A stretch of DNA of 64,000 nt, taken from Paludisphaera borealis. Its GTDB lineage: Bacteria; Planctomycetota; Planctomycetia; Isosphaerales; Isosphaeraceae. The notes below the pieces were generated by a model. The model worked only from the letters and a program-made list of their open reading frames with translations. It was not told the origin of the DNA and made no database searches. A program made the position numbers and the translations under genes. The stretch is taken from assembly GCF_001956985.1 (NCBI RefSeq), contig NZ_CP019082.1:6758001-6822000 (forward strand), in the 5' to 3' direction. This document shows positions 1-64,000 of this stretch, piece after piece. The number at the start of each line of letters is the position of its first letter. Within the stretch, counting starts at the first letter, position 1.

Positions 1-903
1 CTGAGGCAGGACGTCGGTGAGCTGCCGCAGGTGCTCCTCGCTCTCCTTCAGCGCCGCCGCCGTGCGATTCCGCTCGGTGACGTCGCGGGCGACCTTAGAA
101 GCCCCGACGATCATGCCCTCGCCGTTCCGGATCGGCGAGACGGTGATCGACAGGTCGAGGATCCGGCCGTCCTTCGTCCGACGTCGGGTCTCGAAATGCT
201 CCACCCGCTCGCCTCGGCGGATCTTCGACAGGATACGGGCGATATCGTCGTCGTAACCGGGCGGCGTCAGAAGGGTGATATGCCGGCCGATGATCTCGTC
301 GGCGGAATAGCCGAAGATCCGCTCCGCCGATCGGTTCCAGCTGGTGATGACGCCGTTGAGGTCCTTGCCGACGATGGCGTCGTCCGAGGAGGCGACGATG
401 GCGGCGAGCGTCTGGCTCTCAATCTGGGCGTTCTTTCGGTCGGTGACGTCGGAGACGATCCCGGCCATCCGCAGCGGCGTGCCGTCCGTCGCACGGCTCA
501 TCCGGCCGATCATCTCCACCCAACGAAGCGAGCCGTCGCTGCGATGGAACCGGCCCGTGTAGTAGAACCGCCCTGTGCGAGCCGCCTCCGCCAGGGCCCA
601 CTGATAGGCGGCCGCGTCGTCAGGATGCGCAACCTTGGCGGCGTACTCGGCGGCGTTGATCGGGCTGTCTTCGCGCGTGCGTCCGAAGATCCGGTAGATC
701 TGGTCGTTTTCCCAGTGGACTGTGTCTGTCCGGGCGTCCCACTCGAAGACGCCCACCCCCGCGGCTTCGGCCGCCAACCTCAGGCAGATTTCGCTGCTGC
801 GGACCGCGTCGTCGTAGGTACTCGCGGCGGTTTCTTCTTGAGTCCGCCCGACTCCAGACGCGGGCTCGCGTGATGATTCGCCGTTGGTGACGTCCTGAGA
901 CAT
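1..903 (-). CDS. PAS-domain sensor protein, 3' end cut by window edge
   Basis: The first 301 codons of a cytoplasmic sensor are visible; the gene starts at ATG 903 and continues past the left edge. There are two PAS domains. The first spans about residues 40-160 and ends in the PAC-type motif GIVSDVTDRK. The second spans about 165-285, with IVGKDLNGVITSWNRSAERI near its start and VARDVTERN at its end. No transmembrane segment precedes them, so the sensor is probably soluble. The missing part is expected to hold a histidine kinase or another output domain, but this cannot be seen. The gene diverges from the XPB operon across a 270-base gap. The family is clear; the output and ligand are unknown. 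Confidence 0.85.
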   Translation of the reverse strand, partial: MSQDVTNGESSREPASGVGRTQEETAASTYDDAVRSSEICLRLAAEAAGVGVFEWDARTDTVHWENDQIYRIFGRTREDSPINAAEYAAKVAHPDDAAAYQWALAEAARTGRFYYTGRFHRSDGSLRWVEMIGRMSRATDGTPLRMAGIVSDVTDRKNAQIESQTLAAIVASSDDAIVGKDLNGVITSWNRSAERIFGYSADEIIGRHITLLTPPGYDDDIARILSKIRRGERVEHFETRRRTKDGRILDLSITVSPIRNGEGMIVGASKVARDVTERNRTAAALKESEEHLRQLTDVLPQ

Positions 904-1173
904 GGCTGTTCCAAAATCCAGATGGCGGGATCACGCACTCGTTGCACATGACGAACGCTCGGTTCGTCAGCCGCGCCCTTAGTTGCAGGCAATTACTGCG
1001 CCGTCGAGCATCATGAAACGATAGGATGACGGAATAACGAACGCAATCCCCTTCGATCGTGACCTTGCGAGTCGATCAGGCGGCGTCTAACATGGAGCGT
1101 TCGCGTTCTGGACGACGGAACGACGGAACATCGACGGCCTGTCCGCCACGCCACCTGATCCGGCAAGGAGCCC

Positions 1174-2892
1174 ATGCAGTACAACCCGGCCAACCCGCTG
1201 ATCGTGCAGGGGGATCGGACGATCCTCCTGGAAGTGGACAATCCGTTGCACGCCGAGGCCCGCGATACGATCGCGCCCTTCGCCGAACTGGAGAAGAGCC
1301 CCGAGCACATCCACACGTATCGGCTGACGCCGCTTTCGCTCTGGAACGCGGCCGCGGCCGGCGTCAGCGCCGACGAGATGATCGCGGGCCTGGAAACCTA
1401 CTCGAAGTTTCCGCTTCCGCCCAACCTTCCGGCCGACCTCCGCGACATGGTCAGCCGGTATGGGCGGGTGAAGCTTCAGCGGATCGACGGCCAGCTTCGG
1501 CTGATCACGACGGACCAGCCGCTCATCGAGGAGCTTTCGCGCCAGCGCGGGGTTCGCGAGTACCTGGGCGAGCGGCTCGACGCCGTCAGTTTCGCCGTCG
1601 AAGACCTCGACCGCGGCGTACTCAAGCAAGGGCTGATCGCCGTCGGCTACCCGGCCGAAGACCTCGCCGGCTACGCGCAAGGCGCCGCCCTCGCGGTCGA
1701 GCTTCGCGAGACGATGCGATCGGGCGGCAAGTTCGTGGTTCGTGACTACCAGCGCGGCGCCGTCGACACGTTCCACGCCGGCGGCGACGTCAAGGGGGGC
1801 TCGGGCGTGATCGTCCTGCCTTGCGGCGCGGGGAAGACCATCGTCGGCATCGCGGCCCTGGCGGCGATCAAGACCGAGACCCTCATCCTGACCACCAGCA
1901 CCACCGCCGTCGAGCAGTGGAAGCGCGAGGTTCTCGACAAGACCGACCTCGACGAGTCGCAGGTCGCCACCTACACCGGCGACTCCAAGGGGATCGCCCC
2001 GGTGACCCTGGCGACCTACCAGATCGTCACCTACCGACCCAAGAAGGACGGCGACTTCCCGCACTTCGGCCTCTTCAACCAGCGCGACTGGGGCCTGATC
2101 ATTTATGACGAGGTCCACCTCTTGCCCGCGCCCGTCTTCCGGATCACCGCCGACATCCAGGCGCGGCGACGCCTCGGCCTGACCGCCACCCTCGTCCGCG
2201 AAGACCATCGCGAGGAAGACGTCTTCAGCCTGATCGGCCCCAAGAAGTACGACGTCCCCTGGCGCGTGCTCGAATCGAAGGGCTGGATCGCCGAGGCGCA
2301 GTGCCACGAAGTCCGGCTCGGGCTGCCGCCGGCGCTCCGCATGGAATACGCCATCGCCGAGTGGCGCGACAAGTTCCGGCTGGCCAGCGAGAGCCCGACC
2401 AAGGACGACCTCGTCGAACTGCTGCTCGAGCACCACAATCACCCTGAGGATCGCGTGCTGGTGATCGGCCAGTACATCAAGCAGCTCCGCCGGATCTCCG
2501 AGCGGTTCGACATCCCGATCATCACGGGCTCGACCACGAATTCCGAGCGTGAAGACCTTTACGGCCGGTTCCGCGCCGGGGCGATCCGCCGGCTGGTGCT
2601 GTCGAAGGTCGGCAACTTCGCCATCGACCTGCCCGACGCCAACGTGATGGTCCAGGTGTCGGGCACGTTCGGGAGCCGACAGGAGGAGGCGCAGCGGCTG
2701 GGCCGAATCCTCCGTCCCAAGGAGGGCGAGCGGCCCGCGTGTTTCTATACACTCGTAACGCGCGACACCCGCGAGATGGACTTCGCGCACCATCGCCAGC
2801 TCTTCTTGACCGAGCAAGGCTACAGCTACGAGATCGTCGACGAATCCGAGCTTTCCGCGCGGCTGCTGGCCGCGTCGGAACCGGCCGGATGA
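1174..2892 (+). CDS. XPB/ERCC3-type DNA helicase
   Basis: This is a 572-residue superfamily 2 helicase of the XPB (RAD25/ERCC3) family, an ATP-driven DNA translocase used in nucleotide excision repair. An N-terminal domain (about 1-190) precedes the motor. Seen motifs are Walker A LPCGAGKT, the DEVH box in IYDEVHLLP, the TAT motif followed by the XPB-specific RED signature in LTATLVRED, and motif VI in EEAQRLGRILRPK. The start has AAGGAG eight bases upstream. Two same-strand genes follow closely and look like XPB partners. The gene resembles the free-standing XPB of actinobacteria and archaea rather than UvrB or RecG. The helicase family is certain; the repair role is inferred. Confidence 0.93.
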   Translation: MQYNPANPLIVQGDRTILLEVDNPLHAEARDTIAPFAELEKSPEHIHTYRLTPLSLWNAAAAGVSADEMIAGLETYSKFPLPPNLPADLRDMVSRYGRVKLQRIDGQLRLITTDQPLIEELSRQRGVREYLGERLDAVSFAVEDLDRGVLKQGLIAVGYPAEDLAGYAQGAALAVELRETMRSGGKFVVRDYQRGAVDTFHAGGDVKGGSGVIVLPCGAGKTIVGIAALAAIKTETLILTTSTTAVEQWKREVLDKTDLDESQVATYTGDSKGIAPVTLATYQIVTYRPKKDGDFPHFGLFNQRDWGLIIYDEVHLLPAPVFRITADIQARRRLGLTATLVREDHREEDVFSLIGPKKYDVPWRVLESKGWIAEAQCHEVRLGLPPALRMEYAIAEWRDKFRLASESPTKDDLVELLLEHHNHPEDRVLVIGQYIKQLRRISERFDIPIITGSTTNSEREDLYGRFRAGAIRRLVLSKVGNFAIDLPDANVMVQVSGTFGSRQEEAQRLGRILRPKEGERPACFYTLVTRDTREMDFAHHRQLFLTEQGYSYEIVDESELSARLLAASEPAG

Positions 2893-2966
2893 CGGCTCAC
2901 CGTGTTCTCGAGCGGACCGCCGCGAAGCTCACCACTGGACCCTGACCCCGACCTGGACCCGCCCTG

Positions 2967-3191
2967 ATGACACGAGCGATCGCCCGGATTCCTGTCAAGC
3001 TACATAAGAACGTGACGTTGATACGCACGTCCGAGCCCGTGCTCGCCGAAGAGTTACTGGCCAGGAAGACGCTCGCGCGGCTAATCCTCGCGAGGCTCTC
3101 CGAGACGATCCTGCTGGTCAAGCCCGACGAGGCCGACGCGGCCGTCGACGAGCTGAGAAAAATGGGCCAGACACCCCGGATCGTGCGCTGA
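2967..3191 (+). CDS. 74-residue p8/Tfb5-like small protein
   Basis: This small protein lies 74 bases after the XPB gene and 18 bases before the p52-like gene. The predicted order is strand (VTLIRTS), helix (PVLAEELLARKTLARLIL), strand (ETILLVK), helix (DEADAAVDELRKMG), short strand. Length and order match eukaryotic p8/TTDA/Tfb5, a roughly 70-residue TFIIH subunit that pairs with the C-terminus of p52 and stimulates XPB. The C-terminal 60 residues of the neighbouring 771-residue protein have the same layout, as p52 does with p8. No strong ribosome site precedes the ATG, so translation may be coupled. The assignment rests on topology and context, not strong identity. Otherwise it is a conserved-looking hypothetical protein. 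Confidence 0.7.
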   Translation: MTRAIARIPVKLHKNVTLIRTSEPVLAEELLARKTLARLILARLSETILLVKPDEADAAVDELRKMGQTPRIVR

Positions 3192-3209
3192 GGCGAGGAA
3201 AACGACGTC

Positions 3210-5525
3210 ATGGCCTCGAATTCCAGCATCAACGCAACGGTCCACCGGCCGACGGCCGATCCGAATTCCCCGAACGCGAACGCGAACGCGAACGCCGACC
3301 CGCGTTTCACGTTTCGGTCGTTGCTGGCCAGACACCCGTTCGCCACGCTCCGGGCGATCGCCGCGCGTCGGGGCCTCGAATCGGAGGCCGTCCGCGCCAG
3401 CACGCTGGCCGGCGAGCTGACCGACGAGCTTGATTCGCCGGCCGTCCTCTCGGCGATCCGGGCCGATCTGGACGACGACGCCCGGCTGGCCTTGTCGCTG
3501 TTCGGCCTGACCGACTCGCCGAGCTGGCCGTTGTCGGGCCTGAAGCACGCGCTGTCGGTCCTGGGGGCGACGGCCGAGAGCGTCGTCGTCGGGCTCCTCG
3601 AGCGCGGGCTGCTCGCGCTTGACCCCGGAGTCGAAGCCGGGCCCGGGCAGCCGTTCGATTTCGCCGCCCGCATGGCTTCGGTCGGGTCGGACGAGTTGGA
3701 GCTTTGGGTCCATCCGGCGCTGTCGCACGGGGTGCGCATCCGGCCGCCGTCGCGGGCCGTCCTGCCGGCCGCCGGTCCGGTCGGCCAGATCCGCGAGCCC
3801 GACGGCCTCGAACCGATCTTGCGACTGGCCGCCTTGTGGCAGCGGACCGGCGCCGAGCCGCTCCGCCGAACCCAGCAAGGAACCCTTTACAAACGCGACC
3901 GGGAACGAATCGAGGAAGACCCCGTCCTCTCCGGCCCCGTCAGCGACGCACTCGCGGAACTCCCTGCGATGGCGACGCTCTGGCTCGGCCTGGCTCGACG
4001 CGTGGGCCTCGTCCATCTGGACCCGGGCGGCGAATTCTTCCTGGCCGCGTCCGCTGAATTCTGGACCGAAAACGCGGTCCACCTGCCGCAGATGATCGCC
4101 TCCGGCTGGCTGGGCTTGCGCACCTGGCTCGAATGGGCCGAACCGTCCGCGGAAGCGCCGTCGGCCGGCCTTCCCCTCGTGTTCCTTCGCCCCGCCCTCT
4201 TGCTCTGGCTGGCGAGCCTGGCCCCCGACACCTGGGTGACGCTCGACGACCTGGCCGAGCACTTGACCGCCATCGCCCACGGATGGGACCGGACGGCGTT
4301 CACCGAAACTCCCGGCGCGTCCGCGGCGACCGCCCGCCGCGCCTCGAAGTCGGCCGCCAAGCGAGGACCGCAAGCGCCCCGCGAATCCCCGGCCAGTCGC
4401 GCGCTCGGCCGTGTTTTGCTCGGCGGGGGATACGCGATGGGCCTGGTGCGCGTGGGAGAAGAAAAATCCACCGACCGCAGGGCCGTCCAGCTCACACCAC
4501 TGGGGCGTTACGTCCTGGGCCTCGGCCCGCCGCCACCGCCGCGCCCGACGTTCGAGCACTTCCTGTTCGTGCAGCCCAACCTCGAAGTGATCGCCTACCG
4601 GCAGGGGCTCACCCCGCCCTTGATCGGCCGGCTCAGTCGGTTCGCCTGGTGGACCAAGATCGGCGCGGCGATGGAGTTGAAGCTGACGCAGGAATCGGTC
4701 GCGCTCGGCCTCGAATGGAACCTCTCGCCCTCGCTGATGCTCGAGATCCTGGCACGGCACAGTCAGCGCGCGCTTCCGGGGAGCGTGAAAGACGCCATCG
4801 ACCGCTGGGCCAGCCGCCGCGAGCGCGTCACGATGTACACGGCCGCCACCCTCATGGAGTTCAGCGCGCAGGCCGACCGCGACCGCGCCGCGACCGCGTG
4901 GACCGAAGACGGCGAGGGCAAGGCGTTCATCCCCGTCGGCGATCGGTTTCTCCTGGTCGAGAACGCTCAGCACGTTCCAACCAGCCGGATCAGCACCACG
5001 GCGGTGCGCGACTATCGGCTTCCTCCCGAGCGCTGCGTCTCCGTCGAGGCCGACGGCGTGACGCTCGCGCTCGATCCGTCGCGGTCCGACCTTCTGATCG
5101 ACGCCGAACTGGCCCGATTCGCCGACGAAGAACCGACCCCGGACGCCGATCGCCCAGGCGGATCGCGACCGTCGGCGCGGCGGTTCCAGGTCACGGCCGC
5201 GTCGCTGGCGCGGGCCTTCGACATCGGCATGACCGCGGCGCTGCTATCCGACTGGTTCCAGAGGCGGACGGGCGGCGACCTCCCGCCCGCCGTCGGCCTG
5301 ATGGTTCGGCCGGCCTTGCTTGGAGCCAAGCCGTGGAAGGCCCAGCGGCGGCTCGTGCTCAACGTCCCGACCGCCGAGCTGCTTGAGGGGGTCCTCCAGC
5401 ATCCGGCCACGCGCTCGCTGCTGGGAGATCGGCTCGGCCCGGTCTCGGCCGTCGTCCCCGAAGACTGCGTCGATCAGCTCCGGGCCGCCTTGAAAACGCT
5501 GGGCGTCGAGATCGACGTTTCTTGA
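3210..5525 (+). CDS. p52/Tfb2-like XPB partner (helicase-associated domain protein)
   Basis: This 771-residue protein has no helicase motifs of its own. An N-terminal helical, winged-helix-like region (about 30-130) is followed by a variable middle. At about 445-600 lies a domain of the type annotated as XPB/Ssl2 N-terminal or Helicase_C_3, beginning HFLFVQPNLEVIAYRQG and including KLTQESVALGL and DAIDRWASRRERVTMY. From memory this aligns well with the clutch region of human p52 (FIVVETNYRLYAY, VTRESVQQAI, DQIRLWELERDRLRF). The last 60 residues form a p8-like strand-helix-strand-helix unit. GAGGAA precedes the ATG. A comparable gene sits beside XPB in actinobacteria. The likely role is to anchor or regulate the XPB motor. 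Confidence 0.75.
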   Translation: MASNSSINATVHRPTADPNSPNANANANADPRFTFRSLLARHPFATLRAIAARRGLESEAVRASTLAGELTDELDSPAVLSAIRADLDDDARLALSLFGLTDSPSWPLSGLKHALSVLGATAESVVVGLLERGLLALDPGVEAGPGQPFDFAARMASVGSDELELWVHPALSHGVRIRPPSRAVLPAAGPVGQIREPDGLEPILRLAALWQRTGAEPLRRTQQGTLYKRDRERIEEDPVLSGPVSDALAELPAMATLWLGLARRVGLVHLDPGGEFFLAASAEFWTENAVHLPQMIASGWLGLRTWLEWAEPSAEAPSAGLPLVFLRPALLLWLASLAPDTWVTLDDLAEHLTAIAHGWDRTAFTETPGASAATARRASKSAAKRGPQAPRESPASRALGRVLLGGGYAMGLVRVGEEKSTDRRAVQLTPLGRYVLGLGPPPPPRPTFEHFLFVQPNLEVIAYRQGLTPPLIGRLSRFAWWTKIGAAMELKLTQESVALGLEWNLSPSLMLEILARHSQRALPGSVKDAIDRWASRRERVTMYTAATLMEFSAQADRDRAATAWTEDGEGKAFIPVGDRFLLVENAQHVPTSRISTTAVRDYRLPPERCVSVEADGVTLALDPSRSDLLIDAELARFADEEPTPDADRPGGSRPSARRFQVTAASLARAFDIGMTAALLSDWFQRRTGGDLPPAVGLMVRPALLGAKPWKAQRRLVLNVPTAELLEGVLQHPATRSLLGDRLGPVSAVVPEDCVDQLRAALKTLGVEIDVS

Positions 5526-5551
5526 AAACTCGTCCGACTTCAGCCGGTCGC

Positions 5552-6250
5552 TTAAAGCGCCTTGAGCTTGATGTTGCGGAACTCGATCCGACCGCGCTCC
5601 GCTTCCAGGCCCAGGTATCCCCGAGGGACGCCGCAGCCCTTCCACTGGTTCGCGACCACGCCGTTCACCCAGAGGGTCACCAGTCGCCCCTTGCAGGTCA
5701 GCTCGTAGGTATTCCACTCGCCGGCCGGCTTGACCCGGTTCTCGGCGACCTCCTTTTCCAGGTTGAACGGCTTGATGGCGGAGGCCGCAAACGTCTCGCC
5801 GACGAGGTATCCGCCCTTCGCGTCGCCGCACTCGGCCTTGTGCCACATCCTGGCGTCGTTCGAGTTGCGAACGAAGATCCCCGCGCGGTCGTTCGTCGCC
5901 GTCGCGCCCGGCTCCGGTCGGAACCGCCACTCGACATGAAGGATGAAGTCGAGCAGCACCTGGTCGAGCCGGAGCCATTCCCGGCCTCCACCGGCCGGGG
6001 CGCACGACAGGACGCCGGACGCCGAATCGAGCTTCCAGGGCGAATCCTCCGGCAGCTCGCCGCCGGCGGGGATCGGCTCGCGCGTCCAGGCGTCGAGCCC
6101 CGCGCTGGTCGCCCCCAGCAAGTCGCTCCAGCCGCCGCCGTCGCTCTCCAGCGCGCTGGGGACGTCCTTGGCGTTCTGAGCGCCCGACATGACCAGGGTC
6201 GCCAGGCAAGCGACGATCGCAAGCCGTTTCCGCGCGCGAGAATCAAACAT
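5552..6250 (-). CDS. Exported DUF1080 (3-keto-disaccharide hydrolase-like) protein
   Basis: This 232-residue protein begins with a signal peptide (MFDSRARKRLAIVACLATL). A single jelly-roll, LamG-like DUF1080 domain fills the rest. Typical family features are WSDLLGA near the start, ILHVEWRFRPEPG, NDRAGIFVRNSND, GEWNTYELTCKG and IEFRNIKLK at the end. Many planctomycete members are annotated as 3-keto-disaccharide hydrolases, but this short form has no partner oxidoreductase nearby. ATG 6250 was chosen over a longer reading frame because GGAGGAG lies about nine bases upstream and the signal peptide starts there. It converges with the p52-like gene. Confidence 0.8.
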   Translation of the reverse strand: MFDSRARKRLAIVACLATLVMSGAQNAKDVPSALESDGGGWSDLLGATSAGLDAWTREPIPAGGELPEDSPWKLDSASGVLSCAPAGGGREWLRLDQVLLDFILHVEWRFRPEPGATATNDRAGIFVRNSNDARMWHKAECGDAKGGYLVGETFAASAIKPFNLEKEVAENRVKPAGEWNTYELTCKGRLVTLWVNGVVANQWKGCGVPRGYLGLEAERGRIEFRNIKLKAL

Positions 6251-6565
6251 CGGACGGTCTCCTCCAGCAGACTTCGAGGCGGGGCCGGCGCTTCGTCGCC
6301 CGACTCCCCAGAGAGCCTCATTGTAGGGCCGCCCGAAACCCGGCCACAACCGTCTGGCGCGGAACGCCAGTGGCACAAACGCATTACGCACGAGCAATCA
6401 CCGCCGCCTGACTGCACTCACTGGTCGCACGGGCGGCCGAATCGCGGACTCTCCCTTGATTCGAGAGGCTCGGTCTGATCGAATGTTTATGACCGCCCTC
6501 GGAATGCGTCCGGAGGCGGCGCGCGGATTTCGGGGGGAGGTTTCGAGGGTGGGGGTATCGAGCCG
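6251..6565. other. Divergent intergenic region
   Basis: This 315-base gap separates the DUF1080 gene and ald, which are transcribed away from each other, so both promoters should lie here. A small dyad (CTGGCG, five-base loop, CGCCAG) sits near 6354. I see no convincing promoter hexamers or gene. Confidence 0.4.
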
Positions 6566-7711
6566 ATGATTGTTGGGGTGCCGAAGGAGATCAAGGCCGA
6601 CGAGTACCGGGTGGCGATGCTCCCGGTCGGCGTCGAGGAACTCACCGGCGCGGGGCACTCGGTTCTCATCGAAGCCGGCGCGGGGCTGGGGAGCGGCATC
6701 GCCGACGCCCAGTACGAGTCCGCGGGGGCGTCGATCGTTCGCGCACCGGCCGAGATCTGGTCGAAGGCCGAGCTGATCGTGAAGGTCAAGGAACCCTTGC
6801 CCACGGAATGGCCGCACATCCGGCCGGGGCAGGTGCTCTTCACCTACTTCCACTTCGCGGCCGACGAGGCGTTGACTCGCGCGGTCCTCGCCAGCGACGC
6901 GACGGCCATCGCCTACGAGACCCTGCGCGACGCGCGCGGCGGGCTCCCTCTGTTGACGCCGATGAGCGAGGTCGCCGGCCGGATGAGCATCCAGGAGGGT
7001 GCCAAGTTCCTCGAACGGCCTCAGGAAGGGCGAGGGATCTTGCTCTCGGGGGTTCCGGGCGTGGCACCGGCCGACGTCGCCGTGCTGGGCGGGGGCGTGG
7101 TAGGGTCGAACGCCGCCAAGGTCGCCGCCGGCATGGGAGCGAACGTCACGATCCTCGACGTCAATCTCGATCGGCTCAGGTATCTCGACGACATCTCGCC
7201 CCCGAACGTGACGACGCTCTATTCCGACCGGCACACGATTCGCGAGGCCATCGAGCGGGCCGATCTCGTCATCGGCGCGGTCTTGATCATCGGCGCGCGG
7301 GCGCCCCGCCTGGTTCGTCGCGACGATCTCCGGCGGATGAAGCCCGGCGCGGTGATCGTCGACGTCGCCATCGACCAGGGAGGCTGCGTCGAGACCAGCC
7401 GGCCCACGACGCACCACAGCCCCACCTACGTCATTGACGGCATCGTCCACTATTGCGTGACGAACATGCCCGGCGCGGTGGGGCGGACCAGCACATACGC
7501 GCTGTGCAACGTCACCCTTCCCTACGTTCTCCAATTCGCGGAGCACGGCTGGCGAAGCGTCGCAAGCCGCGACCCCGGCGTCGCCGAGGGCGTCAACATC
7601 GACCAGGGCCGAGTGACCAACCGGGCCGTCGCCAGGACTTTCGACCTTCCCTACGAAGAATGGACCGATCGCCCCCCCGCGGCGACTTCGGCCCCGATCG
7701 TCACGGGATGA
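6566..7711 (+). CDS. ald: Alanine dehydrogenase
   Basis: This 381-residue enzyme interconverts L-alanine and pyruvate plus ammonia with NAD. The N-terminus MIVGVPKEIKADEYRVAMLP is classic. Substrate-site residues are visible as the lysine in IVKVKEP and the histidine in FTYFHFA. The Rossmann motif is VLGGGVVGSNAAKVAAGMG, followed by an acidic residue at the end of the next strand (TILDVN). The active-site aspartate is in VDVAIDQGG, and the family signature NMPGAVGRTSTYAL is present. Length is normal for the family (about 370). It stands alone; the next gene is 115 bases downstream. Confidence 0.95.
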   Translation: MIVGVPKEIKADEYRVAMLPVGVEELTGAGHSVLIEAGAGLGSGIADAQYESAGASIVRAPAEIWSKAELIVKVKEPLPTEWPHIRPGQVLFTYFHFAADEALTRAVLASDATAIAYETLRDARGGLPLLTPMSEVAGRMSIQEGAKFLERPQEGRGILLSGVPGVAPADVAVLGGGVVGSNAAKVAAGMGANVTILDVNLDRLRYLDDISPPNVTTLYSDRHTIREAIERADLVIGAVLIIGARAPRLVRRDDLRRMKPGAVIVDVAIDQGGCVETSRPTTHHSPTYVIDGIVHYCVTNMPGAVGRTSTYALCNVTLPYVLQFAEHGWRSVASRDPGVAEGVNIDQGRVTNRAVARTFDLPYEEWTDRPPAATSAPIVTG

Positions 7712-7826
7712 GGTCGCGATCACGATCCACTTGCAACGTCGGCCGGCGACGCGGGACGCATAAGTCAGGCGGTCGCCGGACCGGTATTTCCAATTTCTTT
7801 TTTCCTTAAAGGGAGAGCAGACGACC

Positions 7827-8156
7827 ATGGGTCACGACGAACACGAACACGACGAACACGAGCATGACCACGATCACGACCACGAGCACGACGTCGAAGA
7901 GGCCCTGGAAGAGGCGCTCGAGCTCGACACCCAGAGCCAGATCTTCCTGGAGATGAGGCGTCAGAACCTGGATCTGCTGCGGATCGCCTCGGAGGTCGCC
8001 GGCTACGGCGGCAATCACGGCCCGCTCAAGCCGGGCGACGTCCGCAACGCGCTGCGGAACATCTGGGACGTCTTCGCCGAGTTCTATTCGTGGGTCGACC
8101 CGGAAGAGGACGAGGGCGACGATGAAGAGGACGAAGGTGACGAGGACGAAGAATGA
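7827..8156 (+). CDS. His/Asp-rich small protein, function unknown
   Basis: This 109-residue protein has three parts. The first 21 residues are almost all His, Asp and Glu (MGHDEHEHDEHEHDHDHDHE), which suggests metal binding. Residues about 23-85 form a helical core (EALELDTQSQIFLEMRRQNL, NALRNIWDVFAEFYSWV). The last 20 are nearly all acidic. AAAGGGAGAG lies about 13 bases upstream of the ATG. No known domain is recognised. It lies between ald and mtnA, 49 bases before mtnA, so it may share a transcript with the latter. A nickel, zinc or cobalt chaperone or store is one possibility; the tails could instead be plain low-complexity sequence. Confidence 0.75.
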   Translation: MGHDEHEHDEHEHDHDHDHEHDVEEALEEALELDTQSQIFLEMRRQNLDLLRIASEVAGYGGNHGPLKPGDVRNALRNIWDVFAEFYSWVDPEEDEGDDEEDEGDEDEE

Positions 8157-8205
8157 GCACCGAAACGAACTGGGCTGAGGGCTCTCGAACGGGAGTCGAC
8201 CGCTG

Positions 8206-9294
8206 ATGCCTGAAATCCATCAGACCAGCCCATTTCCGACGGTGTCATGGATCGGCGACGCGTCCGGCGGCTTCCTCCGCTTGATCGACCAAACCCGACT
8301 GCCGACCGAGTGCGTCGAAATCGACTGCCTCGACTCGGCCGCGGTCTGGAACGCGATCAAGCGGCTGAGCGTCCGCGGCGCGCCGGCGATCGGCGTCGCC
8401 GCCGCGTACGGCGCCGTGATCGGCGCGCGTGCGCGGGGGACCGACGATCCCAAGGCGATCCGGACCGCCTTGAAGGAGGCCTCGGCCTACCTTCGAACCA
8501 GCCGACCGACCGCCGTGAACCTGTTCTGGGCGCTCGATCGGATGGAAGCGGCGGCCGACGACCCGGGGCGCGCCCCGGGTTCGCCGTTGCTTGAACGACT
8601 CCTGGCCGAGGCGGAGGCGATCGCGGCCGAGGACCGCGCCATGTGCCGGGCCATCGGCCGCCACGGCGCCGAGTTGCTGGTGCCCGGCGACGGCGTCTTG
8701 ACCCACTGCAACGCCGGCGGTCTGGCCACGTCCGACTACGGCACGGCGCTCGCCGTGATCTTCTCGGCCCATGAGCAAGGCAAGTCAGTCCACGTCTTCG
8801 CCGACGAGACCCGGCCGCTGCTCCAGGGTGCCCGGCTCACCGCCTGGGAGCTGCAAAACCGCGGCGTCCCCGTCACCCTCATCTGCGACAACATGGCCGC
8901 CCAGGTCATGAAGGAACGGAAGATCCAGAAGGTCGTCGTCGGCGCGGATCGGATCGCCGCCAACGGCGACACCGCCAACAAGATCGGCACCTACGGCGTG
9001 GCCTTGCTCGCTCGGGCGCACGGTATCCCGTTTTACGTCGCGGCGCCGTCGAGCACCTTCGATCTGTCGCTCGCCGACGGATCGGGCATCCCGATCGAAG
9101 AGCGTGATCCGCTCGAAATCACCCATGGTTTCGGACGCCGGACCGCGCCCGAAGGGGTCGCCGTGTACAACCCCGCGTTCGACGTCACCCCCGCCGAACT
9201 GATCACCGGCATCATCACCGAACGAGGCGTCGTCCAGCCGGTTGACGCCGAGACGATCCGCTCGCTCATCGGTGATTCCAACGCGACTCGCTGA
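8206..9294 (+). CDS. mtnA: S-methyl-5-thioribose-1-phosphate isomerase
   Basis: This 362-residue aldose-ketose isomerase of the methionine salvage pathway converts methylthioribose-1-phosphate to methylthioribulose-1-phosphate. It belongs to the eIF2B-alpha-like fold. Family signatures are RGAPAIGVAAAYG, the catalytic-cysteine motif THCNAGGLATSDYGTALAV, DETRPLLQGARLTAWEL and the aspartate motif VVVGADRIAANGDTANKIGT. Length matches the family. No other salvage gene is in the window, so the pathway is presumably dispersed. A Dabb-domain gene follows 49 bases downstream. Confidence 0.95.
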   Translation: MPEIHQTSPFPTVSWIGDASGGFLRLIDQTRLPTECVEIDCLDSAAVWNAIKRLSVRGAPAIGVAAAYGAVIGARARGTDDPKAIRTALKEASAYLRTSRPTAVNLFWALDRMEAAADDPGRAPGSPLLERLLAEAEAIAAEDRAMCRAIGRHGAELLVPGDGVLTHCNAGGLATSDYGTALAVIFSAHEQGKSVHVFADETRPLLQGARLTAWELQNRGVPVTLICDNMAAQVMKERKIQKVVVGADRIAANGDTANKIGTYGVALLARAHGIPFYVAAPSSTFDLSLADGSGIPIEERDPLEITHGFGRRTAPEGVAVYNPAFDVTPAELITGIITERGVVQPVDAETIRSLIGDSNATR

Positions 9295-9343
9295 TCCCTA
9301 CCGACCATCCGTCCTCCTCGACCTCTTCCCCACAGGGCTCGCC

Positions 9344-9655
9344 ATGCTGGCACACAGCGTCTTCTTTTCGCTCCATGACAATTCTCCCGCCGCGATCGAC
9401 AAGCTGGTCGCCTCATGCAAGAAATACCTCGCCGACCACCCGGGCGTTGTCTTCTTCTGCGCGGGGACGCTCAACAAGGAGCTGGATCGGGCCGTCAACG
9501 ACCGCGCATTCGACGTCGCCCTGCACGTCGTCTTCGACGGCAAGCCCGCGCACGACCTCTACCAGACCGCCCCCACCCACTTGACGTTCATCGCCGAAAA
9601 CAAGGACAACTGGAAGCAAGTCCGCATCTTCGACGCCGACGTCGAATCGGCCTGA
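9344..9655 (+). CDS. Dabb (stress-responsive alpha/beta barrel) domain protein
   Basis: This 103-residue protein has the dimeric alpha/beta-barrel layout, starting MLAHSVFFSLHDNSPAAIDK and containing FDVALHVVFDGKPAHDLYQT. The start was placed at ATG 9344, where the first barrel strand begins and the length fits a single-domain Dabb protein (about 100). Such proteins are widespread in planctomycetes. Enzymatic roles are usually unknown, and none can be assigned here. It is 49 bases after mtnA and may be cotranscribed. Confidence 0.8.
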   Translation: MLAHSVFFSLHDNSPAAIDKLVASCKKYLADHPGVVFFCAGTLNKELDRAVNDRAFDVALHVVFDGKPAHDLYQTAPTHLTFIAENKDNWKQVRIFDADVESA

Positions 9656-9887
9656 GCCGACGTCCGAGGCCGCCGGCTGAATCTCGGAAGACAGCCGGCT
9701 CGGCCGCGTCATGGAGCTTGGCGATCGCCAACGTCCGATGGGTGCGCACACCACGATGTCTATCACGTTCAACTCATGGTCGCCTCAGCCATAGCAAGGA
9801 ACATGGGGTTGGGGTTGCGTGTCGGGCCGCGAACGCGACGCCCCAGGATTCCATCGAAACATAATGCGACCAAAGATCTTGCTCTTA

Positions 9888-9903
9888 GAGGCTATCCCGT
9901 AAT
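9888..9903 (+). repeat. IS left terminal inverted repeat
   Basis: GAGGCTATCCCGTAAT; identical in reverse complement to 10807-10822. Confidence 0.95.
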
Positions 9904-9972
9904 TCTAGAAGATCGTAAACTCTTGTCCTCCCAGGAGGTTCGCAGGATTCATCGCCGCAGGAGCACCGTTCG

Positions 9973-10818
9973 ATGCGTAAGCCCTACCCGTCCGACCTGA
10001 CCGACGAACAGTGGGCGATCGTCGAGCCCTTGATCCCCGTTCCCCAGGTCGGACGGCCCCGGACCAACGACATGCGGGAGGTGCTCAATGCCATCCTCTA
10101 CCTCAACCGCTCGGGGTGCCAGTGGGATATGCTGCCGCACGACCTGCCGGCCAAGAGCACCGTCTACAACCACTTCGCCCAGTGGCGGGACGACGGCACA
10201 TGGCAACTCATCCTGGACGCCCTGCGCCGCCAGGTCCGCACGACGGCCGGGCGGGAGCCGTCCCCAAGCGCCGGGAGCATCGACAGCCAGACGGTCAAGG
10301 GGACCGAGACAGGGGGCGAACGGGGCTACGACGGCGGCAAGAAGCTGACCGGCGTGAAACGACATATCATCGTGGATACGCTGGGGTTGCTGCTGGTCGT
10401 GGCGGTCTCGGCGGCGTCCGCCGACGACGGGACGCACGCCCCCCAGGTGCTGGGGCGGCTGACGGCCGAGCATCGAAGCCGGTTGGCGTTGGTCTGGGGC
10501 GACGGCAAGTATCGCAACCACCACCTCGACGGCTGGCTGGCGGAGGCCTCGGCCGGGTACAGGATCGAGGTCGTGGAGCGGCCGCCGGGAAGCCAAGGGT
10601 TTGTGAAGCTGCCGAGGCGCTGGGTGGTGGAGCGGACGTTCGCCTGGCTGGGGCGGCATCGGCGACACAGTCGGAATTACGAGCACCACGCCGAGAGCAG
10701 CGAGTCGATGATCCGCATCAGCTCTATTCATCGCATGCTCAAGTTCTTGAAGCCCGATCGCTCAAGGCCGGCGATCCCGTTCAAGTACCATAAAAACCAG
10801 GACATCATTACGGGATAG
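9973..10818 (+). CDS. IS5-family DDE transposase
   Basis: This 281-residue transposase starts [20 protein letters not shown], typical of the IS427/IS1031 groups. The N-terminal domain contains [19 protein letters not shown]. The DDE residues fit as Asp in [10 protein letters not shown], Asp in [10 protein letters not shown] and Glu in [20 protein letters not shown]. The reading frame is complete and unbroken in a single frame. The TAG stop falls within the right terminal repeat. Confidence 0.95.
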
Positions 10819-10822
10819 CCTC
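10807..10822 (-). repeat. IS right terminal inverted repeat
   Basis: Perfect 16-base reverse complement of the left end; it includes the transposase stop codon. Confidence 0.95.
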
Positions 10823-10844
10823 TTACAATGCTTCACCATTTGTG

Positions 10845-11996
10845 ATGGGCTCGACAAACATGGGATTGAAGCTGGGCGATGTATCTCTAGGTCGAGAGAA
10901 CAACATTGATTTCTGGCGACTTTGCCTGGCGACAGCAGTAATTTGGTCTCACTCTTACCCTCTCTTGTTCGGAAACAATGATCGAGAACCGTTCTTGTTG
11001 GCCACGGGGGGCCAACGGACCGGCGGCGATCTGGCCGTCGACGGGTTCTTCATTCTCAGCGGCTTCCTGATCGCCAGGAGCTGGACGTCGTCGCGTGGGC
11101 TGGGTGATTATCTGCGCCGTCGCGCGTTGCGGATCTACCCGGGGTTTCTGATGGCGGTCGCCGTCAGTGGACTAATCGCCGGCCCCTTGCTGCACAGAAG
11201 CCCGGCGGCGTACTGGAAGAATTTCCCCTGGCGCGCATTCCTCATCGGCGGAGCGAATCTGAACTTCGTCGAGCCGATCAAGTCGGTGTCCATCAACGCT
11301 TCACTCTGGTCGATTCGCTACGAATTCCTGTGTTATCTGGCCGTCGCCGGACTCGGCCTTTGTGGGATCTTGAGCCGTCGGCGTTTCGTGGCGCTCGCCT
11401 TCCTGGCGTGCATGTCGGTGTATGCGGGACAGATCTATTTCAACCTGCGCCTGCCTGGCAGTCGGTTGAGCTGGCTTTATTGCTCTCCGGACTCTTGGCC
11501 GAGGCTGATGTCCGACTTCCTGGCGGGCGTCCTGTTCTACTGCTACCGCGATCGGATCGTCCTCTCTTGGCCGCTCGCCATCGGCGCCGTCATGGGCTTG
11601 CTGGCCATGGGCGTCGTGGCTCCCTCGCTTCAGGCGCTGCCGCTGGCTGTTCCCGTGCTGGGAGGGTACGTCCTCTTCTTCGCGTCGTACCTGCCGATGG
11701 GGAGGCTACAACACGTCGCCCGTCGCGGAGACCTCTCCTACGGCTTGTATTTGTACGCCTATCCCATTCAGCTACTCTTGGTCAAAGCGTTTCAACCCTG
11801 GCTGAATCCCCTATCGCTTTTCCTGATCGCCTTGGCGGTCACCGCGGTCTTCGCCGCCGCAAGCTGGCGTTTCGTCGAGAGCCCGTTTCTGCGTCTTAAG
11901 CGGTCTTCGCGGCCGTCCCAAGATCGACCCGAGTTGGCGATCGAGCCGCCGCACGCGACGGCCGAGCCGCTGACGCCCACGGCGCCGAGCGAGTAA
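10845..11996 (+). CDS. Acyltransferase-3 family membrane protein
   Basis: This is a 383-residue integral membrane O-acyltransferase of the OafA/YrhL (acyltransferase 3) family, which decorates surface glycans or lipids. The N-terminal motif NIDFWRLCLATAVIWSHSYP carries the conserved family histidine. AVDGFFILSGFLIARSW and LRRRALRIYPGFL follow, then about ten hydrophobic segments and a polar C-terminal tail. GTG 10842 and ATG 10860 are alternative starts. The insertion sequence ends 22 bases upstream and must affect the promoter. It faces a paralogous gene at 12188-13381. The substrate is unknown. Confidence 0.88.
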   Translation: MGSTNMGLKLGDVSLGRENNIDFWRLCLATAVIWSHSYPLLFGNNDREPFLLATGGQRTGGDLAVDGFFILSGFLIARSWTSSRGLGDYLRRRALRIYPGFLMAVAVSGLIAGPLLHRSPAAYWKNFPWRAFLIGGANLNFVEPIKSVSINASLWSIRYEFLCYLAVAGLGLCGILSRRRFVALAFLACMSVYAGQIYFNLRLPGSRLSWLYCSPDSWPRLMSDFLAGVLFYCYRDRIVLSWPLAIGAVMGLLAMGVVAPSLQALPLAVPVLGGYVLFFASYLPMGRLQHVARRGDLSYGLYLYAYPIQLLLVKAFQPWLNPLSLFLIALAVTAVFAAASWRFVESPFLRLKRSSRPSQDRPELAIEPPHATAEPLTPTAPSE

Positions 11997-12187
11997 GTCC
12001 GATCAGAGGATGGTTTGACCGCCCTTGGAGACGGCCGAGATCAAGCCGCCGCCGTCCCGGGCAAGGCGCGCAACTTAAGATCGAGCGATCTCGCGATTCA
12101 CACCGTGGACGGCCATCTTCACGGGGAAGGCGACGAACCGACGCACGACTTCAACGCCGCCGCCGAATCCGCCTGAGCCGCACGAGG

Positions 12188-13381
12188 TCAGTCGGACGTC
12201 GACCGCTGAACGGAGCGAGGACGGATCGGTCCTCTGAACAGAAGGCTCGCCCCCGTTCCAATCCGAAACCCTCGGGAAGAGCGTTCGGCCCCCAACTCAT
12301 GAAGTGACGCGTTGTTCGGAGCGACCAAGGCCGTCGCGGCCGGAGCAGTCCGAGGAACCGCGGATGAGGATGAGGAACGCTTCAGCCCAAGGAACGGCCG
12401 TTCGACGAAGAACCAGCTCAAGACGCCGCATGCAATTGCGACCGGCCAGGCGGCCACAAAGAGAGTGAGGGGGTGCAGCCAGGGCCTGAAATACATGACC
12501 AAGACCATCTGGGTCGGATAAGCGTAGAGGAACGTGCCGTAGGAAAAGTCGCCGTAATGCGAGAAGTATTGAAGGCGGCCGACAGAGTCGTAGCAGGCGA
12601 AGAGCAGGACGTATCCCCAAAGAATCGGGGAAACGAATGGCAAAAGCCGCCACGACGCCATGGTGGCGCCAATGAGCGTCAATCCCAGAACGGCCCCCAC
12701 AAACCGGGAACGACTGAGCCGGACGGAATCGCGGTAGAGGAAGAAAACCATCCCCGCCAGATAATTGTTGAGGATTCTTGAGAGCATCACACTATGGGAC
12801 GGAAACATGTTTTGCTTGAGCTGTCCCACCATGATGCAACAATTCAAGACCCACAGCAGGAGAATGAGTCGTCTGTTCGAAAAAGCCCCGAATATACCGA
12901 AGAGCGTAACGATCAAGTAGCAGGCGAACTCGAAGGGCAAGATCCAGACGGAGCCGTTCGACCAGAGCGGCGTGTATCTCAGCAGGAGAGCTGGAAACAC
13001 CAGATCGTTCCAGAACCCCAGCGAGCCGGGTTCGGGATCGAAGCATGCCAGCCAGGGGACCGCGATCAACCCGCACAGAACCGCCGCAACTAGAAACGCC
13101 GGATAGATCCGCAAAGTCCGACGAACCAGAAAATCCTTCACGCCTCGTGAGAAGAACCAGCTTCGCGTGATCAGGAACCCACTCAGAATCAGAAACCCCT
13201 CGACGGCCAATCCACCTGCGCTCGCTTGCCGCTGCGTTAACATCGCGACGGGTTCGAATTCGTTCGAGCCCCACATAAGGGCGAATGAGTGGGAATAAAT
13301 AACGGTGCTCGTCAGGAGGAACCGAGCAAAAGCAGTGTTGTTTGCACGGCCGCCCGAGGCTTCCGCCAGAGTCTTACCCAT
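12188..13381 (-). CDS. Acyltransferase-3 family membrane protein, paralogue
   Basis: This 397-residue protein aligns along its length with the gene at 10845-11996. Shared blocks are the histidine motif TSTVIYSHSFALMWGSNEFE, GGLAVEGFLILSGFLITRSW and VRRTLRIYPAFLVAA, a mid-protein NNYLAGMVFFLYRDSVRLS, and FSYGTFLYAYPTQM. About ten membrane segments are followed by a basic, serine-rich tail of about 60 residues. The two genes converge across a 190-base gap, so they are diverged copies rather than a fresh tandem duplication. A role in modifying surface polysaccharide is inferred. Confidence 0.87.
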   Translation of the reverse strand: MGKTLAEASGGRANNTAFARFLLTSTVIYSHSFALMWGSNEFEPVAMLTQRQASAGGLAVEGFLILSGFLITRSWFFSRGVKDFLVRRTLRIYPAFLVAAVLCGLIAVPWLACFDPEPGSLGFWNDLVFPALLLRYTPLWSNGSVWILPFEFACYLIVTLFGIFGAFSNRRLILLLWVLNCCIMVGQLKQNMFPSHSVMLSRILNNYLAGMVFFLYRDSVRLSRSRFVGAVLGLTLIGATMASWRLLPFVSPILWGYVLLFACYDSVGRLQYFSHYGDFSYGTFLYAYPTQMVLVMYFRPWLHPLTLFVAAWPVAIACGVLSWFFVERPFLGLKRSSSSSAVPRTAPAATALVAPNNASLHELGAERSSRGFRIGTGASLLFRGPIRPRSVQRSTSD

Positions 13382-13869
13382 TATTCATCGTCCTTGATTG
13401 CTTATGGAGAAGGAGCCTTGGGTCCTCTCCGAAATCTCCTCGCAAACAGGCATCATCCTGAGCCGACATGCTCATCCCCACATCGCTGAACGCGTTTCTG
13501 GGGGAGGACGCGCCTGCTTGGCTTTCACTTATCGGTCTTTCAGGAATCGATGATCACACGCCTTTGCCATGCCAGGATGGGCGGCGGCGAGGCCGGCGTC
13601 TAACGCCTCCATAGCTAACTTCTGATTTCTTAATGACTTCGGAGAAGCGGGTTTCGGCCGGGGCAAGTTAGGCAGGCTTCGGAGAATGCGAAGATTAGTC
13701 ACAATTAATGAAAAGCGAAACGGCGATTCCAGAGCGACTTGCTCCGCGCCTTGTTGTTTCTACCGATATCCTATATGCAACGCAGACCGTTTCCGTGCGT
13801 CGGTCTGGAGACCGTCGGTCTCAGATCCTGGGAGGTTCGTCCCCCGCTCGACGGCATCAAGCCGATCCG
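13382..13869. other. 488-base intergenic region, lower GC than surroundings
   Basis: This region separates the second acyltransferase and the end of the SDR gene. It is more AT-rich around 13610-13780 than neighbouring coding DNA. A short palindrome CGGTCTGGAGACCG lies near 13802. Small ORFs here lack ribosome sites and family features. No RNA gene was recognised. Confidence 0.4.
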
Positions 13870-14682
13870 TCAGGGACCGGCGCCGCCCTCGCCGATGAGG
13901 CGTGCGACCAGGAAATCGGGGAGCCGCGCGATCAAGGCGGTGAGCGCGGCCATCCTCCAGGGGAAGGCGAAGACGCCCGACTTCCGGGCGTCGATCACCC
14001 GCGCGATCTTCTTCGCGGCGGCCTCGGCCGAGATCAGGAACGGCGTCGCCGCCGTGTCCATCGGCTCGATCAACGTATCCACGAACCCCGGGCAGACCGT
14101 GGCGACCGCCACGCCCCGGCTCCGGAGCGCGATCCGCAGCCCTTCCATGTAGGTGTTGACCGCCGCCTTGCTCGCGCAGTAGGCCGATTCGCCGGGCAAC
14201 CCCTTGAGCGCGGCGAGGCTCGAAACGGCCACCAGATGACCGTCGCCGCGCGCGAGCATGCCAGGCAAGACAGCCTCGACCGAGTAGATCACGCCCATCA
14301 CGTTGACGCGGAACGTCTGTTCGACGTCGTCGATGTTGAGCGGATCGAGACGAGTCGGCGCACCGAAGCCCGCGTTGGCGACGAGCACCTGCGTCGGCCC
14401 AAGGGCCTCCTCGAGCGCCCCGATCGCTTCGCGCAGCGCCCTGCGGTCGCCGACGTCGGCCGTCGCCGCATGCGCCTCGCCGCCTTGTGATCGAACCAGA
14501 GCCGCCGTCTCCTGGAGTTCAGGCCCCCGGCGCGCAATCAGGCCCAGACGGCATCCACCCGCGCCCAACTCGATCGCGAGCGCCCGGCCGATGCCACCGG
14601 AGGCCCCCGTCACGACGACCATCGGCCGGGCGTCGATTCGAGTCCGGCGGCTCGATTGCGATGAGGATGAGGTCGAGGGCAT
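13870..14682 (-). CDS. Short-chain dehydrogenase/reductase
   Basis: This 270-residue classical SDR reduces a ketone or oxidises an alcohol with NAD(P). Seen are the cofactor motif VVVTGASGGIGRALA, the VANAGFG motif, and the catalytic Ser-Tyr-Lys in VSSLAALKGLPGESAYCASK. The C-terminus (PWRMAALTALIARLPDFLVA) is amphipathic, as in membrane-associated 3-ketosphinganine or 3-oxoacyl reductase-type SDRs. The gene follows the ketosynthase by 38 bases on the same strand. An ATG at 14745, overlapping the ketosynthase end, would add 21 residues of less typical sequence. The context suggests it reduces the beta-keto product of that enzyme or of the PLP synthase. Confidence 0.87.
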   Translation of the reverse strand: MPSTSSSSQSSRRTRIDARPMVVVTGASGGIGRALAIELGAGGCRLGLIARRGPELQETAALVRSQGGEAHAATADVGDRRALREAIGALEEALGPTQVLVANAGFGAPTRLDPLNIDDVEQTFRVNVMGVIYSVEAVLPGMLARGDGHLVAVSSLAALKGLPGESAYCASKAAVNTYMEGLRIALRSRGVAVATVCPGFVDTLIEPMDTAATPFLISAEAAAKKIARVIDARKSGVFAFPWRMAALTALIARLPDFLVARLIGEGGAGP

Positions 14683-14720
14683 CACAGGTGTTCTCGAATC
14701 GATAATCGCATGCGGATCGA

Positions 14721-15941
14721 TCAGACCGACCGGAGGACCAGGCACGAGTTGCCGCCGCCGAAGCCGAACGAGTTCGAGAGGGCGGTCGCGACCCGATGCG
14801 GCCGGCTCTCGTGGGCGACGAGGCAGAGGTCGACGTCGGGTTCGTCGAGGTTGACGGTCGGCGGGATCGCCCCGTGCTTCATGGCGGTGATGCAGGCCAG
14901 GGCCTCGATCGCGCCGGCGGCGGTGAGCATGTGGCCCGTCATGCTCTTGGTCGAGGTCGCGGGGATGCGGTCGAGGGCGTCGCCGAAGATCAGTCGCAGG
15001 ACGGCCGCCTCGGAAGCGTCGCCGACCGCCGTGCTCGTCGCGTGGGCGTTGATGTGATCGACGTCCCCAGGATCAAGCCGGGCGTCGGTCAGGGCGCGGC
15101 GAACGGCCTGGCCGGCGGGCTCGGGGTGGGGGCTGGGGATGACGATATGGTGAGCGTCGCTGCTGGCCCCGAAGCCGGCGACCTCGGCGTAAACGCGGGC
15201 GCTTCGGTGACACGCGCGGTCCGCCGTTTCCAGCACACAGGCGACGCCCCCCTCGCCCAGCACGAAGCCGTCGCGGTCTTTGTCGAAAGGGCGCGACGCG
15301 CGGGCCGGATCGTCGTTGCGGCGCGAGAGGGCGCGGAGGTTGCCGAAGGTCGCCAGGCCGACGGGAGTCACGGCCAGCTCGCAGCCGCCGACTACGCAAA
15401 CGTCGGCCAACCCTCGCCGCAGCCACGTCCGGCCGATCTCGAACGCGAAATTGCTCGACGCGCACGCCGCCGAGAGCGTCAGCGTGGGGCCGTCGAGCCC
15501 GCACGCCCGGCGCACGCGTTCGAGCGTCGATTCGTGGTCGCGCGCGGGGTCCTGCACGCGGTCGCCCCCAGCGAGTCGATCGACTTCCCAGAGTTCCAGC
15601 CACTCCGCGCCCAACCCCAGAACCAGGCCGACGCGGACGTCGCCCCGACGCTCCCACCAACCGGCGTCGCGGAGCGCCGATTCAACCGACCAGAGGGCCG
15701 CCTGTTCGAGCCTTGGCAGACGAGCGAAAGCCTGCGGGTCGAGGCTGGGAGGGCAGGGGACCGCGCCCAGGCTCGCGGCGATTCGGCTCGGGTAGTCGGC
15801 GGTCGGAAACCCGCTCACGGCCGACACGCCCGAGCGGCCGGCGAGAAAGTTCGCTTCGAGGGTCGAGAGGTCGCAGCCCAACGGCGAGGCGAGTCCGACG
15901 CCTGTGATCCAGACGGCGCGCTCCGGGTCGTTGTCGCTCAT
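14721..15941 (-). CDS. Beta-ketoacyl synthase (FabF-like)
   Basis: This 406-residue condensing enzyme of the FabF/KAS II type has a full Cys-His-His active site. The nucleophile is in LSAACASSNFAFEIG, and the histidines are in INAHATSTAVGD and TSTKSMTGHMLTAAGA. The C-terminus SNSFGFGGGNSCLVLRS is canonical. Its ATG overlaps the stop of the upstream ketosynthase-like gene (ATGA), so the two are probably translated together, as KS-alpha and KS-beta pairs often are. No acyl carrier protein is encoded nearby. The product could be a long-chain acyl group or a polyene; this cannot be settled from sequence. Confidence 0.9.
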   Translation of the reverse strand: MSDNDPERAVWITGVGLASPLGCDLSTLEANFLAGRSGVSAVSGFPTADYPSRIAASLGAVPCPPSLDPQAFARLPRLEQAALWSVESALRDAGWWERRGDVRVGLVLGLGAEWLELWEVDRLAGGDRVQDPARDHESTLERVRRACGLDGPTLTLSAACASSNFAFEIGRTWLRRGLADVCVVGGCELAVTPVGLATFGNLRALSRRNDDPARASRPFDKDRDGFVLGEGGVACVLETADRACHRSARVYAEVAGFGASSDAHHIVIPSPHPEPAGQAVRRALTDARLDPGDVDHINAHATSTAVGDASEAAVLRLIFGDALDRIPATSTKSMTGHMLTAAGAIEALACITAMKHGAIPPTVNLDEPDVDLCLVAHESRPHRVATALSNSFGFGGGNSCLVLRSV

Positions 15942-16858
15942 GAGGTTTCTCCGAGAGGGGATGTCCGGGGGGCCGCCAGCTCGATCAGGAGGCGGCCCGA
16001 CGCGTCCGTGCCGATCGTCGCGAACCGGCCGTCTCGCCTCGGTTCGCCAGGCAGGTGAGGACGCGGATAGCCCCGGCCTCCGTGCACCTCGTGACCGATC
16101 AGGCGCGGGCTGGCCACCGACGGAGCGACGAAGCTTTCCAGCCGCGCGGTGAGAACTTCGGGCGTCGGCGGAAACGGCGGACGCGCCGTCTCGGCCTCGA
16201 CGATGCGCAGCTTGATCGGGCTCGCGCAGTCGTCCGAAGTCGGGGTCAGGGCCAGCGCGAGCGCCTCGCAATGGGTGACGGCGCGCGGTTCGCCGTTCAG
16301 GTCCGGCTGGTATTCGGGCGACCAGCCGGTGAGCACCAGCCAGACCCCGGGCGCAACGCCGGAGGCGAGCCACGTCAGCGCCGAGAGGACCCCCTCGCTC
16401 GCCGAATACAGACCGCCGCCGATCCCCAGATTCGGGCCGTGGCCGCCCAGAACGAGGCTGAGCGTGCCGGCCTGCGCGTGGAGGGCGAAGTGCGGGATCA
16501 GGTGCGGCGTGACGCCCCAGACCCCTTCAGCCTTGAAGCGGTCTAGAACGACGACCAGCTTCGACCGTCCCAGAAACCGAGGGGCGGCCAACACGCCCCA
16601 GCCGTCGTAGGCCGACGACGGAACGTCCGCGCGCGCGATGGCCGCTCGCAACGCCGTGACGGCCGCGACCGTCTGATCGTCCGAGGAGCGAAGAGTCGCA
16701 TGCCCGATCGGGTTCCAGCCTTCGGCCAACGGATCCCGCAGGCGTCGCTGGACCGCGATCTCCTCGCGCGTCAGCCGCGCCGAGCCGTGCGCGACGACCG
16801 CGGCGTCGAGAAGCACCCGAGGCGCAGCCGCTCGCCGGAGGAGGCTCACGGAATCCAT
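15938..16858 (-). CDS. Ketosynthase-like protein lacking active-site Cys (chain-length-factor-like)
   Basis: This 306-residue protein has a thiolase-type layout. Where the nucleophile elbow should be it reads LSLVLGGHGPNLGIGGGLYS instead of a TACSS-type motif, so the cysteine is missing. The canonical C-terminal histidine motifs are also not evident. The ATGA overlap with the active ketosynthase suggests a heterodimer, as with KS-beta or chain-length factors. The start is uncertain: ATG 16858 begins at the expected first strand, while in-frame ATGs at 16918 and 16957 lie upstream without clear ribosome sites. The role as a KS partner is inferred. Confidence 0.75.
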   Translation of the reverse strand: MDSVSLLRRAAAPRVLLDAAVVAHGSARLTREEIAVQRRLRDPLAEGWNPIGHATLRSSDDQTVAAVTALRAAIARADVPSSAYDGWGVLAAPRFLGRSKLVVVLDRFKAEGVWGVTPHLIPHFALHAQAGTLSLVLGGHGPNLGIGGGLYSASEGVLSALTWLASGVAPGVWLVLTGWSPEYQPDLNGEPRAVTHCEALALALTPTSDDCASPIKLRIVEAETARPPFPPTPEVLTARLESFVAPSVASPRLIGHEVHGGRGYPRPHLPGEPRRDGRFATIGTDASGRLLIELAAPRTSPLGETS

Positions 16859-17081
16859 TCCGTCTCTCGTCGACACGTCGCCAGCCTTTCCCTTCCCGAG
16901 GAGATCACCGATGATCATCTTCGAAGTCGTGAGTGATCGCAACAACCCAAGCCGCATCCATGCTCGGTTTTCTCGCAATCATGATGATGACGATTTACGG
17001 TTTTTCGGCTAGTCTGACCAGCCCGATCCGGCGATCAGGATGCGCCGCGACGCTTTCACCCGTGACCGTGCAGGAGCGCCC

Positions 17082-18353
17082 ATGTCCGCCACTCCGCCTA
17101 TGGATAGGCTGATGCAGGCCATGCGTAAGAACACGCTGGTCCGAATCTACGAAGAGTTCGACCGCGACTTCGCCGACGTGCATCTCAAGGACCTGAGGGT
17201 CGACGAGGCTGGACCGGGGCGGGAGATCGTGATCCAGGGGCGCCGGGTGATGAACTTCGGCTCGGACAGCTTTCTCGGGCTCGATCGCGACCCGCGCTTG
17301 ATCGAAGCCGTGCGTCAGGGCCTTGATCGTTGGGGAACGCACAACGGCGCTTCGCGGGCGTTCGCGAGCGTCGCCGCCAACATCGAGGCCGAGGAGCGTC
17401 TGGCGGCCTGGCTGGGAGTCGAGGCGACCCTGATCTACCCCTCGGCCACGCTGGCGAACATGGGAGCGATCCCGGGCCTGGTCGGCCGCGGCGACGTCGT
17501 GGTTCTCGACGAGCACGCCCACAACTCGATCCAGGAGGGTGCCAAGCTCGCCCTGGCCGGCGGCGCGCGCGTGGCGACCTTCGCGCACAACGACCCGGAC
17601 GACCTCAGCCGAGTCCTCGAAACCTTGCGGCCGTACCGCGTCGCTCTGGTCTGCATCGACGGCGTCTACAGCATGAGCGGCGTCGTCCCGCCGATGGCCG
17701 ACCTCGACCGCGTGGCCCGAGCGAACGAAGCCGTCCTCTACATCGACGACGCGCACGGGACCGGCGTGCTGGGCGAAAACGGCCGCGGCACGGTGCTCGA
17801 CGCGCTCGGCAGCTATGAAAACGCGTTCGTCGTCGGCTCGCTCTCGAAAGCCTTCTCGTGCGCCGGGGGGTTCGTCGCCTGCTCGAAGACGTTCCAGAAA
17901 CTCCTCAAAATTCGTTCAAACACGTATATCTTCGGCGGCCCCGTCGTCCCAGCGTACTTTGATGCGATCATCAAGGTGATCGACATCCTCGAATCAGACG
18001 AGTACATCGCGATTCGCGGGCGACTCGACCAGCGCGTCACCCAACTGACCCGAGGACTCCTCGATCTCGACCTGGTGGTGATGGGGGGCCTGACGCCGAT
18101 CGTCTCCGTGCTCGTGGGGGACGAGGCCGACACGCTGCGAGCGGGCAAGTTCCTGTTCGACCAGGGTTACTACGTCCAGTCGGTGCTGTTCCCAGCCGTT
18201 CCCTACCACGGCGGCGTGATCCGCGTTCAATGCAACGCCAACCACTCGGCCGAGGCCGTCGACGGCCTGCTCGCGGCCTTCGCCGCCATGCGCGACGTCA
18301 TCCCGACTCCCCGCCGATCGGACCGCGAGCAATCGAAGCGGCTGGCGGGCTGA
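17082..18353 (+). CDS. PLP-dependent alpha-oxoamine synthase (SPT/BioF/KBL-like)
   Basis: This 423-residue fold-type I PLP enzyme condenses an amino acid with an acyl thioester, releasing CO2. Seen are FGSDSFLGLDRDPRLIEA, HNGASRAFASVAANIEAEER, the PLP aspartate and histidine in YIDDAHGTGVLGENGRG, and the Schiff-base lysine in VGSLSKAFSCAGGFVA. The lysine context (LSKAF.C.GGF) is closer to serine palmitoyltransferase than to BioF. AGGAG lies eight bases before ATG 17082; an upstream in-frame ATG at 17040 lacks this. The gene diverges from the ketosynthase/SDR operon over 223 bases, and an arginase-like gene follows after 12 bases. A long-chain aminoketone product is a reasonable guess. Confidence 0.85.
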   Translation: MSATPPMDRLMQAMRKNTLVRIYEEFDRDFADVHLKDLRVDEAGPGREIVIQGRRVMNFGSDSFLGLDRDPRLIEAVRQGLDRWGTHNGASRAFASVAANIEAEERLAAWLGVEATLIYPSATLANMGAIPGLVGRGDVVVLDEHAHNSIQEGAKLALAGGARVATFAHNDPDDLSRVLETLRPYRVALVCIDGVYSMSGVVPPMADLDRVARANEAVLYIDDAHGTGVLGENGRGTVLDALGSYENAFVVGSLSKAFSCAGGFVACSKTFQKLLKIRSNTYIFGGPVVPAYFDAIIKVIDILESDEYIAIRGRLDQRVTQLTRGLLDLDLVVMGGLTPIVSVLVGDEADTLRAGKFLFDQGYYVQSVLFPAVPYHGGVIRVQCNANHSAEAVDGLLAAFAAMRDVIPTPRRSDREQSKRLAG

Positions 18354-18365
18354 AAGAGAAACGCC

Positions 18366-19301
18366 ATGGAGCTTCGGATTCTCGATCTCGACGGCGGCGT
18401 GATCGCGCAGGAGAAGATCGCGTCCCGTCCCGACGCCGTCGTTCACGACCTGCGAGCGTGGGGGCCTCGAATCCGCATGGCCTGCGGGTTCCGCTCGTTC
18501 GCGAGGTTCGAAGCCGGCCTGACCGAGACGCTAGGAAGCCCGCTCGACACGCGCCCCGGCCTGACACTCTACGGCTCGGGCGATTTCCACCACGTCAGCC
18601 TGGCGCTCCTGCGGAGGCTGACCGAGCCGGTCAACCTGCTGGTGATCGACAAACACCCCGACTGGATGCGCGGAATTCCGGTCTTGCACTGCGGAACCTG
18701 GCTGTATCATGCCGGGCGGCTGCCGAACGTCCGGACGATCTTCCACGTCGGCGGCGATCTTGATTTCGACAACGCCTATCGCCCGCTCGCCCCCTGGCCA
18801 TGGCTCAGGAGCGGCAAGGTCCGCGTCATCCCGGCGATCCGCCGCTTTCGGGGTGGCGGCTGGAACCGGATCGCCGTCGATCCGCTCCGGGTCGAGCCGC
18901 AAATCCCGGTCGATCCCGCCCGGCTCGCGAAGCTCATCGAGCCCCACCATCGCGAGTTGTCCGCCCGGCCGCTCTACGTCTCGATCGACAAGGATGCGCT
19001 GCAAGCGACCGAGGCGGTCGTCAACTGGGACTCGGGCTTCCTTGATCTCGACGAACTGGAACGGGTCCTGAGCGGCTTTCTCGAAGCCGCCGAGGGGAAG
19101 CTCGCCGGCGCGGATTCGATGGGCGACTGGTCGCCGGTCGACGTCCAAGGCGTCCTCCGGAAGTTCCTGCACGTCACCGAGCATCCTTGGCTCGACGTCA
19201 GCACCAGCACGACAGTCGAAACGAACACCAGAGTCAATCTTTCACTTGTGCAATTACTTGGCTCGAGGACTCGGAAGTCGAGGCTTCGGCCAGAAATCTG
19301 A
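18366..19301 (+). CDS. Arginase/ureohydrolase-fold protein, atypical
   Basis: This 311-residue protein shows partial arginase-superfamily metal motifs. LLVIDKHPDWMR corresponds to the DxHxD strand and LYVSIDKDALQ to the SxDxDxxDP strand, and GSGDFHHVSLALL may give another ligand. The first motif has Lys between Asp and His, and the last lacks the usual Asp-Pro, so metal binding may differ from true arginases. It lies 12 bases after the PLP synthase, so the two are surely cotranscribed. It might hydrolyse an amide or guanidino group on the aminoketone product, or be a deacetylase-like relative. The family is moderately sure; the reaction is unknown. Confidence 0.6.
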   Translation: MELRILDLDGGVIAQEKIASRPDAVVHDLRAWGPRIRMACGFRSFARFEAGLTETLGSPLDTRPGLTLYGSGDFHHVSLALLRRLTEPVNLLVIDKHPDWMRGIPVLHCGTWLYHAGRLPNVRTIFHVGGDLDFDNAYRPLAPWPWLRSGKVRVIPAIRRFRGGGWNRIAVDPLRVEPQIPVDPARLAKLIEPHHRELSARPLYVSIDKDALQATEAVVNWDSGFLDLDELERVLSGFLEAAEGKLAGADSMGDWSPVDVQGVLRKFLHVTEHPWLDVSTSTTVETNTRVNLSLVQLLGSRTRKSRLRPEI

Positions 19302-19479
19302 TGATCCAGCCGAAGACGTCCGCCGCCCGCGTTCGGAGCGCGCTGATTGCGTTCGCGTATCCGACTGATGTCCATTCTTTGCATTTTCTCACGAACCAGC
19401 CCCTACGCGTCCGATAATCGGAAGAGGCGTACTGGATTCGGGCACCCGTCAGCTTCTCTTCCCCCTCTGTCGGGAAACC

Positions 19480-21195
19480 ATGATCAATGCGGCCCGAACC
19501 CTTTGGGAGCCGAAGAGTCGGCGGCCCTGCTTGCCTTCGGGGGCGAGGGGGGTGCTGGCCGCTCTGATCGTCCCGCTCTTGCTCGCGTCCCGGGCGTGGG
19601 CCGACCAGCCGCCGGGTGCGGACGCCGGAAAGCCCGCAGCCGCAGCGACCTCGACGGCAGGGGCGGGTGGGTCTCCTTCCGACCTGGAAGATCGGCTGCG
19701 GAAGCTGGAGGGGCTCGGCGCCGCCGTGCTCGAGCAGAACCGCGTACTGACCGAGCAAAATCGCCGTCTGGCTGAGCAAAATCAAGGGCTCACGCGACAG
19801 CTTCAAGATGTGAACCGCCGTCACGATGAACTGGAGCGCCGGTTCGACGGCGTGACCACGAACGCCGCCGAGTCGATCCCGCGTGCCGCTCCGTTGCCGG
19901 ATGCCGCCAACCCCACGCCGGCGCTGGACGCTCTCTACCAGGACGACGCGTCCCCGCCACAGGTCGACGCCTTCCAGGCTCCTCGCTCGACGGAATCGAA
20001 GTTCCTCGTCGGCGGCTACGACAAGGAAAAGGGACAGTTCGAACTCGTCAAGCCGCGGTCGTCGGCGGATATGCCGTTCGCGTTAAACTTTGACCTGATC
20101 ACTCAGTTGCGTTACACGGGGTTCTCGCGGTCGGCCCGCACCTGGACCGACAGCACCGGCGCGGTTCTGCCGGTCAGGAATGACAATATGTTCGCGGTCA
20201 ATCGCAACTGGTTCCAGTTCAGCGGTTACGCACTCGACCCCAAACTCCAGTTCATGGCGGTGATCTTCAGTTCGTCGACGACCAACTCCACGGTGTTTCT
20301 CGGTTGGCTCGACTATCGATTCAGCAAGGCGTTCACCCTCTCCGGGGGGTACTTCAAGGTCCCCGGGAGCCGCGAGTGGTCCGACTCGTTCCGCTACACG
20401 CTCGGGGCGGATCGCACCATGGCGACCACCTTCTTCCGGCCCAACATGAGCCCGGGCGTCTGGGCCTCGGGCGAACCGATCGACAATTTCCACTACGTCG
20501 CGATGATTGCCAACTCGTTCAACGGCCTGAACCTCGCCGACAACCGGATCGGCAACGACCTGGGCTTCGGGGGCACCTTCTGGTGGGAGCCGCTCGGTAA
20601 ATTCGGCGGAGGGCCGTCGGACGTTGAGTGGCACGAGCGGCCGGTCGCGCGGATCGGATCGAGCCTGACGGTGTCGCGAGAGCCGCTCGCCGTCAACGCG
20701 GTCCAGACGAACCCGGAAGACACGCTGTTTCGACTCTCGAACGGCACGCCGCTGGCCTTACTCGGCTCGTTGGGTCCAGGGATCCAGGTCAACACGACCA
20801 GCGTTCAGCTCCTGGCGATCGACGCGGCGGCCAAGTACCGGGGGTTCAGCCTCTCCGGCGAATACTACCTCCGCTGGCTCGGCGACTTCAGCTACACCGG
20901 CGGCCCGTTGTCCGTCCGCAGCCTGTTCACCCACGGGGCCTACGCCCAGACGTCATACTTCGTTATCCCCAAGCGGTTGGAGGGCTACGGCCGCTACTCG
21001 TTCGTGACCGGCGGCCAGGGAGGTGGCGACGAGTGGAGCGGCGGCCTCAACTGGTACGTGCTCGGCACGCGCGGCTGGCGCATGACCTTCGACGTGACCC
21101 GGATCAACCATTCGCCGGCCGACAACCAGTTGACCGGCTACCGCGCCGGCGAGAGCGGCACGCTTTTCCAGCTTCAGATGCTCACCGACTTTTGA
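19480..21195 (+). CDS. Outer-membrane porin with N-terminal coiled coil
   Basis: This 571-residue protein has a signal peptide ending near ASRAWADQ. A coiled coil of heptads follows (DLEDRLRKLEGLGAAVLEQN then repeated LTEQNRRLAEQN), then a beta-barrel of OprP/OprO (phosphate-selective porin) type starting about residue 200 (LNFDLITQLRYTGFS). The protein ends in phenylalanine (LTDF), the usual barrel assembly signal. The coiled coil may contact peptidoglycan or form trimers. The gene overlaps the 3' end of the convergent histidine kinase gene by 22 bases. The transported solute cannot be told. Confidence 0.85.
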   Translation: MINAARTLWEPKSRRPCLPSGARGVLAALIVPLLLASRAWADQPPGADAGKPAAAATSTAGAGGSPSDLEDRLRKLEGLGAAVLEQNRVLTEQNRRLAEQNQGLTRQLQDVNRRHDELERRFDGVTTNAAESIPRAAPLPDAANPTPALDALYQDDASPPQVDAFQAPRSTESKFLVGGYDKEKGQFELVKPRSSADMPFALNFDLITQLRYTGFSRSARTWTDSTGAVLPVRNDNMFAVNRNWFQFSGYALDPKLQFMAVIFSSSTTNSTVFLGWLDYRFSKAFTLSGGYFKVPGSREWSDSFRYTLGADRTMATTFFRPNMSPGVWASGEPIDNFHYVAMIANSFNGLNLADNRIGNDLGFGGTFWWEPLGKFGGGPSDVEWHERPVARIGSSLTVSREPLAVNAVQTNPEDTLFRLSNGTPLALLGSLGPGIQVNTTSVQLLAIDAAAKYRGFSLSGEYYLRWLGDFSYTGGPLSVRSLFTHGAYAQTSYFVIPKRLEGYGRYSFVTGGQGGGDEWSGGLNWYVLGTRGWRMTFDVTRINHSPADNQLTGYRAGESGTLFQLQMLTDF

Positions 21196-22631
21196 TCGAG
21201 CGGCGGTCGGGCCGTCGCGGTCGGCAGGACGACAGAGAACGTGCTCCCTCGTCCCGGACGGCTCTCGACGTCGAGCCGGCCGCCGAACAGCTTCGCCAGC
21301 CGCGCGGCCACCGAAAGGCCCAGGCCAAGCCCCTTGGAGTCGCGGGACCGGGCCTGTGGAGTGCGGAAGAACGGGTCGGCGACGTGCAAAACCGCCCCCG
21401 CCTCGATCCCGACGCCTCGGTCCTCGACGGACAGCCGGACCGAGTCGCCGTCGCGGCTGGCGCGGACGATGATCGGCGTGCCGGGCTCACTGTACTTGCA
21501 GGCGTTGTCGAGCAGGTTGTCAAGCAGCTCGCCGAGCAACGTCGGATGGGCCAGGACGCAAGGCGCGTCGCCCCCCTCGGCTTCGAACCGCACATCGTCG
21601 GGTCGGGGGCCGGTCCAGGCCGCCATGTGTTCACGCAGCCAGTCGGTCAGCTTGATGGGTTCGAGCGGAGGCTGTTGCGACTCAGCGTCAGCGCGAGCCA
21701 GGAACAGCAACGCCTCGACGATCTGGCGCAGGTGGCGGGTCTTCCCTTGAACGACCGTCAGCACGCGATGATACTCCTCGGCCGAGCGCGTCTGCCGGAG
21801 CGCCAGGTCAACTTGCCCCTGGATCGCCGTCAGCGGGGTGCGAAGCTGATGCGAAGCATCACCAGTGAATCGGCGCTGGCGGTCGTGCGACTCGTGCTGG
21901 CGGTCAAGCAGCCCGTTGAAGGCCCGGCCGAGGTCTTCCAACTCGTCGCCCGTCGCGGCGATCGGAAGCCGCTCGTCGAATTCATGACCGGCGATTGCGC
22001 GCGCGGCTTCGGCCATCTCGGACACGGGTTTCAAGGCCCGCTGGCAGAGTCGACCGCCGACCAGCAAGGCCAGGGTCCAGGTCCCACACGACAGGGCGGT
22101 AAGCATCAAGGCGAGGTTGCGAAGCGTCTCCCCAACTCCCGAGAGCGAAACAGCCGCGCCCAGGATCAGGACCTCGTGAACGCTCGGTTCGTCCGCTCCG
22201 TCCGAACCGCCGGTTCGCGGGGCTTCGAGCCGTCGAGCCATGACGCGCCAGAGTTGACCGCCCCGGTCCTCGACCCTCCTCGGTCGCCCGGCGGGCGTCG
22301 CCGTCATGATCGAATCCGTCCAAGAAGGCTCCGGATCGGTCGGAGACGAGCCATCGAGGCGACGGCCCCGCGCATCGCAGACGATCCAGAGGAACTGGCC
22401 TTCGACGGTGCGGCGGCCGAATGACAGCCGGCGCTCTTGCGGCTCCCACTCCACGCCGTGGTCGCTGAACTCGGCGGCGGCGACCAGTGTGTTCAACGCG
22501 GCGTCAAGCCGCTCGTCGGCCTGGCGGTGAAGGTACTTCGAGGCCGCCGCATAGAGGGTCGCCGAGAAGCCCACGAGGATGAGCGCCACGGTGCCCAGAA
22601 AGAAGATCGACAGACGGGTGCTCAACCTCAT
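21174..22631 (-). CDS. Sensor histidine kinase (HAMP type)
   Basis: This 485-residue inner-membrane kinase has TM1 at about 8-29, a periplasmic loop of about 130 residues, TM2 at about 168-190, and HAMP at about 190-245. The HisKA phosphoacceptor motif is FTGDASHQLRTPLTAIQGQV. The HATPase domain has an N-box (LLDNLLDNACKYSEPG), G1 (VEDRGVGIEAG) and G2 (GLGLGLSVAARL). Its ATG overlaps the response regulator stop (ATGA), so the pair is coupled. The RR-HK order and the PepSY neighbour resemble QseBC/PmrAB-like envelope-stress systems. Confidence 0.93.
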   Translation of the reverse strand: MRLSTRLSIFFLGTVALILVGFSATLYAAASKYLHRQADERLDAALNTLVAAAEFSDHGVEWEPQERRLSFGRRTVEGQFLWIVCDARGRRLDGSSPTDPEPSWTDSIMTATPAGRPRRVEDRGGQLWRVMARRLEAPRTGGSDGADEPSVHEVLILGAAVSLSGVGETLRNLALMLTALSCGTWTLALLVGGRLCQRALKPVSEMAEAARAIAGHEFDERLPIAATGDELEDLGRAFNGLLDRQHESHDRQRRFTGDASHQLRTPLTAIQGQVDLALRQTRSAEEYHRVLTVVQGKTRHLRQIVEALLFLARADAESQQPPLEPIKLTDWLREHMAAWTGPRPDDVRFEAEGGDAPCVLAHPTLLGELLDNLLDNACKYSEPGTPIIVRASRDGDSVRLSVEDRGVGIEAGAVLHVADPFFRTPQARSRDSKGLGLGLSVAARLAKLFGGRLDVESRPGRGSTFSVVLPTATARPPLDQKSVSI

Positions 22632-23323
22632 GAGGTCGGTCCCACGTCGGGCCGCTCGCCGAAGAGGTAGCCGCGCCCTCGCAGCGTGTGGATCAGCCGG
22701 GGGCCGTGCGCTTCGAGCTTCCGACGCACCTCCATCACGTGGTACTCCAGCGTGTTCGAGATACCGTCGTACCGCTCATCCCAGACCTGCTCGTAGATCC
22801 GGGTGCGTGAAAGCACCTCGTCGGGGTGCCGCAGGAAGAAGACCAGGAGGGCCTGCTCCTTGGCCGTCATGTCGAGCCTCTGACCGTTGCGCTCGGCGCG
22901 GTGAGTCGTCAGGTCGATCCGAACGTCGGCATGGGCGAGCACGGTGCCCGTCGACTTCGCCTGACGACGCGACAGGGCCCGGACGCGGGCCAGGAATTCC
23001 TCGTAGTCGAACGGCTTGCAGAGGTAGTCGTCGGCCCCCTGATCGAGGCCGCGCACCTTGTCGGAAACAGCGTCCCGGGCCGTGAGGAAGAGGACCGGCG
23101 ACTCGTCGCCCGATTGCCGGAACCGGCGCAGGAGCGTCAGACCGTCCGGCCCCGGCAGCCACCAGTCGAGCACCACCACGTCCCAGGGGCCGTTCTGAAG
23201 CGCGTGCCAGCCCGCGTCGCCGTCGGCGGCGCGTTCCACGACGAAGCCTTCCTCTCTCAGACCGCGCACAACGAAATCGGCGATCTCCTCGTCGTCCTCA
23301 ATCACTAGTATGCGGATACCCAT
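22628..23323 (-). CDS. OmpR-family response regulator
   Basis: This 231-residue regulator has a receiver domain with acidic pair E9/D10/D11, phosphoacceptor D53 in VVVLDWWLPGPDG, the Thr of FLTARD and the Lys of CKPFDYEEF. A winged-helix DNA-binding domain spans about 130-222 (LDMTAKEQALLVFFLRHPDE, LEYHVMEVRRKLE). It is the first gene of the pair with the kinase. The PepSY-like gene lies 88 bases upstream on the same strand and may be in the same transcript. Confidence 0.95.
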   Translation of the reverse strand: MGIRILVIEDDEEIADFVVRGLREEGFVVERAADGDAGWHALQNGPWDVVVLDWWLPGPDGLTLLRRFRQSGDESPVLFLTARDAVSDKVRGLDQGADDYLCKPFDYEEFLARVRALSRRQAKSTGTVLAHADVRIDLTTHRAERNGQRLDMTAKEQALLVFFLRHPDEVLSRTRIYEQVWDERYDGISNTLEYHVMEVRRKLEAHGPRLIHTLRGRGYLFGERPDVGPTS

Positions 23324-23411
23324 GGCATTTCAACCGGAGATTCGAGGACCGTACAGGAGACGCCGACCATTTCCATTCTAGTCGATGTTCGCTGGTTCGA
23401 CGCGGACGGGG

Positions 23412-23921
23412 TCAGTCGTCGTCCTCATCGTCATCGTCGTCTTCCTCTTGCTTGAGAATCTTGCCGTCGGCCGACAGCTTCACCTCGACGGACTTCTTGC
23501 CCGTCTCGGTCACGACGACCTCGAAGCTTTTCTGCTCCTTGCCCTTCTTGAACGTGACGATCTCCTCGGCCTTCTTGACCGTCCCCTTGGGGTACTTGGC
23601 CTCGACGGCGGCGGCAACGGCCTTGGGCAGGTCCTTGGCGGCGACCTTCTTCTCGATCTCGAGGATCGTGCCGTCGGCCTTCAGCGCCACGTCGAGCGTG
23701 TGGCCGTCGTCCTTGAGGGCGACTTCATAGGTCGTCTTGCCGTCCTCGTCTTCCTTCTCGGCGCTCTTGATCTCGCCCTTGGGGAACCTGGCCTTCACGG
23801 CGTCAAGCACGGCTTTGGGCACGTCCTTGAGCGGGATCTTTTCCTCGTCGGCGCAAGCGCCGGTCGAGAACGCGGCCAGTCCAAGAAGAACGCACGCACC
23901 AGCAGCGGCGGCGAATCTCAT
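23412..23921 (-). CDS. Exported PepSY-like repeat protein with acidic tail
   Basis: This 169-residue protein has a signal peptide (MRFAAAAGACVLLGLAAFS) with AAGGAGT upstream of ATG 23921. Two tandem PepSY-like units follow: KDVPKAVLDAVKARFPKGEI...YEVALKDDG and KDLPKAVAAAVEAKYPKGTV...FEVVVTETG. It ends in about 14 mostly Asp/Glu residues. Such proteins often flank OmpR-type two-component systems and are thought to modulate the sensor or bind cations; that role here is inferred. It lies 88 bases upstream of the response regulator. Confidence 0.85.
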   Translation of the reverse strand: MRFAAAAGACVLLGLAAFSTGACADEEKIPLKDVPKAVLDAVKARFPKGEIKSAEKEDEDGKTTYEVALKDDGHTLDVALKADGTILEIEKKVAAKDLPKAVAAAVEAKYPKGTVKKAEEIVTFKKGKEQKSFEVVVTETGKKSVEVKLSADGKILKQEEDDDDDEDDD

Positions 23922-24022
23922 CAGCAACTCCTTCGCGTCGGGATCGAGAGGCGGATGGTCCGGTACGCACGACACCATTCCCCTTCTCCGGCGACAATCT
24001 ACCGCGAGCCCATGAGGAAACG

Positions 24023-24060
24023 GTGAGGCGAGGATAAGAACGATCTTATCTTCGCCTCAC
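24023..24060. repeat. Long inverted repeat in divergent promoter region
   Basis: Two 17-base arms (GTGAGGCGAGGATAAGA and TCTTATCTTCGCCTCAC) are separated by ACGA, with 16 of 17 positions complementary. It lies between the PepSY/two-component genes and the divergent BASS transporter gene. It could be an operator for a dimeric regulator or a bidirectional terminator or attenuator. No T-run follows either arm. Confidence 0.8.
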
Positions 24061-24149
24061 GGCGGTCTCAGCGTCGCTCCCTATGCTTTTGAGTCGTGGG
24101 AGTGACAGTGCTCCCGACGTGTTTTCCAGGGAAATCGAGGGCCGGAACG

Positions 24150-25205
24150 ATGACCGCACGGATGAGCCTGGCGTCGAACGTGTCACACTTTCTACATCAC
24201 CATCTTCTCAAGCTGATCGTCCTGAGCTACGTTCTGGCCGCCGCGTTTCCGGCGTTGGGATTGTGGATCAAGGACGCGGCGATCGTGGATTTTGGAACGG
24301 CGGACGGACGGGTGACGATGACGCTCCCGAAGCTCTTGCTCGCGCTCCTGCTGTTCAACGCCGGCATGCGGGTCAAGATCGCGCGGGTCGGTCAGATCGC
24401 CCGCCGCCCCGGCATGATGCTCGCCGGGCTGGCGGCGAACCTGGCCGTGCCGTTGATCTTCCTGGCCGTGATGGTCCCTGCCATGCAGGCCTGGCACAAC
24501 CCCGACGAGGCGGCGATCGTCCTGGTCGGGCTGGCCCTCGTCACCGCGATGCCGATCGCCGGCTCGTCGACCGGCTGGGCCCAAGCGGCCGACGGCGACA
24601 TGGCGTTGAGCCTCGGCCTGGTGCTGGGTTCGACGCTGCTGAGCCCGCTGACGACCCCCGCGTCGCTGCACGCTCTCGGGTCGATCGCCCCGGGCCCTTA
24701 TGGCGAGGAACTGCATCGCCTGGCCGGTCGCGACACCGGGGCTTTCTTGGCGGCCTGGGTGCTGTTGCCGTCGCTCATGGGCGTCGCGGCCCGCTTTCTC
24801 TTGGGCGAAGACAGGGCGGGGGCGGTCGAGCGGCGGCTGCGGATCGTCGCACCGCTCACGCTCCTGGTGCTCTGCTACGCCAATGCCTCGGCCTGTCTGC
24901 CGCAGGCCCTCGGACAGCCCGACTGGGACTTCCTGGGGATCGTCCTGACGTTCGTCGCCGGGCTTTGCGTCTCGACGTTCGCCGCGGGCTACGTGCTGGC
25001 TCGCTTGCTGCGGGCCGACCATGGCCAGCGGGCCGCGCTGATGTTCGGGCTGGGGATGAACAACAACGGCACGGGACTCGTCCTGGCCTCGCTCGCGCTG
25101 GGCTCGCAGCCGCTGGCGATGCTGCCGATCATCGTCTACAACCTCACTCAGCACCTGGTCGCGGGCTGCGTCGACGCCATGCTGAAGAGGACGGCCGCCG
25201 CTTGA
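24150..25205 (+). CDS. BASS-family sodium-dependent transporter
   Basis: This 351-residue membrane protein has about nine or ten hydrophobic segments in the bile acid:sodium symporter fold. Seen are LPKLLLALLLFNAGMRVKI, the crossover-type segment ALVTAMPIAGSSTGWAQAAD and the second one MFGLGMNNNGTGLVLASLAL, both with the small polar residues that bind sodium and substrate. ATG 24150 follows a weak ribosome site; ATG 24096 is an alternative with poorer N-terminal sequence. It is transcribed away from the PepSY/two-component genes, with a 38-base palindrome between them. The substrate is probably an organic anion; it is not specified by sequence. Confidence 0.85.
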   Translation: MTARMSLASNVSHFLHHHLLKLIVLSYVLAAAFPALGLWIKDAAIVDFGTADGRVTMTLPKLLLALLLFNAGMRVKIARVGQIARRPGMMLAGLAANLAVPLIFLAVMVPAMQAWHNPDEAAIVLVGLALVTAMPIAGSSTGWAQAADGDMALSLGLVLGSTLLSPLTTPASLHALGSIAPGPYGEELHRLAGRDTGAFLAAWVLLPSLMGVAARFLLGEDRAGAVERRLRIVAPLTLLVLCYANASACLPQALGQPDWDFLGIVLTFVAGLCVSTFAAGYVLARLLRADHGQRAALMFGLGMNNNGTGLVLASLALGSQPLAMLPIIVYNLTQHLVAGCVDAMLKRTAAA

Positions 25206-25231
25206 GCGGACGGCCGGAAGATGATGACAGG

Positions 25232-25270
25232 GAAAAGAGCCGCCTGGGAGCGATCCCCAGCGGCTCTTTC
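25232..25270. terminator. Bidirectional intrinsic terminator
   Basis: AAAAGAGCCGCCTGGG, a short loop, then CCCCAGCGGCTCTTTCC forms a long stem with A and T tracts at the ends. It lies between the convergent BASS and PDZ genes and can serve both. Confidence 0.8.
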
Positions 25271-25298
25271 CGTTCGCCGTCGCTTCGTGCTCTAACCA

Positions 25299-26255
25299 TC
25301 AAGGGAGCTGGATCGAAACAGTGCGTTCCTTGCCGTCTCCAGCGGCGCGGACGATCATTTTGAGGACGCGGTCGGGCGCCGCGTTGGCCGTGATCCACGG
25401 CAGGTTGCCGGGCTGATCGGTGTGATAGCCGTTGATCGAGTGGATCAGATCGCCGACGTTGAGACCGGCCTTCTGAGCCTCGGTTCCGGGATGGACGTTG
25501 GTGACCTTCATGACGTGCACGCCGCCAGCCTCGATAATCGGCTCCTGCTCGAACCCGAGTTCGGCCGCCTGGATGAGCGTCCCGCCGGCACCATCTCCAT
25601 TGGGAGAGGTGGAGGTCGACGGTCGGTCGAGCAAGGTCTCCGGCTCATAGCCGGAACCGGTCGTCGGGGAAGGAGAGCCCACTCCGCCGGCCGACGATCC
25701 GGTCGCCGCGGCCGCACTCGCATAAGTGGCGAAAACCGTCTCGGGGTAGGGGATTGCGCCGCTGTACGAGCCGAAGTCCTGCTCGTAGGGGTCGTCGACT
25801 CGGGCGACGGGTCGGTCGACGACGAGCGGGCCAGTGGCCTCATAGCGGTGGGTGGGGCCGTAGCAGGAATCGCCGGGACCGCCGTAATAGGGGAACGGCG
25901 TGGCAGGGCCGAACCGACGAAGGCGGGGCTCACCGTGCGGGTAGCCGGGGCCGCCGTAGTAGGGGTAGCCGCCGTGGGCGCCGACGCCCAGGCCGGAACC
26001 GCCGTAGCCATAACCCGGATGAAACCCGAGCCCGAAACCGGAGAAGCCCGGGAGGAGGCCGGGTTTGCCGTACCCTAGCTCTCCGAGTCCGAGCTTACTC
26101 GAAAAGAGGCTGCCCAGAATGCTCGGCTCAGTGGGCGTCGGGCCGGGGGCTTGTCCCCAGGCCGGGGCCGACGAACCGGAGAAAACCCAGAGCCCCAATC
26201 CCAAGGCCAGCGCCTTCAAGGGGAGTCCGCCACCGCTCCGTTCCATCGAGATCAT
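25299..26255 (-). CDS. Exported PDZ-domain protein with Gly/Tyr-rich region
   Basis: This 318-residue protein has a signal peptide (LPLKALALGLGLWVFSG, cut near APAWGQ). A Gly/Pro/Tyr-rich low-complexity region of about 100 residues (GFHPGYGYGGSGLGVGAHGG) and a Ser/Thr-rich linker follow. A PDZ domain occupies about 235-316 (GVHVMKVTNVHPGTEAQKAG, LNVGDLIHSINGYHTDQPGN). No protease domain is fused. It lies 69 bases after the end of the TolC-like gene on the same strand and ends at the bidirectional terminator, so it may be the last gene of the efflux locus. A scaffold or wall-associated role is a guess. Confidence 0.75.
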   Translation of the reverse strand: MISMERSGGGLPLKALALGLGLWVFSGSSAPAWGQAPGPTPTEPSILGSLFSSKLGLGELGYGKPGLLPGFSGFGLGFHPGYGYGGSGLGVGAHGGYPYYGGPGYPHGEPRLRRFGPATPFPYYGGPGDSCYGPTHRYEATGPLVVDRPVARVDDPYEQDFGSYSGAIPYPETVFATYASAAAATGSSAGGVGSPSPTTGSGYEPETLLDRPSTSTSPNGDGAGGTLIQAAELGFEQEPIIEAGGVHVMKVTNVHPGTEAQKAGLNVGDLIHSINGYHTDQPGNLPWITANAAPDRVLKMIVRAAGDGKERTVSIQLP

Positions 26256-26324
26256 ATTGGGTATTCCCGTAAGAGATATCGGGCATGTGAATTCAACGCT
26301 TGGCGTATCAGTTGAAAACCGCGG

Positions 26325-27757
26325 TCACCGCGTGGCCCGGGGCGGCCCGTTGCCGACCGGGGGCAGGTAAGACGGCCGCGCCGTGTCGACCGGCAGAACC
26401 TCGCCCGCCGGCCGGAGGTCGGCCAGCTCGCGAGCCGGGTAGCCGAGCGCGTGGAACAGCTCGAACTGCGACCGGTTATAGTCGGCGACCGTCGTGAAAT
26501 ACTCGTCGAAGGCCAACTTCATGAGTTCGAGAGAGTAGACCGCCTCCTGCGGTCGAAAGATCAGGACCAGGACGTTGTCAAGGCGGGTGGTGTGGCGCAG
26601 ACCTTCGAGATGGCCGTTGAAGGTGATGACGGCCGTTCGGAGGGCGCGGTCGGCCTGACTGACCCGGGCGGTCGCCGACTGGAGATGCGCCTGGGCTCGA
26701 TTCACGTCCGCCGCCACCGTGTCCTGCGTGCGCCGAAGCTCGACGATGGCCTGCGATTCTTGGCCACGCTGTCTCTTGACCCGCGCGAGGTTCCCCACGC
26801 CGAACGCGTCGAGCTGCCAGACAAGCTGATAACTGATGTCAACGCGACCTGCGTACGGCCCCATGCTGCTGTTGGGACCGAGGCCGAACAGCCCGGCCTG
26901 GATCAACATGCCGGCGCTCTGGAACCCGTTGATCTGGACGGCGGGAAGCAAAGGGCGCATCTTCTCGCGACGGATTCGCGCCTCCGCCGCCTGGATGAGC
27001 GCCCGATTCGAGGCCAGCTCGGGGCGGTTGGCCAGCGCGATCGGCATCAGGTCGTCAAGCTGTCGCTTGGGGTCGATGAGCGTGACCTGAAGGTGGTCGT
27101 GCTCCAGCGGCACAACCACCGCGCGGGGGTCGAGCCGGAGCACCTGCGTGAGATTGGCGCTCTGGACGCGCCAGGCCTCGCGAGCGGCGGTGGCCTGCTG
27201 TTCGAGGTCGGCGACCATGTTCCGCGCCCGGTCGACCTCGACCTTGGGGACCAGTTCGTGGCTGAGTTGGTTGATCCGCTCGACCAGGTCGTGCCCGCGC
27301 TCGACGGAGTAAAGGGCGCCGGCGTACATCCCGCGATACTGGTGGACGCTGAAGTAGGCGTTCGCGGTCATCATCAAGGCGTCGTTCTTGGCCGTCTGGA
27401 TGTCCCACTGCCGCGAATTCAAAACTTGCCGCGCGACCAGGGGCTCGAAGAAGGCGTCGGTCAGGCTGACGTAGAGGTTGCCAGCGAGGCCGCCGTAGAA
27501 GAAATTGACGCTCGGAAAGGTCATGACGCCCTTGTTGAAGTCGGGGCCGCCGCCGTCGTGACGGATGTAGTCGGCTCCGAACGTGAAGACCGGCACCCAG
27601 AGGACCTTCGCGCGGGTGAGCTGGGCCTCGGCGACCCAGACGCTGGCCTGGGCGGCGGCCACGATCAGCGGGCGGGCGTCGGAGAGCCGCAGCGCCGTGG
27701 CCAGGTTGATCGGGAACCGAAGATCCGACGGCTCCAACGGCGCGGTCCTCAGCTTCA
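26325..27757 (-). repeat. TolC duplicated segment, copy 1
   Basis: About 1.43 kb, from the codons for TAPLEP to the stop, is closely similar to 28948-30379. One block of roughly 90 bases near 27300-27390 is identical to 29938-30025. Confidence 0.8.
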
Positions 27758-27977
27758 ACTTGTCGATTTCGTTGTTCAGCGTCGGCAGCCCCGGCGAATT
27801 CGGCTGGATCGCCATCACCGACCGGACGCGCGGGGCGGCCGAAGTCGAGGGAGTTGCAGGCTGCCCAGGCGCGGCGATCGGCTTCGCCGGCGTCTGGGCC
27901 GAGCACGGCGCGGGCTCGACCCAGGCGATCACCAGGACCACGACGGCCATCCATGGCCATGCGTATCGGTTCGTCAT
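26325..27977 (-). CDS. TolC-family outer-membrane efflux protein, copy 1
   Basis: This 550-residue protein starts at ATG 27977 after a strong GGGGAGGGGAGGGA ribosome site, with a signal peptide ending near APCSAQ. TolC-type repeats follow: RFPINLATALRLSDARPLIV opens the first and LMPIALANRPELASNRALIQ the second. Helical hairpins between include VERINQLSHELVPKVEVDRA. The C-terminus has FELFHALGYPARELA and ends in a proline-rich stretch. It is very similar to copy 2 at 28948-30720, with stretches of identical DNA. It should form the outer-membrane duct for the RND pump upstream. Confidence 0.88.
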   Translation of the reverse strand: MTNRYAWPWMAVVVLVIAWVEPAPCSAQTPAKPIAAPGQPATPSTSAAPRVRSVMAIQPNSPGLPTLNNEIDKLKLRTAPLEPSDLRFPINLATALRLSDARPLIVAAAQASVWVAEAQLTRAKVLWVPVFTFGADYIRHDGGGPDFNKGVMTFPSVNFFYGGLAGNLYVSLTDAFFEPLVARQVLNSRQWDIQTAKNDALMMTANAYFSVHQYRGMYAGALYSVERGHDLVERINQLSHELVPKVEVDRARNMVADLEQQATAAREAWRVQSANLTQVLRLDPRAVVVPLEHDHLQVTLIDPKRQLDDLMPIALANRPELASNRALIQAAEARIRREKMRPLLPAVQINGFQSAGMLIQAGLFGLGPNSSMGPYAGRVDISYQLVWQLDAFGVGNLARVKRQRGQESQAIVELRRTQDTVAADVNRAQAHLQSATARVSQADRALRTAVITFNGHLEGLRHTTRLDNVLVLIFRPQEAVYSLELMKLAFDEYFTTVADYNRSQFELFHALGYPARELADLRPAGEVLPVDTARPSYLPPVGNGPPRATR

Positions 27978-28117
27978 TCCCTCCCCTCCCCAGAACGTGA
28001 TCCTCGGCGTGGCGACGGTCTCGACCGCCCCGACCGAGCCGCTCCGCGGCTCTCTGCGTCGGGTAGGATTGTGCGGACGGCGTCGAGTCATCCTGTGCGA
28101 CACGATCGCTGGACCGC

Positions 28118-28882
28118 TCATGGAACCCTCGTGAACTGCCAGATCGAGGTGTCGGCGATGCCCGTTCGATGTCCGTACGCTCCCGGGCCGTGGACTGTGA
28201 TCCAGTCGAGCATGCCGGGAAACTTCGCAGGGTCGTATTTGATCCTGAGGAAGATGGCCGACGGGCCCCCGATGGCGATCCCCCGCGAACCGGCGAGGTC
28301 GAATTCAAATCCCCCGGACACCATCGGACGCGCCGGATAGTAAGACTTGGTCAGGACGTAGAAGACCATGACTTGATTCGGCAGCCACTTCTGGTCCCCC
28401 GTGAGGATGGGGTAGGAGTGTTCCTTGGTTTGGCCGCTGAACTTGACGTTGAAGCCGCTGTCCACGTCGAAAGTCAGCCTCGTGCTGTTCCGCATGCTGA
28501 CGGCGTAGACGTTGTAAGTCTGGCCGGGGATCGGCGGAATGTTTTGGACGGCGACCTGGGCGAACGGTGGGGTCAAGACGTGGTTGATCGGCGTCGGGTT
28601 GGTGATACGGGAGACGAGGAACCTCGGGGATTGTGATGACGTCTGATTTGGATCCGCGGTCGTCGGGTCGGCCGCAGCGGCCTGAGTCTGGTCGGCGGGG
28701 TTCCCCGAGGCGTCGACGACGTTCCCGGCCGCCGCCTCCGCCCTGGCCTGGCGGAGGGCCGCGGCGCGGGCCCCGGGCCTGAGGGCCGCGGAGGGAGGCG
28801 CCAGCCCCCGGACGCTCATCAGTTGCTTCTTCTCCAACAGTTCGAGGTCGGGATGAAATTTCACGATCGGGCGATGGCGCAT
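28118..28882 (-). CDS. Protein with planctomycete extracellular N-terminal motif
   Basis: This 254-residue protein has no ordinary hydrophobic signal at its N-terminus. Residues about 11-23 read PDLELLEKKQLMS, matching the LExLExRxLLS pattern of planctomycete surface or exported proteins. An Ala/Gln/Thr-rich linker (about 30-85) and a beta-rich domain (about 90-250) follow, with YNVYAVSMRNSTRLTFDVDS and IAIGGPSAIFLRIKYDP. GGAGGGGGG precedes the ATG. It lies between the two TolC copies on the same strand, 65 bases from one and 140 from the other. It may link the efflux ducts to the cell surface; the function is unknown. Confidence 0.7.
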   Translation of the reverse strand: MRHRPIVKFHPDLELLEKKQLMSVRGLAPPSAALRPGARAAALRQARAEAAAGNVVDASGNPADQTQAAAADPTTADPNQTSSQSPRFLVSRITNPTPINHVLTPPFAQVAVQNIPPIPGQTYNVYAVSMRNSTRLTFDVDSGFNVKFSGQTKEHSYPILTGDQKWLPNQVMVFYVLTKSYYPARPMVSGGFEFDLAGSRGIAIGGPSAIFLRIKYDPAKFPGMLDWITVHGPGAYGHRTGIADTSIWQFTRVP

Positions 28883-28947
28883 GAACGAGGCCCCCCTCCG
28901 AATCCAAGTAAATCGAAACCTACACCCTCGGCACGGAACCTCGGCGC

Positions 28948-30379
28948 TCAGCGAGTCGCCGGGGGCGGTCCGTTGCCAACCGGGGGCAGGTACGCGGGCC
29001 GCGTCGTGTCGACCGGCAGAACCTCGCCCGGCGGCCGGAGGTCGGCCAGTTCGCGAGCCGGGTAGCCGAGCGCGTGGAACAGCTCGAACTGCGCCCGGTT
29101 GTACTCGGCGACCGTCGTGAAATACTGGTCAAAGGCCTGCTTCATGAGCTGGAGCGCGAAGACCACCTCCTGCGGCCGGTTGACCAGCACCAGGACATCG
29201 CCGAAACGGGTGGTGTGGCGCAGACCCTCGAAGTTGCCGTTGAAGGTGATGACGGCCGTTCGGAGGGCGCGGTCGGCCTGGCTGACCCGGGCCGCCGCGG
29301 ACTGGAGCCGCGCCTGGGCCCGCGTCACGTCCCCCGCGATCATGTCTTGATACCGGAAGAAGTCGATGATCGCCCGCGACTGCTCGCCGCGCTGCTCCTT
29401 GATCCGCGCGAGGTTCCCCACGCCGAACGCGTCGAGCTGCCAGAGGGCCTGGTAGCTCGTGTCGGCGCGTCCCTTCCACTGGTTGAGCTTGCTGTTGGAT
29501 CCGATGCCGAAGATGCCGGCCTGAATCTGCTCGTAAGGCGTCTGGAAGCCGTTGAGCATGATGGTGGGCGTGAGCGGGCGAAACTTCTCGCGGCCGATCC
29601 GCTCCACCACCGCCTTGACGAGCGCCTGCTGCGAACCGAGTTCAGGACGGTTGACCAGGGCGACCGGCATCAGGTCGTCAAGCCGCCGCCCAGGGTCGAT
29701 CACGGTGATTTGAAGGTGGTCGTGTTCCAATGGCACGATCACCGCGCGGGGGTCGAGCCGAAGCACCTGCGTGAGATCGGCGCTGTTGACGCGCCAGGCC
29801 TCGCGAGCGGCGGTGGCCTGCTGTTCTAGGTCGGCGACCATGTTCCGCGCCCGGTCGACTTCGACCTTGGGAACCAGCTCCTTGCTGAGCTGGTTGATTC
29901 GCTCCACGAGGTCGTGGCCGCGCTCGACGGTGTAAAGGGCGCCGGCGTACATCCCGCGATACTGGTGGACGCTGAAGTAGGCGTTCGCGGTCATCATCAA
30001 GGCGTCGTTCTTGGCCGCCTGGATGTCCCATTGCCGCGAGTTCAGAACTTGCCGCGCGACCAGGGGCTCGAAGAAGGCGTCGGTCACAGCGACGCTCTGG
30101 ATGGCGCCGACGCCGCCGTAGAAGAAGTTGACGCTCGGCGCGGTCATAATCCCCTTGTTGAAGTCGGGGCCTCCGCCGTCGTGACGGATGTAGTCGGCGC
30201 CGATGTTGAGCGTCGGCACCCAAAGGACCTTGGCGCGGGTGAGTTGGGCCTCGGCGACCCAGACGCTGGCCTGGGCGGCGGCCACGATCAGCGGCCGTGC
30301 GTCGGAGAGCCGTAGCGCCGTGGCCAAGTTGATTGGGAACCGAAGATCCGTCGGCTCCAACGGCGCGGTCTTCAGGTGC
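28948..30379 (-). repeat. TolC duplicated segment, copy 2
   Basis: Counterpart of 26325-27757, same orientation, about 2.62 kb apart. Confidence 0.8.
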
Positions 30380-30720
30380 ACGTCTTTACCGAGGATCGAC
30401 GCGCTCGCCATCGCCGAGCCGCCGCTGTCCGGCGGGGCCGGCGTCCCCGAGGGCAAGGCCGGTGGCAGGCCGCGGCCGTCTGGCGTCGCGGCCGGCGACG
30501 AGGCAGGCAAACCGGGAGGCGACGCCGGCCTTGCAAGGGGAGCGTCGGTCGGCGTCGGCGCCTGAGGCAAAGTCGGCAGCGTGCTCCGACCCTCCTGCGT
30601 CGCCATGGTCGCGGAAGCCGGCGACGACGGCGACGTCTGGGCCGCGACCGGCGTGGGCTCCAGCCAACAAACCAGCAAAGCGATGAGGGGCGTCCATGCC
30701 CTGGCCGTTCGATCCATCAT
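28948..30720 (-). CDS. TolC-family outer-membrane efflux protein, copy 2
   Basis: This 590-residue protein has a signal peptide (TARAWTPLIALLVCWLEP, cut near PVAAQ). A Pro/Ala/Ser-rich extension of about 85 residues is absent or shorter in copy 1. The TolC repeats are nearly the same as in copy 1, for example ARPLIVAAAQASVWVAEAQL, YFSVHQYRGMYAGALY and RARNMVADLEQQATAAREAW. Differences cluster around the predicted beta-barrel and tip segments (VGAIQSVAVTDAFF here, LAGNLYVSLTDAFF in copy 1). It is separated from the adaptor gene by a strong hairpin, so it may have its own promoter. Confidence 0.88.
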   Translation of the reverse strand: MMDRTARAWTPLIALLVCWLEPTPVAAQTSPSSPASATMATQEGRSTLPTLPQAPTPTDAPLARPASPPGLPASSPAATPDGRGLPPALPSGTPAPPDSGGSAMASASILGKDVHLKTAPLEPTDLRFPINLATALRLSDARPLIVAAAQASVWVAEAQLTRAKVLWVPTLNIGADYIRHDGGGPDFNKGIMTAPSVNFFYGGVGAIQSVAVTDAFFEPLVARQVLNSRQWDIQAAKNDALMMTANAYFSVHQYRGMYAGALYTVERGHDLVERINQLSKELVPKVEVDRARNMVADLEQQATAAREAWRVNSADLTQVLRLDPRAVIVPLEHDHLQITVIDPGRRLDDLMPVALVNRPELGSQQALVKAVVERIGREKFRPLTPTIMLNGFQTPYEQIQAGIFGIGSNSKLNQWKGRADTSYQALWQLDAFGVGNLARIKEQRGEQSRAIIDFFRYQDMIAGDVTRAQARLQSAAARVSQADRALRTAVITFNGNFEGLRHTTRFGDVLVLVNRPQEVVFALQLMKQAFDQYFTTVAEYNRAQFELFHALGYPARELADLRPPGEVLPVDTTRPAYLPPVGNGPPPATR

Positions 30721-31020
30721 GTTACAAGCTACTCCATCCATGGGTCCCGGCGTTACGACGGCGCCGACCACTCCGGACGTGCCGAGTCTAAGAATTCATC
30801 GGCATATAAGGGCCGTCCGGATTGAAAGATCTTCGCTTGACATTCCAAGGCTCTTGCCAAATCCGCAAAGCTTGACACCAGAGTCAAAGTTCGATTTCTC
30901 GACCATCGGCGCACGCGGGCTGCGCCGGCGCCGATCCATGGCGCGCGACGCCCCCAGCGCGGCGATTCGCTCGCCGGTTACGAGGGAATCGAGACGTCGG
31001 ACGCCTCGCCTCATTTTGAA

Positions 31021-31052
31021 CGGAGGCCGGGCGGGAAAAAGCCCGGCCTCCG
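31021..31052 (-). terminator. Strong hairpin after the RND adaptor gene
   Basis: CGGAGGCCGGGC, an eight-base loop and GCCCGGCCTCCG form a perfect 12-base stem, 15 bases past the adaptor stop. Only a weak T-rich stretch follows, so it may terminate partly or protect the mRNA end. Confidence 0.65.
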
Positions 31053-31066
31053 TGACCGAGGAAGGC

Positions 31067-32596
31067 TTAGGGAACGCGAGCCAGCTTGTCGGGCCGGCCG
31101 GCCGTCGTGGGATGGCCGGCGTCGGGAGTCGGGCTGGTGACTTTCGTTCCGTCGGTCGCCGGCTCAACCTCCACGACGAGACCGTCGGTGAGGATCGACT
31201 GCTCGTCGAGAATCAGTTGCTCCGAACCGTCGAACGACGTCCACTGTTCGCCGGCGTGGGCTCCCGCCGCTAGGGTCTTGGGGTCCGGAACGCGGCGGTT
31301 GGTGACCTCGATCCACTCGCCGTCGCTGACGCCGGTCTGGACTTCGGTCCTGACCGCGCGGCCGTTCTCGTGCTTCCAGCAATAGGTCTTTTCACCGCTG
31401 TGCGTCAGTGCGGACAAGGGGAGGGCGCGAACGCCGGGGCGCTCGATGATCACGTTGGCGTAGGCGTACATGCCGGGCAGAAGCTGGCTGCCGGGGTTGG
31501 GCAGGTCGATTTCGGCGCGGAGCGTGCGGCTTTTGATGTTGAGCGCCCACGACGTGCGAGTGACGGAGCCCTGAAGCGGCTCATCGCGATACGCTCGAGC
31601 GAGCACGCTTGCCTTGGTCCCGATCTTGACGTAGTTGGCGTCTTGCTCGGGAATGTCGATGAAGATGCGGACCACGTCGGTCTTATCGACCACGTAGATC
31701 GGCGCGGCGTTACCGCCGGGTGCGAGGTGAGGGGAACGCTGCATGGCCGTGGGGTCGCCCGCGGCGGGGAGGACGAAGTCGCCGGTGTTGGCGTTGCGAG
31801 CCACGACCACGCCGTCGTACGGGGCGGGGAGCGTGATGTAGCCGACCCACGCCTCGATCCGCTTGGCCTCGCTGGTGGCGACGGCCAGATCAGCGCGGGC
31901 GACCTCGACGGCGACCTTGGACTTGGCAAGCGTGGCTTTGTCCGAGAGCAGTTCGGCCTCGGCCTTCATGATGTCGGCCCGAGCCGCCTCGCGTGACGCG
32001 GCGGCCGACTTCCACTGATTGGTCGATTCAAGAAGCACTTGGGGATCGACGACGCCTCGACGGACCTCGTCGTCAAGCCGCTTGACCTCCGAGTTCCAAC
32101 GCTCGACCTCGGCCGTGTACTTGGCCAGGATCGCCTTGGTCTCGACGACCCGGGCCTCAGCCGCCTGGACGTCGGCCGCGGCCACGTCGACGATCTTGAG
32201 AGCCAGATCGACCTTTTGGCCGTCAAGTCCGACGGTCGCCTTCTTCGTCTCGAAATCCTCGACCAGCTCGGGCACGAACAGGGTGGCCATGACCTGGCCC
32301 TTCTTCACCTTGTCGCCGATGTCGACGTTCCACTTCTCGATATAGCCGGTGAGCTTGGGATAGATCGACGTCCGCTCGAAACTCTCGATGAAGCTCGGCT
32401 GACCGACCACCCGGACGATGTTCCGTCTCTCCGGATGGACGACCTTGACGACCGGAGGCTTTGTAACGCTCTTAACCTCGGCCTTTTTCTCCCCATGGCA
32501 CCCCGACGCCACGAAGGCGACGGAGGCCAGGATTCCGATCGCCACGAGGCGGCCCGCGAAACGATCCGTAACCGAAGTCCAGAGGACGCGGGGCAT
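31067..32596 (-). CDS. RND efflux periplasmic adaptor lipoprotein
   Basis: This is a 509-residue membrane-fusion protein. ATG 32596 has GGAG seven bases upstream and gives a proper lipoprotein signal, with lipobox VASGC at residue 33. An earlier ATG at 32671, overlapping the pump stop (ATGA), would push the cysteine to residue 58. Domains in order are first lipoyl half (YIEKWNVDIGDKVKKGQVMA), a long helical hairpin (about 125-245, DVQAAEARVVETKAILAKY), second lipoyl half (ITLPAPYDGVVVARNANTGD), beta-barrel (IDIPEQDANYVKIGTKASVL) and membrane-proximal domain. An acidic tail extends the C-terminus. It pairs with the pump encoded just upstream. Confidence 0.9.
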   Translation of the reverse strand: MPRVLWTSVTDRFAGRLVAIGILASVAFVASGCHGEKKAEVKSVTKPPVVKVVHPERRNIVRVVGQPSFIESFERTSIYPKLTGYIEKWNVDIGDKVKKGQVMATLFVPELVEDFETKKATVGLDGQKVDLALKIVDVAAADVQAAEARVVETKAILAKYTAEVERWNSEVKRLDDEVRRGVVDPQVLLESTNQWKSAAASREAARADIMKAEAELLSDKATLAKSKVAVEVARADLAVATSEAKRIEAWVGYITLPAPYDGVVVARNANTGDFVLPAAGDPTAMQRSPHLAPGGNAAPIYVVDKTDVVRIFIDIPEQDANYVKIGTKASVLARAYRDEPLQGSVTRTSWALNIKSRTLRAEIDLPNPGSQLLPGMYAYANVIIERPGVRALPLSALTHSGEKTYCWKHENGRAVRTEVQTGVSDGEWIEVTNRRVPDPKTLAAGAHAGEQWTSFDGSEQLILDEQSILTDGLVVEVEPATDGTKVTSPTPDAGHPTTAGRPDKLARVP

Positions 32597-32667
32597 CAGT
32601 GATCTCCAGGTAATGGGACGACGCCGGCGAACCGCCGCCCCGGAGGGCTTTTCAATTTCGAGCGACA

Positions 32668-35600
32668 TCATCGATCTCCATGTAAGAAAGGTGCGGACTC
32701 CGGCGCTTGGCCGCCGTCTGGGTTGGGATCGTCATGCGATTGAGATGAGTCGGACTGGTGTGCGTCGGATTCGACGGCGGCATCAGGGTGGGCGGACCCG
32801 TTTTCGCTGTGATGCGCGACCTCTTCATCGGCCGCGATCGCGTGGCCCGTATGGTCGACCGGAGCGAAGACCAGCGGGTCGTAATGGAGACTCTCGGGAT
32901 CGTCGGGATAGATCGAGGGCGAGCGGGGCACGCTTCGGCCCATGACGACCGCGAAGATCGAGGGGACGACCAGCAAGGTTGCGAACGTCGACATCACCAG
33001 GCCGCCGATGACCGCCAGGCCGAGCGGGGCCTGCATCTGGCTGCCTCGCTCAAGGGCCAACGCCATCGGCACCATGCCGACCGTCATGGCGCAGGCGGTC
33101 ATCAAGATCGGCCGCAGGCGGTCGCTTGCGCCGACGACGGCCGACTCGATCGAGGACGCCCCGCTCCTCCAGTGGTCGTTCATGAACGTCACCATCATGA
33201 CCGAGTTCGACACCGAGACGCCCAGGCACATGATCGAGCCCATGAACGACTCGATGTTGAGCGACGTGTGGGTCGTGTACAGGATCGTCGCGATGCCGGC
33301 GAGCACCCCCGGCACGGCGCCGATCGAGATCAACGCCATGCGAGGCGACTGGAAGTAGGCCGTCAGGAGCACGAGGATCACGAACACGGCGACCGCCAGC
33401 CCGATCCCAAGCGACTGGAACATCTCGACCATGGGCGGCAACTGGCCCATCGGGAGCACCCGCACGCCGCGGGGCGGCTCGCCGGCCGCCGCGATCGCGG
33501 CGATAACGTGGTTCGAGGCGCGGCCCATGTCCTCGCCCTCGACGTTCGCCGTCAAGGTCAGATAGCGCTGCGACATTGATCGGTCGTACTCGCCCGGCCG
33601 CGTGCCCTGGCGGACCGTCGCTACGTCGCGGACCATCAGGTTGACCAGCGGATTGACCGACTCGATCGGCAAGTTCTCAAGCTCCTCGGCCTTCGTCATC
33701 CGCGCGGGGGGGATCAGCACCTCGACCAGGTAGTCGAACCCCGTCTTGACGTCGATCCAGTAGTTGAGGTTGGTGAACCGGGTCGACGACGTCGACATGA
33801 CCAGCGCCTTGCCTACGTCCTCGACCGTGACGCCGCTCAACCCCGCCTTCTCGCGGTCGATCTCGATCTCGACGGTGGGGTAGTCGAGCGTCTGCTCGAA
33901 CTGGATGTCGCGGAGCGAGGGGATGTTCTTCATCTCGCCGGCGATCTTCTCGGCATGCTGGCGGATCAGTTTCATGTCGGTGCCGACGACCCGGACCGAG
34001 ATCGGCGTCATGGCGCCGAAGCTCATGACCGAGGTCACGATGTCGCCCGGCTCGAAGCCGAAAGTCGACGTCTTGGCCTGCCGCTCGGCGTCCACCTTGC
34101 TGAGCCCGCCTTTCTCCAGCCGCTGTGCCAGCCACGGCACCACCCGCTCGGGGAGGATCGTCCGGAGCCGCTCACGGAACTCGGCGAGCTTGATTCCACT
34201 CTCCTCGTTGAGCGCGATCCGCAACTGGCCGTCGTCAGGCCCTCGCATGAACAGAAGCATGTTGTCGATGCCGAAGTTCGGGGCCACCTGACCGACGTAT
34301 CCCATGCTGATGTCGATGTTCTCGGGCTTCGCCTCCTTCTCGATCTCCTCTAGGCACTTCACCGCCATCTCCCGGGTCAGTTCGAAGCTCGAACCCGGCG
34401 GCGGCCGGAACCGGAGCACGAACTGCCCCGAGTCGATCTGCGGGAACAGCTCGGTGCCGACCTGCATCCCCAGGAGCCAGAGGGCCAATACGCAGCAACC
34501 GAGGTAGATCGGCACCACGAGGTACCGCAGGTGGACGAGCCAGCCCACTCCCTTCGTATAATGCTTGAGGAATCGGTCGAACAGCCCCGGTTTGGCGTTA
34601 GCGTCGTGAGCGTGCCCCGAGTGCTTGATCAAGGCCACGCAGAGGATCGGCACGAACGTGCTCGACAGCAAATACGACGCGATCATCGCGAAACCGACGC
34701 CCAGGGTCAGCGGCATGAACAGCGACCGAAGCGGATCGCCCATGATGAACGCCGGTATGAACACCGACAAGATGCAGAGCAGGGCCAGAAGTCGCGGCAC
34801 CGCCGTGGCGTTGCTCGCGTGCAGCACCGCCGTGGCCACCTTGTCGGTGTGTCCCATCTGCACGTGCACGTTCTCGATCGTCACGGTCGCCTCGTCGACG
34901 AGAATGCCGATCGCGAGCGCCATGCCGCCCAGCGACATGATGTTGATCGTGTTTCCCGTGATCCAGAGGCCGAACAACGAGCCGAGCAAAGCGAGCGGGA
35001 TGTTCGAGACGACCACGACCACGCTGCGGAGGTCGCCGAGGAACAAGAGGATCATCAAACCCGTCAGACCGGCACCGATCAGGCCTTCGGTGGCGACGCT
35101 CTCGACCGCCGCCACCACGGTGGGCGACTCGTCGAACTCGAAACTGATTTTGACGTCCTTGGGCACCACGTCGCGAAACAGCTGCATCGACTTGTGAATG
35201 TCGGCCACGACGTTTAAGGTCGACGCCGTGTCCTTCTTGATGATCGGCAGATAGACCGACTTCTTGCCGTTGACGAGCGCGTACCCGTACGTGATGTCGA
35301 CGTCGTCCTGAAACGTGGCCACGTCGCGCAGATAGACGTTCTTCTCAAGCCGGAGCGGGATGTTGCCCAGCTTCTTGATGTCGACCACTGTCGAATTGTT
35401 GGCGACGACCGGCATCGCGTCTTTTATATAGACGTTTCCGGATGGAACGACGATGTTCCCCGCCGCGAGCGCGTCGCTGATCTGCTGCGGCGTCAGGTTG
35501 TAGTCACGGAGCTTGTCGGGGTTGACGTTGACGAGGATCGACCGCATGTTCGGCCCGAACGGCGAGATCGCGACGGTGCCGGGAACGTATTTCTGAACCA

Positions 35601-36090
35601 ACGGCCGGATGATGTTCTGCGCCAGGTCGCCCATCATGCCGAGCGAGGTCTTCTCGCTCTCGAAGACCAGATAGCCGACCGGGACGCTGCCGGCGTCCAT
35701 CCGCATGATCATCGGCGGCAACGTGCCCTTCGGCATCCACGACATCGCCCGGTCGGACATCGCCACGACCTGCGCCATCGCCTGCCCCATGTCGGTGCCG
35801 GGGAAGAACGACAGGTCGCACAACGCGACCTGCTGGATGTTTCGCGAGTTGATGTCGCGAATCCCGTCGACGTACTGAAAATACAGCTCGAGCTGGTTGA
35901 CGATGAAGCCTTCCATCTGGTCGGGGCTCATGCCGACGTAATCGAGAAACACGTAAATCTTCGGGGTGTTCATCGTGGGGAAGATGTCCACCCGCATCCG
36001 GTTGAACGCCAGGGCGCCGCCGCTGATCAGGGCCACGACCATCATCAGAGTCGTGACGGGTCGACGCATCGCGAATACGCTTGGATTCAT
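32668..36090 (-). CDS. RND (AcrB/HAE1-type) efflux permease with His/Asp-rich tail
   Basis: This 1140-residue inner-membrane proton antiporter has 12 membrane segments and two large periplasmic loops. The start is typical (MNPSVFAMRRPVTTLMMVVA). TM4 carries GILVDEATVTIENVHVQMGH, with Asp-Glu where AcrB has Asp-Asp. The second half repeats the fold (VFVILVLLTAYFQSPRMALI, LGVSVSNSVMMVTFMNDHW). The last 85 or so residues are a cytoplasmic tail rich in His, Asp and Ser (VAHHSENGSAHPDAAVESDA), not found in standard AcrB. GGAG precedes the ATG by about ten bases. It heads the locus adaptor-TolC-surface protein-TolC-PDZ. The substrate is unknown. Confidence 0.92.
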   Translation of the reverse strand: MNPSVFAMRRPVTTLMMVVALISGGALAFNRMRVDIFPTMNTPKIYVFLDYVGMSPDQMEGFIVNQLELYFQYVDGIRDINSRNIQQVALCDLSFFPGTDMGQAMAQVVAMSDRAMSWMPKGTLPPMIMRMDAGSVPVGYLVFESEKTSLGMMGDLAQNIIRPLVQKYVPGTVAISPFGPNMRSILVNVNPDKLRDYNLTPQQISDALAAGNIVVPSGNVYIKDAMPVVANNSTVVDIKKLGNIPLRLEKNVYLRDVATFQDDVDITYGYALVNGKKSVYLPIIKKDTASTLNVVADIHKSMQLFRDVVPKDVKISFEFDESPTVVAAVESVATEGLIGAGLTGLMILLFLGDLRSVVVVVSNIPLALLGSLFGLWITGNTINIMSLGGMALAIGILVDEATVTIENVHVQMGHTDKVATAVLHASNATAVPRLLALLCILSVFIPAFIMGDPLRSLFMPLTLGVGFAMIASYLLSSTFVPILCVALIKHSGHAHDANAKPGLFDRFLKHYTKGVGWLVHLRYLVVPIYLGCCVLALWLLGMQVGTELFPQIDSGQFVLRFRPPPGSSFELTREMAVKCLEEIEKEAKPENIDISMGYVGQVAPNFGIDNMLLFMRGPDDGQLRIALNEESGIKLAEFRERLRTILPERVVPWLAQRLEKGGLSKVDAERQAKTSTFGFEPGDIVTSVMSFGAMTPISVRVVGTDMKLIRQHAEKIAGEMKNIPSLRDIQFEQTLDYPTVEIEIDREKAGLSGVTVEDVGKALVMSTSSTRFTNLNYWIDVKTGFDYLVEVLIPPARMTKAEELENLPIESVNPLVNLMVRDVATVRQGTRPGEYDRSMSQRYLTLTANVEGEDMGRASNHVIAAIAAAGEPPRGVRVLPMGQLPPMVEMFQSLGIGLAVAVFVILVLLTAYFQSPRMALISIGAVPGVLAGIATILYTTHTSLNIESFMGSIMCLGVSVSNSVMMVTFMNDHWRSGASSIESAVVGASDRLRPILMTACAMTVGMVPMALALERGSQMQAPLGLAVIGGLVMSTFATLLVVPSIFAVVMGRSVPRSPSIYPDDPESLHYDPLVFAPVDHTGHAIAADEEVAHHSENGSAHPDAAVESDAHQSDSSQSHDDPNPDGGQAPESAPFLHGDR

Positions 36091-36622
36091 GTCCCAATAC
36101 TCCGGTCGATTCCTGGCGGGCCCGACATCGAGACTTCGTATGGAAGTCCCAGGCCAAAGACGCTTAAAAACCTAATTCCCTGCCGTGATGCGGCCCTGAA
36201 CCCGCGACGCCGGACGCCGAAGCTCCGGTTCACCAATTACCGCATGTCAACATCATTTCAACCGCCGCCACGTAACGCGGCGGGGTTTCGTGGAACGGCT
36301 TTCTCTCCCGAGTCGCTCCGACCAATTGGGAATGGACGAGGCGTCGAAAGCGCCCGTCAGGCGCAAAGCCGGGGACGAGGGGAGGCGCTCGACACGTCGA
36401 ATACACAACGGCGACGCCTGGGACCGTGATGGAATTCACGTCCATCGCATGTCGCGAGCCGTGGGCTCGCCATGGTCAAGTTCTCGTCCGTTGCGACGGT
36501 TGAAAGCTTACTACCGGAGCGTCGATTCGCGTCGCCTGGGCCGGTTCAGCGCAACGCGCCAAGGGAATGGGCGAGGCTGACTCGCCTTCAAGGCGCGCGT
36601 CGACGCGGGGCGTGGGTTGGGC
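36091..36622. other. Intergenic region upstream of the RND operon
   Basis: About 530 bases lie between the pump start and the end of a small predicted exported protein. Short ORFs on both strands lack ribosome sites and recognisable sequence. The RND operon promoter should lie here; I could not pick it out. Confidence 0.35.
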
Positions 36623-36991
36623 TCAACAGCGGAGCGGGTGAATCGCGCGAATGAGGCCGGAGACGGCCGAAGCCCGAACGGGCTCGGAAGAGACGGCGGG
36701 AGATGGGATGAATACGAAGTAGGAGGCCGAATCCGCCACCCCGTTTCGTTCGTCCTTACCCTCATCCTCTGAGGAAATCGCCTTGACCCGGAGCGGCGAC
36801 GACGGAACCGACTTCGCAGTCGTCTGGCTCGAAGCGGACGCAGGAAGGACGAAGTCGAGACGGATACAATCGGGGCGGAGCGAACAGGCGATCGTGCCAG
36901 TCGACCGAATCGGCGAAACGATCACAGCCGCCACCAGTGCGACTGTGGACGCAACGCAGACAATTCGGTTAAGCACGTTTCGGCTCGCCAT
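36623..36991 (-). CDS. Small predicted exported protein
   Basis: ATG 36991 is preceded by GAGGG. It opens a 122-residue reading frame with a good signal peptide (MASRNVLNRIVCVASTVALV). A Ser/Pro/Val-rich mature part follows with no known domain (SQTTAKSVPSSPLRVKAISS). It contains two cysteines near IACSLRPDC. It is isolated, about 530 bases upstream of the RND gene on the same strand. It could be a real small secreted protein or a chance frame; signal peptide and ribosome site favour the former. Confidence 0.45.
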   Translation of the reverse strand: MASRNVLNRIVCVASTVALVAAVIVSPIRSTGTIACSLRPDCIRLDFVLPASASSQTTAKSVPSSPLRVKAISSEDEGKDERNGVADSASYFVFIPSPAVSSEPVRASAVSGLIRAIHPLRC

Positions 36992-37305
36992 CAGCCCTCG
37001 GCCCCCTCGTCTCATTAAAGAACACCAAGATTGTACAGGCTTAAGAATCGATGTCAAGTTCTCGTCGAGACAAGGCCTCACATGCGATAGCTCTTCAATT
37101 TTTGCCCGAATTCGCATGCCTGGGAGGCCGCCGACAGGGCAATCTCGGGGCTCTGCGACGCACCTTAGAAGGACTGCTTGCACAATTCCGGGTCAACGCG
37201 TAACGCCCCGCCGCTCACGGGACCGATGGAAGAAAGCGGCGCTTTCGCGACCTGTTTCGAGCACAACAATCGCCCCAGGCGATCGCGACGACGTCGACGC
37301 GGGCG
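36992..37305. other. Intergenic region, no gene seen
   Basis: About 314 bases lie between the sulfatase stop and the small exported protein start. There is a weak six-base hairpin near 37271 (ATCGCC-CCA-GGCGAT), too weak to call a terminator. Confidence 0.35.
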
Positions 37306-38988
37306 TCATTTCTCGTCGAGGTTCCGCTTCAGCTTCTCGGTCATCTGATCGATGGTGAAGGTGGCGGCCTTCTGTCTGGGGGGGAACTCCTTGAACGTGG
37401 CCAGGAACTTCGCCACTTCTTCCTGCGCGACGAAGATCAGATACGGCTGGGAGATGAGCCAGTCGTAATACGTGTTGGACGTCACGTCGGCCCGCTCGTA
37501 GGGATCGGCGCGGAGGTCGAAGAGCTTGGGAAGTCGCAACGACGTGAACGGCTCGGCCCAGATCCGCATCGTGCCGGGGGCGCGCTGTTCGAGGAACACG
37601 ACCTTCCAGTTCTCGTGACGCATGGCGACGAGTTCGCCGTCGTCGTTGAAGTAGAAGAACTGCTTGCGGGCGCTCCGCTCTTGCTCGCCGGTCAGGTACG
37701 GGAGCTGATTGTAGCCGTCCAGGTGGACCTTGAAGGTCTTGCCGGCGGCCTCGTGTCCCTTGAGCAGCTTCTCCTTCACGTCGGGTTCGCCGGCGGCGGC
37801 CAGGAACGTCGGCAGCCAGTCGAGCCCGCTGACGATCTCGTTCGAGACCGCCCCGGCCTTGATCTTGCCCGGCCACCGGATCATGCAAGGGACGCGAAAC
37901 GCCCCCTCCCAGTTGGTATCCTTCTCGCTGCGGAACGGGGTCGTGGCGCCGTCGGGCCACGAATTGGCGTGAGGGCCGTTGTCGGTCGTGTAGAGGACGA
38001 TCGTGTCGTCGGCGATCTCAAGATCGTCGAGCGCCTTGAGAATCTGGCCGACGTGGCCGTCGTGCTCGACCATGCCGTCGGCGTACTCGGTCTTCGCGGT
38101 CAGGCCGACGGGGCTGCGACGGTCGGCTTTAACGTGCGTCCGCAGATGCATCCTGGTGGTGTTGAACCAGCAGAAGAACGGCTTCCCGGCCTTCGACTGG
38201 CGCTGGATGTAATCGACGGCGGCGGCCGACGTCTCGTCGTCGATCGTCTCCATCCGCTTCTTGGTGAGCGGTCCGGTGTCCTCGATCTTGCCGCCGGCCG
38301 TTGATCGGATCACGCCGCGAGGGCCGTACTTCTTGCGGAACGCGGGATCACGCGGGTAGGTCCGTTGCTCGGGCTCCTCTTCAGCGTTGAGGTGGTAGAG
38401 ATTGCCGAAAAATTCGTCGAAGCCGTGGGCCGTGGGCAGGTACTCGTCACGATCGCCCAGGTGATTCTTGCCGAACTGACCGGTCGCATAGCCCTGGTTC
38501 TTGAGCAGCTCGGCGATCGTGCAGTCTTCCTTCCGGAGCCCGACCGTCGCGTTGGGGACGCCGACCTTGCTCAGACCGGTTCGAAACGTGGCCTGACCGG
38601 TGATGAACGACGACCGGCCTGCGGTGCAGCTCTGCTCGGCGTAGTAGTCAGTGAAGATCATGCCTTCGCGCGCGATCCGATCGATGTTCGGCGTGCGATA
38701 GCCCATCACGCCCATCGAGTAGGCGCTCAGGTTCGTCTGGCCGATATCGTCGCCGAAAATGACCAGGATGTTCGGTTTCTTCCCGGTGCTCGCGGCGTGA
38801 ACCGCGGTCGGCTCGCCTCCGGGGGCGGCCGGGGACGGGCGTGTGGGCGCTTCGGGGTTGATCGCCGAGGCGTCGGCGCGGCGAGGCGTCGCGCCCAGGT
38901 TCCCGGTCGCCGCGACGTAGCCGAGCAACGCCCCGAGAGCCACGGGGGCGAGGGACGTCAAATTACCGCATTTCAGTATATTGATCAT
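37306..38988 (-). CDS. Exported type I sulfatase (arylsulfatase family)
   Basis: This 560-residue enzyme hydrolyses sulfate esters. A hydrophobic N-terminal segment (LAPVALGALLGYVAAT) directs export. The metal-site motif NILVIFGDDIGQTNLSAYS is followed by the formylglycine motif CTAGRSSFITGQ (pattern C-x-A-x-R). GKNHLGD holds further catalytic Lys/His residues and LYTTDNGPH the late Asp/Asn metal ligands. Length is normal for planctomycete sulfatases. No maturase is encoded in the window. The natural substrate, probably a sulfated polysaccharide, is not evident. The 39197 gene ends 208 bases upstream, so it may be an independent unit. Confidence 0.92.
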   Translation of the reverse strand: MINILKCGNLTSLAPVALGALLGYVAATGNLGATPRRADASAINPEAPTRPSPAAPGGEPTAVHAASTGKKPNILVIFGDDIGQTNLSAYSMGVMGYRTPNIDRIAREGMIFTDYYAEQSCTAGRSSFITGQATFRTGLSKVGVPNATVGLRKEDCTIAELLKNQGYATGQFGKNHLGDRDEYLPTAHGFDEFFGNLYHLNAEEEPEQRTYPRDPAFRKKYGPRGVIRSTAGGKIEDTGPLTKKRMETIDDETSAAAVDYIQRQSKAGKPFFCWFNTTRMHLRTHVKADRRSPVGLTAKTEYADGMVEHDGHVGQILKALDDLEIADDTIVLYTTDNGPHANSWPDGATTPFRSEKDTNWEGAFRVPCMIRWPGKIKAGAVSNEIVSGLDWLPTFLAAAGEPDVKEKLLKGHEAAGKTFKVHLDGYNQLPYLTGEQERSARKQFFYFNDDGELVAMRHENWKVVFLEQRAPGTMRIWAEPFTSLRLPKLFDLRADPYERADVTSNTYYDWLISQPYLIFVAQEEVAKFLATFKEFPPRQKAATFTIDQMTEKLKRNLDEK

Positions 38989-39196
38989 CCTTCGAGGTCG
39001 CCTGAGGTTGTGCCGATGGATTCCAAGCCGGCGGCACGTCGCCGGGGCCGTCGGCTCACGATCGTCTGCATGATCCTAGAACACCGGAAGCCGTCCCACC
39101 AGGCGCCCGCCCGCCAACCCCGGAGAGGCACTGATGACACGAACCACCCGATTCCACGAATGTTTAACACCCCGTTATTGGTAACGGCGCCGGGGC

Positions 39197-39664
39197 TCAG
39201 TCAGCGTGTGGTTTCCCCTGATCAGGTTCGTCCGGCGAAGCGGGCGCGATTTGCCGGCGCAATGCGCGGATCTCGCGCTGAAGATCGAGGATCATCGCGT
39301 CGCGCAGTCGCTCCTTCGCCGCCCCGACCGCCGGTCGGAACCTTGAGAAGCCGACCGCCAGAGCAAGGGGCCAGGTCACGGAGGCGAGGCAATAAATCAC
39401 GCCGACCGTCACCGACAATGGATTTGCATTCTTGGACCAGGGGTCGAAGTCGCCGAGGATTGCGCTCCCGCCGACGAACATCAGCATGAGGGCCACGGCG
39501 AATGACGCGGCGCCGACGTAGGCCGCAAGCTGTTCCTTGCGTTCGGCGGCTGTCAGGGCATTCTCGAGGTTCATGCGATAGTCCTTATATTGGGAATCGC
39601 TCAGGGATTCGTCCTGCTGGAGAAGTTGCGACGTGAAGCGACGGGTGTGATGCGAGTCAGCCAT
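39197..39664 (-). CDS. Two-TM protein coupled to an ECF sigma factor
   Basis: This 155-residue protein has a charged N-terminal region (about 1-45), two membrane segments (about 48-70 and 86-106, VGVIYCLASVTWPLALAVGF) and a basic, coiled-coil-like C-terminus (RLRDAMILDLQREIRALRRQ). Its start overlaps the end of the ECF sigma gene by eight bases, so the two are translated together. That position is typical of anti-sigma factors, but no zinc-binding HxxxCxxC motif is present. It may be a membrane anchor that holds the sigma factor. The function is inferred from context only. Confidence 0.65.
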   Translation of the reverse strand: MADSHHTRRFTSQLLQQDESLSDSQYKDYRMNLENALTAAERKEQLAAYVGAASFAVALMLMFVGGSAILGDFDPWSKNANPLSVTVGVIYCLASVTWPLALAVGFSRFRPAVGAAKERLRDAMILDLQREIRALRRQIAPASPDEPDQGKPHAD

Positions 39665-40295
39665 CGAGCAGCTCCTCGATACGGAGACGAAGCGCGAGCT
39701 TCGCGTAATGTAGACGAGACTTCACAGTGCCGGGACCGCAATCGACGACCTCGGCGATCTCTTCGATCGACATATCTTCGATAAAGCGGAGCGTGAGCAC
39801 GCGACGATGGTCGACGGACAGATCGCGCAGCGCGACATGAACCAGCTCGGCATTCTCGAACGCCGAGTCGTCCAGGCTCGAGGCGTCCAGCGGCTGACCT
39901 GCGGCCGTCTCCTCGAACAGCACAGGTCGCCTGGTCTTCCTCCGCAGCTCCGTGACGGCCTGGTCGTGGGCGATCCGATACAACCAGACGCGAAAAGCGG
40001 CCGGAGATTGAAGTCGTCGCAATCTTCGATGTACGATCAGCCAGACGGACTGGATAAGATCGAGAGCGCCGTCGGGTTCGCCGAGAATCCTGCGGATGAA
40101 GTAGTGCAGCCGCTTGTCGTAACGATCCACGAGCCTGCCGAACGCGTCGCGGTCGCCCTGCTGGGCGAGCAGGACCGTCAGCCGCTCCTCGATTCGATCC
40201 AGGTCGTCCGTCAATGGCGTCGTCCGACGGTTCGAGAGTGCGGAGGCTCGTACTCGGGCCGTCTTGATCGATCGAGCGCTCAAGTCCCGCACCAT
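39657..40295 (-). CDS. ECF-type RNA polymerase sigma factor
   Basis: This 212-residue sigma-70 family protein has regions 2 and 4 only. Region 2 contains AFGRLVDRYDKRLHYFIRRI and the DLIQSVWLIVHRRL core. Region 4 contains RVLTLRFIEDMSIEEIAEVV followed by the helix-turn-helix end GTVKSRLHYAKLAL. An N-terminal extension of about 35 residues is basic; no ribosome site precedes ATG 40295. The gene overlaps a two-TM protein gene downstream. The targets are unknown. Confidence 0.9.
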   Translation of the reverse strand: MVRDLSARSIKTARVRASALSNRRTTPLTDDLDRIEERLTVLLAQQGDRDAFGRLVDRYDKRLHYFIRRILGEPDGALDLIQSVWLIVHRRLRRLQSPAAFRVWLYRIAHDQAVTELRRKTRRPVLFEETAAGQPLDASSLDDSAFENAELVHVALRDLSVDHRRVLTLRFIEDMSIEEIAEVVDCGPGTVKSRLHYAKLALRLRIEELLDG

Positions 40296-40490
40296 TCAGT
40301 CGACGCGGCGTCGCGCGGGGTTCAATCGGTCGGCGACTTTTTTCCGAAAAGGTTGGGCGAGCGTGAGCCTTCGGCCCGACGAGCGGCCGGGATGAACCCA
40401 GGGGTCTTGAATCGTGTCCAGAGCCTTGGCCGCGCAGCGGGGGCGTTCCCGCGCGGCCGTTGGGCCTCGTCGTCGATCTGGAGTGAGAAC

Positions 40491-41105
40491 ATGTTCGTCC
40501 CCGCCTCGTTCGCCGAGACCGATACGGCCAAGCTGCACGAGTTCATGCGGCGGTACAGCTTCGCCGTCTTGACGACGCACGGAGCGGACGGCCTGACGGC
40601 CAATCATCTGCCGTTGCTGCTCGACGCCGAAGCCGGGCCGCGGGGCCGGCTGTTCGGGCACATGGCCCGGGCTAATCCGCAGTGGCGACAGGCCGGAGGC
40701 GAGGCGCTCGCGGTCTTTTCCGGGCCGCACACGTACGTTTCGCCGACGTGGTACGAGGAGGAGGGGACCGTGCCGACGTGGAACTACGTCGCCGTCCATG
40801 CGTACGGCCGGTTCCAGATCGTCGAGGACGACGACGAGCTGCTGGAGATCCTACGGCGGTCGGTCGCGACCTACGAGAGCACGATGCCGGCCCCATGGTC
40901 GTTCGACGACTCGGCGGCGTCGGTCCGAGGCCAGCTCAAGGCGATCGTCGGCTTCCACGTCGAGATCACGCGACTGGAGGGCAAGTGGAAGCTCAACCAG
41001 AACCATCCCGAGCGCCGCCGCCGGCGCGTGGCGGAGGAGCTCGAGTCCCGCGACGACGCCGATTCCGTCGCCATCGCCGAACTCATGCGTCAGAGCCTGG
41101 AGTGA
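40491..41105 (+). CDS. PaiB-family FMN-binding protein
   Basis: This 204-residue protein of the PaiB/FMN-binding negative regulator family has a split-barrel flavin fold. Family features are MFVPASFAETDTAKLHEFMR at the start, FAVLTTHGADGLTANHLPLL, GPHTYVSPTWYE, VPTWNYVAVHAYGRFQIV and a C-terminal KWKLNQNHPE. Despite the family's transcription-related name, many members are simply flavoproteins, and no DNA-binding motif is seen. ATG 40491 begins exactly at the family N-terminus; upstream in-frame sequence is antisense to the sigma factor gene. It is convergent with the YebC gene. Confidence 0.88.
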   Translation: MFVPASFAETDTAKLHEFMRRYSFAVLTTHGADGLTANHLPLLLDAEAGPRGRLFGHMARANPQWRQAGGEALAVFSGPHTYVSPTWYEEEGTVPTWNYVAVHAYGRFQIVEDDDELLEILRRSVATYESTMPAPWSFDDSAASVRGQLKAIVGFHVEITRLEGKWKLNQNHPERRRRRVAEELESRDDADSVAIAELMRQSLE

Positions 41106-41130
41106 CCGCGTACCGGGGGGTGGGGCGGAG

Positions 41131-41871
41131 TCAACCGGCGGGGACTTCCTCGGGGATGTTGTCGTTGGCGTAGACGTTCTGGACGTCGTCGTTATCGTCG
41201 AGGAGGTCTTTAAGCTTGAGCATCTTCTTGCCAGCGTCAGCGTCGAGGTTGACGTAGGTGGCGGGGATGTAGCTCGTCTCGGCGCTCTCGGTCGGGATCT
41301 GGGCGTCTTCAAGCGCCTTGCGAACCACCTCGAACTGTTTATGGTCGCAGGTGACCTCGAAGTAGCCTTCGACGAGCTCGACGTCGTCGGCGCCGGCTTC
41401 GAGCGCGACTTCCATCAGTCGGTCTTCGGTCGCGTGCTGGGGATCGACGATGAACAGCCCCTTGAACGCGAACAGGTAGCTCACGCAGCCGGTCGCGCCC
41501 AGGTTGCCGCCGGCGGCTTCGAACGCGCGGCGAAGCTCGCCCGCGGTGCGGTTGCGGTTGTCGGTCAGCACCTCGCAGAGCACGGCGACGCCCGAAGGGC
41601 CGTAGCCTTCGTAGACGATCTCTTCAAAGTTTTCGCCGCCCAGCTCGCCGGTGGCCTTCTTGATCGACCGCTCGATGTTGTCCTTGGGGCAACTGACCGA
41701 CCGCGCCTTGTCGATCGCGTATCGCAACCGAAGATTAGCGGTGGGGTCGCCGCCGCCGGTGCGCGCGGCCACGTAGATGGCCCGGCAGAGTTTGCTGAAC
41801 AGCTTGCCGCGCTTGGCGTCCACAAGTCCTTTGCGGTGGGCGATGTTTGAGGAGTGGGAATGTCCTGCCAT
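41131..41871 (-). CDS. yebC: YebC/PmpR/TACO1-family protein
   Basis: This 246-residue protein has the standard start MAGHSHSSNIAHRKGLVDAK and the conserved segment KLFSKLCRAIYVAARTGGGD. Also present are EIVYEGYGPSGVAVL, RNRTAGELRRAFEAAGGNLG and a DEEP-type acidic C-terminal region. Family members act as transcriptional regulators or, as shown for some, help ribosomes through proline-rich stretches. AGGAG lies 12 bases before ATG 41871. The TPR gene ends 165 bases upstream on the same strand. Confidence 0.93.
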   Translation of the reverse strand: MAGHSHSSNIAHRKGLVDAKRGKLFSKLCRAIYVAARTGGGDPTANLRLRYAIDKARSVSCPKDNIERSIKKATGELGGENFEEIVYEGYGPSGVAVLCEVLTDNRNRTAGELRRAFEAAGGNLGATGCVSYLFAFKGLFIVDPQHATEDRLMEVALEAGADDVELVEGYFEVTCDHKQFEVVRKALEDAQIPTESAETSYIPATYVNLDADAGKKMLKLKDLLDDNDDVQNVYANDNIPEEVPAG

Positions 41872-42035
41872 CTCGTGTCTCAGCTCCTGAAATCCGGCCG
41901 ATGGGTGTCGTCGACTTCGATGAGGAATCGGGGCGGGTCGACCGGGTTGCGCGACTCCGGGAGAGTCGACGAGGGCCCTCTGGACGAACACGTCCGCCGC
42001 CCCGGAGAGGCCGCCGCCGCTTCGTACGGTTTGAT

Positions 42036-44465
42036 TCAAGGGGTGCGGCGCGTGGAGGCTTTAGGCGCTGGATCGAGCGCGCCCAGCGAGCCGAGCTTCT
42101 TGCGGATCTCGGCCAGGCGTTTGTCGGGCGGGACGCTCTTGGCGGCGGCCTTTTCGGCTTCCTGCCACAGGGACTTGGCTTTCTCCATGTCCTGGAGCTG
42201 GAGGTAGACGTCTCCCAGATGCTCGGGAAGAGTGGCGTCGGGCGGGACGATGCCCCGCTTCTCCATCTGCTTGTGCAGCTCGATGGCTTTCTCAAGCGGC
42301 TCGACCGCGTCCTTGATTTTACCTCTCTTGAACAAGACCCAGCCCAGGCTGTCGAGATAAGCGTAGTTCTCGGGGTCTTCCTTGAGGGCCTTGCGGATCA
42401 TGTTCTCCGCCTTCTCAAGGTTCTTGCCCTGCTCGGCGTAGAGATAGCCCAGGTCGTTGTTCACGCCCGCGTCCTCGGGGAACCGCTGGAGCGCCGTTTC
42501 CAGCTCGGCCTCGCCCTTGGCGTAGTCGCCCTGGTTGACGTAGATGACCGAGAGACTGCTGTGGATCAGCTTCGCGACGTCGTCCTTGGAACCGTACCGC
42601 GTGAGCATGTCTTGGAACAGCTTGACGGCCTGCTCGTTGCGTCCGAACTTGGTCAGCAACCCGCCGAGCCGGAACTCGTACATCGGATTGCCGGTCTCGT
42701 TCTTGATGATCTTTTCGAGGATCGGGACGGCCTCGTCGAGCTTGCCGAGATCGCCCAGGAGGTCGGCGAGCTGCGACTGGCTCTCGGAATCGTTGGGCTC
42801 GAGAGCGACGGCCTTGCGGGCCGTTTCGAGGGCCTTTTCGGCCTTGTCCGCGCGGCGATAGAAGCTCGACAGGACGCTCAGGTAGCGCGGGTTCTTCTCG
42901 GTCGGGTACTTCTCCATCATCAGTTCGAGCGTCGCGGCGGCCTCGCCGTACTGATCCATCCGCTGCTGGGTGTCGGCGATTTCGAGATAGATCTTGGGGT
43001 TGGGCGTCTGATCGAGCATCAGCCGCTGGAGCTTGAGCAGGCGTTCGAGCCGCGACTCCTTGCGCGAGCCGCGGTCGGGGTTGGCGATGATGCTCAGGAC
43101 GGTGAAGGCCGCCTGCGGCAGGCTCGGGGGCTTGGCCGAGAGCTGCTTCAGGCCCTCGTCGAGCATCTCCTCGGAAAGCGAGTCGTCGCTTGCGGCGGCC
43201 TGGAGCTGGGGCATGACGGCCTCTAATCCCCGCGGGCGACCGACGGCCTCGCAGATCACCCTGAGGAGGTCGCCCGCCTTGCGCCGCTTCAAGAGCGACG
43301 CGGCCAGGGCCCGGTAGGTCTCCGGCGTCGGCTGGGTGGCAAGCAGGGACTTGTACAGCTCCTCGGCCTTGTCAACCTGGCCGGTCTCGCGATAGCGGTC
43401 GGCCAGCACGTATTGCAGCGGCACGTTCTTGGAGTCGCTCTTGGCGGCCGCTTCGAGCCGGGGCGTGATCTGGTCTTCCTGCTTCAGCTCCTTGAGCACC
43501 TTGGACAGCAGCTCATAGGCTTCCACGCCCTGCGGCTGCCGCTTGATGTAGCGATCGACGAGAGCCAGCGCCTGCGGTCCCTTGTTGGCCTTCAGCAGGG
43601 TGTCCGCCAAGAGCAAGGGGATCTGCGAACTCTCCTCGTCGTAGACCAGCCCGCGCTCGAGCGCCTTGATCGCCAGGTCTTCGCGCTTGGCCGCAAGGAA
43701 GACGACGCCGAAGTCCACGTACGTCTTGGCCGGCTCGTTGCCGAGGATGCGTTGCACATCGCTGGGAGACAGGCGGTTGGCGGCCTTGTCGTCGAGTTCC
43801 GCCATGAGCAGGGCGTAGGCGTCAGCCGCCTTGTCGACCTGGGAGAGCGGCCCCGAATAGAGCCGTCCCAGCTCAAGCTGCGCCACCAGGCGGCCCGGCG
43901 CGTGCGGTTCGAGCTTGGGATTGGCCAGGACCTCTTTCAAAAGCGCCTCGCAAGCCACGTAATCCTTCTTCTGCGTGTAGAACTCGAACAGCCGCTCCAG
44001 GGTGTCGGTGTCGCTGGGCTCGGCGGCCAGGGCGATCTTGCCGTATTTGACGGCGTCGTCGGGGCGGCCCAGCGTACCCACGTAGAGCCGGCTCAGCCGC
44101 CGGGCGATCGCGACCGACTCGGGGTCGAGCTTGAACGCCTCTTCCAACACCTTCGCCGCTTCCGTGAACGACCGCCGATCCTCGAGCGCCCGGGCCGTCG
44201 TGAACAGGCGGATCGACTCGGTCCGCTTGCGGTCCTCGACGGTCTGCGGATTTTTCGGAACGAACGGCTTCGGCGGGTCGTCGCCAGGCAGGTTGAAAAC
44301 GGCCGAGACATCGGGCTTGGGCTTCGGCTGCTCAGCCGCTGCGTCCGGCTTGGGCGCCGAGGGCTCCTGGGCGATCGCGGCGCCAGTCGTCAAGGTGAAC
44401 AGCGTGATCGCCGGCAGCATCGTGCTGATGCGGAAGGCTCGAAACCATCGGATCGGCCCGACCAT
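42036..44465 (-). CDS. Exported tetratricopeptide-repeat protein
   Basis: This 809-residue protein has a signal peptide (FRISTMLPAITLFTLTTGAA, cut near AIAQE) and a Pro/Lys-rich linker (about 35-70). TPR-type helical repeats fill most of the rest, for example PDDAVKYGKIALAAEPSDTD, ALALVDRYIKRQPQGVEAYE, KALETARKAVALEPNDSESQ and KNLEKAENMIRKALKEDPEN. A GTG at 44471 sits right on the GGGGAGAG ribosome site, so ATG 44465 is the better start. It probably scaffolds a periplasmic or membrane complex. No partner is evident. Confidence 0.88.
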   Translation of the reverse strand: MVGPIRWFRAFRISTMLPAITLFTLTTGAAIAQEPSAPKPDAAAEQPKPKPDVSAVFNLPGDDPPKPFVPKNPQTVEDRKRTESIRLFTTARALEDRRSFTEAAKVLEEAFKLDPESVAIARRLSRLYVGTLGRPDDAVKYGKIALAAEPSDTDTLERLFEFYTQKKDYVACEALLKEVLANPKLEPHAPGRLVAQLELGRLYSGPLSQVDKAADAYALLMAELDDKAANRLSPSDVQRILGNEPAKTYVDFGVVFLAAKREDLAIKALERGLVYDEESSQIPLLLADTLLKANKGPQALALVDRYIKRQPQGVEAYELLSKVLKELKQEDQITPRLEAAAKSDSKNVPLQYVLADRYRETGQVDKAEELYKSLLATQPTPETYRALAASLLKRRKAGDLLRVICEAVGRPRGLEAVMPQLQAAASDDSLSEEMLDEGLKQLSAKPPSLPQAAFTVLSIIANPDRGSRKESRLERLLKLQRLMLDQTPNPKIYLEIADTQQRMDQYGEAAATLELMMEKYPTEKNPRYLSVLSSFYRRADKAEKALETARKAVALEPNDSESQSQLADLLGDLGKLDEAVPILEKIIKNETGNPMYEFRLGGLLTKFGRNEQAVKLFQDMLTRYGSKDDVAKLIHSSLSVIYVNQGDYAKGEAELETALQRFPEDAGVNNDLGYLYAEQGKNLEKAENMIRKALKEDPENYAYLDSLGWVLFKRGKIKDAVEPLEKAIELHKQMEKRGIVPPDATLPEHLGDVYLQLQDMEKAKSLWQEAEKAAAKSVPPDKRLAEIRKKLGSLGALDPAPKASTRRTP

Positions 44466-44660
44466 GATCACCTCTCCCCATCCAGAAGCGCCGAGCCTGT
44501 CGCGGCGCGAGTCGGGACGACGGTCCCTCGTCTGTATGTTAAGCCCGATGTCCGACGTAGTTACGAATCCAATCGTAGCACGGCCCGGCGGGGCGTGCCA
44601 AGATCTGATGAAGGCCGAGGCTGGGGCGAGGCCCAGACCCGCGGCCCGTTCCGATTCGGC

Positions 44661-45902
44661 TCAGGCCAGGCGGCGATCGACCTCCGGCAGCAGGCGGGCG
44701 AAGTCGAGGTTGCCCGGGCACGCGGCGCGGGCTGCTTCGAGATCGGCGCCCGACCAGTCGCGGGCCTCGCCTGAGAGCTTGGCGTACTCGTCACGCGCGA
44801 TCGCGCGGTCGCCGTGTTGTTGATAATAGGTCAAGAACCGGGTGAGGTCTCCGAGCGCGGCCGGTGTCCCGGCGGCGCGAGAGCAGCGGCCGTCGCAATC
44901 GGCGCAGAGCGTCGGCCCGGCCGCGAGCATCGCGTCGCGAAGCTGTTCGATCTGGGCTTCCTTGAGCGGCTCGAACCGCCGGGCGGCGTCGGCGTTCTCG
45001 CGCAACTGATCGGTGTTGCGCATCGACACGCACGCGGAGGTGATCCGCTCGTCGGTCCAGATCGCGTGCAACAGCCCCTGGTACGGAGTCAGCTTGCGCT
45101 CCTTGAGCACCGGCACGCGCTTGACCACGTCGTCGAGGATGTTGCCGGCGGACTTGTCGCCGAGATGGTTGCCGGCGACCTGCTTCATCGAGATCAGACC
45201 GACGCCCTTCTTCCAGCAGGCGTCGATGGCCTTGTTGAGCGGCGAATCCTTGTCGATCCAGGGGCGGTACTGAAGCATGATCGCGTCGACGATCCCGGCC
45301 TCGGCCGCCGCCTGCATCATCGCCGCGCGGTCCTGGTGGTGGCTCGAAAAGCCGATGAACTTGATCTTGCCCGACTTCTTGAGTTTGTCGGCGACCTCGC
45401 CGAACTCCTTGCTCTTCACAAACCTAACAGCCTCGTCGGTCGAGTGCTTGTCGCCGAGGCCGTGGACGAAGAACAGGTCGATGTAGTCGGTTTTGAGCGT
45501 CGCCAGCCGCTCGTCGACCTGCTTGAGCATCTCGCCCGGCTCGCGGGGCGTGTCCTTGGTGACGATGAAGATCTGCTTTCGGACCTCGGGCGACTGTTCG
45601 AGCCACTTGCCGAACGTCCCTTCAGTGCCGTAGGCCTTCGCCGAATCGAACGTGCGAATGCCGTTGGCGAACGCGAGCCGCAAGATCCGCTCGTAGGTCG
45701 GGCCCCGGATTCCGCCCTGTTCGAGCATCGTCAGCTCGACGCCCGTCTTGCCCAATTTGCGCCTCGGCAGCGCCTCGGGCTTCGCGGGAGCGTCCTGGGC
45801 CAAAGCCCCGGAGACCAGCCCCGCCGCCGGCGCGACGGCCGCGGCTTTAAGGAAGGCGCGACGGTCCGGGTCGGGTCCGATCGATTCGTGCGATGAAGCC
45901 AT
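44661..45902 (-). CDS. Tat-exported aldo/keto reductase
   Basis: This 413-residue protein has a twin-arginine signal (DRRAFLKAAAVAPAAG) and an AKR barrel. The catalytic tetrad can be placed as Asp and Tyr in RTFDSAKAYGTEG, Lys in IFIVTKDTPREPG and His in LFFVHGLGDK. At the C-terminus LCADCDGRCSRAAG has three cysteines in the place where related AKRs carry a ferredoxin-like 4Fe-4S site, so the cluster motif looks incomplete. Start ATG 45902 has GGAGAAGCGA upstream. It diverges from the sigma-DUF1559 gene over 269 bases. The substrate is unknown. Confidence 0.88.
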   Translation of the reverse strand: MASSHESIGPDPDRRAFLKAAAVAPAAGLVSGALAQDAPAKPEALPRRKLGKTGVELTMLEQGGIRGPTYERILRLAFANGIRTFDSAKAYGTEGTFGKWLEQSPEVRKQIFIVTKDTPREPGEMLKQVDERLATLKTDYIDLFFVHGLGDKHSTDEAVRFVKSKEFGEVADKLKKSGKIKFIGFSSHHQDRAAMMQAAAEAGIVDAIMLQYRPWIDKDSPLNKAIDACWKKGVGLISMKQVAGNHLGDKSAGNILDDVVKRVPVLKERKLTPYQGLLHAIWTDERITSACVSMRNTDQLRENADAARRFEPLKEAQIEQLRDAMLAAGPTLCADCDGRCSRAAGTPAALGDLTRFLTYYQQHGDRAIARDEYAKLSGEARDWSGADLEAARAACPGNLDFARLLPEVDRRLA

Positions 45903-46171
45903 GTCTCGCTTCTCCATTGTTCGCGGTCGTGATCCGGCGCTGGAACTCAGGCCATGCTCTCGCCCCCCCCGCGCCGGCGGGACGAATTCCGTCGGCGACG
46001 GCCGCCGCCTACAGTATCGAGCGACATCCGCCGCTTATCCATCTCAAAAATCCGGGATTCGACGCAACCCAGCCGCCGCGAGGAGGTTCGAGGATTTCCG
46101 ATAATATTTGCAAGGAACGCTTTCCGGCGGGCGAGTATCAGAGACACGAGCGATTCTTGGGGGTGTTGTGG

Positions 46172-47752
46172 ATGACGACCGGCAAGCAGTTCGGTGCGAC
46201 GAGTTCGATGGAGCGGCTCCTCAGTACGGGAACGGTCGTGGGACTTACCGACGGAGAGTTGCTCGATCGATACACCAATCGTCGCGGAGAAGAGGCAGAA
46301 ACGGCCTTTGCGGCCATGGTGGATCGACACGGGCCGATGGTCCTGGGCGTCTGCCGCGGCCTGCTCCGAAACCCGCACGACGCGGACGACGCCTTCCAGG
46401 CCGCCTTCTTGGTCCTCGCCCGCAAGGCCGGCTCGTTGCGAAGCCCCGATCTCGTCGGTCCCTGGCTCTACGGCGTCGCCCACCGCGCGGCGCGTCAAAT
46501 CATGACCCGGAATCAGCGACGTAAGAAGCACGAGGAATCGGCGGCGGCCGACGCCGGGCGCACCGTCGCCGCGGGGGGGCGCGAAGCCGAGACGGCCGCC
46601 CCCGAGGACGTCGAGGCGCTCCACGACGAGATTGGCCGGTTGCCCGAGAAGTACCGGACGGCGGTCGTGCTCTGCGACCTGCAGGGATTGACGCATGAAG
46701 AAGCCGCCCGCCGTCTGGGTCGTCCGGTGGGCACGATCAGCGCCCGAGTGTCGCGAGCCCGGGCGCGTCTAAAAGGCCGATTGAGCCGCCGAGGGGTCCC
46801 GCTCTCGGTCTTCATCCCAGCCGCGACCCGCGTCGCCGTACCGGCCCCACTGGCCCGTTCAACCATCCTGATTGCGACGGCCGGGACCGTCCCGCCGTCG
46901 ATCGCCGCGGTTTCTCAAGGAGTCGTCACGTCCATGTTGCTGACCAAACTGAAAACGGCGACGTTGATCTTATTCTCCACGGCGATAGCGGCCGGCGGTG
47001 CGACGCTGGCCGCGCGGCGAGGCGAGCCTGCGCCCCCCATCGCCAACCAACGGGAAGCCCCGGACGACGCCCCCGCGCCGGCTGAACCGCCAGAGGTGCC
47101 TCGCGAGACGGAACTCATCACGCGGAGCGCGACGAACCTGAGGAAGATCGCCCAGGGAATCCACGCGTACGTTGATGCCGAGAAGAGATTCCCCCCTCCG
47201 GCCGTACTCGGAGCCGACGGCTCGCCTTTGCTGAGCTGGCGAGTGGCGATCCTGCCGTACATCGGGGAGAAAGCACTCCACGCTCAATTCCGCCTCGATG
47301 AACCTTGGGACGGCCCCCACAACAAGGCGCTCCTGGAGAAACTGCCGAAGGTCTACGCCCCCGTCGCCTCCTCGTCCTCGAAGGCAGGAGCGACTTACTA
47401 TCAAGCGTTCCATGGCAAAGGTGCGTTCTTCGAGAACCCGAAGGGCCTCCCCCTGGGCCCTGACCAAAACCCATATGACGCGATCTCCGACGGGACGGTC
47501 AACACGCTGATGGTGGTCGAGGCCGGGACCACGGTCCCCTGGACGAAGCCCGAGGACCTGAAATACACGCCGGGCGAGCCCGCGCCCAAGCTCGGAGGCC
47601 AGTTCAAGGACGGCTTTACGGCGGTCACGGCCGACGGGGCGACACGATTCGTCAAGAGGTCGATCGACCCGAAGATCCTGGACGCCATGATCACGCGCAA
47701 CGGCGGGGAGATCATCGACTCCGCCGAAATGGGCGAAGGGATTACACCGTGA
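46172..47752 (+). CDS. Membrane-tethered ECF sigma factor fused to DUF1559 domain
   Basis: This 526-residue fusion has an ECF sigma factor at the N-terminus: region 2 with NPHDADDAFQAAFLVLARKA and WLYGVAHRAARQ, region 4 with PEKYRTAVVLCDLQGLTHEE and RPVGTISARVSRARARLKGR. A hydrophobic segment at about 275-290 (TATLILFSTAIAAGGATLA) follows. The outer part is a DUF1559-type pseudopilin-like domain with NLRKIAQGIHAYVDAEKRFP, LLSWRVAILPYIGEKALHAQ and DEPWDGPHN. The sigma part should be cytoplasmic and the DUF1559 part outside the inner membrane, so an external signal may control release or activity. Planctomycetes are known for C-terminally extended ECF factors. The start ATG 46172 has only a weak ribosome site. 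Confidence 0.88.
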   Translation: MTTGKQFGATSSMERLLSTGTVVGLTDGELLDRYTNRRGEEAETAFAAMVDRHGPMVLGVCRGLLRNPHDADDAFQAAFLVLARKAGSLRSPDLVGPWLYGVAHRAARQIMTRNQRRKKHEESAAADAGRTVAAGGREAETAAPEDVEALHDEIGRLPEKYRTAVVLCDLQGLTHEEAARRLGRPVGTISARVSRARARLKGRLSRRGVPLSVFIPAATRVAVPAPLARSTILIATAGTVPPSIAAVSQGVVTSMLLTKLKTATLILFSTAIAAGGATLAARRGEPAPPIANQREAPDDAPAPAEPPEVPRETELITRSATNLRKIAQGIHAYVDAEKRFPPPAVLGADGSPLLSWRVAILPYIGEKALHAQFRLDEPWDGPHNKALLEKLPKVYAPVASSSSKAGATYYQAFHGKGAFFENPKGLPLGPDQNPYDAISDGTVNTLMVVEAGTTVPWTKPEDLKYTPGEPAPKLGGQFKDGFTAVTADGATRFVKRSIDPKILDAMITRNGGEIIDSAEMGEGITP

Positions 47753-47813
47753 GCAGCTATCAATTGGCTTAGTAGTCGCGACGATCATCCGCGTCACCAT
47801 CGGAGTTTGTTCG

Positions 47814-49904
47814 ATGCGTTCCTTCGCAGCCGCATCCGTCTTCTTTCTCCTGGCGACGGCCCTTTCGCTGGCCGTCGCCTCGCGCCCGCCCGCGCCGTTG
47901 GTAGACCCGTCCCGAGGGGCTGCGGTACCACTCCCGGCGCGAGATCCGACGGCCGTTCCCGAGACCGTCGCGGTCGTCGGGCGGGTGGTCGGTCCGCACG
48001 GCAAGCCGGTCAAGAGGGCGATGCTGTACATGGAAGGCCCGAGTCCGAAAGGTGGGCCGACTCCAAGCCTCTCGACCACGGACGCCGACGGTCGATTTCA
48101 CTTCGAGATCCCGCGCATCGTCTTGTCCGAACCCCGTTCGACCGACCGAGCCGAATCGGGGCCGGTCGTCGCGGCCTTCGCCGAGGGTTACGGACCCGCC
48201 TGGACCGACGACCTGAAGATCGGCGATCCCCAAGGCGTCACCCTCCAATTAACGGCGGACGACGTCCCGGTGACGGGCCGGTTCGTCGATCTCGAAGGAC
48301 TCCCCGCAGCCGCCGTCACGATCCGGGCGATCCAGATCGACGAAGCGCCCGAGGGGGGGCTGCCAGCCTGGATCGCGGCGAACGGGGCGGCCGGCGATGC
48401 ATCCCGAGCGTTCGGATTTGACAGCCTGACGAAGCCCCTTCAAGCGAATCTCTCCCGCAAGATTCCGATGGCGACGACTGCCCCCGATGGTCGCTTTCGC
48501 CTGGCCGGCCTCGGCCGCGAGAGGATCGTTTCGTTGCTCGTCGAGGGACGAGGAGTCGAGACGCAAGTCGTCCACGTCATGACCCGGATGGGTCCCGCGG
48601 CTTCAATCCCCAACTGGAACTGGCGTGCGGGGAGGATCGGCCCGCGCGCCGTCGTGCTCCACCCCGCGGAGTTCGAGACGGCGCTCGCCTCCTCGCGGCC
48701 GGTCGAGGGCGTCGTAACCGAGCGAGCCTCCGGGCGGCCACTGCCGGGGGCCGTCGTCCGGGCCGATGTGAACTCCCTTGACGCCTATCCGACGGATTTC
48801 CATCTTCGGTTCGATTGGCGGGGGACGTACGTTCGCTCGACGACGGATGCACAGGGTCGATACCGGCTCACGGGCTTGCCGAGTCGCAAAACCGTCGCCG
48901 TCCGGGTCGACCCGGTCGACGACCGTCCGCTTCATCCGATCACGCGCAGGTTCAGCAACACGCCGGACGCGGAGCCGACGCGACTCGATTTCGCGCTTCC
49001 TCCGGCCGTGCTGGTCCGAGGTCGGGTCGTCGATCGATCGACGGGCGGGCCGGTCGCGGCGAGGATCGAGTATCTGCCGACGTTCGAGAACCCGAACATC
49101 CGCACGGTCCCTGATCGAGCCGAGGCGGAGGCCCGATCGACGGACGCCGATGGGCGTTTCGCCGTCACCGTGTTGGCCGGCCCCGGCGTGTTGACCGTCA
49201 CGGCCCTCGGCGATCGATTCCTCGTCGCCGACCTCGTCGAGAGGTCCGATGCGCGAACCGCTTTCCCCATGGTCTACGGGTCGGCCTCTCCGAGCCGCTG
49301 CCACGGAATCGCGGTGATCCATGCGTCGGCCGACGTCGTCGAGATCGTCCGCGATTTCGAGTTGACGCCGAGCCCGGACGCGATCGTGAAGGTCCTCGAT
49401 CCGGAGGGGAGGCCCCTCGCCGGCGCCCGGGCGGGAGGCATACCGCCGGCGGACGTCGCCCGCGAGGGTTGGTGGCAGTCGCGAGCACAGGCCGTCTTCT
49501 CGGTGACGGGCCTGAACATGAATCGCATCCGGGTCGTCTGGTTCCGGTACGAGGCCCGTCGCCTGATCGGCACGCTCGCGGTCCGCGACTCCGAACCCGG
49601 CCCACTGGTCGTCCGACTTCAGCCCTGGAGCGCCGTCTCGGGCCGGCTCGTCGACGCCGAGGGACGGTCTCGCCCGCGAGTCGCGATGACCTGCCGACGA
49701 TCGTCCGAGTATCCCGTTTCTTGGGCCTTGGGACCCATCGGCGCGACGACCGACGGCTCGGGACGGCTCTCGTTTGAGGGCCTGGCGCCGGGGCACGAGT
49801 ACGTCCTCCAGGAAGCCGCTGCGAAGCTTCCGAACCCCCGTCTGGGCGGCCCCCTCACGTTGAAGCCTGGCGAGGTCCGGTCGCTCGGCGACGTCTCGAA
49901 GTAA
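47814..49904 (+). CDS. Exported carboxypeptidase-regulatory-like multidomain protein
   Basis: This 696-residue protein has a signal peptide (MRSFAAASVFFLLATALSLA). A series of carboxypeptidase-regulatory-like (transthyretin-type) beta-sandwich units follows, marked by repeated 'G.V.D..G.P..GA' strands and 'T.ADGRF....L' turns. Examples are VVGRVVGPHGKPVKRAMLYM, STTDADGRFHFEIPR, VEGVVTERASGRPLPGAVVR and TTDAQGRYRLTGLPSRK. The domain order matches the 550-residue module repeated twice in the M56 protein downstream. It lies 61 bases after the sigma-DUF1559 gene and is probably cotranscribed. It has no catalytic motif; binding or structural roles are inferred. Confidence 0.83.
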   Translation: MRSFAAASVFFLLATALSLAVASRPPAPLVDPSRGAAVPLPARDPTAVPETVAVVGRVVGPHGKPVKRAMLYMEGPSPKGGPTPSLSTTDADGRFHFEIPRIVLSEPRSTDRAESGPVVAAFAEGYGPAWTDDLKIGDPQGVTLQLTADDVPVTGRFVDLEGLPAAAVTIRAIQIDEAPEGGLPAWIAANGAAGDASRAFGFDSLTKPLQANLSRKIPMATTAPDGRFRLAGLGRERIVSLLVEGRGVETQVVHVMTRMGPAASIPNWNWRAGRIGPRAVVLHPAEFETALASSRPVEGVVTERASGRPLPGAVVRADVNSLDAYPTDFHLRFDWRGTYVRSTTDAQGRYRLTGLPSRKTVAVRVDPVDDRPLHPITRRFSNTPDAEPTRLDFALPPAVLVRGRVVDRSTGGPVAARIEYLPTFENPNIRTVPDRAEAEARSTDADGRFAVTVLAGPGVLTVTALGDRFLVADLVERSDARTAFPMVYGSASPSRCHGIAVIHASADVVEIVRDFELTPSPDAIVKVLDPEGRPLAGARAGGIPPADVAREGWWQSRAQAVFSVTGLNMNRIRVVWFRYEARRLIGTLAVRDSEPGPLVVRLQPWSAVSGRLVDAEGRSRPRVAMTCRRSSEYPVSWALGPIGATTDGSGRLSFEGLAPGHEYVLQEAAAKLPNPRLGGPLTLKPGEVRSLGDVSK

Positions 49905-49952
49905 TCGCTTAGGCGATCTCGCCGCAATTTCGACGGCGGCGGAACCACCCGC

Positions 49953-49980
49953 TTGACAAGATCGTTTACTTGGGTAGATT
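49953..49980 (+). promoter_or_regulatory. Sigma-70-type promoter of the blaI-like gene
   Basis: A perfect -35 TTGACA (49953-49958) is followed after 16 bases by TAGATT (49975-49980, four of six to consensus). It lies about 40 bases upstream of the BlaI-family start codon. Confidence 0.65.
49965..49978. promoter_or_regulatory. Candidate BlaI operator overlapping the -10 box
   Basis: TTTAC-TTGG-GTAGA is an imperfect dyad (TAC-N4-GTA core) like BlaI/MecI operators. It sits on the spacer and -10 box, so autorepression is likely. Confidence 0.5.
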
Positions 49981-50018
49981 TACCTCTATGGACGACATGG
50001 AATCGGGAGGAAACGCCG

Positions 50019-50393
50019 ATGGGTGGGATTCAGTTGGGCCGGATGCAATTCCGGATCATGCAGGTGCTCTGGGATCAGGGCCGCGCCAGCGCCCGGGAGA
50101 TCACCGACGCCTTGAATGGGTCGGAGGCGGTCGCGCACAGCACGGTGCAGACGCTGTTGCGGCAGCTTGAGGCGAAGGGGGCGGTGGGCCACGAGGAGTC
50201 GGGCCGGACGTTTGTCTTCTTCGCGATGCTGAAGGAGGACAAGGTCAAGCGGACGGCCGCGCGCGACTTGCTGGAGCGGGTCTTCGGCGGCAACGTCGGC
50301 AGCCTCGTCGCGCACCTCTTGAAGAACGAAGGGCTGTCGAGGACGGAGCTTGACGAGCTTCAGCAGCTCATCGACCAGAAGCGCAAAGATTGA
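50019..50393 (+). CDS. BlaI/MecI/CopY-family repressor
   Basis: This 124-residue winged-helix repressor begins MGGIQLGRMQFRIMQVLWDQ after a GGGAGG ribosome site; an in-frame start at 49953 lies on the promoter and is rejected. Recognition-helix region: SEAVAHSTVQTLLRQLEAKG. The wing and dimerisation part includes GRTFVFFAMLKEDKVKRTAA and a C-terminal helix region LVAHLLKNEGLSRTELDELQ, where BlaI-type repressors are cleaved. The M56 gene follows 51 bases downstream, the usual sensor-protease partner. A candidate operator lies in its own promoter. Confidence 0.93.
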   Translation: MGGIQLGRMQFRIMQVLWDQGRASAREITDALNGSEAVAHSTVQTLLRQLEAKGAVGHEESGRTFVFFAMLKEDKVKRTAARDLLERVFGGNVGSLVAHLLKNEGLSRTELDELQQLIDQKRKD

Positions 50394-50444
50394 AAACCCG
50401 GGGGCCGAGCGAGCGAAGCGCAGCAATGCAAAGGGGGGGTGGGC

Positions 50445-53400
50445 ATGGGGTATGATCTCGCGATAGTGACGACGCCGGTGGCGGTGTTCGGCCTGAACTG
50501 GCTGGTGCAATCGTCGGTCTTGCTCGCGTTGGGCCTGGCGGCCGGTCGATTGGCTCGGGGCAGGGGACCGGCGCTTCAGTCGGCCGTGTATCGAACGACG
50601 CTCGCGGCCGTCCTGGTTTGCCCGATCGCCTCGGCGCTCCTCGGCGCGGCGGGTTTCGACGGCTTCTCGCTGCGGCTGCCCGCGCCGGAGAAACCGCCCC
50701 CGGCCCCGGTGATCTCACAGCCGATCGTGGAACGCGTCGAGGAGCCTCCGAGCCCCGACATCGCGTTCATCCCGCCAAGCTTGGTCGAAAGTCCCTCGCC
50801 GACCGCCGACGAGACCGAGATCGACCGCGTCACAGCCCCAGCCGAGACGGAAGCGTCCGAGGCCGTCGCGACGCCGGAGGTTCGTTGGAGCTGGTTCACC
50901 CTCGCGAACGTCGCGGTGATCGGCCTGGCGGCGTGGGGCCTGGGTTCGCTGTTCCTCTCCCTGCGGCTTGTCGTCCAGCAGCGCCGGATGCGACGGTTGC
51001 GGGCTTGCGCCGCGCCGGCCGACGCCGACGCCGAGGCGCTTTGCCGCGCCGTCGCAGCGCGGATGGACGTCGCCGCGCCGACCGTCTGGCGCAGCCCGTT
51101 CCTCTTCAGCCCCTGTCTCGACGGCCTGCGTCGGCCGGCGATCTTGCTGCCCGACGACGTCGACGAGAACTTGCACGAAACGTTTGTTCATGAACTGGCC
51201 CATCTGGCGCGACGAGACGGTCTGTGGAACCTTCTGCGACGCCTGGCCGCCGCCGTCCTCTGGTTCCAGCCGCTGCTCTGGGTTCTCTCGCGACGGCTCG
51301 AAGCGACGGCCGAAGATGTCTGCGACGACTACGTCGTCCACTTCGGCGCCGACCGCGCCCGCTACGCCGGCCTCCTGCTCGGCTTCGCCGGCCGCGCCTT
51401 GCCCCCTCGTTCCCCGTCGGCCGTCGGCATGATCTCACTCCGCTCGATGCTCGCGCGGCGGGTCGTGCGCATCCTCGACACATCGCGGGCGCTCTCGACC
51501 CGCGCCGGCAAGAAGGCGATCCTGGCCACGCTGATTCTCGGTCTCGCCTCGACGACGTTCGCGGGCCTCCTCGGCGTCGGCGGCCAACCGCCCCCCCCGG
51601 AAGCAGCCGAACCTGCCGAGGCCGCCCCCCTGGAGGAGGAAAAATCCCTCGCCGTCGATGTGCCGATCACCGGGCGGATCGTCGACCTCGAAGGCCGGCC
51701 GGTCGCGGGCGTCGTCGTGAAGATCGGGGGGGTGAAGATCCCGAAGGGGGACGACCTGTCGGCCTGGATCGAGGGCGTCAAGAAGGGAGAGCCTCCGTGG
51801 GTCGTGGCTCGGTTGATCGACTGGGATCGCAAGACGCCCGATGTCGAAGGCCGCGAGGCGAAGACCGACGCCGACGGCCGGTTCCGGTTCGACGGGCTGG
51901 GGATGGAGCGCGTTGTGGGGCTGTCGCTGCGAGGCGAGACAATCGCGTACACGACGCTCGACGTCGTTTCGAGGAAGACGGGGCCGATCCCGGCCAAGGG
52001 CTTCGCGAATCACAACGGAGCCAGATCCGAGACGATCTACGGGGCCGATTTCATCTACACCGCCGCCCCCGGCCGGGCCATCGAGGGGGTCGTCAAGGAC
52101 GCGAAGACCGGGAAGCCGCTCGCCGGCGCGGGCGTCTGGAGCGACCGCTTCGCCGGCTCCGACTTCGTGGGCATTCACTCGCTGAAGACCACGACCGACG
52201 CCCACGGCCGGTTCCGCCTGAATGGGTTCCCGAGGGGCAAGGGCAATGCGCTCCACGTCGTGCCGAACGACGATCAGCCCTATTTCATGCGGGAGTTCGA
52301 CCTCCCCGAACCGGAGGGGACGGATCCGATCCAGGTCGACGTCCCCGTGCATAAGGGGATCTGGATCGAAGGCGCGATCACCGACCGCGAGACCGGCAAA
52401 CCGGTGCCCGACGCCTGGCTGCACTACCTGCCGTTCCTCTCGAACACCTTCGCCCAAGCGGCGCCGGAGTTCGGCATGGGCGGCGGTGCGCACGGGGCCG
52501 CCCATCAGGACCGCTACACGTCGAAGGCGGACGGCTCGTTCCGGCTCGTCGGCCTGCCGGGCCGGGCGATCGTCGGGGCAATCGAGTATCAAGACAAGCT
52601 GGTGAAGCTCTACATGCAAGGGGCGGGGTCGGAGTCGATCGCCGGGATGAATAAGAACGGCCACTTCGAGACATACAGCAATCCGGTCATTGCGGGGAAG
52701 CTCTGGCCGACGGTGATGAAGGAGATCGATCCGCCCGCCGACGCGACCTCGTTCCGCGTCGACCTCCAGCCGACCGCGGGCGACTCCGTGCGCGTCCGGA
52801 TCGTCGCGCCGGACGACCGGCCCGTCAAGCCAGTGAAGACGATCGGTCGGACTTCGAAGGGATCGTACGATCGCGACGACGTCGACGCCGCCGAGGCCGA
52901 GGTCCAGCATCTCCACCCGGGCGAAGAGCGTACCACGGCGTTCCGCAGCAAGGAAAGGAACCTCGGCAAGGTCGTCCGCGTGAAGAAAGGGGACGATGCC
53001 GCGGGCCCCGTGCCCGTTAACCTCGAGCCGCTCGCGAAATTGACCGGCGTAGTCGTCGACGAAGACGGAGCCACCGTCTCCGGGGCCAGGGTCCGCACGG
53101 ACCTCCTCCCCTCCGGCGACTTCGCTTCCCGCCTGGAGGAGACGTCGACCGACGAGAAAGGCCGATTCGTCGTCCCCGACGTCCCGACCGGGTGCGAGTA
53201 CGCCATGGTCGTCGAGTCCCCCGGCCCGAACAGGACGAGGAAGATTGCGATCCTCAAGAAAGCCGTCGTCAAGCCGGGCGAGACCACCGACGTCGGCGAA
53301 ATCCGGTTCGGAAACCGAGACGCGCAAGCCGACCAAGCAGCGAAGCCCCCCGCAGCGGGCGCGCCGATCACCGGCCGGATCATCGACCTCGAAGGCCGTC

Positions 53401-55022
53401 CGGTCTCGGGTGTCGTGGCAAAGATTGAGAGCGTGAGCATTCCAAAGGGTGACGATTTAACGGCGTGGATCGAGGGGGTCAAGATCGGTTCGCCCCCATG
53501 GGTCGTCGCTGGCGTCATCGACTGGGATCGCAAAGCACCCGAGGTCAAGGGGCGCGAGGCGACGACCGACGCCGACGGCCGGTTCCGGTTCGACGGGCTC
53601 GGCGCGGAACGCGTCGTGGGGCTCTCCCTGCGAGGCGAGACGACCGCGTACACGTTGATCGACGTCGTCACGCGAAGAATAGCCCCGATCCCCGCCAAGG
53701 GCTTCGCGAACCAGTACGGCCACGGCGCCCAGACCGTCTACGGCGCGGATTTCACCTACTCGGCCGCCCCCAGCCGCCCCGTGGAAGGGGTCGTGAAGGA
53801 CGCGAAGACCGGCGAGCCGCTCGCCGACGCGGGCGTCTGGAGCTACCGCTTCGCCGGCTCCGATTTTGTCGGGACCAAATCGCTGAAGACCCGGACCGAC
53901 GCCACGGGGCGTTTCCGCCTGACCGGGATGCCGAAGGGGAAAGGCAACACGCTCCTCATCGTGCCGAACGACGAACAGCCTTACCTTATGCGGGAGTTCG
54001 AGCTTCCCGACCCGGCGGGATCGGAGCCGGTCAAGGCCGACGTCGCCGTGCATAAGGGCGTATGGATTGAAGGCAAGCTCACGGAGCAGGAGACCGGGAA
54101 GCCCATCCCCAACGCCTGGCTGCACTATCTGCCGTTCCTCTCCAACACATTCGCCCAGGCGACCCCGGAGTTCGGCAAGGACGGTAACACGGACGGCGTC
54201 GGCTATCAGGACCGCTACAAATCGAAGCCCGACGGCTCGTTCCGCCTCGTCGGCCTGCCAGGCCGAGCGATCGTCGGAGCCAAGGCGCTCCTCGACGACC
54301 GCGAGTTGCTGTACATGCAGGGGGCGGGCTCGGACAAAATCGCCGGGATGAAGCCGAACGGCCACTTCGAGACTTACCGCAACCCGGTCGATCCGGGAAA
54401 ACTCTGGCCGACCGTCATGAAGGAGATCGACCCGCCGGCCGACGCTCAGACCGTCCACGTCGACCTCCAGACGACTAACGGCGATTCCGTGAAGATCCGG
54501 ATCGTCGACTCCGGCGGCGGCCCGGTCTCCAAGTTGGAATCCCAGGGGCGGCAGTCGCGTGGTTCGTACGAGGCGAAGCCCGTCGAGACGTCGGACGCCG
54601 AGGTCGCGCATCTCTATCCCGGCGAGGAGCGGACCGTGATGTTCCGGCTGAAGGACCGGAAGCTCGGCAAGGTCGTGCGGGTGAAGAAGGGGAACGACGC
54701 CAAGGGGCCGGTCGTCGTCACACTCGAACCACTCGCGACCTTGATCGGCCGCGTCGTCGACGCCGATGGGGTCGGAGTCTCTGGAGCGAGGGTCCGCCCC
54801 GACTTGCTCCCCTCGGGCGACTTCAGCGCCCGCCTGGCGGCTGTTTCCACTGATGAGAAGGGGAAGTTCGTCGTCCCCGACGTCCCGACCGGATGCGACT
54901 ACGGGCTGGCCGTCGACAGCCTCGGCGCCATCAAGTCGATGCGATTCGCATTCTTCGAGAAAGCCGTCGTCAAGCCCGGCGAAACCACCGACGTCGGCGA
55001 AATCCGGTTCGGAAAGGATTGA
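50445..55022 (+). CDS. BlaR1-like M56 metallopeptidase with two 550-residue regulatory-like modules
   Basis: This 1525-residue protein has a cytoplasmic-membrane protease part. TM segments lie at about 15-38, 52-72 and 155-178. The zinc motif is FVHELAHLARRD (HEXXH about 249-253), and a downstream acidic/Cys motif EATAEDVCDD fits M56. A last TM at about 360-380 places the rest outside. The rest consists of two copies of a 550-residue module (about 407-956 and 974-1523), each with several carboxypeptidase-regulatory-like folds. This replaces the penicillin-binding sensor of true BlaR1. GGGGGGG sits seven bases before ATG 50445; GTG 50439 is possible. With the repressor it should form a signal-relay pair. 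The ligand is unknown. Confidence 0.9.
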   Translation: MGYDLAIVTTPVAVFGLNWLVQSSVLLALGLAAGRLARGRGPALQSAVYRTTLAAVLVCPIASALLGAAGFDGFSLRLPAPEKPPPAPVISQPIVERVEEPPSPDIAFIPPSLVESPSPTADETEIDRVTAPAETEASEAVATPEVRWSWFTLANVAVIGLAAWGLGSLFLSLRLVVQQRRMRRLRACAAPADADAEALCRAVAARMDVAAPTVWRSPFLFSPCLDGLRRPAILLPDDVDENLHETFVHELAHLARRDGLWNLLRRLAAAVLWFQPLLWVLSRRLEATAEDVCDDYVVHFGADRARYAGLLLGFAGRALPPRSPSAVGMISLRSMLARRVVRILDTSRALSTRAGKKAILATLILGLASTTFAGLLGVGGQPPPPEAAEPAEAAPLEEEKSLAVDVPITGRIVDLEGRPVAGVVVKIGGVKIPKGDDLSAWIEGVKKGEPPWVVARLIDWDRKTPDVEGREAKTDADGRFRFDGLGMERVVGLSLRGETIAYTTLDVVSRKTGPIPAKGFANHNGARSETIYGADFIYTAAPGRAIEGVVKDAKTGKPLAGAGVWSDRFAGSDFVGIHSLKTTTDAHGRFRLNGFPRGKGNALHVVPNDDQPYFMREFDLPEPEGTDPIQVDVPVHKGIWIEGAITDRETGKPVPDAWLHYLPFLSNTFAQAAPEFGMGGGAHGAAHQDRYTSKADGSFRLVGLPGRAIVGAIEYQDKLVKLYMQGAGSESIAGMNKNGHFETYSNPVIAGKLWPTVMKEIDPPADATSFRVDLQPTAGDSVRVRIVAPDDRPVKPVKTIGRTSKGSYDRDDVDAAEAEVQHLHPGEERTTAFRSKERNLGKVVRVKKGDDAAGPVPVNLEPLAKLTGVVVDEDGATVSGARVRTDLLPSGDFASRLEETSTDEKGRFVVPDVPTGCEYAMVVESPGPNRTRKIAILKKAVVKPGETTDVGEIRFGNRDAQADQAAKPPAAGAPITGRIIDLEGRPVSGVVAKIESVSIPKGDDLTAWIEGVKIGSPPWVVAGVIDWDRKAPEVKGREATTDADGRFRFDGLGAERVVGLSLRGETTAYTLIDVVTRRIAPIPAKGFANQYGHGAQTVYGADFTYSAAPSRPVEGVVKDAKTGEPLADAGVWSYRFAGSDFVGTKSLKTRTDATGRFRLTGMPKGKGNTLLIVPNDEQPYLMREFELPDPAGSEPVKADVAVHKGVWIEGKLTEQETGKPIPNAWLHYLPFLSNTFAQATPEFGKDGNTDGVGYQDRYKSKPDGSFRLVGLPGRAIVGAKALLDDRELLYMQGAGSDKIAGMKPNGHFETYRNPVDPGKLWPTVMKEIDPPADAQTVHVDLQTTNGDSVKIRIVDSGGGPVSKLESQGRQSRGSYEAKPVETSDAEVAHLYPGEERTVMFRLKDRKLGKVVRVKKGNDAKGPVVVTLEPLATLIGRVVDADGVGVSGARVRPDLLPSGDFSARLAAVSTDEKGKFVVPDVPTGCDYGLAVDSLGAIKSMRFAFFEKAVVKPGETTDVGEIRFGKD
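51663..53312 (+). repeat. 550-codon module, copy 1
   Basis: Encodes from PITGRIVDLEGRPVAGVV to GEIRFG. It is exactly 1650 bases, as is copy 2, with most residues shared by eye. Confidence 0.9.
53364..55013 (+). repeat. 550-codon module, copy 2
   Basis: Encodes from PITGRIIDLEGRPVSGVV to GEIRFG. It starts 1701 bases after copy 1 with a 17-codon linker between. Long shared blocks include WLHYLPFLSNTFAQA and LWPTVMKEIDPPADA. Confidence 0.9.
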
Positions 55023-55029
55023 GCGGCCC

Positions 55030-56400
55030 ATGAACACGTCTCCGTGGTCTCCCTACCGTCCGGCAGACGCCGAGCCTTGGAACCTGGAGCGGGCGTGGAC
55101 GCTGCGCCGGCGGGCCGGGTTCGCGGCGACCTGGGCGGAGCTGGAACGCGACCTGGCCGACGGGCCGGAGAAGGCCGTCGACCGCGTGCTCGACGGCTCG
55201 TGCCGGCTGGCGGGCGTTCCGTCCGACTTCGCCAGGACGGCCGAATTGCTGGGCGACGCGGCGGCGGGCTCGTCGGACGCGCGACGGCTCCAGGCGTGGT
55301 GGCTGTTTCGCTGCCTGTTCACGCACGACCCGCTCCAGGAGCGCCTGACCCTCGCCTGGCACGACCACTTCGCCACGAGCCAGGTCAAGGTGGACGACGT
55401 CGGCGCGATGCACCGTCAGAACGAGACGTTTCGCAAGCTCGGCCGGGGACCGTTCGGCGACCTCCTGCGGGCGCTCCTGCACGATCCGGCCTTGCTCGCG
55501 TGGCTCGACGCCCCGTCGAACCGCAAGCAGAAGCCGAACGAGAACCTGGCGCGCGAATTGATGGAACTGTTCACACTGGGCGTGGGCCGTTATTCCGAGA
55601 GCGACGTCAAGGAGGCCGCGCGGGCACTGACGGGCCTGGGAGTCACGCAAGGTCGGTTCACGATGCGGGCGGACCGTCACGACGACGGGCCGAAGACGGT
55701 CCTCGGGAAAACCGGGAACCTCGACCCCGACGCGCTCGCCGACCTCCTGCTCGCCCAGCCGGCCACGGCCGACCGACTCGCCTGGCGACTCTGCAACACG
55801 TTTCTGGGCGAGAACGTCGCCGACGCCGCGACGCGGACCGCGCTCGCGGAACAGCTTCGCGGCGACGGCCTGCACGTGGGCCGCGCCGTCGACACGATCC
55901 TCCGCTCGCGGATCTTCTTTGGCCCGCGCAACCTGCACGCACGGATCGGCGACCCCGTGGGCTTCGTCGTCGGATCGGTCAGGGCTCTCGAATGCTTCGC
56001 GCCGAGGCCGCCGAGCACGCTGCTCCTGGCCGAGTGGACCGAGCGACTCGGCCAGGCGTTGTTCTTCCCGCCGAACGTCGGCGGCTGGCCGGGCGGACGC
56101 GGCTGGCTCTCGGGCCGGGGCGTCGTGGCTCGTGCGAACTTCGCCGCCGCACTCGCCGAGGGTCGGCTCCACGCCGACGGCAAACCGCCCGACTTCGCGA
56201 GCCTCGCCGAACGGAACGTGAAGACCCGCGAGCCCGACGCGGCCTTGAAGCTCGTCTCCGAAGTGCTCAGCGGCCGGGTCCTTGATCCATCCTCGGCCGA
56301 TGCGATCCAGCGGAGCGCGGGCGACGCCGGCTCGGCGAACGATCGGCTCAACCGGGCCGTCGCCCTCCTGCTGGCCCGTCCGGAAAGTCAACTCGTCTGA
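55030..56400 (+). CDS. DUF1800 family protein
   Basis: This 456-residue protein has the DUF1800 layout: LRRRAGFAATWAELERDLAD, LQAWWLFRCLFTHDPLQERL, TLAWHDHFATSQ, a characteristic KPNENLARELMELFTLGVG, and FFPPNVGGWPGGRGWLS near the end. These proteins are nearly always encoded with DUF1501 proteins in planctomycetes, as here (55 bases upstream of it). The function of the pair is unknown; export is expected for the partner. No signal peptide is seen here. The start, eight bases after the M56 gene, suggests cotranscription with the signalling genes. Confidence 0.9.
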   Translation: MNTSPWSPYRPADAEPWNLERAWTLRRRAGFAATWAELERDLADGPEKAVDRVLDGSCRLAGVPSDFARTAELLGDAAAGSSDARRLQAWWLFRCLFTHDPLQERLTLAWHDHFATSQVKVDDVGAMHRQNETFRKLGRGPFGDLLRALLHDPALLAWLDAPSNRKQKPNENLARELMELFTLGVGRYSESDVKEAARALTGLGVTQGRFTMRADRHDDGPKTVLGKTGNLDPDALADLLLAQPATADRLAWRLCNTFLGENVADAATRTALAEQLRGDGLHVGRAVDTILRSRIFFGPRNLHARIGDPVGFVVGSVRALECFAPRPPSTLLLAEWTERLGQALFFPPNVGGWPGGRGWLSGRGVVARANFAAALAEGRLHADGKPPDFASLAERNVKTREPDAALKLVSEVLSGRVLDPSSADAIQRSAGDAGSANDRLNRAVALLLARPESQLV

Positions 56401-56455
56401 ATGAAGGAAGGCACGTTCACATCCTGCTCTTTTCACTCGATCAGGGGGCCTCGTC

Positions 56456-57637
56456 ATGTTCACGCGACGCGACTTGCTCAGGCGATCGGCGTTCCTCTCG
56501 CTGGCGCCGGTCGTCCCGGAATTCCTCGACAGGACGACCCGCGCGGCGACGCCCGATCGCGACGGCCGGGTGCTGGTGGTGCTCCAGCTCGACGGCGGCA
56601 ACGACGGGATCAACACGGTCGTCCCGTTCGGTGACGAGAACTACAACAAGCACCGTCGCGAGCTTCGGATTCCAACCGACAAGGTCTTGAAGGTCGGCGA
56701 GGGGATCGGCCTGCACCCGTCGATGCGAGCCGCAGCCGACCTGATCGAGAGCCACCGGCTGGCGATCGTACAAGGGGTCGGCTATCCGAACCCCGACCGC
56801 TCGCACTTCGAGAGCATGGCCGTCTGGCAGACCGCGATGCCCGGCAAGCCGGACGCCGCGAACCTGGGCTGGCTCGGCCGGGCGCTCGACGCGGCCCCTC
56901 GGGGCGACGGACCGGCGCTGATCCACGTCGGCGACGAGAACATCCCGCGAGCGTTGTTCTCTCGTCGGGCCGCCTCGACGTCGTTCGCCGACGCCTCCGA
57001 CCTGGCGCTCCGCCTCCCCCCGCCGCCAGCCGAATCTGCCACTTCAACTGACGACCTGACCGCCTTCGTCAACCGCACGGTGGCGACCGCCTATGCGACG
57101 GCCGCCGACCTGGAGGCCGCGGCGGCGAAGCCGGACGGCGGAGCGCGTTATCCCGGCTCGGGATTGGCGAAGCGCTTCGAGCTGGTCGCGCGGTCGATCA
57201 AGGCGAAGTCGCCGGCGCGGGTGTATTACCTGATCCAGGGGGGCTACGACACCCACTCGGTTCAGGCCCCCGCGCAGTCGGCCCTGCTGCGGGAGCTGGC
57301 CGACGCGCTGCGGGCGTTTCTGGACGACCTGGCGGCGAGCAAGCTGGCCGACCGCGTCGCCGTGCTTGCGTTCAGCGAGTTCGGCCGCCGCCCCGAGGAG
57401 AACGGTTCGCTGGGCACCGATCACGGCACCGCCGGCCCCGTGTTCGTCGCCGGGCCGTCGGTCCAGAGCGGCATCGTCGGCCAGGCACCCTCGCTTGGCG
57501 ATCTGGAGAACGACGACCTGAAGTGGTCGATCGATTTCCGGAGCGTTTACGCGACGCTTCTCGACGGCTGGCTGAACCTGCCGGCCGACGAAATCCTCGG
57601 TGGACGGTTCAGCCGGCCGATGATCCTCAAGACCTAG
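56456..57637 (+). CDS. DUF1501 (Tat-exported sulfatase-fold) protein
   Basis: This 393-residue protein starts with a twin-arginine signal (MFTRRDLLRRSAFLSLAPVV). The DUF1501 core resembles the alkaline phosphatase/sulfatase fold. It contains VLVVLQLDGGNDGINTVVPF, VQGVGYPNPDRSHFESMAVW, YLIQGGYDTHSVQAP, LAFSEFGRRPEENGSLGTDH and GTAGPVFVAGPSVQSGIVG. The Asp/His residues in these blocks match the fold's metal-site positions. It is paired with DUF1800. Biochemical activity of the family is not established. Confidence 0.92.
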   Translation: MFTRRDLLRRSAFLSLAPVVPEFLDRTTRAATPDRDGRVLVVLQLDGGNDGINTVVPFGDENYNKHRRELRIPTDKVLKVGEGIGLHPSMRAAADLIESHRLAIVQGVGYPNPDRSHFESMAVWQTAMPGKPDAANLGWLGRALDAAPRGDGPALIHVGDENIPRALFSRRAASTSFADASDLALRLPPPPAESATSTDDLTAFVNRTVATAYATAADLEAAAAKPDGGARYPGSGLAKRFELVARSIKAKSPARVYYLIQGGYDTHSVQAPAQSALLRELADALRAFLDDLAASKLADRVAVLAFSEFGRRPEENGSLGTDHGTAGPVFVAGPSVQSGIVGQAPSLGDLENDDLKWSIDFRSVYATLLDGWLNLPADEILGGRFSRPMILKT

Positions 57638-57651
57638 CCGCGAAGGTCAGG

Positions 57652-58530
57652 TCATTTCTTGCCCTTGGGCGGCTTGGGCGGCGGCGGGGGCTCCTTGGCC
57701 GGGGGGGTCTTGCCAGGATGAGGCGCGGCAGAGCCTTTGGGAGCGTCCTTGGGCTTCGCCTTGGCGGCGTCCTTGGCCGCGTGCGGCTCAACGGCCTCCG
57801 GCTTGATCCCGGGGAGTTCCTTGGATTTCGCCCTGGCGGGTTTCACGGTCGATGCCGGCGGAGGGGAGGGGGCGTGGCCGGCCTTGCCGTGGTGCTCCCA
57901 TCGCGGCGCCTTGGCGTCGGTCGCGAGCGCCGCGTCGTGGGCCATCTCTTCGAGCAGCTCGATGAATTCGGCGCCCCGGTTCTTGGGGATGGCGCGCTCG
58001 ATCAAACCGCGAAGGGTCGAGACGTCGGGCTCGTGAAGCCCGAGGTGCTCAAACGCCTTGCGCGTGGATTCGTCGACCGGAATCGCGTGGCCGCCGAGCG
58101 CCTGTTGAACGACGGTCGCCGTCACGTAGTCGGACGTGAACACCTCGAACGGCTGGAGCGCCTTGAGGGCCTCTTTGAGGGGTTTCTTGGTGAGCTGTTC
58201 GAGAGTGAAGTTGTAGGTCCTCTCGAAGAGCTGGCGGAGGAACCGGCGGATGCGATGGGCCCGGGCGGCAGGATCGGGGATGCCGGCGAGCGTCTCCTGA
58301 ACCTCCTCCAAGGGGCTGACCCGCACTTCGTTCCAGTCGAAGAACTGATCCTTGAATCGCGAGAGCGCCTGGTTGGCCTGTTCTCGGGTCGTGTCTTCGT
58401 GGCAGATCCCGTAGACGACCGCCTCGATGACCGTGAGCCGGGCCGCCGCCTTCTCAGCCTTGGGCTTGTACCGGCGCTTGAGGTAGGCCTGAAGATCCGT
58501 CAAATACTGAGTTTTGCTTTGAGTCGCCAT
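57652..58530 (-). CDS. Degenerate HhH-GPD (endonuclease III-like) protein with basic tail
   Basis: In this 292-residue protein residues about 20-210 follow the Nth helical order. The helix-hairpin-helix zone reads FEVFTSDYVTATVVQQALGG where Nth has a GVGRKTANVV-type segment, so the catalytic lysine is replaced. VDESTRKAFEHLGL matches the VDTHVxRVxxRLG block and keeps the aspartate. The four-cysteine iron-sulfur loop is absent. The last 75 residues are rich in Lys, Pro and Ala (KPPKGKK end). The protein is probably a non-catalytic DNA- or RNA-binding relative. It follows rbfA by 122 bases on the same strand and may be the last gene of that operon. Confidence 0.65.
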   Translation of the reverse strand: MATQSKTQYLTDLQAYLKRRYKPKAEKAAARLTVIEAVVYGICHEDTTREQANQALSRFKDQFFDWNEVRVSPLEEVQETLAGIPDPAARAHRIRRFLRQLFERTYNFTLEQLTKKPLKEALKALQPFEVFTSDYVTATVVQQALGGHAIPVDESTRKAFEHLGLHEPDVSTLRGLIERAIPKNRGAEFIELLEEMAHDAALATDAKAPRWEHHGKAGHAPSPPPASTVKPARAKSKELPGIKPEAVEPHAAKDAAKAKPKDAPKGSAAPHPGKTPPAKEPPPPPKPPKGKK

Positions 58531-58652
58531 GGACCTGTTTGGGGTTGGGTGCGGTTCGGGCGGCTGACGATGCGGGGACCGGCCGAGATCGGGCGGCGCT
58601 CGCTCGGCTCTTCCCGAAACGTCGGGAGAGCCGGCCGCCGAAACGGGAACGC

Positions 58653-59192
58653 TCAGGAATTCGCGCGAGGCGAGCGGCCGGACGCGTCGTCCGGAAGGTC
58701 GTCTTGATCGTCGTCGTCATCGAGATCGTCGTCATCGTCTTGATCGTCGTCGTCGTCTTGATCATCGTCATCGAGATCGTCGTCGTCTTGATCGTCGTCC
58801 GGGTTCGAGTCCGCCGCGAGTCGAGCGGAGGCGCCGCGTGGTTTCTGGTCGGCCGCGACCGCCTCATCGATCAGTCGGCTGATCTCGACCGACTTCTTGA
58901 CGGCGTCATCGAGTTTGAAGCCGAGAATCGGCGTGAACCGAATTTGCAGCCGCGCGGCGACCCGGGCCTGAAGGAATCCGGTGGCGTGCCGCAACCCCTT
59001 CATGGCCAGGTTACGTTCGGCTTCCTTACCCATCACCGAGACGTACACGGTCGCGGTTCGCAGGTCCTGGCTGACCTCGACGCGAAGGACCGTGACGGCC
59101 TGGATGCGGGGGTCCGAAACGTCGAACAAGATGGCCGAAGCGACGACCTCGCGAATGGCCTCGGCGATTCGGAGGCTGCGGTGAGACGACAT
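58653..59192 (-). CDS. rbfA: Ribosome-binding factor A with long acidic tail
   Basis: This 179-residue protein opens with the single-KH RbfA fold (about 1-118): LRIAEAIREVVASAILFDVS, VEVSQDLRTATVYVSVMG and ARLQIRFTPILGFKLDDAVK. RbfA helps mature the 30S subunit. Residues about 129-170 are almost all aspartate, far beyond the usual RbfA end. It lies 139 bases after infB, the normal nusA-infB-rbfA order. The core is certain; the tail is unusual. Confidence 0.92.
   Translation of the reverse strand: MSSHRSLRIAEAIREVVASAILFDVSDPRIQAVTVLRVEVSQDLRTATVYVSVMGKEAERNLAMKGLRHATGFLQARVAARLQIRFTPILGFKLDDAVKKSVEISRLIDEAVAADQKPRGASARLAADSNPDDDQDDDDLDDDDQDDDDDQDDDDDLDDDDDQDDLPDDASGRSPRANS
58697..58803 (-). 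repeat. Asp-codon repeat tract in rbfA
   Basis: Imperfect repeats of GTCGTC/TTGATC units encode the poly-Asp tail (DDDDQDDDDD pattern). The tract is prone to slippage. Confidence 0.7.
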
Positions 59193-59331
59193 CGAGGGTT
59201 CCTTGGTCTATCTAAGGGACGCCGGACCGAGCCGACGAAACACGGGCCGGCCGGCGTGTTCACCGGCTCGACCCGCGAATCCAAAGGCCGCCCCGGCGCG
59301 TCGCCCGGCTGGGCGGGCGCGAGGCTTGGTG

Positions 59332-62300
59332 TTACAGAGTGCGGCGGATCACGTCGACCCGGTAGGCCTCGATGACGTCGTCGGTCTTCACGTCCTCGAA
59401 ATTGGTGATCTTGATGCCGCATTCGAAGTTCTGGGGAACTTCCTTGACGTCGTCCTTGAACCGCTTGAGAGCGTCGATCGCCCCCTTGTAGATCTCGCGG
59501 CCGTCGCGGATCAGGCGAACCTTCGACCCGCGCTCGATGACGCCCTGGGTGACGAAGCAGCCCGCCACCGAGCCGACCTTGGAGATCTTGTAGACCAGCC
59601 GGACCACGGCGCGTCCGAGGTGGACCTCCTTGATCTCGGGGACGAGCATGCCCTCGACGGCCTTTTTGACGTCGTCGGTGACCTGGTAGATGATGTCGTA
59701 GCGGCGGATCTCGATGTTCTTCTCGTCGGCCATCGTGATCGCCCGGTCTTCGGGTGCGACGCGGTAGCCGATGACGATCGCCTGGGAGGCGTCGGCCAGG
59801 ATGATGTCGCTTTCGCTGATCCCGCCGACGGCCTTGAGGAGGATCCGGATCGGAACCTCGGCGTTCTCCAGCTTCTCCAACTCCTTGACGATGGCCTCGA
59901 TCGAGCCCTGGACGTCGGCCTTGACGATCAAGTTGAGCGACTTGACCTTCTGCTCGGCCATCCGGTTGTAGAGGTTTTCCAGCGTGACGGTCTGACGCTC
60001 GGCCTGGGAGGCGTCGCGGGCCCGGACGCGGCGGGTCTCGGCGACCTCGCGGGCTCGGGCGATGTCGTCAGTGACGGCGAAGTTCTCGCCGGCCGTGGGG
60101 ACGACGTCGAGTCCGGAGATCTCGACGGGGAACGAAGGCCCGGCCTGCTCGATCGAGCGGCCGTGATCGTCGAACAAGGCGCGGATGCGACCGAAGCCGT
60201 CGCCGCAGACGACGATGTCGCCGACGCGGAGCGTGCCTTCGCGGACCAGGACCGTCGCGAGGACGCCGCGGCCCTCGGAGAGCGAAGCCTCCAGGCAGGT
60301 GCCGGTGGCCGGCCGCGTGGGATCGGCCTTCAGCTCGTGGAGTTCGGCGATCGTCTCAAGGGTGGCCAGCAGATCCGTGAGGCCCGCGCCGGTCACCGTC
60401 GAGGTCTTCACTACTTCAACGTCGCCGCCCCACTCGACGGGGTTCAACCCCTGCTGAGCGAGTTCGCCGTAGATCTTGCTGATGTTGGTCGTGGTGTCGA
60501 CGTTGGGCAGGTCGATCTTATTGAGCGCCACGACGATCGGCACGTTGGCCGCCTTGGCGTGGGCGATCGCCTCGACCGTCTGCGGCATCACGCCGTCGTC
60601 GGCCGCCACGACCAGAACCACGATGTCGGTGACGTTGGCCCCGCGGGCTCGCATGGCGGTGAACGCCTCGTGCCCGGGGGTGTCGACGAACGTGATCGGC
60701 TTGTCGTTGTACTCGACCTGGTAGGCGCCGATGTGCTGGGTGATGCCGCCGCTCTCGGACTGCACGACCTTCGACTTGCGAATCCGGTCGAGCAGCGAGG
60801 TCTTGCCGTGGTCGACGTGGCCCAGGATCGTGATGACCGGCGGCCGAGGAAGGAGGTTCTCCGACTCGACCGGCGGCGCGAACGCCTCGAGGAAGTCGTC
60901 CTCGGCGGTTCGCTCGTGGATGACCTGGAGCTCCATGCCGAACTCAAGGGCCAGCTCGGCGGCGAGATCGTCGTCGAGGTTGGCGTTGATCGTCGCCATC
61001 TGGCCCATGTTCATGAGCTTGCGGAGGATGTCGTTGGCCTTGACGCCAAGGGCCTCGGAGAGCGTCCGGATGGTGACCGGGGCGTCGACCTCGGCGTGCG
61101 ACTTCCGCGCGGTGGCGGCGGCCAGGCGGTGCGCGCCCTGCTTGTGCGACTTGCGGCCGCGGCTGCCGCGGCGGTTCTCTTCGTCCTCATTGAGCAGGGC
61201 GGCCGCGGGCATCGGCGAGGTCACGCGACGTTCGGTGGCCCGCTCGTTGCGGCGGGCGCGGCGGCCGGCGCGGTCGGCCGACGAGCCGACGCGTCCCTTG
61301 GCCTTGCGCTCCTCTTCCTCGTCGACCATCGTGGCCGGCGCGGCCGGCGCGGGTCCACCGCCGGGGCCGGGGGCCGGCCCACGGGTGAGTCCGCCGGGCC
61401 CCGGAGGGCTGGGGGGACGAGGCGACATTCCCGGGCCGGGACGACCGGGCATTCCCGGACGCAGGCCGGTTCCGCCGCCGGGCCGAGCCGCCGGAGGCGC
61501 GGCGGGGGCCGCGCCTCCGGCGGCGAGTCCTCCCGATCGCATCAGGGCGAGCATGTCTTCGCGGGTCATCCGCTTTTCAGGGCGCTGGCTCTTGACCTCG
61601 GGCTGGGCGCCGCCGGCCGGGCGTCCGGGACCGGAGGTCCGAGGAGGAGCAGCTTGCGGAGCGGCGACGGGGGGCAACGGCCGCCGCGGCCCGGAGGCGT
61701 CGCGACGAGGTCCCTCGGCGGCTGATTCCTCGCCGGTGCGGCGGCTGGGGCTCAGGGGAGCGGCCGAGTGCGACCCGGATCGCTGCACCGGGGGGCGGAT
61801 TCCCGCCGAAGTCATGTATTCACTCCGCGTCAAAGGTTGGAAGGAGCCGCCGCCGGCGTGCTGCTGCGAGGAAGCCGGAGCGGAACCTGGGGCGTGCGGC
61901 TGGGCGGGGGATTGGGGGCGCGACCGCGGCTCGCCCGAGGGATGGGCCGGAGCCGGCTGGCCGCCGGGGCGGATTGCGCCGCCGCCGGTGCTGCGATGCG
62001 GCGTGTGGGCCGACAGCGGGCCGCTGACTCGCGAACTCGCCGGCCCCGCAGCGGGACGAGCCAGGGGAGGGGCCGACAGGGGAGTCTGCCGAGGGGCGGT
62101 CGACGCCGGCGGCTCCTCGACCGGGGGGGCGATTTCGATCGCAGCGGCGGCCGGTTCGGCTGCTCGCGGCGCGGGGGGTTCGGGCTTGGCGACCGGAGTC
62201 GGGGCCGGCGGCGGCGCGACGGGGCGCGATTCGGCCGTGGGCGGGGTCGGAGCCGCAGGTGGGGCCGGGCTCACGGTGGGTTTCACGGGCGGCGGAGACG

Positions 62301-62526
62301 ATGCCTCGGGGGCCGCTGGAGGCCGCGCCGGCGGCGCTGCGACGCCGGAAGCCTGGGTGCCGGTGGACTGCTGGTTCATAAGCTCCCTGATCCGCTCCAC
62401 GGTTGGGGGATCGAGGCTGGCCAGAGGGTTAGCCTTGACGTCCAGCCCCCATTCCTGGACCCGCTCGAGCAAGTCCTGGCTTTTCAAGCCTAGTTCTTTC
62501 GCCAACTCGTGAACACGCGTGGACAA
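59332..62526 (-). CDS. infB: Translation initiation factor IF-2
   Basis: This 1064-residue protein delivers initiator tRNA to the ribosome. The family N-terminus ([20 protein letters not shown]) begins at a TTG codon (62526-62524). An in-frame upstream ATG at 62571 would lie before the ribosome site. An IF2_N domain and a very long Pro/Ala/Gly/Arg-rich linker (about 60-470) follow. The GTPase has [22 protein letters not shown] and NKID. The C-terminal domains include the [12 protein letters not shown] region. Length exceeds typical IF-2 (about 900) because of the linker. It sits between nusA and rbfA. Confidence 0.96.
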
Positions 62527-62977
62527 AGGCAACTCCTCCCGGAGCCGGCTCCGGACGACCGCGGCTGGCACGGCCCTCTAACAAAATTCAGGAATTTGAA
62601 TTGTATCGAAGCGACCGACCGCGTGACGAGCCCGTTCAGCGGATCGGGTCAAGCTTTCGGCGGCGAGTCTAGAGCGCCCGCCCGCGGGCCGCGCGGTCTC
62701 GGAGACCGGGGCCGATCCGACCGTCGGGCGCGATCGGACGTCGCGGCGGGCGACGTCGACGATGCGCGGGTCCGGTCGACCCGGCTCGGACGGCCAGGGC
62801 TGGGGGCGGGTGCTTCGATCCATGGTTTGCAGAATTGGCCGGGCCGGCTTCAAGAAGCCCCCGGCCGTCGTCTCCTAGGGAAAACTCGACGGCGAAATTC
62901 GACGGGGTCGTTGGGGCGACCCGCGTCGGCATGGTCTGTCCGGCCTCTCCGGCCTGGTCTTGGGACGGCTGCGGCGG
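62527..62977. other. nusA-infB intergenic region, 451 bp
   Basis: The position where ylxR/rnpM often lies holds no gene with the GRGA/YVC motif. Two overlapping minus-strand ORFs (62578-62853 and 62669-62932) are arginine/proline-rich, without ribosome sites. A GGTCTC-GG-AGACC-type small dyad lies near 62690-62705. It may be a leader or contain a second promoter for infB. Confidence 0.45.
62533..62540 (-). promoter_or_regulatory. Ribosome-binding site of infB
   Basis: GGGAGGAG lies six bases upstream of TTG 62526 and decides the start. Confidence 0.85.
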
Positions 62978-64000
62978 CTACTCGCTGGCCGACGTCCGTC
63001 CCGGCTTCTGGTCTTTCCCACGGGCCCCGTTATCGGGTCGCGACGTGTCCCGCGGCTCCAGCTCGGGTTCCGAGATCGTCGACGGCGCTTCGCCGTTCTC
63101 GACGACGTCGGTCACGATGCGGAGAGTCTCGCTCTGGTCGTCGTCGCTGGGTGGTGAAGTCACTTCATGGCCCTGGGCCGTACGACCCGAGGTCTCCTCC
63201 GCCAAGGCCACGTCGTGATACTCGTCGTCGCTCGCCTCGTCACCCTCCGGTTCCGATTCCGATTCTGATACCGCTCCCTCGTCGAAAGACGAGTCGTCCT
63301 CGACCTCATCGCCACGTTCGGCGGGCAAGGCCGAATCATGCATCCCGGTCGAGTCCGTGAGTTCGTCGATCCCTGACTCGTCCCCCGACGGCCCACCGTC
63401 CGAGGGTCCTGATTCGTCCAGTTCGGCCGCGGCCTCGCCATCGTATTCGCTCGCGAGATCCGAAGCCGTCTCGTCGCCGTTCACCTCGACCGGCGGCGAC
63501 TCGCCGCTATCGCGGCCCTCGGCCAGGGCCGCCGCGGCGCGACCGGCCTTGCGGCGCGGCAGTTCGTCGGTCTGCTCCTCGGCCATGGTCTCGGCCTGGC
63601 TGACGATCGACGAGGCTTGCTCTTCGGTCAAGCCTTCAATTGTATTCACCAGGTCGCTGATTTCCATGACAGAAAGATCGTCGTAGCTGAGGATGCCTTG
63701 CTCCACCAGTCGCTCGGCCAGCTCGGTGTCGACCTCGTCGATCTTCTCGAAGGTCTTGACGGCCTTCTCGATCACCTCGTCAAGCTCCTCGGCGGTCATG
63801 ATCTCGACGTCCCAGCCGACCAGCTTCGACGCCAGCCGGACGTTCTGCCCGCGCCGGCCGATGGCCAGCGAGAGCTGATCGTCGCGCACCAGGACGATGG
63901 CGCGGCCCAGCAGGTGGCAGAGCATGACCTCGTCGATCTCGGCCGGCTGCAACGAGTTGGGAATCAAAACTTGGAGCGACTCGTTCCAGCGGACGATGTC
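62978..64000 (-). CDS. nusA: Transcription factor NusA, 5' end cut by window edge
   Basis: The last 340 codons are visible. The entering sequence DIVRWNESLQVLIPNSLQPA continues into the second KH domain (LSLAIGRRGQNVRLASKLVG, WDVEIMTAEELDEV). A short helical domain follows (ERLVEQGILSYDDLSVMEIS, IEGLTEEQASSIVSQAE). The final 195 or so residues form an acidic, Ser/Glu/Asp-rich tail (SESESEPEGDEASDDEYHD) not seen in standard NusA. It heads the nusA-infB-rbfA operon. S1 and the N-terminal domain lie beyond the edge. Confidence 0.93.
   Translation of the reverse strand, partial: DIVRWNESLQVLIPNSLQPAEIDEVMLCHLLGRAIVLVRDDQLSLAIGRRGQNVRLASKLVGWDVEIMTAEELDEVIEKAVKTFEKIDEVDTELAERLVEQGILSYDDLSVMEISDLVNTIEGLTEEQASSIVSQAETMAEEQTDELPRRKAGRAAAALAEGRDSGESPPVEVNGDETASDLASEYDGEAAAELDESGPSDGGPSGDESGIDELTDSTGMHDSALPAERGDEVEDDSSFDEGAVSESESEPEGDEASDDEYHDVALAEETSGRTAQGHEVTSPPSDDDQSETLRIVTDVVENGEAPSTISEPELEPRDTSRPDNGARGKDQKPGRTSASE

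Follow-up and report, generated by a model that had tools for sequence, protein, structure and literature searches.

A candidate bacterial counterpart of the XPB-p52-p8 arm of TFIIH encoded beside XPB in Paludisphaera borealis

In TFIIH, the clutch of p52 recruits XPB via the homologous N-terminal domain (NTD) of the helicase (PMC6422496), and p8 binds the p52 C-terminal domain (CTD), which has the same fold, and contacts HD2 and ThM of XPB (PMC7708078). The pseudo-symmetric p8/p52-CTD heterodimer, which an earlier sequence-only reading of the DNA studied here had invoked, is indeed real in TFIIH (PMC11855273; PMC7708078). p8, p52 MD2 and the NTE and damage-recognition domain (DRD) of XPB are described as a ring around XPB's RecA domains (PMC7708078), and Tfb5 has been reported to stimulate Ssl2 in repair (PMC8184850). 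Mutations of the p8 gene cause trichothiodystrophy A (PMC3630102). In archaea, XPB has a modulating partner, the nuclease Bax1 (PMC13024598). A 2025 review places p62, p52, p44, p34 and p8 exclusively in eukaryotes (PMC11855273), and a 2012 study of mycobacterial XPB states that homologs of p44 and p52 were not found in bacteria (PMC3353954). Among the matches listed in a literature search of titles and abstract openings, with preprints and most subscription journals outside its scope, none claimed a bacterial p52 or p8. What is known is PF13625 as a domain of XPB and its neighbours; what we did not find stated there is the p52 and p8 identity.

Here, we propose, with a probability of about 0.7, that three genes of Paludisphaera borealis, located in a 64,000-nucleotide stretch of DNA analysed as a whole (the window), amount to a small prokaryotic counterpart to TFIIH's XPB arm, that is, of the XPB-p52-p8 module (Table 1). 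The computations give homology among the small protein, the last domain of its neighbour (CTD2) and the XPB DRD, homology among two clutch domains of the neighbour (CL1 and CL2) and the XPB NTD, and a conserved gene order, with the small protein closest to Tfb5 and the neighbour closest to p52.

Table 1. Genes and domains of the XPB cluster, in window coordinates, with the basis of each assignment (hhalign values from the wider alignments).
Feature	Coordinates	Strand	Basis
XPB-type DNA repair helicase, 572 aa	1174..2892	+	NCBIfam NF045503 repair_heli_XPB, 854.7 bits vs cut-off 610
XPB N-terminal (clutch-type) domain (NTD), aa 3-97	1180..1464	+	PF13625 at aa 9-135; hhalign CL1 97.5, CL2 94.1
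DRD of XPB (damage-recognition domain), aa 98-168, one more copy of the p8-type domain	1465..1677	+	hhalign small 96.0, CTD2 97.2; 0/100 shuffles each
p8/Tfb5-like small protein, 74 aa	2967..3191	+	profile, fold-ranking and codon-position evidence
p52/Tfb2-like neighbour, 771 aa	3210..5525	+	PF13625 65.4 bits vs cut-off 34.2; p52 PDB match; Foldseek, joint model
Neighbour helical/winged-helix part, aa ~51-439	3360..4526	+	p52 rows of VIA-align start at model residues 126-130; limits approximate
Neighbour clutch domain CL1, aa 448-538	4551..4823	+	VIA-align to XPB chain 6ro4_A; hhalign human p52 clutch 95.7
Neighbour CTD1, aa 539-600, probable counterpart of the p8-binding p52 CTD	4824..5009	+	8ebu_D alignment; human p52 CTD top-ranked but weak, 10.7
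Neighbour second clutch-type domain CL2, aa 601-702	5010..5315	+	hhalign CL1 97.8, XPB NTD 94.1
Neighbour CTD2, aa 703-771 (the end singled out in the sequence-only reading)	5316..5522	+	hhalign small 96.9; VIA-align to yeast Tfb5 3dom_B

The XPB gene, whose product belongs to the NF045503 family, is followed after 74 nt by the small gene and, 18 nt further on, by the gene of the 771-aa neighbour. Helicase_C_3 (PF13625) passes its cut-off in the neighbour, occurs also at the N-terminus of XPB, and has a match in each of the 29 aligned neighbours (E up to 1). No helicase motor was identified by Pfam in the p52-like or the small protein. The translation of the small ORF and the neighbour's terminal sequence (LVLNVPT...LRAALKTLG) agree with those quoted in the sequence-only reading. 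The 74-aa protein itself has no Pfam or NCBIfam match at E 10. Codon position 3 holds 233 of the 345 nucleotide differences between the small ORF and seven relatives, a pattern from which we conclude that the gene is real, and the protein is matched at E up to 1 in 31 of 40 genomes, its own included (in G033 only at 0.37). The codon-position pattern and the conservation together rule out an orphan or spurious ORF.

Elsewhere in the window, positions 7827-8156 encode a 109-aa protein with a very high content of His, Asp and Glu. UvrB is encoded in the same genome (G000:C1:4873671-4875617), so bacterial excision repair is present beside the XPB cluster. The profiles of p44 (Ssl1; PF04056) and p34 (Tfb4; PF03850) gave no match at E 0.01 in this genome; in the controls, PF03850 matched nothing and PF04056 matched only in E. 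coli, below the cut-off.

It had been claimed from the letters alone that the small protein and the end of its neighbour are two copies of one fold. To look along the neighbour, we divided it into 24 segments of 90 aa (the last of 81). A profile of 32 small proteins gave a probability of 95.9 against the last segment (E 5.4e-9, for this single comparison) and 79.2 against the one overlapping it, and the other 22 gave 16.3 or less. Among 18 segments of XPB, only the two bearing the DRD responded, with 56.9 and 60.0, and the DRD rose to 96.0 with wider alignments. In these wider comparisons CTD2 scored 96.9 and the internal domain CTD1 a weaker 29.9, the maximum of 35 control pairs being 3.1. 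Not one of 100 column shuffles reached the observed score for any of the three p8-type pairs or for the small protein with CTD1; CTD1 against CTD2 or the DRD lies within noise, with 4 and 12 of 100 shuffles reaching the score. One control was unclean, in that the reversed XPB DRD gave 36.5 with the small profile, so a lone middling probability is untrustworthy.

Searches of other genomes give the same picture. With the small protein alone, phmmer matched the neighbour's end in one relative (L054, domain E 0.028). In the P. borealis genome itself, the small profile matched the small gene, three weak places (E 0.145-0.48) and nothing else, with neither the neighbour's end nor XPB recovered; the homology is therefore visible when profile is compared with profile and in genomes other than this one. 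Across 294 genomes of the phylum, 24 places were found, namely ten separate small ORFs, three C-termini of p52-like proteins (L070, L071, L075), three XPB DRDs (L073, L078, L083) and eight weak places left unassigned. The XPB profile, in turn, extends in a single match over clutch and CTD of the L075 p52-like protein (XPB 4-140, E 4e-12), and likewise those in L071 (E 4e-9) and L070 (E 2e-7). These profile values, together with the modelled secondary structures (β-α-(α)-β-β-α-β for the small protein and β-α-β-α for the neighbour's end, in keeping with the sequence-only reading), support the view that the small protein and the last ~70 residues of the neighbour are homologous, sharing one fold by common descent. 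The claimed likeness thus stood, and the count of two did not: the XPB DRD is a third copy, and the internal neighbour domain is weakly related as well.

The wider alignments comprised 44 small proteins, 29 neighbours and 106 XPBs. The first (A6) was made without the weak small ORF of L153 (E 4e-4); the neighbour alignment without L042, L053 and L058, in which the neighbour was frameshifted, cut and not found, respectively; and 52 of 80 XPB loci, with the window row, entered alignment A7. With them, the domains fall into two families, a clutch type comprising the XPB NTD, CL1 and CL2 (mutual hhalign 94.1-97.8) and a p8 type comprising the small protein, CTD2 and the XPB DRD (96.0-97.2). The 771-aa neighbour carries two clutch-CTD modules, CL1-CTD1 and CL2-CTD2. 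It has the domain order of p52/Tfb2, i.e. a helical/winged-helix part, a clutch and a CTD, and its first clutch is, as in p52, homologous to the XPB NTD. A plain p52 it is not, given the extra module CL2-CTD2 (5010-5522). This module resembles XPB NTD-DRD, which it matches in the own genome at E 0.008, and might compete with or replace XPB's own NTD-DRD.

How close are these proteins to their eukaryotic namesakes? In a search of the whole PDB, the 32-protein small profile brought up Tfb5 as its five top matches (E 0.0011-0.0018), the next entry standing at 0.29; with the wider profile of 44, Tfb5 drops to E 0.037-0.06, below a chance match to uS15 at 0.018. The profile of 29 neighbours placed human p52 first, at E 3e-6. 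We then compared TFIIH stretches with 13 domain profiles, a comparison that sharpens the PDB matches and is not independent of them, since the stretches are the parts already aligned there. The yeast Tfb5 stretch fitted the two small-protein profiles best (93.9 and 92.1), followed by the XPB DRD (47.8); CTD2 gave 3.8, and no shuffle in 100 reached the 93.9. The human p52 clutch stretch fitted CL1 best, and the p52 CTD stretch fitted CTD1 best, weakly. Owing to the PDB searches and these preferences, the small protein is, judged by its residues, the counterpart of p8, and CL1-CTD1 that of p52.

Other searches were less responsive. The Tfb5 family PF06331 does not match the window protein even at E 10, and in none of 21 genomes is its cut-off attained; it matches 5 of the 32 small proteins (best E 0.006), and its one sub-threshold match among the 21 genomes is the small gene (G010, E 0.064), with 2 of 14 control genomes also giving matches below the cut-off. 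PF03849 (Tfb2) likewise has no match to the window protein at E 10; it matches 10 of the 29 neighbours at E up to 1 (best E 1.5e-5), the scores given being at most 22.4 against 34.5 bits. With both cut-offs missed, neither protein is to be filed in those Pfam families as drawn. The likeness to p8 and p52 that had been suggested from the sequence is thus upheld by residues and fold ranking and not by the Pfam thresholds. Against the PDB, the XPB DRD profile matched no TFIIH chain, and neither did that of CTD2, which drew designed TIM barrels instead, down to E 3e-10; we take the latter as a chance likeness to idealised sequences. Single window proteins gave weak matches or nothing in phmmer searches of the PDB.

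The small gene and its neighbour were modelled as one chain of 852 residues, with the intervening TGA read as a residue (pLDDT 89.3, pTM 0.77). When this joint model was compared by Foldseek with 350,542 PDB chains, ranks 1-40 were all TFIIH, pre-initiation or excision-repair complexes, those among them also named by the neighbour-profile search being p52/Tfb2 or XPB, and the first unrelated entry came at rank 41 (E 0.77). VIA-align places CL1 on residues 72-164 of 6ro4_A, a chain taken as XPB because it stands among XPB chains (Z 13.2, rmsd 1.4, 91 residues). Neighbour aa 183-597 (model residues 264-678) fall on p52 128-458 (8ebu_D; 285 residues, Z 12.5, rmsd 9.6 over mobile domains), with p52 residue 458 on model residue 678, i.e. 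within CTD1. CTD2 (aa 709-765) was aligned with yeast Tfb5 (3dom_B; Z 6.2, rmsd 2.3, 56 residues). The small protein modelled alone is less well defined (pLDDT 77.5, pTM 0.57); searched against the same chains, it finds Tfb5 at ranks 1-3 and 5, with weak E of 0.11-0.17 (0.11-0.12 for ranks 1-3). In VIA, its Z with Tfb5 is 6.0-6.4, three unrelated entries rank higher, and yeast and human p8, the p52 CTD (8ebu_D 389-459, Z 5.2) and unrelated ferredoxin-like domains are tied.

One difference between the two models concerns the proposed interface. Modelled by itself, the small protein has coil at residues 8-16 (block pLDDT 62 for residues 1-10 and 77 for 11-20); in the joint chain with the neighbour, this segment is a strand (76 and 95). 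The two models were built on different alignments. The simplest reading of these predictions is that the first strand of the small protein pairs with the neighbour. It should be noted that AlphaFold2 may know TFIIH.

With the same parts as in TFIIH found in one gene cluster, we propose a motor, an adaptor and a brace. XPB would be the motor. The 771-aa p52-like adaptor would dock through CL1 on the homologous XPB NTD, and the N-terminal strand of the 74-aa p8-like brace would pair with a CTD of the adaptor, most likely the internal CTD1, to give a pseudo-symmetric heterodimer. This heterodimer, we infer, would act as a brace on XPB's second RecA domain and modulate ATPase and DNA translocation of the helicase, probably in repair, so that adaptor and brace would stimulate XPB and position it on DNA.

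Which CTD the brace would use deserves consideration. The pairing drawn in the sequence-only reading was with the extreme C-terminus of the neighbour, CTD2. This domain is by far the closest to the small protein in sequence within the neighbour (96.9 vs 29.9 for CTD1), and it is the part structurally aligned with Tfb5. The closest relative of a protein need not be its partner, however, and the p8-binding CTD of TFIIH corresponds to CTD1 in the p52 profile match, in VIA-align and, weakly, in the stretch comparison. The p52-CTD counterpart is hence probably internal (aa ~539-600) and its former placement at the neighbour's extreme end probably wrong, which makes a p8-like pairing likelier at CTD1. 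CTD2, moreover, is part of a module that looks like XPB NTD-DRD, and may for that reason do another job. We regard dimerisation with CTD2 as rather unlikely.

The fetched loci, the window not counted, hold 44 separate small ORFs. XPB lies upstream on the same strand, at most 700 nt away, in 36 of them, and a p52-like frame follows downstream within 600 nt in 41. As for the exceptions, XPB lies about 1 kb away in L039 and L049, the locus is near a contig end in L050 and L055, and the order is small-neighbour-XPB in L153; a downstream neighbour is missing in L053, L058 and L135 (contig end). Three relatives carry a divergent second pair of small and p52-like genes (L059-L061), the fetched stretch there having no XPB ORF, and two of the genomes with such pairs (G009, G019) also carry the ordinary cluster.

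The small protein could alternatively be a free-standing copy of the XPB DRD that attaches on its own, perhaps as a homodimer, to DNA or to XPB, with no complex of the p52-p8 type. Its homology to the DRD (96.0) would fit, as would the match of its model to 9pd3_A 171-293 (Z 5.1), taken by numbering as a DRD-like domain of XPB. Such a copy would leave unexplained a strand that is coil alone and forms with the neighbour in the chain, a gene that accompanies the neighbour no less often than XPB (41 vs 36 of 44), and the divergent pairs that keep small protein and neighbour with no XPB ORF nearby on the fetched stretch; we hold it to be quite improbable. Finally, convergence of these domains on a common β-α-β-β-α fold with no shared descent, the small protein resembling TFIIH by chance, to which one might attribute the tie of unrelated acyltransferase and procarboxypeptidase domains with Tfb5 in Z, the TIM barrels drawn by CTD2 and the 36.5 of the reversed DRD, is highly implausible when 0 of 100 shuffles reach the profile matches and the small profile finds p52-like proteins and XPBs of other genomes.

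We turn to where the parts of the proposed XPB-p52-p8 type module occur. The phylum was sampled evenly with 294 genomes. XPB is matched at E up to 1e-50 in at least 117 of them (over the cut-off in at least 112), the p52-like profile has a match in at least 108 (in G127 and G129, at least, only within XPB), and a separate small ORF is present in at least ten, all ten with XPB. Among the best 80 XPB loci of named genomes, the fetched stretch carries a p52-like ORF (E up to 1e-8) in 33, and separate small ORFs occur in Gemmatales and other planctomycetes (L104, L105, L106, L113, L141), in Anaerolineae (L164), in Troglogloeales (L135) and, weakly, in an unclassified bacterium (L153). A p52-like ORF is near XPB in three of four Thorarchaeota loci, the fourth (L146) being a short contig. 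In these three (L148, L159, L161), the p52-like genes (profile E 2.6e-25 to 2.5e-28) lie 1.7-3.6 kb from XPB, and a similar ORF of 95-116 aa, with no match to the small profile, lies in between.

A long form of the p52-like protein, having at least 304 residues between the start of its first clutch and its end, was found in 35 of 35 scored proteins beside a small ORF and in 8 of 26 without one (Fisher p 1.2e-9, with the threshold set after looking and relatedness uncorrected); as most small-ORF sequences come from related planctomycetes, these statistics are not of independent events. Left out of the 35 were L042, L053, L065-L069 (the locus stopping within the neighbour) and, in L164, the second of the p52-like proteins, which is 557 aa long with 247 residues following its clutch. 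Rows with no clutch match went unscored (L042, 273 aa; L122, 865 aa; L132; L155, 780 aa), and L171 and L172, alike with equal lengths, were both counted. In several p52-like proteins without a small ORF (L155, L166, L117), the domain after the clutch is itself small-like. A tandem pair of p52-like genes follows XPB in four Chloroflexota loci (L110, L122, L154, L155), and the first protein of the pair ends in a small-like domain in L110, L122 and L155 (profile E 3e-8 to 2e-7; 0.007 in L154). In these, p8 looks as if fused to the p52-like protein.

Regarding origins, we lean slightly towards the view that the XPB-p52-p8 arm is not a eukaryotic invention: bacteria have the gene cluster, and Thorarchaeota (Asgard) have a p52-like gene near XPB. 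On this account p8, the p52 CTD and the XPB DRD would derive from one ancestral domain, and the XPB NTD and p52 clutch from another; it would follow that the XPB N-terminus and the p52 C-terminus are duplicates of one clutch-DRD module, with p8 as a detached half. A bacterial XPB-p52-p8 set, if true, would identify the partners that bacterial XPB has been lacking, provide a system of three proteins in which to study the control of XPB by p52 and p8, and allow phylogeny to test the origin of TFIIH.

The comparison with the known systems can be put as follows. First, the small protein is like p8 (TTDA, GTF2H5, Tfb5; PF06331) in size (74 aa vs 71 in human p8) and in the order of strands and helices, with a match over 50 residues at 24% identity; p8 is the best-ranked solved fold for its model, at a weak E, and each is a companion of a p52-like protein and XPB. 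It differs in being bacterial, in falling below the Pfam cut-off, and in a conserved N-terminal stretch (consensus RxPVKLHR) ahead of the shared part. Second, the neighbour has, like p52 (GTF2H4, Tfb2; PF03849, PF18307), a helical/winged-helix part, a clutch homologous to the XPB NTD and a CTD; it differs in its length of 771 aa, in its second clutch-CTD module of the XPB NTD-DRD kind, and in lying below the Tfb2 cut-off. Third, CL1 and CL2 are homologous to the NTD of XPB (Ssl2, ERCC3), and CTD2 and the small protein to its DRD, whereas Pfam sees the helicase motor in neither neighbour nor small protein. Lastly, archaeal XPB-Bax1 is alike in pairing XPB with a modulating partner; Bax1 is a nuclease, and the neighbour, by Pfam, has only Helicase_C_3.
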